A stretch of DNA of 41,328 bases from assembly GCF_010672525.1 (NCBI RefSeq), contig NZ_JAAHGH010000067.1, positions 1 to 41,328 of the forward strand. The letters are read 5' to 3'. Shown piece after piece: positions 1 through 41,328 of this stretch. Both the position numbers and the translations under genes were made by a program. Under the pieces are notes generated by a model that had not been told where the DNA came from, did not search any database, and saw only the letters and a list, made by a program, of their open reading frames with translations. The DNA is from Okeania sp. SIO2B3 (lineage in GTDB: Bacteria > Cyanobacteriota > Cyanobacteriia > Cyanobacteriales > Microcoleaceae). Position 1 is the stretch's first letter. Each line of letters begins with the position of its first letter.

Positions 1-501
1 GAACGAGAATAATACCGAGAATTTGCCCGGTCTAAACCAAGTAAATAAAAATCCGGAAAAATTCAGTCAAGATAAAACCTTTGAAAACCAAGAATTAGAA
101 ACAGAAAAATATCTTGATTCAGTAATTGAGGAGAAATCAAGTCAATATATAGAACAGGAAAAATTCACAGTAGAGCCAAATCAAGAAATTATTGAGTCTG
201 ATGAGAAAAATGAAATTCAAGCTACTAATTTAAATCTAATTCCAGAGCAAAAATTTGAGAGGAACGAGAATAATACCGAGAATTTGCCCGGTCTAAACCA
301 AGTAAATAAAAATCCGGAAAAATTCAGTCAAGATAAAACCTTTGAAAACCAAGAATTAGAAACAGAAAAATATCTTGATTCAGTAATTCAGGAAAAATTC
401 ACAGGAGACCAAAATCGAGAAATTATTGAATCTGATGAAGACTATGAAATTAAAACTGCTAATGTCAATCTAATTCCAGAGCAAAAATTTGAAACTTTCC
501 A
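1..501 (+). repeat. 261-bp in-frame direct repeat within the TPR-OGT gene
   Basis: Bases 1 to about 127 recur without change from 262, giving a period of 261 bp (87 codons). A third, degenerate copy of the start of the unit begins near 502 (NNIENLP matches NNTENLP). The repeat keeps frame and encodes a charged linker before the TPRs. The first copy is cut by the window edge, so more copies may lie upstream. Confidence 0.9.
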
Positions 502-3050
502 GAATAATATCGAGAATTTACCCAATCAAAATCAAGTCAATAAAAATCAGGAAAAATTCAGTCAAGTTGAAAATTTTGAATGCCAAGAATTAGAGCCAGA
601 ATTTCCCCAGAAACTATTAAAATATCCCGCAGCAGAAACTTATAGAAATCAAGCCAATACTGCTATTGGACAAGGAAATTTAGCAGTAGCGATCGCTCGC
701 TGTAAAGAAGCTTTAAAAATTCAACCGGGTTATGCTCCATGTTATGTAACTTTAGGAAATGCTTTTTACAGACAAAATAATTTATCAGCAGCTTTACGTT
801 CTTATCATCGGGCATTAGAAATTGAGCCGGAAGTTGCAGAAGTTTATGGAAATGTGGGTAGTGTATATTTGCAGTTAGGTCAATATAAACAAGCACTGTT
901 TTATTATCAAAAGGCTGTTGATTTAAAACCTGGTTTGGCTGGTATTTATTGGAATATTGGTAAACTATTTCAATATTTAGGAAAGGTTGATGAAGCTCTG
1001 GAATCTTGGGGAAAAGCATTAGAAATTCAACCAGATATAGTAGAGGCAGATTTTCACTTTAAATTAGGCAATACCTTAGTTAAACTGAGTAGAATTAATG
1101 ATGCAGTTAGAAGTTATCAAAGAGCTATTAATCTCAAACCAGATTATACCGAAGCTTATAGTAATCTAGCTAATATTTTAGGTAAACAAGGAGATAGAGA
1201 AGCAGCAGCAAAATATTATCAGAAAGCATTAAATATTAATCCAGAACTCAAACACTTACATGAAAAAATAGCTAATAATTTTTTGCTGAAAGGAGACTAC
1301 GACCAAGCAATTTATCATTATCAAATAGCCATTCAATATAATCCTAATTCCTATGATGCTTATGCCAACTTAGGAACAGCACTTTCCAATAAAGGATTAT
1401 TAGAATCAGCATTAGAAAAATATCATCAAGCATTAGAACTTAAACCAAACTGGGCAGAAGTATATTCTCGCATCGGACATATTATTAAACAAGAAAAAAT
1501 GGAAGAAGCGATCGCTTTATTTGAAAAAGCTATCGAAGTTAAACCACAATTTGTTGAAGCTCATCAACAATTATGTGATTTACTGAGTCATACAACTAAA
1601 CTTGCCCATGCTAGAAAAGCAGCCGATAATTTTTGTAATTCTTGTGGAGAAATAGCTCCTATTCTTTCAGGTACTGCCTTTTTATTTGCCTACTTTCAAT
1701 CTGGAGTAAGTGATATGGCAAACTCCAAGCTTTCAGAAGTAGAAAAAATTTGTTATCAAAGCTGTGAAACCTTCAGCGAACTAGAAATAAAACTACTCTA
1801 TGAAATTTTCTTATTTTCCGTACCTCACCTCCGGGATAACTTAGAAGAAAACGCTAAAATTTACAAATTAATAGCCAAACAATATTATCAAAATAGAGTC
1901 AAAAACTATCCAACTCCAAAAACTCATATTTCTACTTCCCAACCTCTAAAAATAGGATTCCTTTCCAAACATTTTCGCCGTCATTCAGTAGGTTGGTGTA
2001 GTGAAGCTTTAATCAGAGAATTATCTCAAATTACACCTCACATTCATCTATATATTACAGGTCCGTTGAAGAGAGATGACATTACTCAAAGATTTGAACA
2101 AATGTCTGTCAAAACCTATTGGCCGAAAAAGTATCCTAATGGGTTTCCATCCTACGAAGAAATTGTCGAACAAATATTAGAAGACAAATTAGATGTAGTA
2201 GTAGATTTAGATTCAATGACATTGCCAGTAAATGTACATATTATCCATGAAAAACCTGCACCAGTCTGTGTTTCTTGGCTAGGTTTTGATGCACCCTATA
2301 TTTCTGAAAATAATTATTTTTTATGTGACTCGTATACTCACCCCGAAGGAAGAGAAAAATATTATCTAGAAAAATTAGTTAGATTACCAGAAACATCTGT
2401 AGCTGTGGGTGGGTTTGATAGTCATTTGGTTGATAGAAATACTGCTAGAAATAGTATCGGTATTGACTCAAATAAGATGGTTTATTTGTGTATAGCACCG
2501 GGACGAAAAACGAATCCAGAAATGGTACGCGCTCAATTAAAAATTTTGCAACATACACCAGAAAGTATATTAATTCGTAAAGGTCAGGGAGATGTAGATA
2601 TAATTTATCAAACTTATCGTCAAGAATCTGAAAATTTAGGGGTAGACTTTAATCGAATTATCTTTTTAGGACAAACTCAAACAGAAGAAGAACATCGAGC
2701 AATTTATCAGATAGCGGATGTTTTATTAGATTCTTATCCCTACAATGGAGGTACTCATAATTTAGAAGCTTTATGGGCAAACTTACCAATAATAACTAGA
2801 GCTGGCGAACAATATTTGTCTAGAATGGGTTACTCATTTTTGCAAAATGTAAATTTGGATATAGGAGTAGCTTGGAGTTGGGAAGAATATACAGAATGGG
2901 GAATTAAATTAGGTAAAGATTTAGGTTTAAGAAATTCAGTGCGGGAGCATTTGCAAAAGTCAAAAAATCCAGATAATTTAGCGCCTTTGTGGAATCCTAA
3001 AAAATTGGCAAAACAGATTTATCAGGTATTTGTTGAACTCAGAAATAAGT

Positions 3051-3052
<2 letters not shown>
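2..3052 (+). CDS. TPR protein with O-GlcNAc transferase-like (SPINDLY/GT41) C-terminal domain, 5'-partial
   Basis: The reading frame is open to the left edge, so the true start lies outside the window; a TTG at 23 is not needed as a start. About 200 residues of acidic, Asn/Gln/Glu-rich, probably disordered sequence come first and contain an 87-residue repeat. About nine TPR units follow (roughly residues 205-525, with the usual A-x-Y-N-L-G and A-x-x-x-Y-x-x-A-L-x-x-x-P pattern). The C-terminal half (about 640-1010) has the hallmarks of the O-GlcNAc transferase/SPINDLY catalytic region: LKIGFLSKHFRRHSVG near 648, a CVSWLGFDAP segment, and an EALWANLPIITRAG donor-binding region near 923. In this family the TPRs select protein acceptors and the C-terminal domain transfers a sugar to Ser/Thr. 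Acceptor and sugar are unknown here. The TAG stop is completed by the end of a MITE-like element. Confidence 0.88.
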
Positions 3053-3298
<246 letters not shown>

Positions 3299-3416
3299 AA
3301 GTAACAAGGAAGATGGAAAAGGTAGATGAGGAATTGGCTGAACTTTAGGAAAATTAATCACAGGAATTGAAATGATTTACCCCTAATTCTGGGAAAGCTG
3401 ACAGAAAAAAGATAAT

Positions 3417-4157
3417 AACGTATTAGTTATCAGATTTTAGATATAGGTCTGGATAGAACTTCTTTTGAGTGATGATTTACTTTGAGTTAACTGCAACGTC
3501 TTAGTTATCAGATTTTAGATCGAGCTCTCTCGCGTACGCCTCCTGAGTTAACTATATATTTGGACCTAACTATAACGTCTTAGTTATCAGATTTTAGATC
3601 GAGCTCCCTCGCGTACGCCTCCTGAGTTAGGTTCAAATATGTAGCTAACTATAACGTCTTAGTTATTAGATTAAATATTGGTCTCTCGCGTACGCCTCCT
3701 GAGTTAACTACATATTTGGACCCAACTATAACGTCTTAGTTATCAGATTAAATATTGGTCTCTCGCGTACGCCTCCTGAGCTGACTATTGCTTCAACCCA
3801 AACGTCTTAGTTAAATTTTGACACTTAACTTCTGACTCAGGTGGGTAAATATCACTTAATCTATAGTTGAGATTCATCACTCAATTTTATTGCTTTTTAA
3901 AATTTAACTTAACAGGCAACTTTTTAGTCCCTACAGAAAACTAACTACATATTTGGACCCAACTATAACGTCTTAGTTATCAGATTAAATATTGGTCTCT
4001 CGCGTACGCCTCCTGAGCTGACTATTGCTTCAACCCAAACGTCTTAGTTAAATTTTGACACTTAACTTCTGACTCAGGTGGGTAAATACCACTTAATCTT
4101 AAGAATAGTTTCGTCACTCAATATTATGACTTTTCAAAATTAAACTTACAGTTAACT
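3417..4157. repeat. 79-bp tandem repeat array upstream of a glycosyltransferase 3' end
   Basis: Units marked by AACGTCTTAGTTATCAGATT begin at 3417 (degenerate), 3495, 3574, 3653, 3730, 3801, 3967 and 4038, with spacing of 71-79 bp inside blocks. Units also carry CTCGCGTACGCCTCCTGAG, with a CGTACG palindrome. A longer segment at 3705-3920 is repeated at 3942-4157, an offset of 237 bp, exactly three units; the second copy ends just before the stop codon of the glycosyltransferase at 4160. A 24-bp spacer is present in inverted orientation in one unit (3626-3649). No ORF of note; function unknown. Confidence 0.9.
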
Positions 4158-4159
4158 TT

Positions 4160-5461
4160 TTACAACTGCTCCAACAGACGAACATACTCTTTAGCAGTCT
4201 CCCTCCAAGTCCAATGAGAAAAGCGTTTATCTACTTCTTCAGCAGACAACTTACTCTTAGGATGTAGAATAAATTTCTCCATACAATTTGCTAAAGCATC
4301 CACATCACCAACCGGGAAAAAATCTACCATATCCTCACATTTATAAAGTTCTACTTGTTCCTCAAAAACTTCTAAGTCTGACACAATAGCAGGTATTCCT
4401 CTAACAACTGCCTCAGATAAAGCCAAACCAAAACCTTCATACTTAGAAGGAAAAACTACACAGGAACATTTCCGATACCATTTTTCCACATCTTCATCAG
4501 AGCAATATCCTAACCCCTCAAAATATTCCTGCATTATATTCTGATTATTCTGAGATATTTCCTGACATTGATTCAAATAATCAATATACTCTTGACTATT
4601 AGCTTGCTGAGATAAACTAATATTTCCTGCAATCAAATTATCCGTTTCTTTACCAATCAAAACTATTTTAAACTTCAGATTTTTTTGAGCAAGCTTAATA
4701 CCTGCTTTTAACAGAGTTAAGTGGTCTTTATAAACACCAAAAGAAGAAGGCAAATAAAATATTGGTAATTCATCATTAGATTCATGGGAATTTTCTGCTA
4801 AACCCAATAACCTTTGTGAAGGTGAAGCATTTGACTTAGTAGGAAAACCTGATATGGGTACAGGTGTTATTTTGCCACTAAATTCAGGAAAAACCGAGAG
4901 AATATCCTTTCGTGTTTTTTCAGAAATAGTAAAAACAATATTGACCTTTTTCAACCATTCTAATAAGCTTAAATCGTATTCATTAACATAAGATTCTGGA
5001 TAAGTTAGTGGTGAAAATCTCCAGAACATATCATGGGTGATCATTGCTAAAGGAATATCAAGATTGGGTGGATTTAATCTATTAGCCAGAAAGTACAAAC
5101 AATGAGTAGCTTGATAACGACTAGCTAAATATTTGAGACTAAACTCAGTCTGATATTTACGACGGAGACGCTTAAAAAAAATTTTAACTTTTTGTGCCTT
5201 AACATTAGCTGAGAAAGACGAAAACTTATCAATTAAAGAAAGTATTCGAGATTGTAAAGATTTAGGAGGTAATATAAATGATTCGTATTTAATTATTGGA
5301 GATTTAGGCAACTTTTCTTGAAAATGAGGAATATCTTTTTTTTGCAAAATTAATATGATTTCCTCTACTTCGTCAATTTCAATCCATTCTTCTACCGTTC
5401 CACAAATTACCCGTTCTATTCCACCTTTACGATAAAATTCAATAGGAAGTATAAGTTTCAT
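4160..5461 (-). CDS. Glycosyltransferase, GT4 (GT-B) type
   Basis: A 433-residue protein starting at ATG with a good ribosome site (TTGGAG, about 6 bases upstream). The N-terminal half begins with a Rossmann-like strand and a glycine-rich loop (FYRKGGIERV). The C-terminal half has the GT4 donor-binding signature: FPSKYEGFGLALSEAVVRG around 338-357, with the E-x7-E pair near 342 and 350, followed by a G-x-P-A-I-V-S-D strand. Enzymes of this family use nucleotide-activated sugars and a retaining mechanism to extend cell-surface polysaccharides. Acceptor and sugar cannot be read from the sequence. It stands alone on this strand, with repeat arrays on its 3' side. Confidence 0.85.
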   Translation of the reverse strand: MKLILPIEFYRKGGIERVICGTVEEWIEIDEVEEIILILQKKDIPHFQEKLPKSPIIKYESFILPPKSLQSRILSLIDKFSSFSANVKAQKVKIFFKRLRRKYQTEFSLKYLASRYQATHCLYFLANRLNPPNLDIPLAMITHDMFWRFSPLTYPESYVNEYDLSLLEWLKKVNIVFTISEKTRKDILSVFPEFSGKITPVPISGFPTKSNASPSQRLLGLAENSHESNDELPIFYLPSSFGVYKDHLTLLKAGIKLAQKNLKFKIVLIGKETDNLIAGNISLSQQANSQEYIDYLNQCQEISQNNQNIMQEYFEGLGYCSDEDVEKWYRKCSCVVFPSKYEGFGLALSEAVVRGIPAIVSDLEVFEEQVELYKCEDMVDFFPVGDVDALANCMEKFILHPKSKLSAEEVDKRFSHWTWRETAKEYVRLLEQL

Positions 5462-5495
5462 AGTTGCTCCAAAATTTACTATTTTTTTCTCTTTC

Positions 5496-5607
5496 TATAG
5501 CAATTTCCATATTGGTAAGGTACAAAATTTTAGGTTTGAGGGAACAGGGAACAGGGAATAAAGAGACAAAAATATAACTGTACCTCACGACCTTGGGAAA
5601 CGCTATA
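5496..5607. repeat. MITE-like element with TATAGC termini
   Basis: A 112-bp segment that starts TATAGCAATTTCC and ends GGGAAACGCTATA, so its ends are imperfect inverted repeats. Inside, GGTACAAAATT and AACTGTACCTCA form a second inverted pair. A close relative lies at 20539-20650, and elements with the same TATAGCAAT ends occur at 28467-28587 and 36656-36773. Non-coding; the termini suggest a short non-autonomous element. Confidence 0.65.
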
Positions 5608-6303
5608 TCAATTATTAACTAAACTAATTATTGTTCAGATAGTAAAAATATTTTTTACCGAATAATTATGGTTTTACAGCAAAAAAAAGAAAGAATAAGG
5701 AAGAATAAAGAAGGAAAAACCTGGCATTGTCTGAATTTTAAGCTTTTGATATATCCTAATTTTTCCTTCGACTGCTATATATGGTAAGAACTTAGAACTT
5801 TATTTCACAAGGTGGCGCATCTTCACTTTACTCATTCGAGCAAAAAAAATTAACCGAATAATTAAAGTTTAAAGCCTCTATACAGGTGCGACACTAATTG
5901 TAAACCTACAGGGAAAAACAAAGAAAAAATCCTTTTAATTAATCCTCCTCTTTTACTCTTTTCAGAACAGGTAATTATTAATTGTTAAATCCTAAAGATT
6001 TGAATAATCTCAAATAATGGGCAAGTCATTTCAGTTATCAGTTATCAGTACCTCTGTAATAAGGAGGCAAGAAAATACGGAATTCTCTTTTTATTTATCC
6101 CCTTAAAAGGGGAGGCTTTAGACCATAATTTTTCGGTAAAATACTAAAGCTCACCTTCTGTAATTTTTACTACTATCTGACCACTGAATCCTCTTCTATT
6201 TACAAAATAGACGTAGTTATTACTACCTTACTAAAGAATAAGCTAGATATTTTTTAGCTAATTTTCAATACCAACTAAATATATAGCCTAGAGTTTATTT
6301 CAG
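5608..6303. other. Intergenic stretch without a supported gene
   Basis: AT-rich, with poly-A and purine runs and no convincing ORF on either strand. It contains one dispersed repeat (6023-6143, listed separately). No clear terminator was seen for the minus-strand gene that ends at 6304. Confidence 0.6.
6023..6143 (+). repeat. Dispersed repeat with AAGTCATTTCAGTTATCAG end
   Basis: The segment starts AAGTCATTTCAGTTATCAG, runs through a CCCCTTAAAAGGGG palindrome and ends near TTTTTCGGTAAAATAC. Related copies sit at 28645-28770 (inverted) and 18638-18830 (same orientation), and parts occur at 10060-10251. Non-coding; a candidate small mobile repeat. Confidence 0.65.
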
Positions 6304-7413
6304 TCATACTTCATCAATATTTTTCAACCACAATGGTGCTACCTGCTCCCAAATTTCATTCTTGACAGATTCCTGGATTTTTCCCCTCATATCTTCTAAC
6401 TCTTGAGGATTTTTTAAAAGTTCAACTACTCTATAAGCTAAAGCCTCTTGAGTTTCCTTTACCTGGGGTTCGCCATCCACTTTTATACAGTAATCTTTCT
6501 CCTTTATTGCTGCATAATTAGTAGTGACAGGAACACATCCTACCATCGCTGACTCCCGCAAAGAAATACAGTCTATTTCTTCATAAGCACACCCATAATA
6601 ATGAATAGCTGAAGTAGATTTTTCATACATTAATTGATTGTGACCCACAATACCATGTTCAATTACTCCTGGCTGCTCCATTAATTCCATCATTTTTTGC
6701 CTCCAAGGTATTAGTTTTTTACTATAGTCACGCTTAGTCCACCCATAATAAATATGTAATTCTGCCTCTGGAATTTCTCTTTTAATAATCGGCCATCCCC
6801 ACATCAACATAAATTCTAAACCTCGATAATACCTCGAAGCATATACTAATCTATATGGTTGTTTTTGATTTTCACTCAGTTCTAAAACAGTAGAATCTGC
6901 ACCATTATTAATAACTACGAACTTATCATCAGGTATGTCTGGTAATAAATTACGTTGGTAATAACTTTTGACAAAAATTTTATTATATGGCTTTAAATAT
7001 ATAGGATCGAATGTAATTATATCGTGCCAATCAAACCAGGTTCTTTGAGCTTTAGCATAGGGAGGTAACATCTTAGGATGTCGCCACATAATCAAAGTAT
7101 CAAAGGTATCGTACCAGTTAATTTTGTCATAATTAACATACTTAACTCCTCCATAAATACCCTCTTTGTCTTCACAATTAGTAAAAACTGTAACGTCATA
7201 GCCTTGCTTGACCCATTCTCTAGTCAAAAAGAAAACTGCACTATCCGAACCACTAGCACCCTTAGTTTTAAGATCGGATTCTAGTACTAAAAAACGCTTT
7301 CCTAGATAATATACAATTGACTTTTCCGGCCATTTTTTAGCAGTTAGTTTTTTAGTTAAGTCATTAGCAAAGGGAATTTGAGATTTAATCCACTTTTTTA
7401 TAGGTGTTAACAT
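6304..7413 (-). CDS. Glycosyltransferase-like protein, paralog of the gene at 7986
   Basis: A 369-residue protein. I chose the ATG at 7413 over a TTG 18 bases upstream. It is homologous along its length to the divergent gene at 7986-9080: both share SIVYY near the N terminus, REWVK-x-GY, KEGIY-x-GV, FDTLIMW, a central EI-x-x-AEL-x-IYYGW and a C-terminal RESA-x-VG-x-VPVTT-x-YA block. The latter resembles the donor-site region of GT-B glycosyltransferases, where an acidic residue before a small-residue turn contacts the nucleotide sugar. The probable role is sugar transfer onto a surface glycan; donor and acceptor are unknown. No signal peptide or membrane segment is evident. Confidence 0.8.
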   Translation of the reverse strand: MLTPIKKWIKSQIPFANDLTKKLTAKKWPEKSIVYYLGKRFLVLESDLKTKGASGSDSAVFFLTREWVKQGYDVTVFTNCEDKEGIYGGVKYVNYDKINWYDTFDTLIMWRHPKMLPPYAKAQRTWFDWHDIITFDPIYLKPYNKIFVKSYYQRNLLPDIPDDKFVVINNGADSTVLELSENQKQPYRLVYASRYYRGLEFMLMWGWPIIKREIPEAELHIYYGWTKRDYSKKLIPWRQKMMELMEQPGVIEHGIVGHNQLMYEKSTSAIHYYGCAYEEIDCISLRESAMVGCVPVTTNYAAIKEKDYCIKVDGEPQVKETQEALAYRVVELLKNPQELEDMRGKIQESVKNEIWEQVAPLWLKNIDEV

Positions 7414-7985
7414 AATATGCTCTAATATCAACTATAAAATCACAATCTTTGAAGAGATGTTGCATCTTTTTTTGCTATAGTAGTTGTTTAATATTCACTA
7501 AGTAGTTAATTTATATAATTCAGAAAAAGCATCTACTACAAAAAAATTATTCTTGATTACACTCAACCCTGTGTTAGAATCATATCACAAAATAGATGAA
7601 TAAGTTCTAAGATAGATTATCTAGTTATCAAGGTTTACTCCAAGTTGATTAACATAGTATAGTCTGTATGTCAATAATTATTTTGTATTTGAAATTAGTA
7701 GGCAACAAGAAAAAAAATATTAGAGGTATCAACTATGTTAATAAATGTACTTGAGGAAAACCTATATAGTTAATAATTTATTGCATCTGTAGATGTTTAG
7801 TGAAAAATAAAAGAGACTATCTTCAATAGAAGAAATAATTTTTAGCTATATGAATCGGAGGAGATGTCTTGGCGATCGCCAAAAACCTCTAAATACTACT
7901 AATACTAAATATCATTCTGATTCGAGAAAATCTTTATTGTTAACAGCACAAGGAAAATTAAAAAATCTACTGGGAGTAATTAACT
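7414..7985. other. Divergent intergenic region between two paralogous glycosyltransferases
   Basis: About 570 AT-rich bases separating two outward-facing genes, so it should hold both promoters. A HIP1 site lies at about 7871. I cannot place -10/-35 boxes with confidence. A 48-codon ORF beginning near 7850 overlaps the start of the next gene and has no family resemblance, so I do not call it. Confidence 0.55.
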
Positions 7986-9080
7986 GTGGCGACTAAGAAA
8001 CTACTCGATAGTTTTAATTCTAAATTAACTGCTTTAAAACAAAGAATAACACCAAAAATATGGTCAGAAAATTCAATAGTTTACTACACTGGTAACACTT
8101 CTTATGAATGGTCTCCAGAAAGTTTAAAAACAGGATTAGGAGGTGCTGATGCCAGGATTGTTTTTCTAGGCAGAGAATGGGTAAAGTTAGGTTATAAAGT
8201 TGCTGTCTATAATAACTGTGGCAATAAAGAAGGTATCTATGATGGAGTAGAATATCATCACTATTCAAAATTTAATCCTTACGATAGTTTTGATACTCTA
8301 ATTATGTGGCAATTTGCCTGGAGAATTAAGTTTCCCATTAAAGCAAAAAGAGTCTGGCTAGATTTGGGTTCGGTATTGTTGCCTAGAGAAGTTACTTATG
8401 AAAAATTAAAACACTACGATAAAATTTTCTGCAAGAACAATTATCACCGTTCTTTATTACCAGAAATACCTGACAATAAAATTGCTATTATCCCCAATGG
8501 AATAGAACCATCTTTCTCATCTCTTTATCAAAATTCTAAAGAGCCTAACAAAATTATTTATGCTTCTAATTATATTAGAGGCTTAGAAAGAATGTTAGAA
8601 TTTGGCTGGCCGATTATTAACAAAGAAATTCCGTCAGCAGAGTTGAATATTTACTATGGTTGGAGTAGTAAAGTCGAGGCAGATTGGAAAGAAAAAATGT
8701 TAAAATTAATGGCACAACCAGGAGTAACTGAACGAGGGAAAATAGGGCGAGAACAACTAATGCAAGAAAAATCAACTTCATCTATTCATTATTATGGTTG
8801 TACTTTTCAAGAGTTAGATTGTAATACAGTGCGAGAATCTGCCCTAGTAGGAGCAGTACCAGTAACAACAGATTATGCTGGATTAACAGACAAAAATTAT
8901 TGTGTTAAAGTCCCTGGTCATCCTTACGAAAAAGAAACTCAAGAAGCATTAGCTTATAAAATAGTAGAATTGCTCAGAAACCCAGAACAAATTCAAGAAA
9001 TCCGACAAAAAAATGTTGAGTTAGTCAAAGATGAAACCTGGGAAAATGTAGCGAAGTTGTGGTTAGCTGAAATATCATAG
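7986..9080 (+). CDS. Glycosyltransferase-like protein, paralog of the gene at 6304
   Basis: A 364-residue protein starting at GTG with a purine-rich GGGAG about 10 bases upstream. It matches the minus-strand neighbour at 6304-7413 over the whole length and ends in the same block: CTFQELDCNTVRESALVG, then VPVTTDYAGL, then a KETQEALAYKIVELL helix. This is consistent with a GT-B fold with the nucleotide-sugar site in the C-terminal half. A sulfotransferase starts 15 bases after its stop, so the two are probably co-transcribed and act on the same glycan. Function beyond glycosyltransferase is not determinable. Confidence 0.8.
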   Translation: MATKKLLDSFNSKLTALKQRITPKIWSENSIVYYTGNTSYEWSPESLKTGLGGADARIVFLGREWVKLGYKVAVYNNCGNKEGIYDGVEYHHYSKFNPYDSFDTLIMWQFAWRIKFPIKAKRVWLDLGSVLLPREVTYEKLKHYDKIFCKNNYHRSLLPEIPDNKIAIIPNGIEPSFSSLYQNSKEPNKIIYASNYIRGLERMLEFGWPIINKEIPSAELNIYYGWSSKVEADWKEKMLKLMAQPGVTERGKIGREQLMQEKSTSSIHYYGCTFQELDCNTVRESALVGAVPVTTDYAGLTDKNYCVKVPGHPYEKETQEALAYKIVELLRNPEQIQEIRQKNVELVKDETWENVAKLWLAEIS

Positions 9081-9095
9081 GGAGGTATTTTAATT

Positions 9096-10007
9096 ATGAC
9101 AATGCCAAATTTTTTATTAATAGGTGCTGCTAAGTCAGGAACTTCTTCTCTTTATTATTATCTGAAGCAACATCCTCAAATTTATATGCCAGCTTCTAGA
9201 GACCAAAAAGAACCAGATTTTTTTACTTTAGAAGGAGAAAGTAAAGAGCGAATTGGTCCTAATGGTATTCATTTTATGGGGAATGCAATTACAGATTTAG
9301 AAAGCTACCAAGAATTGTTTACTGGAGTAACAGATGAAATAGCAATTGGGGAAGCTTCTACTTCATATATATATAGTGAAAAAGCTCCACAGCGAATACA
9401 TAACTATATACCTGATGCTAAAATAATTGCTATTCTCAGAGACCCAGCAGAAAGAGCTTTTTCTCACTTTTTATTTTCTCTAAGTAATGGTAGAGAACCA
9501 GAACCTGATTTTAAGAAAACATTAGAACAAGAAGATTGGCGAGTAGAGAATAATTGGAGTTTTCAATGGCATCATAAACGTCGAGGTTTTTATTATCTCC
9601 AACTCAAGCGTTATTTCGATCTATTTCCTCCTAATCAAATTAAGGTTTGTCTATACGAAGATATTAGAAAAGACCCTATTGCTTTAACTCAAGATATCTT
9701 TAAATTTTTGGGAGTAGATGATACTTTTGTTTTAAATGTGGCTAAAGTACATAACCCGACTAATGTACCGAAAAATCAAACTATAAATACATTGCTAAAT
9801 CGTCCGAATCCAATTAAAGATAGTTTGAAATTATTTATGCCAATGGGAATTAGGAAAAAAATAGCAGGGACTATCAAAAAGAAGAATTTAGGTAAACCAA
9901 AATTATCTCCAAAAATTAGAAAGCAATTAATTGCAGATTATCGGGAAGATATATTAAAGCTTCAGGATTTAATTGGCAGAGATTTGTCAAAATGGTTAGA
10001 AGTTTAG
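9096..10007 (+). CDS. Sulfotransferase, heparan-sulfate N-sulfotransferase-like
   Basis: 303 residues, with a strong GGGAGGT ribosome site upstream. The 5'-phosphosulfate-binding loop is GAAKSGTSS at residues 10-18, right after a hydrophobic strand. The 3'-phosphate-binding motif is LRDPAERAFSHF around 114-125, with R115 and S123 in the expected places. These are the PAPS-binding signatures of carbohydrate sulfotransferases, which transfer sulfate from PAPS to a hydroxyl or amino group of a sugar. The length is normal for a soluble bacterial member. It follows a glycosyltransferase by 15 bases, suggesting sulfation of the sugar that enzyme adds. Confidence 0.9.
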   Translation: MTMPNFLLIGAAKSGTSSLYYYLKQHPQIYMPASRDQKEPDFFTLEGESKERIGPNGIHFMGNAITDLESYQELFTGVTDEIAIGEASTSYIYSEKAPQRIHNYIPDAKIIAILRDPAERAFSHFLFSLSNGREPEPDFKKTLEQEDWRVENNWSFQWHHKRRGFYYLQLKRYFDLFPPNQIKVCLYEDIRKDPIALTQDIFKFLGVDDTFVLNVAKVHNPTNVPKNQTINTLLNRPNPIKDSLKLFMPMGIRKKIAGTIKKKNLGKPKLSPKIRKQLIADYREDILKLQDLIGRDLSKWLEV

Positions 10008-10059
10008 TTCAACAATTAATAATTAATAATTAATAATTAATTATTACCTCTTCTTTCTA

Positions 10060-10251
10060 AGAATAGGATTGACTAAAAGGATCTTTTTTATTTTTTATCC
10101 ATGAATGGAGAGGCTTTATACCTTTATTTTTCTGTAAATCAAAGATGATTTTTTTTAAATTACCAAATAAATAAATCAAGTTTCAAAGCTGCCTACTTGT
10201 TATAGGTAGTAATAACTGATAACTAATAACTGATAACTGAAATGACTGATT
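10060..10251. repeat. Composite dispersed repeat reaching into a start codon
   Basis: The left part (GGAGAGGCTTTATACC and the following TTTTTCTGTAAA) matches the middle of the repeat at 6023-6143 in the same orientation. The right end (AACTGATAACTGAAATGACT) matches that repeat's terminus in the opposite orientation. Its last bases, ATGACT, are the first two codons of the next gene. Confidence 0.55.
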
Positions 10252-11216
10252 TACCCCCTATATATTTTTATCTTCCCCAAAAAGATTGGCTAGATGATAT
10301 GCCAGATAAACCAGATGTTTACTGGGAAGAATTTGGCAGAGGCATATACTGTTGGACTTTACAAACCTATCTTTATCTTAAAGCAGATGGGTTTCCTTGT
10401 ACTTTAGTAGGAACTATGCCAGATGAAGGAATTGTAATAGCTCATCGAGATTCTTTTCCATATAAATTAAGACCAACGCCAAAGGTTTTAATGGTCTGTA
10501 TTAAACCAGATCGAAATCCTCATCCTTATGCTCAGTTACAAGTAGTTCAAAATCCTCAAGATGCCAAAAATTTCAGAAATAGTTACTATATTCCTCTATG
10601 GAGACAACCAGGATTAATTCCTCGTAATTCTGAAAGAGGCGATCGCTTTGAGAATATTGGTTATTTTGGCATTACTTCTAATTTAGCGCCAGAATTAAAA
10701 GCTGCTTCTTGGTCAAAGCAATTAGAAGAGTTAAGATTGAATTGGCAAATTATTCCTAGAAACCGCTGGTATGATTATAGTAATATTGATGCTGTTGTGG
10801 CTGTTCGTAATTTTCAACAGCAAGATTATACTCAAAAGCCAGCTACTAAGCTTTATAATGCTTGGCAAGCTGGAGTACCAGCAATTTTAGGTAAAGAATC
10901 AGCTTTTCAGTCAGAAAGGAAAAATGAGTTTGACTATTTTGAAGTTAGTTCAGTTGAAGATGCTATTGATATTTTGAAGCGTCTGAGGGATAATCCTCAG
11001 TTGTGTGAAAAAGTTAGAGAAAATGGTAAAGTTCGTGGGCAAGAAATTGAACCTCAAAATGTTGTTAAGCAGTGGCGTAATTTTCTAACAGATGTTGCTG
11101 TACCTGAATATCAGCGTTGGTTTATTGCTTCTAGATGGTCTCAACAGGTATATTTACAACGTTGTTATTTATTAATCAAATTTGATGCTTTGAAACAGAA
11201 ATTAAGCTTGACATAA
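10242..11216 (+). CDS. Glycosyltransferase-like protein of unknown specificity
   Basis: 324 residues. The ATG lies in a dispersed repeat (GAAATGACT) and has no Shine-Dalgarno sequence, but the next Met is at residue 20, inside what looks like a conserved N terminus. The C-terminal half has features seen in GT-B glycosyltransferases: DAVVAVR strand, a KPATKLYNAWQAGVPAILG segment resembling the nucleotide-sugar site, and a VSSVEDAIDILKRLRDNP helix typical of the end of the domain. No signal peptide. It is separated by 234 bases from the sulfotransferase upstream and converges on a sulfotransferase operon. Sugar and acceptor are unknown. Confidence 0.7.
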   Translation: MTDLPPIYFYLPQKDWLDDMPDKPDVYWEEFGRGIYCWTLQTYLYLKADGFPCTLVGTMPDEGIVIAHRDSFPYKLRPTPKVLMVCIKPDRNPHPYAQLQVVQNPQDAKNFRNSYYIPLWRQPGLIPRNSERGDRFENIGYFGITSNLAPELKAASWSKQLEELRLNWQIIPRNRWYDYSNIDAVVAVRNFQQQDYTQKPATKLYNAWQAGVPAILGKESAFQSERKNEFDYFEVSSVEDAIDILKRLRDNPQLCEKVRENGKVRGQEIEPQNVVKQWRNFLTDVAVPEYQRWFIASRWSQQVYLQRCYLLIKFDALKQKLSLT

Positions 11217-11300
11217 CAATTTTCATATTAATTTCAGTTATAAGTGCCTATTCCTTAGTTGTATCTTTAATTTCCATCTATAAAATTTTAAACTAAAAGT

Positions 11301-12008
11301 TTACTTGTATATTTTTGCAAGCATATCTCTCAGGAAATTTTTGAATGAATTTTTTGGAGTTACCTCCCGTTTAAATTTTGTTAATCCTTCTTCATTAAAC
11401 GACTGTAAATTTTCGATGAGTTTATAATCAATGGCATAATATTCATTAATTTCCTTTTTAATACTCTCTTCTATATCTTTAACTTCAATTTTCCTAGTAG
11501 TAGAAAGATTACTTTTTGGGAATTTTGATAAATTTACATCTAAAATATCTCTAATTTTTAGAAAATCTTCTAACAAAAATTCTTGCCTACACAAATAATC
11601 CACCTTAATAGACTTATCGTTAAGAGTAAAAAACATATTGTATTGAGGTTCCAGAAATTCTTTTGTTTTATTCATGTTCCAGAAATCATTAAAGCTTAAA
11701 TCTCCTGTATATTGTTCTTTCCTCTTCAATGTTGGTCTGGAACGAAAATTGTACCAACTAACAACTCTTTTTACAGGATCTCTAATTATTCCCCACTTGA
11801 AAAATTTATCTAAGCTAAGTTCTTGATGTTCAAAAATCCAATTGAATCTATCGTATATTTCTTGTAGAGATAAATGCTTTCCTATTGGAGATCTTGTAAT
11901 TCTTATATCTGCAATTTTACCAATGTAAGATGCTTCTACGGAAGATGATGCACATTTACGATTAGCAATGAAAATAAATTTATTATTTCCTGAATATTTA
12001 ATGAGCAT
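11301..12008 (-). CDS. Sulfotransferase B2 (Sulfotransfer_2-like)
   Basis: 235 residues, last gene of a four-gene minus-strand operon, starting 17 bases after the stop of the gene before it. The phosphosulfate-binding loop is NRKCASSSVE near residues 16-25, and the 3'-phosphate motif is IIRDPVKRVVSWY near residues 74-86, with the invariant R-D-P and a serine. The pattern KFIFIANRKCASSS aligns with KFIFVHVQKTAGQS of the gene at 13001. Its partner is most likely PAPS; the acceptor is probably a sugar hydroxyl. It has no membrane anchor. Confidence 0.82.
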   Translation of the reverse strand: MLIKYSGNNKFIFIANRKCASSSVEASYIGKIADIRITRSPIGKHLSLQEIYDRFNWIFEHQELSLDKFFKWGIIRDPVKRVVSWYNFRSRPTLKRKEQYTGDLSFNDFWNMNKTKEFLEPQYNMFFTLNDKSIKVDYLCRQEFLLEDFLKIRDILDVNLSKFPKSNLSTTRKIEVKDIEESIKKEINEYYAIDYKLIENLQSFNEEGLTKFKREVTPKNSFKNFLRDMLAKIYK

Positions 12009-12025
12009 TTTTACTATCTAGTATT

Positions 12026-12955
12026 TTAAACATTCCATTCATAAGGTTTATTCAAATCTCCAACAATTCGATTAAACTCTTCAAGCTGTTCAGATGATAA
12101 CTCGTTCTTCCATCGTAAATCTAACTTTAATTTCAAACCCATATTGTCATAATAGTCTCCCTGACGTTGTTGCACCTGATTTTGAACTGCGGTAGCTTCT
12201 TCATTTCTATACTTTAAAATCAAGGAACGAGTTCCTGTATTTCCAGCAATAGGATGGTGGTCATGTTTCCAATATTGAGCTATTTCTGGCACATATTTTA
12301 TCTGTAAAAGCTGACATAAACTTTGTAAAGTTTCCTGATTTTCTGTGATAAATTTTTCATAACGAATAACCATTTTCCGTTCAGAAGGAAACTTATCAAA
12401 AAATTCATTAGTTTCTTTAATTCTTTTAGCCCACTGATGACTAAATTCCGTAGCTGTAAGTCCAGGAGTAATTCTCAATTTTGAACTCATAGTAGCTCTA
12501 CCATCACGAACCATGTGAATGAGATAATTTTGAATTTTTCCCGCAGTAAACTCTTTAGCTTTATATCGTTCTTTCACCCAATCAACTTCTTTACTCGAAT
12601 CGATTAAAACTGTTTTAGATAGTTTCTCAAAAATTGATGAGTAAGCATTAAATACTCCATCTAGATGGAATATTTCTCTAACTTTTTTTTCTAACTGAAG
12701 AGGAATTAATGGATTTAATCGGGTGTTACCTAAAACCGCAGTTAATCTATCTAGTTCTGTTTTAGTAAATTGTTGTTCCCAAAATGAGCAAGTACCCAAA
12801 CATATACCACAAAGAGCTTGCTTTTTTTTATAATATCGATATAATTTACTAATTTCTCCTAGTGCAAAACATTCAGGGTGACTGCCCAAAATTAACATCA
12901 ATAATGTTGAACCAGTTCTACCACTACCTACAATAGATACAACTTTTTTAGTCAT
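12026..12955 (-). CDS. Sulfotransferase A2 (Sulfotransfer_1/3-like)
   Basis: 309 residues, ATG with an excellent ribosome site (GAGGAG, 6 bases upstream). The PAPS 5'-loop is GSGRTGSTLL at 10-19, followed by ILGSHPECFALGE. The 3'-phosphate motif is MVRDGRATMSS in the middle of the protein. It is clearly paralogous to the gene at 13753: both have the ILGSHP-x-CF segment, a LGNTRLN-x-YIPL-like segment, an I-D-x-SK motif, and a shared C-terminal RWQ/KNEL-type helix with NKP-Y/F-EWN. It carries a CGICLGTC cysteine cluster (about residues 48-55) that the paralog lacks. Likely a carbohydrate sulfotransferase. Confidence 0.87.
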   Translation of the reverse strand: MTKKVVSIVGSGRTGSTLLMLILGSHPECFALGEISKLYRYYKKKQALCGICLGTCSFWEQQFTKTELDRLTAVLGNTRLNPLIPLQLEKKVREIFHLDGVFNAYSSIFEKLSKTVLIDSSKEVDWVKERYKAKEFTAGKIQNYLIHMVRDGRATMSSKLRITPGLTATEFSHQWAKRIKETNEFFDKFPSERKMVIRYEKFITENQETLQSLCQLLQIKYVPEIAQYWKHDHHPIAGNTGTRSLILKYRNEEATAVQNQVQQRQGDYYDNMGLKLKLDLRWKNELSSEQLEEFNRIVGDLNKPYEWNV

Positions 12956-13000
12956 TTACTCCTCATTCATTTCCTGACTTTTTTATAATGAAACAAAAAC

Positions 13001-13687
13001 TTAAAAATTGTAATTAAAATACTTAATATCTTTATGATATCTTTCTTGAACTATTTCACGAATTTCATCATTATAATATTCTTGATAATTCCTGTGTTTG
13101 GATTTATGTGTGACATGAGGTAATTCCATATGTGACAAATTTAAGTTGCTCTTAAGTTGATTAAAGTCATTCTCTAAAGATTCAAACTTGCCAATGAAAT
13201 CTACTATTATATTGCCCTCTTCATCCACCAAATAGTCTAATTGATTCCTCATATTTTTCATATTGTCTCTATGACTATTTTTGATAAAATCTTCAAAGCT
13301 ATTGCAGTTTTTCAAGACATAAGAATAAAATTTACTGTTATTTGAACGATTAAGATATCGGTATTTTCTGTAGTTTCTAACAACTTTGTGCCATAAATTA
13401 TAACTAGAGTAATTTTGGCTCATTTTTTCATCTAAACAAATTCCTAAAATCATGCTGTACCAAGATACTAATCTATCCCAAGGATTTCTCACAAAAGCAA
13501 ATTTATAGTATTCATTCCATTTATCAACTCCCAATATATCTCTACCTGTTATGGCAGAACCATGTTTATGCTGAGTAACAAGTTTTTCTAAGTCAGGTAC
13601 ATTTTTCTTTAAAGTTTCTGTCAAACTTTGTCCTGCTGTTTTTTGTACATGAACAAAAATAAATTTATGTTTGTGAGATATTAGCAT
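13001..13687 (-). CDS. Sulfotransferase B1 (Sulfotransfer_2-like)
   Basis: 228 residues from the ATG at 13687. A start at 13762 would add 25 residues and overlap the upstream gene by 10 bases. I prefer 13687 because related proteins here begin ML/II-S/K directly before the KFIF strand. The 5'-loop is HVQKTAGQSLTE and the 3' motif is FAFVRNPWDRLVSWYS, both classic for this family. IVDFIGKFESLENDF near the C terminus is the usual family segment before the last helices. It lies between the two A-type genes of the operon. Donor PAPS; acceptor unknown. Confidence 0.85.
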   Translation of the reverse strand: MLISHKHKFIFVHVQKTAGQSLTETLKKNVPDLEKLVTQHKHGSAITGRDILGVDKWNEYYKFAFVRNPWDRLVSWYSMILGICLDEKMSQNYSSYNLWHKVVRNYRKYRYLNRSNNSKFYSYVLKNCNSFEDFIKNSHRDNMKNMRNQLDYLVDEEGNIIVDFIGKFESLENDFNQLKSNLNLSHMELPHVTHKSKHRNYQEYYNDEIREIVQERYHKDIKYFNYNF

Positions 13688-13752
13688 TTTGATTGTTTCT
13701 AAGTTATGAAATAATTTAATTCTTGTTTGAACAACAAAAAATATTTTGACTT

Positions 13753-14670
13753 TTAATTCCACTCAAAAGGTTTATTAGCTTCTCCCGCAATACGATCAAA
13801 TATTTCTAGTTTTTCTGGTGCTAGCTCTCTTTGCCAGCGTAAATCTAACTTTATAGCTATATCTATATTATTATAGTAATCGCCATTGATTTTCTCTACT
13901 TTCTTTTCTATTTCCTGTCCTCGATAGCGACGAATCAGAGAATAAGCACCCTCATTACCAGAAATATCATAATGATCGTATTGCCAATATTCTATCATGG
14001 AAGGAACAAAATTTATATTAACAAAATTACAAATTTTTTCCACAGTTTGATGAGGATTACTCGCTAATTGTTCATAAGCAATCTCAATTCTTTTATTAGG
14101 ATTAAATTTTTCAAAAAAATCATTTCTTAGTTTGTATTTTTCAACCCATTCTGTTGCTACCTTAGCCATATCCCAATGAGGATATTTTCTGAGATAAGAG
14201 TTAACAACAGCTCTACCATCACGAACTAAATGAATTAAATACGCTTCTACTTTTCCTGATGTAAATTCTTGAGCTTGAATTTTTTCTCCAATCCAAGGAT
14301 AAGCTTTACTAGCATCAATAATAACCCTTTTATTATCTAACTTGGAAAACATAAAAGAATAAGGATTAAAAATCTCATCTTTTTTGAAAATTTGTCTAAT
14401 TTTTTTCTCCAACTTTAAAGGAATATACTTATTTAAACGAGTATTTCCTAGAACACTAGCCAATTCATATAGCCCTTTTTCTCCAAAAGTTTTTTCCCAA
14501 AATTCAGATGTCATATTCACACAATCAATGGGCTTTTTTTGACGATAACGATTGGGAAGACCGACTAATTCACCTGCGGAAAAACAGTCTGGATGACTTC
14601 CTAAAATTAGGGATAAAAGACTAGATCCAGAATGCCCACTTGACATGATAAATATGACTTTTTTCTGCAT
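13753..14670 (-). CDS. Sulfotransferase A1 (Sulfotransfer_1/3-like), first gene of operon
   Basis: 305 residues starting at ATG with AGGA upstream. The PAPS loop is SSGHSGSSLL at 10-19, then ILGSHPDCFSAGE. The 3'-phosphate motif is LVRDGRAVVNS. It is the leading gene of the minus-strand operon A1-B1-A2-B2 and is divergent from the sugar transferase at 14767, with a 96-base gap that must hold both promoters. It is paralogous to the gene at 12026. Probably sulfates the glycan assembled by the neighbouring glycosyltransferases; the substrate is not visible from sequence. Confidence 0.87.
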   Translation of the reverse strand: MQKKVIFIMSSGHSGSSLLSLILGSHPDCFSAGELVGLPNRYRQKKPIDCVNMTSEFWEKTFGEKGLYELASVLGNTRLNKYIPLKLEKKIRQIFKKDEIFNPYSFMFSKLDNKRVIIDASKAYPWIGEKIQAQEFTSGKVEAYLIHLVRDGRAVVNSYLRKYPHWDMAKVATEWVEKYKLRNDFFEKFNPNKRIEIAYEQLASNPHQTVEKICNFVNINFVPSMIEYWQYDHYDISGNEGAYSLIRRYRGQEIEKKVEKINGDYYNNIDIAIKLDLRWQRELAPEKLEIFDRIAGEANKPFEWN

Positions 14671-14766
14671 AAATAATTATTCCTATAAATACAAAAATAA
14701 ATAACAATAGTTTGTGATGAGTGTTGAACTTGATATAATCAAGGACAGTGGTTCAAATAAATTTTT

Positions 14767-15771
14767 ATGACTAACGGCATATACACTGTAGCAAATGATG
14801 TTGTCTTCGATCAACTGGTAGCTCTACTCAATAGTATTGAGGTTAATGTTGATACTGATACTCCAGTTTGTGTTATTGCTTATGACAGTAATACTGCAAA
14901 AGTCCAAGCTGATATAGAAAAACGTAAAAATGTCCAATTTTTAGACAATCCAGAAATATTTGCCCCCTGGGAAGAATTTTCTTACGAAGCTTGGAAAGGT
15001 CATCCAAATGCTTTGAATATTTGGGCAGAAAAAGGGATTAAGGGAGTAAACCGAATTGGCATGAATCGTAGATATTGTGGCTTCGATCTTCAAGCTCCTT
15101 TTGAAAAGTTTATGTATTTTGATGCAGATATTCTGGTACTTAATTCTGTTGAATATATTTTTGAACAGTTGGATAAGGATGATTTTGTTGTCTATGATTT
15201 TCAGTATAAAGACCCCTCTCATATTTTTAATTTAGACTCGCCTAAATTGTTTGATGTTTTTCCTGAATCACGGATTAAATCTGAAATTTTTTGTGCGGGA
15301 TTTTATGCAGGAAAAAGGGGTTTATTTTCTGAATCACAGAGGCAGTTTCTAGTAGAAAAGCTCAACTCTGGAGAAGGAGAAGTTTTATATACATCTGCTC
15401 CGAACCAATCTTTACTTAACTATATGAAAATGCGATTGGATATTCCTGTTTATAACTTTGGTCTTGATTTACCACCAGAAAAAAGAACAGGTTGTTCTGT
15501 AACATCGCCTCATTTTGAAGAAAGGGATAATGTACTATATGATAAAGGAGAAAGATTGACATATCTTCATTATATTGGAGTTTCTTCTAAAAGATTTGCT
15601 AGGCTTTGTCAGGGAGAAAATTTAGATTTTCCCTATCGAGATATTTTTCTCCACTATCGTTATCTCCATGAACCCGATAAAAGACCAAAATTTACAGGAA
15701 AACCAGAACCCTATAATCCGCCAGTAAACATAATGACTAAAATCTTCAAAAAACTGGGTTTAAATAGTTAA
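14767..15771 (+). CDS. GT-A-like sugar transferase (Npun_R2821/2822-type family)
   Basis: 334 residues. The N terminus GIYTVANDVVFDQLVALLNS and the metal-binding DxD motif FDADILV (D119, D121) point to a GT-A-fold nucleotide-sugar transferase related to GT8. It resembles a cyanobacterial family that I believe is carried in databases as Npun_R2821/Npun_R2822. The C-terminal half has a conserved LHYIGVSSKRF segment, a common location for the metal-coordinating His in GT8-like enzymes. The last 33 codons (PKFTGKPEPYNPPVN and onward) are the source of the tails repeated in the array downstream. Divergent from the sulfotransferase operon. Specificity unknown. Confidence 0.8.
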   Translation: MTNGIYTVANDVVFDQLVALLNSIEVNVDTDTPVCVIAYDSNTAKVQADIEKRKNVQFLDNPEIFAPWEEFSYEAWKGHPNALNIWAEKGIKGVNRIGMNRRYCGFDLQAPFEKFMYFDADILVLNSVEYIFEQLDKDDFVVYDFQYKDPSHIFNLDSPKLFDVFPESRIKSEIFCAGFYAGKRGLFSESQRQFLVEKLNSGEGEVLYTSAPNQSLLNYMKMRLDIPVYNFGLDLPPEKRTGCSVTSPHFEERDNVLYDKGERLTYLHYIGVSSKRFARLCQGENLDFPYRDIFLHYRYLHEPDKRPKFTGKPEPYNPPVNIMTKIFKKLGLNS

Positions 15772-15780
15772 ATAAAAAAA

Positions 15781-17704
15781 GATAAAAGAAATTTATATGG
15801 TAGATAAGAAACAGGGGAACGCTCAAACTATCTATTTGTGGAAAACTGTTCAATTTCTGATGATAATTTCTCGAAAATTACTCAAATTAACTGGTTAGTT
15901 AAAATTTGAAAATCTGCCAGTAAATATAATGATTGAAATCTGCCAAAAATTGGAGAGAAATAACTAAGGAAAAAAAAGATAAAAAGCATCTATTTATGTT
16001 GTCGTAAACTACTGGGGGAACGCTAAAATTATCTATTTGTGGAAAACTGTTCAATTTCTGATGATGATTTCCCGAAAATAGCTAAAATATACAGGTCAAT
16101 TAGAATCTGATAATCCGCCAGTAAATGTAATGACTAAAATCAGCCAAAAACAGGATGAAAATAGCTAAGGGAAAAAGACGAAAGGCATTTATATTATTGC
16201 TAACTACAGGGCGATCGCTAAAATCATCCATTTGTGGAAAAGTCTTCTATTTATGATGATTTATTCCCGAAAATCGCTAAAATACACAGGGCAACTATAA
16301 TCCGATAATCCCCAAGTAAATGTAATGACTAAAATCAGCCAAAAACAGGATGAAAATAGCTAAGGAAAAAAGATGAAAGCCATTTATATTGTTGCTAACT
16401 ACTGGGCGATAGCTAAAATTATCCATTTGTGGAAAAGTCTTCTATTTATGATGATTATTTCTCGAAAATAACTAAAATTTACTGGTTAGTTAAAATTAGA
16501 GAATCTGCCAGTCAATATAATTCAGTAATATCTGCAAAGGATTGGAGAGAAATAACTAAGAAAAAAAAGAGAAAAAGCATTGATTTATGTTGTCTATGTT
16601 GTAGTAAAGTACTGGGCAATCGCTAAAATTATCTATTTGTAGATGTTAAATTTCAGATGATGATTTCCCGAAAATTACTAAAAGATACAGGGCAACTATA
16701 ATCCGAGAATTCGCAAGTAAATGTAATGACTAAAATCAGCCAAAAACAGGGTTAAGATATCTAAGGAAAAAAATGAAAGGCATTTATATTGTTGCTAATT
16801 ACTGGGCGAACGCTCAAGCAATCCATTTTTAGAAAAGTCTTATATTTCTGATAATTTATTTCAGAAAATAGCTAAAATTGACTGGTCAACTAAAATTAGA
16901 GAATCTGCCAGTAAATATAATGATGAAAATCAGCAAAAAATAGGAGAGAAATAACTAAGGAAAAAAAAAGAGAAAAAGCATTGATTTATGTTGTCTATGT
17001 TGTAGTAAAGTACTGGGCGATAGCTAAAATTATCTATTTGTAGATGTTCAATTTATGATGATTTATTACCGAAAATTACTAAAAGATACAGGGCAACTAT
17101 AATCCGAGAATTAGCCAGTAAATGTAATGACTAAAATCAGCAAAAGAACAGGATGAAAATAGCTAAGGAAAAAAGATGAAAGCCATTTATATTGTTGCTA
17201 ATTACAGGGGGAACGCTCAAACTATTCATTTGTGGAAAACTGTTCAATTTCTGATGATAATTTCTCGAAAATTACTAAAATTTACTGGTTAACTAAAATT
17301 TGAGAATCTGCCAGTAAATATGATGATTGAAATCTGCCAAAAATTGGAGATAAATAACTAAGGAAAAAAAAGATAAAAAGCATCTATTTATGTTGTTGTA
17401 AACTACTGGGCGAACGCTCAAATCATACATTTGTGGAAAAGTCTTCTATTTATGATGATTATTTCCAGAAAAAACAAAATTTACAGGGAAATCAAAATCT
17501 GAAAATCTGCCAGTAAATATAATCAGTGATATCTGTCAAAAACTAGGTGAAAAAAATCCAGATAAACAAGATGAAAGGAATTTTTTAATAATTCTTTCTC
17601 CAAAAAAATCAAAATTTGCAGGAAAATCAAAATCTGAGAATTTTCCAGTAAATATAATCAGTAAAATCTGCCAAAACTAGGTGGAAATAACTAAGGAAAA
17701 AATT
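15781..17704 (+). repeat. Ten-unit tandem array of fused tail and head fragments of sugar-transferase genes
   Basis: Units of about 197 bp start at 15781, 15978, 16177, 16372, 16569, 16772, 16970, 17175, 17372 and 17570 (steps 195-205). A shortened 135-bp step then leads to the intact gene at 17705. Each full unit begins with a version of ATGAAAGGCATTTATATTGT, the first codons of the gene at 17705 (MKGIYIVAN). After about 80 bases it switches to a version of the last 33 codons of the gene at 14767 (CCGCCAGTAAATRTAATGAC), a stop and a TAAGGAAAAA leader. The roughly 270 codons between head and tail are missing. Units 4, 6, 8 and 10 retain an ATG after a ribosome-site-like AAGGAAAA and open micro-ORFs of 32, 19, 38 and 5 codons; other units lost the ATG. 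Confidence 0.9.
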
Positions 17705-18637
17705 ATGAAAGGAATTTATATTGTCGCCAATGATAAAGTGCTTGATAATACGATCGCTCTGCTGAAAAGTATCCGATTATATGACACTGAGACTCCGATT
17801 ATTATGATTCCTTTTGATGAAAATTATCAGCAGGTAGCAGAAATAGTTACGAGTAAATATGGTGTAGAAATTTATCCAAATTTAGAATTTGTAGATAATC
17901 TTTGCAATAATTTGTATAACATTTTTGGTCAGGGATTCTTCAATACTCCTAACAAACAAAAAAAACAAGCTTGTTGGTTCGGACCGTTTGATGAATTTCT
18001 CTATATTGATGTTGATATTGTTGTCTTTGAAAAAATTGCCGATAATCTCAAATATCTGGAAGATTATGATTTTTTGTGCTGCGACTATCAATATTTAAGT
18101 GGGATAAAAAATGTCTTTACATCCAAAGTTCTAGAAAATCAAATCTTTACTGAAGAACAACTTCAAGATGTATTTAATAGTGGGTGGTGGGCGTCAAAGA
18201 AAAACCTATTTACAGAAAATGAATTATATGAAACCTTTGCCGAATGTGCTGCCAATACTGAGTATTTTGACTTTTCCGAAAAAACCACAGACCAGCCAAT
18301 TTTCAACTATATAGTATTAAAACATATTTCTCGGCGACTAAATCTAGTTAGACGGCCAGAAGGTAAAGGTCCAGGAAGTTGGGCAGGTAGTCCTCATTTT
18401 CAACAGGAAGGCGATCGCTTGATTGACCCTAAAGTAGGTAAACCTGTACAATATTTACATTGGGCAGGTTTTCGGATTGAACCAGGATGCCCTTATTGGG
18501 ATATTTGGGAGCATTATCGATATCTGGGTGAAGCTAAACCTACTTACTATCCTCAAAAAACTGAAAAGGAAAAAAGTCCAGGAGAAAAATTTATTGATAA
18601 AGTCAAAAATATAGTTCGGCAAATTAAGAAAAGTTAG
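17705..18637 (+). CDS. GT-A-like sugar transferase (Npun_R2821/2822-type family)
   Basis: 310 residues. A GTG 24 bases upstream is also in frame, but I choose the ATG at 17705 because AAGGAAAAA precedes it and MKGIYIVAND is the family's usual start. The metal-binding motif is IDVDIVV (D102, D104). The C-terminal half has SPHFQQEGDRL and YLHWAGFRI, matching SPHFEERDNVL and YLHYIGVSS of the gene at 14767. The role is presumably sugar transfer in assembly of the surface glycan. The head fragments in the tandem array upstream derive from this gene or a close copy. A dispersed repeat starts at the base after the stop codon. Confidence 0.8.
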   Translation: MKGIYIVANDKVLDNTIALLKSIRLYDTETPIIMIPFDENYQQVAEIVTSKYGVEIYPNLEFVDNLCNNLYNIFGQGFFNTPNKQKKQACWFGPFDEFLYIDVDIVVFEKIADNLKYLEDYDFLCCDYQYLSGIKNVFTSKVLENQIFTEEQLQDVFNSGWWASKKNLFTENELYETFAECAANTEYFDFSEKTTDQPIFNYIVLKHISRRLNLVRRPEGKGPGSWAGSPHFQQEGDRLIDPKVGKPVQYLHWAGFRIEPGCPYWDIWEHYRYLGEAKPTYYPQKTEKEKSPGEKFIDKVKNIVRQIKKS

Positions 18638-18830
18638 GGTCATTTCAGTTATCGGTTAGCCTTCTAGGTAGGAGTTGCCTCTCTTAGAGGAGCTATCCTA
18701 CAGAATGCGGAGCATTCATGTCGCGAAGCGAAACAGTACTTCCGACTCAAGGCGAAGGTTGAAATCTGAAATTTCCTTTTTTATTCCTTTCAAAGGGGAA
18801 GCTTGAGACCTTATTTCTTGGTCATAAAGA
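18638..18830 (+). repeat. Dispersed repeat abutting a stop codon
   Basis: Begins GGTCATTTCAGTTATCGG, the same terminus as the repeat at 6023, and ends near a TTATTTCTTGGTC segment comparable with that repeat's far end. An insertion inside carries two hairpins: TAGGAGT..CCTCT/AGAGG..ATCCTA and GAATGC-gga-GCATTC, followed by the TGTCGCGAAGCGA motif that recurs in cyanobacterial intergenic DNA. Confidence 0.6.
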
Positions 18831-19543
18831 CAGAAGAATAATTTTTAATATATTTCAGATGATTTGGAGTCAGAAAAAAACCATCCCTAAAATAAATTTA
18901 CCCCTTAAAGATATAGAGTAGTAAATCAAAAAAAGTTAAATAAAGAAGGCACAATTTTTTTTTTCAACAGGGATATATTGATAATTCAGATTTAGAAAAA
19001 CTTGAAAGATTAAAAATATAGAGTTTCTCTAGAAGCATGATTTACACTTGTATTTTTTCCCTGTTACCTTTTCCTAGATTAGCTATTCCCTAAAACCTAT
19101 AATTTTTTTTGTCCCTTACTTTTAATAACAATTGGTATATAAACCATTTCTCAAGTTATTTAAGTACTGTTTTGTTAGTTTATTTTCTATTCCCTGGAAC
19201 CAGGTTTACTACTCCTTACTCCCTCAAACAAAGAAATTTTTTACCTCACTCAGAGATGAGATGGGAATTGGTATATAAATTTCTATTCTAGGATTTATTC
19301 AAGATATTTTTGAGTTATTATCCTTGTTATACCAAATTGAAATGAAGCTGCATAGAATAATATTTCAAGCAGAATTGACCGCAGATAGGAGTAGATAGAG
19401 ATAGATAGATTTAATGAGTTTCATAATTCTATGCAACCTCATATAAAACTGGTATTATATTCAAAATTATTTCCTAATTTTGTCACTTCTTCAAATCAAA
19501 TAATTTTAAGCATTTTTTATCGTTAAAATTTCTAGGTAAAAAT
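18831..19543. other. Intergenic stretch without a supported gene
   Basis: AT-rich and non-coding by eye. It includes the small inverted-repeat element at 19329-19455. A 60-codon ORF at 19109-19291 has no ribosome site and no family resemblance. The promoter of the gene at 19544 should lie near the right end, but I cannot point to a box. Confidence 0.55.
19329..19455 (+). repeat. MITE-like element with ATACCAAATT / ACTGGTAT ends
   Basis: A 127-bp segment bounded by ATACCAAATT and a ...ACTGGTAT end. Inside are the inverted partners ATGAAGCTGCATAGAAT and ATTCTATGCAACCTCAT (two mismatches). A second copy, inverted, lies at 29665-29785 and ends 11 bases before the fetB start codon. No coding capacity. 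Confidence 0.7.
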
Positions 19544-20323
19544 ATGACCGCCGAACAAAAAGATTTTTGTTTTTGTACATTGGCACTAGGGCAAAGATAT
19601 CGCGATATAAGCAAAGAGTTAGCTAAAGATTTGGAAACTAATGCTCCAGGAATTTCACTGGTAATTTATACAGAGAAACCTGATGATTTTAGTAGCTATA
19701 AAAATGTCATGGCTTTTAAACATTATCAACAAGGTATTCTACATTGTTATAATGACAAAAGATTTCTCTGTCAGAAAGCAATATCATTATTTCCAGTAGC
19801 TATATATATAGATGCCGATACTAGAATTTTAGAATCACTACCAGAAGATATTGAATGGAAACCAGGAATAACTGGACGCCATAAAAAATTAGTAGAACAC
19901 GTTTCAAAATATCGCGCTTCTAGTTTACCAATATTGAAAAAGTTGGCAGATAAGCTAAATATTTCTGATGATTCATTTAATAATTCTAGTTGGATAGGGG
20001 AGTCTTTATTTATTATAGTTAGAGATAATGGTAAGGAAATAGAATTTTTGGAAACTTGGGGGAAAGTTTCTAGGTATGCAGAATTAAAAGGAATGCACGC
20101 TGGAGAAGGTAGTTTAATGGGATTAGCTGCTGCAAAAGTGGGATGGGTTATTAATAGTGAAGCGTGGGAAAAACTTACTGGAATTACTCAACACTGGGAT
20201 GCTTCTCGTAGTAAACCAAAAGCAAATTCTTGGGATAATTTACAAAAGAGGATGGGTTATCATTATCGTTTAAATAAAACTAGAATCATGGCTTTAAGAG
20301 ATTTTGAATTTTATTATAGATGA
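19544..20323 (+). CDS. GT-A-like protein of unknown specificity
   Basis: 259 residues, ATG with TAGGTAAAAAT upstream. The core is a GT-A-like half: an N-terminal FCFCTLALGQRYRDI segment, a VIYTEKPDDF strand-turn, a KAISLFPVAIYIDADTRIL segment with a D-A-D at 90-92 that would bind the metal and nucleotide sugar, and GEGSLMGLAAAKVGW late in the protein. The order resembles small glycosyltransferases of the GT8/GT-A superfamily, but I do not recognise the family. It follows two other DxD sugar transferases on the same strand and is flanked by repeat-rich DNA, so it may be a separate transcript. Confidence 0.65.
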   Translation: MTAEQKDFCFCTLALGQRYRDISKELAKDLETNAPGISLVIYTEKPDDFSSYKNVMAFKHYQQGILHCYNDKRFLCQKAISLFPVAIYIDADTRILESLPEDIEWKPGITGRHKKLVEHVSKYRASSLPILKKLADKLNISDDSFNNSSWIGESLFIIVRDNGKEIEFLETWGKVSRYAELKGMHAGEGSLMGLAAAKVGWVINSEAWEKLTGITQHWDASRSKPKANSWDNLQKRMGYHYRLNKTRIMALRDFEFYYR

Positions 20324-21143
20324 GCAGTATAAAATCTGGTTGCTATAAACACCGAGGATAAAATATACAAACTAATTTTTAAAGCAAATATGATAACTTT
20401 GACAAAGATAGACAAAGATAATTGCCGCTGATTTACTGATTTAAAAAAATTGGTAATAAGTTCAATTTATTAGAAGAATATTTATATAGCAATTTTCATG
20501 CACATAGAAAACAACTATTACACATTACATCTTTAACTTATAGCAATTCCTATCTCTGAGTGAGGTACAAAATTTGTTTGTTTTAGGGAATAGTAATTCG
20601 GAAAACGGGAATAGAAAATAAGAAAAACAACTGTACCTCAGTAATATCATTCATCTTGAGAATAACCACAATAAAAAATTTAGGGAGCAGGGAGCAGGGG
20701 AAATTTTAAAAAATATTCTCGCACTTGAGATAAGAACGTTTTTATTATGGCTAATTAATCAGATTTGATATAACTTGAGAAACTCTAGATAAAACTTCAA
20801 ATATACTTACTTATTTTGTTTTTAAGGGTTTTGAGATATTTTTAATTTTATTATGAGACCTCTTGCAAAAGTTTTAATTAAATCAATTCAATATCTGAAA
20901 TCAACAATTTTGTCTCCCTATTCCCTATTCCCTATTTCCTGACTTCTGCAAGAAGTTTATTGTATTGTTAGTATCTTGGGTAGTGGTGCATTGTAATGGT
21001 ACAGAGCATCTTGCTCCCGTTCTAAGTTTTCCTTGTCTCCACCTACCATTACGCGAGCAGGACTACCGTATTTTTAACTAACGAGTAAAGTGTTTACTCA
21101 GCACCTTACTCTATAAAGCTTTTTTCAGACAATAAATAAAAAT
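20324..21143. other. Intergenic stretch with two small inverted-repeat elements
   Basis: No gene seen. A relative of the TATAGCAAT element starts at 20539; it carries GAGGTACAAAATT and AACTGTACCTCA as inner inverted arms. A second candidate element, about 100 bp at 20857-20956, begins GACCTCTTGCAAAAG and ends ACTTCTGCAAGAAGT, which are imperfect inverted ends. A perfect palindrome GAGTAAA-gtg-TTTACTC at 21083-21099 lies 45 bases past the 3' end of the epimerase gene but lacks a T-run. Confidence 0.55.
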
Positions 21144-22094
21144 CTAACTATAGAGAGACTTTACCCATTCCCACTCTCTTGATAACCCCTCTTTCAAAGA
21201 AACTTGAGGTTGATAACCCAAAATTTTCTGTGCCTTAGAAACATCAGCACTTGTATCACGAGCATCTCCCCTTGCTTTTTCTACAAAATTTTTCTTAATT
21301 GGACGCCCGACTATTTCCTCCATCATATTGATCACTTCTGCCAATACAACCCGACTACCCCCACCTACATTAAATACTTCACCCACTGCTTCTGGTACTG
21401 TACCTGCTAATAAGTTAGCTGCTACTGCATCGCTAACAAAAGTAAAGTCCCTTGTTTGCTGACCATCTCCATAAATAGAAATTGGTTCATCTTGCAATAT
21501 CCACTTAAAAAATTTATGAAAGGCCATATCAGGTCTTTGCCGGGGACCATAGACTGTAAAGTAGCGTAAATATACACATGGTACACCAAAATTCTGATGG
21601 TACAACTTACCTAATCGTTCTGCGGCTAACTTAGTAATTCCATAAGGGGATACTGGTTGAGGACAAATAGTCTCAGGAGTAGGAAAAGTTTCAGCATTAC
21701 CATATACAGAAGAAGTAGAAGCATAAACCAATCTTTTCAAATTAGGAGCATCTTTAGCCGCTTCTAAAATTATTTGAGTAGCATTAATATTACGTTCTGT
21801 ATAAGCACGAAAACCTTCACCCCAACTAGCACGAACACCTGCTTGGGCAGCTTGATGATAAACTATATCTATATCTGCTAATAACTCTGACCAATTTAAA
21901 GATTGAATATCATTTTCTATTAGTTGGAAAGCGGAATTATCTTTAAATTGAGAAATATTCTGACGTTTCAAAACAGGGTCATAGTAATCATTAAATTGAT
22001 CGATACCTATTACTTTTTCTCCTTGATTTAAAAGAGTTTCTGCTAAATGAGACCCAATAAACCCACCTACTCCGGTTACGATAATATTACTCAT
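21144..22094 (-). CDS. NAD-dependent nucleotide-sugar epimerase/dehydratase (extended SDR)
   Basis: 316 residues, ATG with AGGAAAAA upstream. The NAD-binding glycine motif GVGGFIG is at 8-14. Catalytic residues of extended short-chain dehydrogenases are present: YASTSSVYGN (Ser near 127) and the YGITK pair Y151/K155. The N-terminal GIDQFNDYYDPVLKRQNI segment is characteristic of UDP-glucuronate/UDP-galactose 4-epimerase-like members. RYFTVYGPRQRPDMAFHKF is the usual substrate-binding stretch. It would interconvert UDP-sugars and so provide donors for the neighbouring glycosyltransferases. The exact substrate (UDP-GlcA versus UDP-Glc/GlcNAc) is not settled by sequence alone. A membrane protein gene lies 69 bases upstream on the same strand. 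Confidence 0.9.
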   Translation of the reverse strand: MSNIIVTGVGGFIGSHLAETLLNQGEKVIGIDQFNDYYDPVLKRQNISQFKDNSAFQLIENDIQSLNWSELLADIDIVYHQAAQAGVRASWGEGFRAYTERNINATQIILEAAKDAPNLKRLVYASTSSVYGNAETFPTPETICPQPVSPYGITKLAAERLGKLYHQNFGVPCVYLRYFTVYGPRQRPDMAFHKFFKWILQDEPISIYGDGQQTRDFTFVSDAVAANLLAGTVPEAVGEVFNVGGGSRVVLAEVINMMEEIVGRPIKKNFVEKARGDARDTSADVSKAQKILGYQPQVSLKEGLSREWEWVKSLYS

Positions 22095-22163
22095 TTTTTC
22101 CTATATTCAAGTGGCTATTTTTTGCTGAAAGCGGGAGTCAATTTATCCTGATGTTGAAAAAAA

Positions 22164-22517
22164 TTAACCCTCTTCTGTTATGCTCTGTTCCATCTTATCT
22201 AAAATTTTAGTAAGCTGAATCCAGACAACTACCCCAGTTGCGACAGTTAAAGGCAAACAAATAGAATAGGCAACTAAGTTAGTAAATCCAAATAATTGTA
22301 AACTTGAGGATAAAAATATTAATGCACCAATAGCAATACCTATGTATGGAAGCTGTAATGTTAATCCTCTCATACTAACTATATTACAAGTAGAAGGATT
22401 GGCTGACCAATCTTGAACCAGTTGCTTAATTAATTTGGCAAATACTATTCCTGAAGATAAACTCATGAATAAACCAACTGCGATTAAAAAATAGGGAGGT
22501 TGAGGGAGATTATACAC
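22164..22517 (-). CDS. Small membrane protein of unknown function
   Basis: 117 residues starting at GTG with a strong AAGGAAG site. Three hydrophobic segments are visible (about 8-28, 55-75 and 80-102), with a short charged C terminus ending KILDKMEQSITEEG. No enzyme motif. Same strand as the epimerase and 69 bases upstream of it, so it is possibly in one transcript. I do not recognise the family. Confidence 0.6.
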   Translation of the reverse strand: MYNLPQPPYFLIAVGLFMSLSSGIVFAKLIKQLVQDWSANPSTCNIVSMRGLTLQLPYIGIAIGALIFLSSSLQLFGFTNLVAYSICLPLTVATGVVVWIQLTKILDKMEQSITEEG

Positions 22518-22729
22518 AAAAAAATACTTCCTTAAATTAATACTTTTTATTTGCTAAAGTAGGTTGGTTAAAATAAGCTTTTTTTATGCTCCGCATAGTT
22601 TCTGTTTTTCATGTCGTAGTAATGCGTAGAATTTAATGGTAAAGCTTTTTTTAAAAGGGGAAAAAAACTTGGATTAACCAGATTGTTTTCGTTTTCCTTC
22701 CTCAATCCAACTTGATACGGTCTCGGGGT

Positions 22730-24127
22730 CTCCCATTATAATCTGCGATTTAACAGGAGGGGAATTGCCGAGCTGCAAATTAAATAGGTTTCGATTGCTG
22801 TTCAAATATAGCACTAAAGAGTAGTATAAAATTATGATAATTACTCATTGCTACAAAATTAAGCCTACTTGTGAACAGTCAGTCAAAATTGATTATTGGC
22901 TAGAACTTTTGCGGAAGCATTACAATTATGCTTTAGGCCAAAGACTAGATTGGTTAAACAGAACTAGATGTCAAATTGACCGTTGTTCATTAATTTCATG
23001 TCCTATTGGCGAGATTTCCAGTAGACCAGATTATTATTTTCAGCAATCAGCACTTAAACAGACAAAAAAGTTATTTCCTGATTACAAGGAAATATATTCG
23101 GAAGTTCAACAAATTAACTTACAAAGACTAGATAAAGCTTGGAAGCGTTGGCTAATACCTGACAAAAAGGGTAAGCGTGGAGGACGACCAAGATTTAAAA
23201 AATCAGGAAAGTTACGGTCATTTTGTTTCAGTAGATTTAATCATTCCAAAGCAGTAATTAAATTTGACGGAAAACAAATAATTACTACGAGGTTTGGTGC
23301 TATTCCAGTCATAGTTCATAGACAAATTCCAGATGGATTTACGATTAAAACTGCAACTATAACCAAAAAAGCTGATGGTTATTATATAAGTTTCAGTTTA
23401 GAAGATAAGTCGATTCCTAGTTTAATTCCTACAGAAAATATCAAAACTGCTGTAGGTATTGATGTAGGCTTAAAATACTTCTTAACTACCAATACTGGTG
23501 AGACTGTTTATGTACCTAAATTTTATAGAAAATCTCAATTTAATTTAGCAAGAAAGCAAAAAAAAGTATCTAGAAAAGAAATTGGGTCTAACAATTGGAA
23601 AAAGGCACAAAATAAAATAGCTAGACTACATCAACATATTGCTAGACAAAGAGAAGATTTTCATTATAAAACTGCTCATAAATTAGTTAAAGAATATGAG
23701 TTAATTGCTGTGGAAGACCTAAACATTAGAGGTTTAGCTAGAAACACGAAACTATCAAAATCAATTTATGATGTAGCCTGGGGAGCATTTATTGAAAAAT
23801 TGAATGCAGTAGCGGTAAAACGCGGTGTTCATGTCATTAAAGTTAACCCTCACAATACATCACAAAATTGTAGTAATTGTGGCCACAAAGTTCCTAAGAC
23901 TTTATCAGTTAGAACTCATTCTTGTCCTAAATGTAAAGTAGTTTTAGATAGAGATGAAAACGCTGCAATTAATATATTAAATAAAGCGTTAAACGAGGTG
24001 GGTATCATCTTGTCTGCTTGTGGAGGCTTAGGCATTAGTCAGCCTGTGTTCGCGTAGCGTTGCGTCAGCAAAACAAGAAACTTCTTTGTTTGAGAAGCTC
24101 CCGTTATCATCTCTGATTTAACGGGAG
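22730..24127 (+). mobile_element. TnpB-only IS200/IS605-type element (approximate limits)
   Basis: The element encodes one intact tnpB and no tnpA. Related 30-base motifs flank the gene in the same orientation: CTCCCATTATAATCTGCGAT and onward at 22730-22759, and CTCCCGTTATCATCTCTGAT and onward at 24098-24127, identical at 25 of 30 positions. The right one forms a perfect 8-bp stem (CTCCCGTT/AACGGGAG). Subterminal hairpins at both ends are typical of IS200/IS605 elements, which lack terminal inverted repeats. The exact cleavage sites lie somewhat outside these limits and cannot be fixed here. Without TnpA it could move only if helped by another element. Confidence 0.75.
22834..24057 (+). CDS. 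tnpB: TnpB, RNA-guided endonuclease of an IS605-type element
   Basis: 407 residues with an apparently intact active site. An N-terminal OrfB-type helix-turn-helix region is followed by an RGGRPRFKK segment near 115-124. The RuvC-like catalytic triad is D210 (VGIDVGLKY), E294 (AVEDLNIRG) and D374 (LDRDENAAINIL). The zinc ribbon is C346/C349 and C364/C367 (CSNCG ... CPKC). TnpB proteins cut DNA guided by an RNA made from the element's right end. The length matches the usual roughly 400 residues. No premature stop or frameshift is visible. Confidence 0.93.
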   Translation: MIITHCYKIKPTCEQSVKIDYWLELLRKHYNYALGQRLDWLNRTRCQIDRCSLISCPIGEISSRPDYYFQQSALKQTKKLFPDYKEIYSEVQQINLQRLDKAWKRWLIPDKKGKRGGRPRFKKSGKLRSFCFSRFNHSKAVIKFDGKQIITTRFGAIPVIVHRQIPDGFTIKTATITKKADGYYISFSLEDKSIPSLIPTENIKTAVGIDVGLKYFLTTNTGETVYVPKFYRKSQFNLARKQKKVSRKEIGSNNWKKAQNKIARLHQHIARQREDFHYKTAHKLVKEYELIAVEDLNIRGLARNTKLSKSIYDVAWGAFIEKLNAVAVKRGVHVIKVNPHNTSQNCSNCGHKVPKTLSVRTHSCPKCKVVLDRDENAAINILNKALNEVGIILSACGGLGISQPVFA

Positions 24128-24130
24128 AGA
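24058..24130 (+). ncRNA. Candidate right-end guide RNA scaffold (omegaRNA) of the TnpB element
   Basis: Between the tnpB stop and the element's right end lie two stacked hairpins: CTTCT/AGAAG at 24081-24097 and CTCCCGTT/AACGGGAG at 24098-24127. In characterised TnpB systems the scaffold RNA runs through the 3' part of tnpB into the right end, with the guide taken from flanking DNA. The assignment rests on position and folding potential only. Confidence 0.35.
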
Positions 24131-24156
24131 ACTTCACAATTAACCAATTTATTTTT

Positions 24157-24303
24157 ATAGGACTACGGATTTAGGTTAGGACACTACTAAACCTTGTTTG
24201 CGGAGGATTTCCGCAGGAAAAAGTTAACAGGAAAAAGTTAATCAGAGATTACTTTTGACTTTTGACTTTTGACTTCTAACTTCTAACTTTTCCGTAGCAC
24301 TAT
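24157..24303. repeat. Candidate MITE-like element with ATAG-x2-CTACGGA ends
   Basis: About 147 bp bounded by ATAGGACTACGGA on the left and TCCGTAGCACTAT on the right, imperfect inverted repeats of each other. It contains CAGGAAAAAGTTAA twice and runs of ACTTTTG, TGACTT and TAACTT. It lies 30 bases past the right hairpin of the TnpB element. Non-coding. Confidence 0.5.
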
Positions 24304-24469
24304 ACCTGTAATTCAGTAATATCAAGACATCAATTAATTCATGCTTTTTTTGAGCAATAATAATTCAAGTATAAGAGTCGTTGAATTACAAATTTACAGA
24401 ATATTTTAGGGGAAAATTATGACTACTTATTGCTGATTTTCCTGATGATTTATCTACAAAATAAACTCT

Positions 24470-26206
24470 TCAATTCTGACTCCTGAGTTCTGACTCCTGA
24501 CTCCTCACTTGAAAATTTGTCATTGCCATTACAGAAGGTAAAATTGCAGTAGCTCTCTGTGTAGAAAATTCAGCTAGAGCACCTAAAGCAATATTAAACA
24601 AACGACTTGGTTGAAAGTCACCTTGAATTAAACCCCATAAACGACTAACTTCTTCTGTGTGAATTCGGTCGTCTTCTACCATTGCTAGAATCAATTTTTT
24701 TCGGAGAAATTCACCTTCTTCACTTAAAAGATATTGTAAACCTAATTGAGCAGTAGGTAGTATATCAAAATTTTGGTCTGTTTGAGCTATGCCAATCAAA
24801 TTTTCTAACCTTTGCCACTGAAACTTTCCATCTTTAAACAATACCTCAATTAACCGACGACGTAATGCTGGGGACTCACCTTTTAATAATCTTCTTGCCA
24901 CATAAGGATAAGCAATATCAACTATTCTGAAATTTGGATTTAGGGAAAGAGCTAAACCTTCCTCAGTGACCAAAGAACGAATAATTAAGGCAAACTTAGC
25001 GGGAACTCGGAATGGATATTCAAACATCAACTCCGAGAACTTATCTGTAATTGTCTTAAAGTTAAAATCCTTAACTTTCTCACCCAAAATATTTCCCAGC
25101 ACTATTTCTAAAGCTGGTACAATTGGCTGAATATCAACATCCGGTGCCAAAAATCCAAGTTTGACAAAATCTTTAGCCAACTCTTGATAATCTTTATTAA
25201 TCAAATGAATGACTGAATCAACCAAATTTTCTTTAGTATCCTGCTCCAATTGATCCATCATGCCAAAATCAATGTAGGCCATCCGACCATCTTTTAAGGC
25301 AAATAAGTTACCGGGATGAGGGTCTGCATGAAAAAAGCCAAACTCTAGTAATTGACGTAGACCGCTAGTAACCCCTACAGTAATCAAAGTATCAGTATCA
25401 AGACCTGCTGCTTTAACTGCTTCAGTATCTAATAATTTTAGGCCATCAATCCATTCCAAGGTCAAAACATGGATGGTAGTATAACGCCAAAATATTGATG
25501 GTACTTTCACACTTGGGTCATCGGCAAAATAAGTAGCAAATCTTTCTGCATTTCGCCCTTCATTGATATAATCAATCTCTTCAAATAGCTTTGTGCCAAA
25601 TTCATCTACAATCAGAGATAAATCATGGCCAAGATTGAGAGGCAACCAGGGAGCTAACCAACTTGCTCCCCAGCGCATTAAGAATAAATCGAGAGTAATA
25701 ATAGGCAATAAGTTTGGTCGTTGAACTTTTACTGCTACTACTTCTCCGGTCCGAAGACGTGCCTGATAAACTTGACCCAGACTAGCTGCTGCAACTGGTC
25801 TGGGAGAAATTTCGCTATATATGTTGTTGATGTTTTGACCTAGCTCTGTCTCTATAATTGAGATTGCTTTCTGATTATCAAAAGGTGGTAACTGGTCTTG
25901 TAGTTTTGTCAGTTCTTCTAAAAAGTCTTGACGAATTAAATCTGGTCTTGTGGATAATGCTTGGCCTACTTTAATAAATGTTGGTCCTAAGCGAGTTAGG
26001 ATTTTTCGCAGTTGGGTAGCTCGTTCGGGAGTATCTTCAACCTTGTCATATTGCCATTTATCCCATAAAACTCCTAGTAGAAAACTAGCAAAAGACAAAA
26101 CTATAACGAGAAATCTCCAAATTACTAACCAGGGACGGTAACGGTAATATTTAGCGATCGCTTCTGGGTCGTACCGTCTTGTTGAATTAAAGTGATTGTC
26201 ATCCAC
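24470..26206 (-). CDS. ABC1/AarF/UbiB-family kinase-like protein
   Basis: 578 residues starting at GTG with GAGGAAAA upstream. A hydrophobic segment at about 27-47 suggests a membrane-tethered N terminus. All family signatures are present: KVGQALSTRPD (K79, G81, Q82), the alanine-rich AAASLGQVYQARL loop at 139-151, lysine K160 in VAVKVQRP, HADPHPGN at 293-300 and IDFG with D313. Such proteins support quinone, tocopherol or related lipid metabolism in cyanobacteria and plastids and bind nucleotide with atypical kinase chemistry. The last dozen residues (VRSQESELRSQN) are encoded by a GACTCC-type intergenic repeat, so the natural C terminus was probably altered by the repeat. Confidence 0.92.
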   Translation of the reverse strand: MDDNHFNSTRRYDPEAIAKYYRYRPWLVIWRFLVIVLSFASFLLGVLWDKWQYDKVEDTPERATQLRKILTRLGPTFIKVGQALSTRPDLIRQDFLEELTKLQDQLPPFDNQKAISIIETELGQNINNIYSEISPRPVAAASLGQVYQARLRTGEVVAVKVQRPNLLPIITLDLFLMRWGASWLAPWLPLNLGHDLSLIVDEFGTKLFEEIDYINEGRNAERFATYFADDPSVKVPSIFWRYTTIHVLTLEWIDGLKLLDTEAVKAAGLDTDTLITVGVTSGLRQLLEFGFFHADPHPGNLFALKDGRMAYIDFGMMDQLEQDTKENLVDSVIHLINKDYQELAKDFVKLGFLAPDVDIQPIVPALEIVLGNILGEKVKDFNFKTITDKFSELMFEYPFRVPAKFALIIRSLVTEEGLALSLNPNFRIVDIAYPYVARRLLKGESPALRRRLIEVLFKDGKFQWQRLENLIGIAQTDQNFDILPTAQLGLQYLLSEEGEFLRKKLILAMVEDDRIHTEEVSRLWGLIQGDFQPSRLFNIALGALAEFSTQRATAILPSVMAMTNFQVRSQESELRSQN

Positions 26207-26412
26207 TTTTAATATTTTCCTCTTTTTATATTTTTTATTTATTGAGTTGAGTTAAAGAAGCACTAAGCACTCAGCTGTATTCATTTTTTTTAACGTGGGA
26301 GAAGGGGATAGGCCACTCCTTCTAAACTATCGCTTGTGGTTGTCGGGAATTTTAACCAGAGCTGCCAAAAGCTTATAGCTAGTTAAACATGACTTAGGCT
26401 GTTTGGTTTTTC

Positions 26413-26844
26413 TCTGGCAAATCGCTATATATAGTGTGGCACTATAGTTTCTGTTTACTATATATAGAGTTTTTCCTCAGTCATTTGAAAAAAGGAGATG
26501 ATATTTCTCCTTGGCTTTTCTCTGGCAAATTGCTATATATAGTGTGGCACTATAGTTTTTGTTTACTATATATAGAGTTTTTCCTCAGTCATTTGAAAAA
26601 AGGAGATGATATTTCTCCTTGACTTTTCTCTGGCAAATCGCTATATATAGTGTGGCACTATAGTTTCTGTTTACTATATATAGAGTTTTTCCTCAGTCAT
26701 TTGAAAAAAGGAGATGATATTTCTCCTTGGCTTTTCTCTGGCAAATCGCTATATATAGTGTGGCACTATAGTTTCTGTTTACTACATATAGGGTTTTTGT
26801 GTAAGTCATCTGAAAAAAGGAGATTATATTTCACAACAAAAATA
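26413..26844. repeat. Four-unit 108-bp tandem repeat rich in CTATATATAG palindromes
   Basis: TCTGGCAAAT marks unit starts at 26413, 26521, 26629 and 26737, exactly 108 bp apart; the last unit drifts after about 26780. Each unit contains CTATATATAGTG-tgg-CACTATAG, a second CTATATATAG, and a hairpin AAGGAGA..TCTCCTT. Because 108 is a multiple of three, long reading frames run through it, but they have no ribosome site or recognisable product. A degenerate relative lies at about 27160-27205, next to the 3' end of the aminotransferase gene. The rest of the 26207-27217 gap holds no supported gene. Confidence 0.9.
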
Positions 26845-27217
26845 AGTCAAGGATATTTGCGGCTTCTCAGTAACGAGCAATTGTTACTTTTCTATATTTA
26901 GCTATATTTCTAGAGCTTAGAGCTGAAATTTTTCCTTCATCTTTTTGTTGTTTGTTGCACCTTTTTTCTTCTTAACTAATTGGCAGATTTTGAGTGATTC
27001 AGAAGGTATAAAAAAATTTATCCCTGCTGTATTAAATTAAATTTTTTTTATTTTTATTAAGTATAGTATACAAAACTACAAATTTCAAAAATAAATTTTA
27101 AAGAAATATTAAAGTCAACACTATCAGAACTTACGCATTTTTCCAACAAAAACACTATATATACCATAGTGCTATAGTTTTTATCTGCTATATGTAGTGC
27201 CTTGGCGTAATTCCTGA

Positions 27218-28372
27218 CTATAAAAGTTCTTGTAAACAATCCTTCAAAGCAAATATAACTTGTTCTTGTTGTTGAGTAGAAAGTTCCGGAAATATAGGCA
27301 AGGACAAAACCTGATGACAAACTTGTTCTACTACTGGCAACTGACGGAATGCCAAAAATTTGTAAACTGGCTGTAAATGTAAAGGAGTAGGATAGTAAAC
27401 CATTGAACCTATTCCTTTATTTTGTAACTGAATACGAATCCAATTACGCAGAGAATTAGAAAAACGAGACTTTACTGTAGCTTCTAAATCTTGACTTTTG
27501 AGCCTAATCGTGTATTGATTCCAAACACATCTACTACCAGCCAACTCTTGAGGAGGAACTACAGCATTTATTCCACTCATAAATTCAAAGTAACGATCTG
27601 CTAGACCGCGACGTTGCTCGTTCCAACTATCTAGATAACGCAACTTAACTTGCAGAATTGCAGCTTGTATGGTATCCAAGCGACTATTAATACCGATATG
27701 TTCATAAAAATATTTAGCAGACTGTCCATGATTTTTGAGCATCCGTACTTGGTCAGCGATCGCCGAATTATTAGTAGCTAAAGCACCCCCATCTCCAAAA
27801 GCTCCTAAATTTTTAGTAGGAAAAAAACTAAAACAACCAATATCACCAAAACTTCCTACTTTTTTTCCTGACCATTCAGCCCCTGTAGCTTGGGCACAAT
27901 CTTCTATAACTATTAAATTATGGGAACGAGCGATCGCCATTAACCTGGTCATATCTACTGGTTGACCAAATAAATGTACTGGCAAAATAGCTTTTGTTTT
28001 TTCAGTAATTGCTGATTGGAGTTGTTCAATATCTAGGTTAAAAGTCTGGGGGTCAATATCGATAAAAACTGGTGTTGCTCCCACAGCACTTATTACTTCA
28101 GCAGTAGCGAAAAAAGTAAAAGGAGTAGTAATTACTTCATCACCAGGGCCAATATTTACAGCTCGTAAAGCTAGAAATAGAGCATCAGTGCCAGAGTTAC
28201 AGGATACGCAATGAGATACATCTATATAGTTAGCAAATTGTTGTTCAAATTCATCAACAATAGAGCCACCAATATAGCGACCAGAGCTGAATACTTCTTG
28301 GACTCTGCTGTTTATTTCTTCAGCGATTGATTTATACTGTTGTGTTAAATCTAAGGGTGGAACATTAGTCAT
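27218..28372 (-). CDS. DegT/DnrJ/EryC1/StrS-family sugar aminotransferase
   Basis: 384 residues. The PLP-dependent aminotransferase signatures of this family are clear: NSGTDALFLALRA at 59-71 for phosphate binding, PFTFFAT at 84-90, IEDCAQATGA at 156-165 with the PLP-ring aspartate D158, and the Schiff-base lysine K187 in SFFPTKNLGAFGDGGA. Members convert a keto group on a nucleotide-linked sugar to an amine, using Glu or Gln, to make amino sugars for surface polysaccharides. It fits the glycan theme although it is isolated by repeats. No clear ribosome site precedes its ATG. Product sugar not predictable. Confidence 0.92.
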   Translation of the reverse strand: MTNVPPLDLTQQYKSIAEEINSRVQEVFSSGRYIGGSIVDEFEQQFANYIDVSHCVSCNSGTDALFLALRAVNIGPGDEVITTPFTFFATAEVISAVGATPVFIDIDPQTFNLDIEQLQSAITEKTKAILPVHLFGQPVDMTRLMAIARSHNLIVIEDCAQATGAEWSGKKVGSFGDIGCFSFFPTKNLGAFGDGGALATNNSAIADQVRMLKNHGQSAKYFYEHIGINSRLDTIQAAILQVKLRYLDSWNEQRRGLADRYFEFMSGINAVVPPQELAGSRCVWNQYTIRLKSQDLEATVKSRFSNSLRNWIRIQLQNKGIGSMVYYPTPLHLQPVYKFLAFRQLPVVEQVCHQVLSLPIFPELSTQQQEQVIFALKDCLQELL

Positions 28373-28466
28373 ATTCAGAGTGAGAAATTAAAGAATAAAA
28401 GGCTAGTAAAATTTCTTGATATGATAACTGACTTAGAAAATCAAGCTACTGTTAACGTGAGTCTTG

Positions 28467-28587
28467 TAATAGCAATCCTAAATCATTTGTGATAATTTTA
28501 TTGCTTCGGTGTTTCTCCCATACCTATTCCCTATTTCCTATTTCCTAAAATCTACAATATCTCACAACTCAAATAAGATTGCTAAAA
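28467..28587. repeat. MITE-like element with TAGCAATCCTAAAT ends
   Basis: A 121-bp segment beginning TAATAGCAATCCTAAAT and ending AAATAAGATTGCTAAAAT, imperfect inverted repeats. Members of the same end type are at 5496, 20539 and 36656. Together with the next repeat it fills much of the 28373-29056 gap, in which I see no gene. Confidence 0.55.
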
Positions 28588-28644
28588 TACAATTTTAGCT
28601 ACAATCTAAAGATAGATATTTTCTAGTATTAACTCAATCAAAAC

Positions 28645-28770
28645 TTTACCGAAAAATTGTGTTCGAAAGTCTTCTATTTTAAGGGAATAAAAAAAAGAAT
28701 ATTCCTTATTTCAATCCCAATGCTTTAGCTAGAGGTACTGATAACTGATAACTGATAACTGAAATGACTT
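28645..28770 (-). repeat. Dispersed repeat with AAGTCATTTCAGTTATCAG end (inverted copy)
   Basis: Reverse-complement relative of the segment at 6023-6143: the right end is TAACTGAAATGACTT and the left end contains TTTACCGAAAAATTG, matching TTTTTCGGTAAA of the other copy. The GATAACT unit is present three times here and fewer times in the other copy. Non-coding. Confidence 0.65.
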
Positions 28771-29056
28771 AATCTATAACTTTAGGTAGTAGTATAATTC
28801 TTTTTATCTTTGATATATTTGCATCTAGAATAAATGCTTGAATTTATTGCCAAGACAAGTAAATTTTTAATTTGCCTAAGAGTTTATAATTCAAGAAATT
28901 TCAGTTAAGGATTTTTTTTGGTAGTTCTGTAATCTGAAGAGTGGCTCTAATTATTCCATACCTTATGAGTTTTGGTCTGATCTATTTGCGCAGCATTCCG
29001 TAGGAAACCGTACTGGTTTATAATTGTCTATTCTTAACTCATAATAGGAGAATACA

Positions 29057-29260
29057 ATGTCAAAATATTTTGTTATTACAGTTGACAATAAAGAAACTGG
29101 AAAAAAAGAGAATGCGTATTGGAAAGAAGAAAAATATTACTATGGTAAAAAGTTAATAGAGAGTATGCAAAAGAGATGTGCAGATCGCTTTGGTGGCTTA
29201 GTTTTAAAAGTGCTGCCTGATATTCATAATTCAGGTATTGAAAATCCTCCTGAACCGTAA
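29057..29260 (+). CDS. Small hypothetical protein, 67 residues
   Basis: Starts at ATG with a well-placed TAGGAGAA site, so translation is plausible. The protein is soluble and highly charged (KETGKKENAYWKEEKYYYGK), with a Cys at 41 and a Pro-rich end. No family recognised. The TAA stop is formed by the end of an inverted-repeat element (GTAAGCATT), so the original C terminus may have been different. Flanked on both sides by repeats and not part of an obvious operon. Confidence 0.6.
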   Translation: MSKYFVITVDNKETGKKENAYWKEEKYYYGKKLIESMQKRCADRFGGLVLKVLPDIHNSGIENPPEP

Positions 29261-29449
29261 GCATTCAGCTATTAGCGGTCAGCTTTTAGCTGTTTCATAG
29301 ATAATGTATATACACTACTAAGGTTAAGGTCAATTTTTTTCCAATACTTTATAATTATCCTTAAATTTTTTAATACTAATTCCTGTTCTCAAGGCAATGA
29401 ATTAATAACTGATAGCTGTTTGCGCAGCATTCCACAGGAAATGCTTACC
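29257..29449. repeat. Inverted-repeat element with GTAAGCATT ends
   Basis: Bounded by GTAAGCATTCAGC on the left and GGAAATGCTTACC on the right, about 190 bp. Its right portion, TTTGCGCAGCATTCCACAGG, resembles a short piece at about 28986-29006. A compact 74-bp version of the same family, both ends included, is at 34673-34746. The left end supplies the stop codon of the small gene before it. Confidence 0.55.
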
Positions 29450-29664
29450 CTGAATCTGCTGTAGATTATGATGATATGAATGAGGCTATTAACTAATATT
29501 AAAGTTCATCCCAAGAATCCTCATATCAGTAATTATAATTCACTATTCCTAGCTAAGTTTTATGGAAATTATAATCTCAGAATATACATTAATATAAATC
29601 AGTCATATATCACCAGAAATCATAATACTTCTATTCAGGTTCATTATGATTTTTACTAACTAAT

Positions 29665-29785
29665 ATATAATTCAATTTTATTGTGAAGTTGCAAAAAATT
29701 ATGAAATTTATTAATTTGTCTGTCTGAATCTACAGTCAACTCTGATTAAAATATTATTCTATGCAACTTAATATTAATTTGGTAT
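29665..29785 (-). repeat. MITE-like element just upstream of fetB
   Basis: Inverted copy of the element at 19329-19455: it contains TTATTCTATGCAACTTAAT and ends AATTTGGTAT. The end lies 11 bases from the fetB start codon, so any fetB promoter close to the gene must be in or next to the element. The remaining bases of the 29261-29796 gap show no gene. Confidence 0.6.
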
Positions 29786-29796
29786 AAGTAAAAAAT

Positions 29797-30567
29797 ATGA
29801 TTCAATTAACAATTACAGATATAGCTATGGCTTTAGGACTTATTGCTATAGCTATTGGTCTATCAGCTTGGCAAAAATTAGGATTAGAATGGCAACTGTT
29901 AATAGCCACAATTCGTACTATTGTACAGTTAATATTTGTTGGCTATGTATTAGAAATAGTATTTGAGAATAAACAACCTTGGTTGGTGGTTGCTATGATT
30001 ACTATTATGTTAACAGTTGCTTCTATTGTTGCTAGAAATAGAATTAGTAAAAAAATACCTCGATTATTACCTTTAGTTTGGGGTTCGATTTTAACAAGTA
30101 CAGTTTTAAGTATTAGTTATACCAACTTATTAGTCATTCAACCTGATACTTGGTATGAACCTCAATATTTAATTCCCTTAGTAGGAATAGTATTAGGAAA
30201 TGCCATGAATACAGCAGCGATCGCTGGAGAAAGACTTGTCAGTACAATTAATTCTAGTCCAGTAGAAATTGAAACTTATTTAAGTTTAGGAGCGACTCCT
30301 CAACAGGCAGTTGCTAAATATAGAAAAGATGCTGTTCGTGCTGCATTAATACCTACTTTAAATTTAATGATGGTAGTTGGAATAGTTACGCTTCCTGGTA
30401 TTGTTACTGGTCAGTTATTAAGTGGTATTAATCCTTTAGATGCTGTGGCATATCAAATATTAATTATATTTCTTTTAGCTTTTGCAAATTTGATTACAAG
30501 TTTATTGGTTACTTATAGTTTATGTAGACAATTTTTTAATCAGGATGCACAATTGCAAAATTTATAA
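29797..30567 (+). CDS. fetB: FetB-type iron export ABC transporter permease
   Basis: 256 residues, highly hydrophobic with about six or seven membrane segments. Family-typical stretches are visible: ATIRTIVQLIFVGYVLE near the N terminus, PLVGIVLGNAMNTAAIAGERL in the middle and YLSLGATPQQAVAKYRKDAVRAALIPTLNLMMVVGIVTLPG, which carries the coupling-helix-like region and the conserved PG-x-VTGQ loop. In Escherichia coli FetB works with the ATPase FetA to export iron; no ATPase gene is adjacent here. No strong ribosome site precedes the ATG. A purine-rich AAGGAAG tract follows the stop. Confidence 0.88.
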   Translation: MIQLTITDIAMALGLIAIAIGLSAWQKLGLEWQLLIATIRTIVQLIFVGYVLEIVFENKQPWLVVAMITIMLTVASIVARNRISKKIPRLLPLVWGSILTSTVLSISYTNLLVIQPDTWYEPQYLIPLVGIVLGNAMNTAAIAGERLVSTINSSPVEIETYLSLGATPQQAVAKYRKDAVRAALIPTLNLMMVVGIVTLPGIVTGQLLSGINPLDAVAYQILIIFLLAFANLITSLLVTYSLCRQFFNQDAQLQNL

Positions 30568-30690
30568 AGAAGGAAAAAGTAAGAAGGAAGAGGGAAGAAG
30601 GAATAAGAAAGAATAAGAAAGAAGAAAGAAGGAAAGTATATGAGTCTATAGATCGATACTTTATGAGTTTTAGTTTTAATTTCTCTAAGA

Positions 30691-31134
30691 CTAATCTTCA
30701 ATAATAGTGAGTCCAATATCTATAGCATTTTGATAATAAGTGAAAGCTTCATCTAATTTTCCTTGTTTCTTTAACACTACTCCTAAATGATAGTGAGTCC
30801 AGGGAAAATCTGGTTTAATTTTAATAGCTTGATAGTAAGCTTCTATTGCTTCTCCATAAAGATTATTTTCTCGAAAAATACCACCTAGTGTATGATAATA
30901 AGCCCAAGATTTTTTGGGATTAATTCCAATTCCTTGAGCATAAGCAATCACAGCTTCCTCTAATTTTCTTTGATTTTGTAGTAGAAATCCTATTTGATTG
31001 TAATATTCTTCAGTATAATTTTCTGCTTGTTCTTTTTCTTTGTCTGAAATTGAAATATTGTGATTATTTTGATTTTTATTGCCATAACCTAATAAATCAA
31101 TAACGTTTGAGTTACATTCACCGATAATTTGCAT
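30691..31134 (-). CDS. Small TPR protein
   Basis: 147 residues. After a 40-residue polar N terminus come three TPR units at about 44-77, 78-111 and 112-143, with the expected W/Y-x-x-L/I-G, Y-x-x-A and P positions. TPRs mediate protein-protein contacts; no catalytic domain is attached. The ATG is 3 bases after the last stop of the broken sulfotransferase upstream, so the two were one transcription unit. The pairing of a TPR with a glycan enzyme echoes the large TPR-OGT at the left end, though no direct link is shown. Confidence 0.75.
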   Translation of the reverse strand: MQIIGECNSNVIDLLGYGNKNQNNHNISISDKEKEQAENYTEEYYNQIGFLLQNQRKLEEAVIAYAQGIGINPKKSWAYYHTLGGIFRENNLYGEAIEAYYQAIKIKPDFPWTHYHLGVVLKKQGKLDEAFTYYQNAIDIGLTIIED

Positions 31135-31137
31135 TTG

Positions 31138-31725
31138 TTAGGCAGTCAAAAATTCATAATAAGGGCGGTTATCATCTCTGAAAAATCCTTTAGCCTTTGG
31201 TAAATACCCATCGAATGGTATATTTAATTTTTGACAGACAAAAGTTAAATCTGAGCGAATATTTTCATACTTACCAATAAAATAAACTGCTACTGTATCG
31301 TTAATTGTGTAAATATTTCAATTGTCTTTTAGGAATAAATTAGTATACTTATTCTTCAGCCAATTATCAAAATTAATAGATTTGTTTCGACAGCTATAAT
31401 AGTAGCGAGATATAGCTCTATCAAAAGGATTTCTTTCAAAACAAAACTTATAGTAACTATCCCAAGTTGAAGGTTCTATAACACTTTGAATTTCTTTAGC
31501 AGTGATATGGTTGAAATACTTTTTATATTCATTTCCATGAGCATCAAAATCTAAATAATTTTGTGGCCTTTTCCCCAGAAGTTTTCTAATAGCTTCATCT
31601 TCCAAGGAGATAGGAGTAATTACATCATCATCACCACAAAATCTAGATAAAGAAATTTCAACTGATGTGCCAGCAGTTTTTTTGGTTTTCAGGAAAATAA
31701 ATTTATATCTGTAGGATATGATCAT
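31138..31725 (-). pseudogene. Sulfotransferase B3 interrupted by an in-frame TGA
   Basis: The first 135 codons (from ATG 31725) carry the PAPS signatures KTKKTAGTSVE near residue 14 and CFERNPFDRAISRYYY near residue 95. A TGA at 31318-31320 stops translation. In the same frame 59 more codons follow to a TAA at 31138-31140 and contain VAVYFIGKYENIRSDL, the segment that matches VDFIGKFESLENDF of the intact gene at 13001. A single TGG-to-TGA change would explain it. The N-terminal fragment alone lacks the last part of the fold and is probably inactive. A sequencing error is an alternative. Confidence 0.85.
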
Positions 31726-32695
31726 TATGAAAATAGAAAATTAGAAAAATTATCCAATTGAGCGATCGCTTCTGAAATAAATCACCCTGTTTCTACTTTC
31801 AAAAAGTAGCAATTTTCTGATATTTAAGACTTTTATATTCACTAAATTCTCACTCTAAAAGTATGATATTAATTGTTAACATTCCCCTACTCCCCTACTC
31901 CCCTGCTCCCTCACTGCCATACTTCAACTATTAGGAATATGAGCAGCAACTTTTAAACCTTGTGGGTGATAAACCTCTAAAGGAATTTTGGTATTATTAC
32001 TATCCAAAGGGTTTTCTGATGGCTTAATCTTCTAAGGAAATAGAAGTTTTTTGTTTTCAGGAAAATCAAGAAAAATCAATTTATATCTGTAGGATATTAT
32101 CATTATGAAAATAGAAAATTAGAAAAATTATCCAATTGAGCGATCGCTTCTGAAATAAATCACCCTATTTAGACTTTCAAAAAGTAGCAATTTTCTGATA
32201 TTTAAGACTTTTATCTTCACTAAATTCTCGCTCTAAAAGTATGATGTTAATTGTTAACATTCCCCTACTCCCCTACTCCCCTACTCCCCTACTCCCCTAC
32301 TCCCTCACTGCCATACTTCAACTATTAGGAATATGAGCAGCAACTTTTAAACCTTGTGGGTGATAAACCTCTAAAGGAATTTTGGTATTATTACTATCCA
32401 AAGGGTTTTCTGATGGCTTAATCTTCTAAGGAAATAGAAGTTTTTTGTTTTCAGGAAAATCAAGAAAAATCAATTTATATCTGTAGGATATTATCATTAT
32501 GAAAATAGAAAATTAGAAAAATTATCCAATTGAGCGATCGCTTCTGAAATAAATCACCCTGTTTCTACTTTCAAAAAGTAGCATTTTTCTGATATTTAAG
32601 ACTTTTATCTTAACTAAATTCTCACTCTAAAAGTATGATGTTAATTACCAACACTCCCCTGGTCTCCTACTCCCCTACTCCCTCACTTCCCTACT
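31690..32695. repeat. Tandem array of a gene junction: sulfotransferase head, spacer, tail of the next gene
   Basis: The sulfotransferase start region (marker TATATCTGTAGGATA) recurs with GTAGGATA at 31711, 32089 and 32483. The 3' end of the 643-residue gene (marker CAACTATTAGGAA) recurs at 31925, 32319 and the real gene at 32697. Steps are 378 and 394 bp, the difference due to extra CCCCTACT repeats. Each copy keeps the first bases of one gene, the spacer with a HIP1 site and the last 20-25 codons plus stop of the other, while both gene bodies are missing from the internal copies. No full ORF inside. Confidence 0.88.
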
Positions 32696-34627
32696 TCAAC
32701 TATTAGGAACATGAGCAGCAACTTTTAAACCTTGTGGGTTATAAACCTCTAAAGGAATCTTGGCATTATTACTAATAGCCTTCAAAGCTATCTGTAAAGT
32801 TTTCAAATGTTTTTCTAGTTGATTCAAACTCTTTTCATCTTTATTACTTTTTAAGTCCTGAGCTGTTTTCTTGATTTTATCCACATAACCAGAAGTTAAA
32901 CGTACAGTAATTAAATCCTTCGTAATACTATATTCGCAAATTTTCGGTGTCCCCTTACAAGTCTTACTTAAATCTTGACGAGCTTTAGCTATAGTATCCA
33001 AAAATCTCTGGTTAGCTTGCGCTATTTTGAGAATAGTATCATAAGATTTTATCAGAGGTTTTGCCTTAGAAAAATAACTAGAAGTAGTAGGTACTTCTTC
33101 AGCAGAATTTAGAGCATTTTGCCAATATTTCACAGCCTCTTGCCAATTATCTTTTTTCTCAAAAACTTCAGCTTGTTTCGCATAACTAATAGCTTGATTA
33201 TAATATTCTTCACCAATTTGTTCTATAATTCTACGTTCCTCAGCTAACTGAAGTTTTTGTTCATACTGAGGTAGTAAATTTTCAGCTTCTAAATAGGCAG
33301 TTGTTTGTGGTGGAATAGAAGACATTTTATCCAAGGCATCTTCCCAACTTGAATATACACTTTTCCAGCTTTCAGGAAACCGAGCTACTACTTCTCTAGT
33401 ATTTGCTAACTGAGCTGATTTTTTAGCAGCAATTAGTTTTTCATCTGCTGCTTCTTCTGTGGTTAATCTACCTTTAATCGCCACTAAATATTTACGATAT
33501 TGCTGTAGTTTATTCTTGGCAAAAGCATAAGCACTACTATCTTCTGGTACTTTTTCTAGTAAAACAATTGCATCCTGCCAAAGTGATTGAATTTTCACCC
33601 AATCTTCTACTTTTAGTGGCAACCCTTTACTATTTTGAGCCGCTTTTTGACCTTTATTCAAAGCTTCTCTAATTCCTGCCAAATTTTTAATTTCTGTTTG
33701 GTAAGTAGATTTTAAATGCCGTGATTCAAAGTAATGTATTGACCAAAATGGAATCTTTTCTAAACTTTGAGTTGCTTTTTCTAACTTTTCTTGTGCCTGC
33801 TTTGGGGCTAGAGAATTTTTAACATTTTTGATTGTTTCTAATGACTGCAGATTTAACTCTTTTGCTGTGGGTATAATCATACATTTTCCAATAACACAGG
33901 GTTGAGTTATTGCATAAAAACAGCCTATTAAAATTGTCAAACTTAAACTTGCACTGAGAAATTCTACTTTAGAGAAGGTACTTAAATTAACAGTTGATTT
34001 TTGTTCTACATAATTAGAATGTTTTGTTTTTCTTCTGGATTTTTTAGGAGATATATCTAATTTTTCTATATCAAAAGGGTTATCTAAATCATCCAGCAAT
34101 TTTGAGGTAATCTTAATCTCTGAATTTTGACTATTATCTCCAGGAATATATTCTTTCTCAACATTAGTATTTAGCTCAGACTCTAACCTAATAGATATCT
34201 GTTCTAAATTTTTTAAATCAAATGGATTATCTAAAGAATCTAAAAATTCTGGTGTAATTTTTACTCGAGTACCCATATCTCCATCTACCCATCTCGGCAA
34301 AAAAGTTAATGTAGACTCTTCTTGCTGACTCTTTGTAAAAAATGAATGATAAGCATAAGGATATATATGACCAATAACATTCAAACAAATACCTACTTTT
34401 TCAATAGATTCTAGTTGTTGTTTTTGAACTATACCTTTTAACTCAGAAATTGTTTTTTCTCGATCTATAACTAAATTTGCTGGATGCTCACAAATCACTA
34501 ATAATGTTCCAGCTTTTAAGTCACATTGAATTTTACAAGCATCATTGAAATTTCTCAAAGATTGCCAGCTTTTTTGTAAATTATCCTCTAAGATCTGAGT
34601 ATTAATATTTCTGATTGCTGTTTTCAT
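32696..34627 (-). CDS. Large single-membrane-segment protein of unknown function
   Basis: 643 residues. The N-terminal 200 residues are cytoplasmic-like and include an internal repeat: VKITPEFLDSLDNPFD at 122-137 and IKITSKLLDDLDNPFD at 171-186. One membrane segment at 222-241 follows, then about 390 residues of repeated helical units (SLWQDAIVLLEKVPEDSSAY, SSWEDALDKMSSIPPQTTAY, KYWQNALNSAEEVPTTSSYF). These have a W-x-x-A-hydrophobic pattern spaced about 80 residues apart, presumably outside the cytoplasm. The pattern suggests a helical scaffold or sensor and is not an enzyme I recognise. Its last codons are duplicated in the array downstream. Confidence 0.75.
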   Translation of the reverse strand: MKTAIRNINTQILEDNLQKSWQSLRNFNDACKIQCDLKAGTLLVICEHPANLVIDREKTISELKGIVQKQQLESIEKVGICLNVIGHIYPYAYHSFFTKSQQEESTLTFLPRWVDGDMGTRVKITPEFLDSLDNPFDLKNLEQISIRLESELNTNVEKEYIPGDNSQNSEIKITSKLLDDLDNPFDIEKLDISPKKSRRKTKHSNYVEQKSTVNLSTFSKVEFLSASLSLTILIGCFYAITQPCVIGKCMIIPTAKELNLQSLETIKNVKNSLAPKQAQEKLEKATQSLEKIPFWSIHYFESRHLKSTYQTEIKNLAGIREALNKGQKAAQNSKGLPLKVEDWVKIQSLWQDAIVLLEKVPEDSSAYAFAKNKLQQYRKYLVAIKGRLTTEEAADEKLIAAKKSAQLANTREVVARFPESWKSVYSSWEDALDKMSSIPPQTTAYLEAENLLPQYEQKLQLAEERRIIEQIGEEYYNQAISYAKQAEVFEKKDNWQEAVKYWQNALNSAEEVPTTSSYFSKAKPLIKSYDTILKIAQANQRFLDTIAKARQDLSKTCKGTPKICEYSITKDLITVRLTSGYVDKIKKTAQDLKSNKDEKSLNQLEKHLKTLQIALKAISNNAKIPLEVYNPQGLKVAAHVPNS

Positions 34628-34672
34628 TTTCTAGTTAAAAATTTTATTGTTTAATTTGCTAGCTGTATTAAT

Positions 34673-34746
34673 GTAAGCATTTCCTGCGGAATGCGCTCGC
34701 ATTCAGCTATTAGCTCTCAGCCACCAGCTGAGAGCTGAATGCTTAC
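34673..34746. repeat. Compact hairpin element with GTAAGCATT / AATGCTTAC ends
   Basis: A 74-bp segment whose ends are perfect 9-base inverted repeats. Inside it are GCATTTCC-tgc-GGAATGC and AGCTCTCAG-ccacc-AGCTGAGAGCT, so it can fold into a branched cruciform. Relatives occur at 29257-29449 and 28986. It lies 46 bases upstream of the start of the large membrane-segment protein. The rest of the 34628-34915 gap is featureless. Confidence 0.7.
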
Positions 34747-34915
34747 GTATTAATTATTTTAGGTATTATATTTTTGGATGTTGTAATTAAATCAAAAATC
34801 CTGAATATGAAATAAATTATTAATAAAACCATTCGGATAAATATTTGCTAAAAATTCCTGTTCCATAGAAACAAATTTTCGTAATATTCTTTTTCAAATT
34901 AGTATAATTTGTTGA

Positions 34916-35569
34916 TTATATAAAATCCTGACCATAGGTTTCTTGAAAGCAAACCTGGCTCAAAGAAAGACGTCCACCATATTTTTTAAATGGTTCAGCA
35001 GCATAACCCAGAGCTAATAAACAGCAAACATCTACTTGCTCAGGAATATTAAATGCTGCTTTAACTTGAGATGTAATAAATCCTTCCAGAGGACAACTAT
35101 CAACCCCAAAACTACTAGAAACGAGCATAATTTGAGCTACTGCTAACATTACTTGCCTATTTATCCAAGCTTCCATAGACTCAAAAGAAGGAGGATTTTC
35201 AAACATTTTAGGAATTGAATTTCGCATATAATCTGCATAAGTATCATTGATAGCTTCATGCTCTTTGCGCAACTCAATTATAGATTCTATATATTCTGGT
35301 TTAGATACATGGCGATCGCCACAACAAATCAGAACTACTGGAGCTTCTTCTACCTGCCGTTGATTAAAGGCACAAGCCTTAAGTCGTTCTTTATTCTCTT
35401 GTTTCTTAACCACAATAAAACGCCAAGGTTGTAAATTAAAACCAGAGGGAGCCATCATACCCAGACGTAAAATTTCTTCTAAGATTACATTAGGAATTGA
35501 ATTTTTACTAAATGCACGAGCAGAACGACGTTTCTCTATAGCTTGCTTTAAGTTAATACTAGGTTCCAT
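34916..35569 (-). CDS. Nitroreductase-family FMN oxidoreductase
   Basis: 217 residues. The N-terminal IEKRRSARAFSKNSIP (residues 11-26) provides the FMN-phosphate-binding Arg/Ser region, and MMAPSGFNLQPWRFIVV (38-54) is the conserved flavin loop. A helix near 145 (QVMLAVAQIMLVSSSFGVDSCPLEGF) contains the usual glycine and the acidic residue before the C-terminal strand. These enzymes use NAD(P)H to reduce nitro compounds, quinones or enones through bound FMN, usually as dimers. The natural substrate is unknown. The start is the ATG at 35569. It seems to be a single-gene unit. Confidence 0.92.
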   Translation of the reverse strand: MEPSINLKQAIEKRRSARAFSKNSIPNVILEEILRLGMMAPSGFNLQPWRFIVVKKQENKERLKACAFNQRQVEEAPVVLICCGDRHVSKPEYIESIIELRKEHEAINDTYADYMRNSIPKMFENPPSFESMEAWINRQVMLAVAQIMLVSSSFGVDSCPLEGFITSQVKAAFNIPEQVDVCCLLALGYAAEPFKKYGGRLSLSQVCFQETYGQDFI

Positions 35570-35679
35570 AAAGTCAAAATGTAATTTGTAGTTGGATTTT
35601 TTGATTTCTGATTGAACTATAGTTTTTCTATTTTACAGCGCTTTTCAGATTGATAAACCACATCGTCATCACCAAAACC

Positions 35680-35955
35680 CTGTAGCCCACATTCCGCACC
35701 ACAAAATGTAGCAACCGAAGAAGGAGTCAGGAGACAGCTATACTGGAGACAGGAGACAGAATTTGAGAAGAAAATCATAACTGCCGTGATCGAGTAATCA
35801 ATCAAACAAGTATTTATGCGTAAATTTTTGACTCGGAATTTGATGAACGAAAAAAGTAATTGAGATAATTTGCATAGTATAAATACCTACCAAAATACAA
35901 ATTTATATACTACTTTTAATGATACGCTCTTGAAGTTCCGAATGTGGGCTATAGG
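35680..35955. mobile_element. MITE-like element with GTAGCCCACATTC ends
   Basis: The left end CCTGTAGCCCACATTCCG and the right end GAATGTGGGCTATAGG are imperfect inverted repeats bounding about 276 bp. The interior holds GGAGACAGGAGACAG-type repeats and no ORF of note. No transposase and no obvious target duplication. Confidence 0.55.
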
Positions 35956-36115
35956 GGCAATGGCCATTTGCTGACGTAGAGCTGCCGCTTTATATGTCGC
36001 GGAGCGTTAACGGAGTTATGCGACAGCAAAACCCCCCTACTGTGGTCTACCGTGCAGGAAAACCGCTGTAAGGTGTGAAACTAAGATTGACAGAAAAATG
36101 GAATAAGAATAAATT

Positions 36116-36367
36116 AGGGTTTGCGCTTCACTAGTCTTATGGGTAAGGGTAGGAGACAGGAGACAGGAGACAGAAGACAGGAGACAGGAAGAACAGGGAA
36201 TGAGCGAGGAGGTAGGAGTAACAATTGTAAGAATGATTTTTCTGCCATAGTCAGGCCAAAATGCTATCTTTTTGAGCGAAATCAAGTGAAACAGGCGCAC
36301 TGTTTTCACTCCTCAAAATGCTCAAACCTTTATGTATCAATACTTTGATAATTAATCAGCAAGCCCT
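36116..36367 (+). mobile_element. MITE-like element, copy 2 (AGGGYTTGC termini)
   Basis: A 252-bp element starting AGGGTTTGCGCTTCAC and ending CAGCAAGCCCT, flanked on both sides by AAATT (36111-36115 and 36368-36372). It shares its ends and the GGAGACAGGAGACAG tract with copy 1 (reverse complement at 3051-3298) and copy 3. Interior parts diverge. No transposase. Confidence 0.8.
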
Positions 36368-36372
36368 AAATT

Positions 36373-36645
36373 AGGGTTTGCGCTTCACTAGTCTTATGGG
36401 TAAGGGTAGGAGACAGGAGACAACCCACCCGCGGGCCCCTCCCAGGAGGGGAGGGGAAGACAGGAGGAACGGGGAATTATAGAGGAGGTAGGAGAAAGAA
36501 TAATCAAGGGATTATTCTGCCCAACTATGCGCCTAATATGCGCTCTTTTTTGAACCATTAAGACCATTAAGCTTGGACTTTTTTTAACTAAAAAATGCGC
36601 TCAACCTTTATATGTCAATGCTTTTAGATTTAATCAGCAAGCCCT
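36373..36645 (+). mobile_element. MITE-like element, copy 3, in tandem with copy 2
   Basis: 273 bp with the same ends as copy 2, followed by a third AAATT (36646-36650), so the order is AAATT-copy-AAATT-copy-AAATT. Inside it, between two CAGGAGACA-type segments, lies a GC-rich palindromic insert (36423-36456, CCCCTCCCAGGAGGGGAGGG) missing from copy 2. The last 40 bases match copy 1 exactly in reverse complement. Confidence 0.8.
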
Positions 36646-36655
36646 AAATTATAGA

Positions 36656-36773
36656 TATAGCAATTCTAAATTGGTTGTGAAAATTTTTATAGTATTTAAT
36701 TTAAACTGAAAACTTCTAAAATTATGGCTCCTGACTGCCACTAAAATATTACAAATTAAAAAGGATTGCTATA
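36656..36773. repeat. MITE-like element with TATAGCAAT ends
   Basis: A 118-bp segment from TATAGCAATTCT to AGGATTGCTATA; the TATAGCAAT ends are perfect inverted repeats. Same end type as the elements at 5496 and 28467. It starts 6 bases after the AAATT that ends copy 3. Confidence 0.65.
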
Positions 36774-36822
36774 GAGATTTTTTAGTACTGCTATATTCAG
36801 CAATTATTAAGCTCCACAATAT

Positions 36823-36932
36823 TTATAGCAGTTTTCACTCATGTTGACTACAAAGCTTCTGCCTTTTGCCCTCAGCATAGCTGCCTTTCAGCCAAAATCT
36901 CTTGATTCTATGAAACATGAAAACTGCTATAA
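36823..36932. repeat. MITE-like element with TTATAGCAGTTTTCA ends
   Basis: A 110-bp segment bounded by TTATAGCAGTTTTCACTCATG and CATGAAAACTGCTATAA, inverted repeats apart from a short insert. It covers the end of a 61-codon ORF that I do not accept as a gene. It is the last of five small elements stacked between the nitroreductase and the GntR regulator. Confidence 0.6.
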
Positions 36933-37035
36933 AAATGCCATATAAAGTTATAGCAGCATAAACATGGGAAATAAGGAATAAATTAATATTAATTTTATCT
37001 AATTGTTCTTCATATTGCATAATCTGTAGCAGTAA

Positions 37036-38019
37036 CTATACCAAACCCAACTCTCGTTTCAATAAATTAATTGACTCTGTACCAATGTAATTTTCAAAGC
37101 ATTTAATTTGTGGTGGACGAATAATATCTGCTCTGTTTTTTTGTACGGCAGCTTTAACTTTAGCATGACTAAATCTGTCACAAATAATTACTTCAGCTAT
37201 CCGCACAATAGCATCAATTTTGTGGGTTTCTTCCTGTTGCGCAGTCATTACATTTATGTCATTTCCACGCAAGCTGTAAATAATTACTTCTGCAGCTTTT
37301 AGTAGACCAGAACTGAGACTAACTATACCAAAGTAACTTCCCTGAGATAAATTATTAACCAACTTAAATTCTTGAGCATAATCATATATATCAATTGGAA
37401 TGACTCGTACAGATTGAGGAGCAGCTATTTTTTCAGCTTTCCCAATAAAATATCGACTGGTGACAACTGTTCCAGAAGATACTTCATCTATAACTCTACC
37501 CAGTTCTTCTAAAGGAACTACTTGCACAGAAATATTAAGAGCTTGTTCCAACTCTTTAGCCATTAACTGTCCAATACCAATATCATTAGAGGGAGCTGTA
37601 ACTAATACCCTGGCACTACAACGTAGTCGCCAGTCAATCTCAGTGAGGAACATTTCTCTAGCTTCATTCAGACTACAGCCTTGGGACAGTAATTCATCCA
37701 AGCCACCCTTGACTATATTACTGGCATGGGGATACTTTTCATAAATGGGAGACTTTAACCTTGACCCTCCCTCATTTCCTTGTGCTTTAACATAAATACC
37801 CGAACCTGCTTGAGCTTCCACAAGACCAATATCTTCAAGTTGACGATATACCTTACTTATAGTGTTGCGATGTAAACCAGTTTGCATCGCAAGTTGTCGG
37901 GTACTAGGCAGTCGATGGCCAGGAGGAAACTTTCGGGAAGCTATGGCAAACCGAATTTGATTAAATAATTGGTTTGATGCAGGAATATCACTATCTGTTT
38001 TAATCTGAAAATTAACCAT
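37036..38019 (-). CDS. GntR-family transcriptional regulator
   Basis: 327 residues. The N-terminal winged helix of the GntR family is at about 11-80: ASNQLFNQIRFAIASRKFPPGHRLPST, then RQLAMQTGLHRNTISKVYRQLEDIGLVEAQAGSGIYV. The remaining 250 residues are not an aminotransferase (too short, no PLP lysine) and do not show a UTRA domain I can recognise. They may be an effector-binding region with alternating strands and helices. It is divergent from the dienelactone hydrolase gene 238 bases away, so the intergenic region is a likely operator. The ligand is unknown. Confidence 0.88.
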   Translation of the reverse strand: MVNFQIKTDSDIPASNQLFNQIRFAIASRKFPPGHRLPSTRQLAMQTGLHRNTISKVYRQLEDIGLVEAQAGSGIYVKAQGNEGGSRLKSPIYEKYPHASNIVKGGLDELLSQGCSLNEAREMFLTEIDWRLRCSARVLVTAPSNDIGIGQLMAKELEQALNISVQVVPLEELGRVIDEVSSGTVVTSRYFIGKAEKIAAPQSVRVIPIDIYDYAQEFKLVNNLSQGSYFGIVSLSSGLLKAAEVIIYSLRGNDINVMTAQQEETHKIDAIVRIAEVIICDRFSHAKVKAAVQKNRADIIRPPQIKCFENYIGTESINLLKRELGLV

Positions 38020-38257
38020 AGTAGAAAAAACTGCTGCTCAGAAATAAATTTTCATGTTCTAATTTTAGTTTTTGCTTCGTCAAGAACTCAGTCATATTAA
38101 ATCTTTTAATTAAATTGATATTAATGGCTTGAGCAATTATTATGTATTCTGAACAATCAACTGGATAGCATCTAGTTTTGAATCAGGATTTAAGTAAACT
38201 TTTCCCATCTCAATACTTACAAACTGCGACCTAATAACTTCGGAGTATAGCAACTAT

Positions 38258-38995
38258 ATGACAGAATTAAAAATCCGTACAGCTCATATTCAAGTCCCCA
38301 ACGGAGACCTAGAAATAACTTCCTATCTAGCACAACCAGTAGAAGAAAATCTATTTCCAGCAGTAGTAGTAATTCAAGAAATATTTGGGGTCAATGCCCA
38401 TATTCGAGAAGTAACAGAAAAAATTGCCAAAGAAGGTTATGTAGCGATCGCTCCCTCAATCTACCAACGTCAAGCTCCCGGTTTTGAAGTGGGCTATACT
38501 GAGGAAAATGTAAAACTGGGGCGCAAGTATAAAGAACAAACCAAAGCTTCAGAACTACTCAGTGACATTCAAGCTACTATAAATTATCTCAAAACCCTAC
38601 CTACTGTTAAGGTAGACCAGTTTGGTTGTATTGGTTTCTGTTTTGGAGGCCATGTGAGTTATCTGGCAGCAACTTTACCAGAAATTCAAGCAACTGCCTC
38701 TTTCTATGGAGCTGGTATTGCCACTGGTACTCCTGGTGGTGGTGAACCTACTATTACTCTCACTCCGAAAATTAGTGGTACGATATATTGCTTCTTTGGC
38801 ACAGAAGATCCTTTAATTCCCATAGAACAGGTAGACCAAATAGAGGCAGAATTACAGAAACATCAAATTAAACATCAAGTATTTCGTTATCCAGCAGACC
38901 ACGGTTTCTTTTGTGACCATCGTAGTAGTTACAATGCTGAAGCTGCTGCTGATGCTTGGGTGAAGACAAAGGAACTTTTTAGTCAAGAATTGTAA
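38258..38995 (+). CDS. Dienelactone hydrolase family protein
   Basis: 245 residues of the alpha/beta-hydrolase fold. The cysteine nucleophile is C128 in GFCFGG, the acid is D184 in GTEDPLIP and the histidine is H215 in PADHGFF, the Cys-Asp-His triad of dienelactone hydrolases. The early motif VVIQEIFGVN (37-46) has the conserved Glu (E41) of the family. Such enzymes hydrolyse small lactones or esters in the cytoplasm; the substrate in cyanobacteria is generally not established. The promoter should be shared or adjacent with the divergent GntR gene. A TTTTGACTTTTG-like repeat follows the stop. Confidence 0.93.
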   Translation: MTELKIRTAHIQVPNGDLEITSYLAQPVEENLFPAVVVIQEIFGVNAHIREVTEKIAKEGYVAIAPSIYQRQAPGFEVGYTEENVKLGRKYKEQTKASELLSDIQATINYLKTLPTVKVDQFGCIGFCFGGHVSYLAATLPEIQATASFYGAGIATGTPGGGEPTITLTPKISGTIYCFFGTEDPLIPIEQVDQIEAELQKHQIKHQVFRYPADHGFFCDHRSSYNAEAAADAWVKTKELFSQEL

Positions 38996-39117
38996 AGAAA
39001 AAAGCTATATAAAGTAATAATTTAACTTTTAACTTTTGACTTTTGCTATAGGTTATTTTTCTAACAATGCCCCAAAGATTAGCTATATTGAAGTAGTCTA
39101 GTGTTTTTTTTACCGTA

Positions 39118-40032
39118 ATGAATCCCGAATCAAGCAGCTCTCAAGAAAGTAAACAGTCCTTTTCCATGGACGATTTTGCTAAAGCTCTCGAACAACCTCA
39201 ATATAATTATGAATTTCAAAAAGGACAAATAGTCACTGGAAAAGTATATAGTTATGAATCTGAAGGTATATACATTGATATAGGGGGTAAGTCTTTAGCT
39301 CTTTTACCCATTCAAGAAGCTTTCTTGGGAGTAACACAAGATTTATCGGAAGCACTACCATTACAGCTAGAACGGGACTTCCTAATTATCCGCGAGCAAA
39401 ATGCAGAAGGAGAAGTGCTTCTTTCTATCAAGCAGCTAGAAATTAATCAAATTTGGGAGAATTTGATTGAATTACAAGAAGGTGGTCAGTCTTTCCAAGT
39501 TCGAGTAATTGGCACGAATAAGGGTGGGGTGACGGTGGATGTACAATCTTTGCGGGGTTTTATTCCGCGCTCCCATCTTCTGGCAAAGGATAATTTGGAG
39601 TCATTGATTGACCAAGTATTGACAGTCAATTTTTTGGAATTAGACCAAGAAAAGAAGAAAATTGTAATGTCTCAGCGTTTGGCTGCTCAATCTGCTGGTT
39701 TTAGTAAGTTAGTTGTTGGTCAGTTGGTTGAAGGAAATGTTGTTGGAGTGAAACCTTTTGGGGTTTTTGTAGATTTAGAGGGTTTAACTGGTTTGCTGCA
39801 TATTACTCAAGTTAGTCAAAAACGGGTTGATTCTTTATCAACAATTTTTGCACAGGGTAATCTGATTAAGGCGCTAATTGTTGATTTAGATGAAGGTCGA
39901 AAGCGAATTTCTCTTTCGACTAAGGTGCTAGAAAATTATCCAGGGGAAATGTTGGAAAAAATTGATCAAGTGATGGAGTCGGCAGATGCTCGTGCAGAAA
40001 GGGCAAAAAAGGCTTTACCTCAATTACAGTAG
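39118..40032 (+). CDS. S1-domain ribosomal protein (cyanobacterial Rps1-type)
   Basis: 304 residues with three S1 (OB-fold) RNA-binding domains: about 34-100 (GQIVTGKVYSYESEGIYIDI), 118-185 (GQSFQVRVIGTNKGGVTVDV) and 198-270 (GQLVEGNVVGVKPFGVFVDL and GLTGLLHITQVS). Cyanobacteria typically have short S1 proteins of about 300-330 residues in two paralogs that bind mRNA leaders and help the 30S subunit. The length and the serine-rich, acidic start (MNPESSSSQESKQ) fit this. A rho-independent terminator lies about 50 bases past the stop, so this is probably a single-gene transcript. Confidence 0.9.
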   Translation: MNPESSSSQESKQSFSMDDFAKALEQPQYNYEFQKGQIVTGKVYSYESEGIYIDIGGKSLALLPIQEAFLGVTQDLSEALPLQLERDFLIIREQNAEGEVLLSIKQLEINQIWENLIELQEGGQSFQVRVIGTNKGGVTVDVQSLRGFIPRSHLLAKDNLESLIDQVLTVNFLELDQEKKKIVMSQRLAAQSAGFSKLVVGQLVEGNVVGVKPFGVFVDLEGLTGLLHITQVSQKRVDSLSTIFAQGNLIKALIVDLDEGRKRISLSTKVLENYPGEMLEKIDQVMESADARAERAKKALPQLQ

Positions 40033-40079
40033 TTGTGGCTGTTAAATTGAATTTGTTCTCTTACTTATGAGCAAGGAAG

Positions 40080-40114
40080 GCTGAATAGGTCTTGGCACTT
40101 ATTCAGCAATTTTT
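40080..40114 (+). terminator. Rho-independent terminator after the S1-domain gene
   Basis: An 8-bp perfect stem, GCTGAATA / TATTCAGC, is separated by a 12-base loop and followed by AATTTTT. It lies 48 bases downstream of the S1-domain stop codon in the sense direction. Confidence 0.75.
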
Positions 40115-41172
40115 AGTCGAAATTTTTATCAATATTAAATGGCACGAACAAGAGGGAATAATATCAAATGCAGTAGCATTGGTGTAATGAGATAAAGAGT
40201 GTGGGGAGTATGGGGAGATGGGGACTCACCCGCAGGCCCCTCCCAGTAGGCAGCAGGGTAATTTATTGTCACCCTTAGAAAAAGGGAGTGGGGGAGTGGG
40301 GGAGTAGGGTCAATTTATTGTCACGCGAGCGAAAAATTGTATCCTTTGAAATTTCGTACATCTTGCTAGGATTAGTTAACCAAAAATATAGAGTTGTAAA
40401 TATTCTCCTCAGGCAAAGAATTATATCATGTCCGGATAATAGCGTGATGAAAACACTTTTTTCCCTATCTCCTGTCTCCTACCTACTAGACATCTCCAAA
40501 AATCCAAAATAAAATCAATTCTCACACATAAATCATCAATTATTTCTCCCTACTGCCTACTCCCTACTGCCTACTCCCTTTTTTCTGGATATGTCTTCTA
40601 CCTCCTGTCTCCTGTCTCCTGCCTAATTATTTATAACTGTTCAACCGGACATGATATTAGCCCTGCTCCCAGGAGGGGAATATTGAGAAAGATTTGGCAA
40701 TGGCGCTCATATGGAACATTTTTTTATACCGAACCTGAGCGGATTTGATCTCATTATCAATCTTAATCAATCAATACGGTTTAGATAAGACCAAAACTTA
40801 TCAGATATGAAAATATTAGAGTAGCTCTTCAGATTACAGAATTGCCAAAAAAATCCTTAACTGAACTGTATTTTCTGATCGATACTATTTTATGATCGCA
40901 CTCCCACTCACTAATTCTCTTTTTCATTTTTGTAAGCACCAACGCAGAGCTGCAGACTTGTTATTAATATACATCAAAATTGACCGATAAGCAAAAATCC
41001 AGGATTTATTGCATATCAAGACTTATAGCGTTTATGAAAAGATTGCTAATACAGGCATGAAATCGTGATTTTTCCCTAAAATTTGGTCTTTGATAGCTCA
41101 TTTGAACTTTTTTTTGCCAAAATCAATTTAAATTATAAATATTTTAATCAATTAAATATAATAATTATTAAT
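40115..41172. other. Repeat-rich intergenic region without a supported gene
   Basis: The stretch holds a CACCCGCAGGCCCCTCCCAG motif at 40227-40246 that recurs at 36426, two copies of CAATTTATTGTCAC-like sequence, CTGTCTCCTGTCTCC and CTACTGCCTACTCCC runs, and the inverted-repeat element at 40424-40656. The final 400 bases are AT-rich and plain. A 74-codon ORF at 40288-40512 runs through these repeats and is not convincing. Confidence 0.55.
40424..40656. repeat. Candidate element with TATCATGTCCGG ends
   Basis: TATCATGTCCGG at 40424-40435 and CCGGACATGATA at 40645-40656 are perfect 12-base inverted repeats bounding 233 bp of repeat-rich DNA without coding capacity. Its edges beyond the 12 bases are similar but not identical. 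Confidence 0.6.
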
Positions 41173-41328
41173 ATGATATTATTTTATAGTCTTATAAATA
41201 AAGAGGAAGTGCGATTCGTTCTTGATGAAAATCAGACTGTCAAAACAGAAATCTCAATAAGATTTACACAGAATGACATAACTCAAGGGATAAAACAGAT
41301 GTTATCTAACTCTTATGTAGATGTAGGT
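41173..41328 (+). CDS. Partial ORF running off the right edge
   Basis: An ATG at 41173 opens 52 codons with no stop before the end of the window. The peptide has alternating hydrophobic and charged residues (EVRFVLDENQTVKTEISIRF, then a polar helix). No clear ribosome site and no recognisable family in the visible part. Confidence 0.4.
   Translation, partial: MILFYSLINKEEVRFVLDENQTVKTEISIRFTQNDITQGIKQMLSNSYVDVG

Follow-up and report, generated by a model that had tools for sequence, protein, structure and literature searches.

The array of ten short units that separates two intact genes of the Npun_R2821/R2822 family, A and B, in Okeania sp. SIO2B3 very probably began as a tandem duplication of the A/B gene junction, which then grew in the manner of a satellite and decayed neutrally. 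The units are B-A chimeras, head-to-tail direct copies that are colinear with the end of A, the spacer and the start of B. The analysis covers a window of 41,328 nucleotides, that is the whole stretch of DNA studied, from a host genome of 10.0 Mb. All in all the array is a real and old satellite that is probably neutral.

Architecture of the array and the source of its parts

The register of the array was set by MAFFT alignment of the stretch between A and B (Table 1). There are nine full-length units, spanning 194–207 bp, and one truncated unit of 135 bp at the downstream end that has lost its head, so that the ten units of about 197 bp described by the first-pass annotation are essentially recovered. 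Each unit comprises an A-derived tail of ~33 codons, beginning at about codon 302 of A, a spacer of ~10 bp, in which a ribosome-site-like CTAAGGAAAA is frequent, and a head of ~27 codons derived from B, after which the next tail follows. Tandem Repeats Finder places the array at 15687-17553 with a period of 195 and 9.4 copies, and detects a further period of 401 bp at 16249-17396. The inner units fall into two classes, in the order given in Table 1, and the units of the window differ from one another by 7.5–28%.

Table 1. Coordinates of the flanking genes, the array units and the second junction array in the window. Unit starts are those of the MAFFT register, and the step is the distance to the next start.
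Feature	Coordinates	Strand	Step (bp)	Class	Remarks and basis
Gene A, intact	14767..15771	+			Npun_R2821/R2822 family (NF045582), 406.6 bits, cut-off 250; unit tails derive from A
u0	15658..15853	+	196		Starts within the end of A; A's own last codons and first degenerate B-head copy, start codon lost; groups across 4/4 array genomes
u1	15854..16054	+	201	II	Alignment, tree
u2	16055..16249	+	195	I	Alignment, tree
u3	16250..16444	+	195	I	Alignment, tree
u4	16445..16650	+	206	II	Alignment, tree
u5	16651..16844	+	194	I	Alignment, tree
u6	16845..17051	+	207	II	Alignment, tree
u7	17052..17247	+	196	I	Alignment, tree
u8	17248..17446	+	199	II	Alignment, tree
u9, truncated	17447..17581	+	135		Head cut after ~4 codons; alignment; groups across 4/4 genomes
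u10	17582..17704	+			Final copy of the A tail, running into the intact B start; alignment
Gene B, intact	17705..18637	+			Npun_R2821/R2822 family (NF045582), 333.3 bits, cut-off 250; unit heads derive from B
Second, independent junction array, same architecture	31672..32774	-	~394 (period)		Repeats the end of gene 34627-32696, the spacer and the beginning of gene 31725-31318

The chance level for the similarity of the units to the ends of A and B was set by 200 dinucleotide shuffles each. All nine tails of u1 to u9 score above their best shuffle when aligned with the end of A (29–53.5 against 17–23.5), and so do the nine full heads of u0 to u8 when aligned with the start of B (19.5–35 against 17–20). 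The narrowest heads are both of class II, u1 (21.0 against 20.0) and u6 (19.5 against 17.5), and the truncated head of u9 is indistinguishable from chance (14.0 against 17.5). The proposal that the heads stem from the start of B and the tails from the end of A is thus upheld for the nine tails and nine full heads compared. The class I consensus head scores 30–36 with the B genes of the four array genomes and of the relative MO_207.B10, against only 12.5–16.5 with the C paralogue and only 7.5–11.5 with the A genes, which were therefore rejected as its source. Distant B genes also score low with this consensus, 20.5 in SIO2F4 and 12.0 in Baaleninema, overlapping the scores of C, and therefore only the close B genes decide the source of the heads. 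The consensus tail has its best score against A. The junction breakpoints are blurred, in that some 9 nt separating the B-like part from the A-like part are unassigned and microhomology is not established; this counts against an origin by duplication.

Both flanking genes score above the cut-off of the NCBIfam model NF045582, and the reading frame of A is open in all four array genomes. The protein encoded by B is 97, 97, 96, 95 and 94% identical to those of Okeania assemblies. A match to PF11051 (Mannosyl_trans3) is found in B, at 27.2 bits (cut-off 22) and over residues 2-113 only, while a Pfam search of A at E <= 0.01 gave no match. As the Pfam family covers only part of B and none is assigned to A, the label of sugar transferase is plausible but tentative. 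Genes that are sulfotransferase-like lie upstream of A, and an OrfB/IS605-family gene with a Cas12f1-like TNB domain is found at 22834-24057.

Relatives and the history of the units

How widespread is the array? A profile of eight window units was run against 52 loci (38 named and 14 further, many of the same places), and multi-unit arrays beyond the window were found only in Okeania SIO3B5, SIO2C9 and SIO1I7. The array is thus present in four of the five Okeania genomes examined. The comparison of unit number between strains proposed by the first-pass annotation, counting steps from the end of A to the last tail, gives 10 in the window, 5 in SIO3B5, 7 in SIO2C9 and 7 in SIO1I7. In the fifth genome, that of O. 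hirsuta, the array is absent and a different A paralogue (54% identical) lies directly before B.

The single-copy junction is found in MO_207.B10 (locus L032), outside the array group, where the A and B genes are orthologous (93.7 and 89.4% identical as proteins) and the stop codon of A is followed by 10 bp and the ATG of B. We have taken this arrangement as the putative pre-expansion state. Together with the colinearity of the units it agrees with the earlier suggestion that a tail-spacer-head junction has been copied many times. The same suggestion had treated the units as internally deleted gene copies, and this has to be revised; they are chimeras of two genes, presumably the by-product of a tandem duplication that spanned the junction.

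Other arrangements occur at the A/B locus of more distant genomes. Trichodesmium MAG_R03 has ~0.5 kb between A and B, with one relic A tail. In Trichodesmium MAG_R02 (L033:4740-5650) ~1 kb of other, gene-like sequence separates an A paralogue from a relic A tail before B, and in Hydrocoleum CS-953 (L029:276-2655) two A paralogues stand in tandem with a third A tail before B. These three arrangements thus mark a locus at which copies of A are readily duplicated and lost. Two further features are seen at the locus in SIO3B5. Upstream of the intact A there is a fragment of A (codons 1-137), the two being separated by other sequence (L024:1619-3878), and a MITE-like insert of ~190 bp splits the last A-tail copy and ends ~55 bp before B (L024:5752-5957); its inverted arms of 42 nt are 81% complementary.

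The terminal units of the array are orthologous between the genomes. In the trees, units at the u0 position group across all four array genomes, with support of 0.991 for the whole unit and 0.940 for the heads alone, where A's own end is excluded. A truncated unit of 123–135 bp is found at the same place in all four, and these also group together (0.981). The last tail groups across the three genomes entered (0.902; tails alone, 0.862), that of SIO3B5 having been left out because it holds the insert. Among the inner units, window u6 groups with u5 of SIO2C9 and u5 of SIO1I7 on whole units (0.997) and on tails (0.996). In the heads tree, however, window u6 pairs with window u4 (0.970) and not with these two, which counts against the duplication reading. 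This pair, and that of u1 and u8 (0.863), correspond to the head variants at 16569/16970 and 15978/17372 that had been noticed to alternate. The remaining inner units are intermingled by class. Of the 21 full inner units in the four genomes 20 were compared, and their identity averages 0.874 inside class I, 0.841 inside class II and 0.762 across the two classes. The 181-bp unit of SIO2C9 was left unaligned, and unit 1 of SIO3B5, intermediate in the trees, was counted as class II. With terminal units orthologous and inner units mixed by class, the ends are frozen while the middle has been turned over, the pattern of unequal exchange. This is in keeping with the earlier view of an old array that has exchanged units.

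A comparison of rates at the downstream end counts in favour of duplication and decay. For u9 and u10 together the K2P distances of three pairs of genomes are 0.117, 0.153 and 0.196, against 0.139, 0.141 and 0.117 at fourfold sites of A and B; the first and second codon positions of A and B diverge by 0.019–0.027 over all six pairs. The u0 head, with only 82 sites, gives 0.051, 0.064 and 0.091 in three of the six pairs, below their fourfold values of 0.141, 0.174 and 0.117, and 0.179–0.213 in the other three, all involving SIO2C9, above their fourfold values. The lower divergence of the u0 head in three pairs counts against neutral drift.

A model of origin and its alternatives

The proposed history has three steps. 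A tandem duplication with breakpoints in A and in B would have copied the junction and left both outer genes intact. Unequal recombination or replication slippage would then have enlarged the duplicated junction into an array, which would now drift without detectable constraint, presumably without function. The earliest inner copies may have coded for a small protein of chimeric sequence, since lost. The class I consensus is an open frame of 58 codons that runs from B's start codon to an A-derived stop and has a ribosome-like site, and hence the inner copies probably began as B-A chimeras that were in frame.

Might the units be active in some way today? That same consensus, with its ATG, stop and ribosome-like site, is what speaks for an array of small chimeric peptide genes, yet the present units have lost coding constraint. 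By an alignment-based count the start ATG is kept in only 8 of 25 full heads, and none of the 25 is open from the position of the B start to an A-type stop, the longest reading 49 codons (the last SIO3B5 head was left out, as were three truncated heads that lack a start site). Differences at codon positions 1, 2 and 3 of the unit heads and tails are nearly equal (0.221, 0.183 and 0.225), where nine intact B heads give 0.037, 0.000 and 0.204, and purifying selection by codon position was not found in the 24 of 28 rows compared, four gap-rich rows having been dropped. On these grounds peptide genes, an option raised in the first-pass annotation, are extremely improbable. The same annotation had proposed a substrate for the recombination of gene ends. 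In such a silent-cassette store gene conversion would carry ends from the units into A or B. In its favour, the units match both gene ends, sit between A and B and appear to swap sequence among themselves; moreover, in comparison with MO_207.B10 codons 301-330 of A are the second most diverged (0.131) of eleven 30-codon windows, an observation that counts against the junction-duplication reading too. Among the four array genomes, however, neither end is unusually variable, whether A is taken over codons 301-334 or 301-330: the difference is 0.039 for codons 301-330 of A (0.000 for the last four codons) and 0.033 for codons 1-30 of B, both falling within the values of the other 30-codon windows (0.011–0.107 in A and 0.017–0.111 in B). 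Donor variants were not found in the A ends or B starts of these four genomes, at one sequence each. The intact A ends group apart from the units (all five entered, 0.973), as do the intact B heads (all four entered, 1.000), MO_207.B10 being included in both, and the units carry stops and frameshifts with no open frame collinear with a gene. A cassette store is therefore very unlikely.

A role at the level of RNA is also unlikely. In this explanation the array would be a non-coding RNA or spacer element, transcribed with A and B and altering mRNA stability, the coupling of translation, or dosage. It lies between co-directional genes, puts 1.1–1.9 kb between A and B where MO_207.B10 has 10 bp, and commonly carries the ribosome-site-like motif; its retention in four genomes could reflect a putative role in the A-B mRNA. 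Against this, a search of Rfam up to E=1 gave no match, and the consensus fold of 20 units has 4 pairs at -0.58 kcal/mol, so that conserved or covarying RNA structure was not found by either route. Promoter-like sites occur at the chance level (13 against a mean of 11.0, sd 3.5), there are no terminators (0 against 0.7 expected by chance), the number of copies is variable, and the ribosome-like site is gone from u0 and u9. The same searches gave no positive sign of the small RNAs that had also been suggested. Finally, repeats are prone to misassembly, and the exact number of units in the assembly could be wrong, but an array that is an assembly artefact is practically out of the question, given terminal units and a truncated unit common to four assemblies and the extent to which the window units differ from one another. 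Duplication of the junction, with satellite-like growth and decay, remains much the best account; the neutral expansion listed among the original options corresponds to it.

Gene junctions, known systems and repeat background

The window contains a second junction array, in which the gene at 31725-31318 is sulfotransferase-like. There are three tail copies in the window, two in SIO2C9, two in SIO1I7 (where only one head was found) and one in O. hirsuta; the locus in SIO3B5, with one tail and no head, was left uncounted. Thus the same kind of event has occurred twice in 41 kb, at unrelated gene pairs. Since a second nearby junction has behaved likewise, and no sign of function was found, the array looks like an ordinary repeat expansion.

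A broader proposition is that these genomes turn gene junctions into satellites, by repeated independent amplification of the stop-spacer-start segment that can give birth to in-frame chimeric mini-genes with a ribosome site. We consider this unlikely. If it were true most mini-genes would decay, and some could become new small genes or operon spacers. The steps of bacterial satellite formation are readable here, because there is a series from the single-copy junction to a decayed array of ten units, with outer genes that are intact and under selection. The array shows that chimeric mini-genes can arise as a by-product, and cautions against taking every row of partial genes for cassettes. In other respects it is an ordinary product of a repeat-rich genome.

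There are partial likenesses to several known systems. Satellite arrays with higher-order units also have head-to-tail units, diverged ends, inner classes and variable copy number, but the present array is bacterial, confined to one locus and ~10 copies, and has as its monomer a gene junction with two gene ends. In mitochondrial genomes undergoing tandem duplication-random loss, a segment that bridges two neighbouring genes, from the end of the first into the start of the second, undergoes duplication and decay, whereas here it has been multiplied many times and persists as an array. Silent cassettes of the vls and pil type present a similar row of incomplete gene copies adjoining intact family members; here the reading frame is not preserved, and nothing points to transfer of sequence into the intact genes. 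The tandem repeats of Borg elements (PMC9879509) are intergenic, begin in some cases inside a gene end and are often flanked by partial repeats, but their units are reported there as perfect and recently formed, while those described here are ~20% diverged and common to four genomes. Satellite and higher-order tandem arrays are reviewed in PMC8122249 and PMC5615363.

Within the open-licence literature on Okeania, cyanobacterial or intergenic tandem repeats, silent cassettes and partial-gene duplication, the array is not reported in the titles and abstract openings among the matches listed. For Npun_R2821, and for Okeania with tandem repeat, no paper was found in that literature; higher-order repeats with bacteria gave none on bacteria by title, and cyanobacterial intergenic tandem duplication, unequal crossing or pseudogene gave plants only.

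Walworth 2015 reportedly deals with the noncoding DNA of Trichodesmium. Two other papers describe up to 9% interspersed repeats in Arthrospira genomes (PMC5741684) and Trichodesmium genomes as repeat-rich (PMC9950141). The repeat background was sampled with Tandem Repeats Finder in the window and 40 stretches of the genome, 538,419 bp in all, each of the 40 starting at the first base of a contig and so possibly enriched in repeats. Under the thresholds set, this gave 34 arrays with a period of 50 or more, of which 18 lie at most 10% in ORFs. In 400,000 bp of another genome of the same family, assembled in one contig, there were 37 arrays, and 14 of these lie at most 10% in ORFs. With 34 and 37 arrays in these samples, long-period tandem arrays are common in both genomes. 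Besides the array studied here, one mostly non-coding array in the 538 kb, that at 31.7-32.8 kb, touches ORFs on both sides by its Tandem Repeats Finder coordinates. Elsewhere in the window four copies of a 108-bp unit, with 95% match, form a tandem array outside ORFs at 26403-26832, and tandem repeats of 79, 156 and 237 bp lie almost wholly outside ORFs at 3488-4162.
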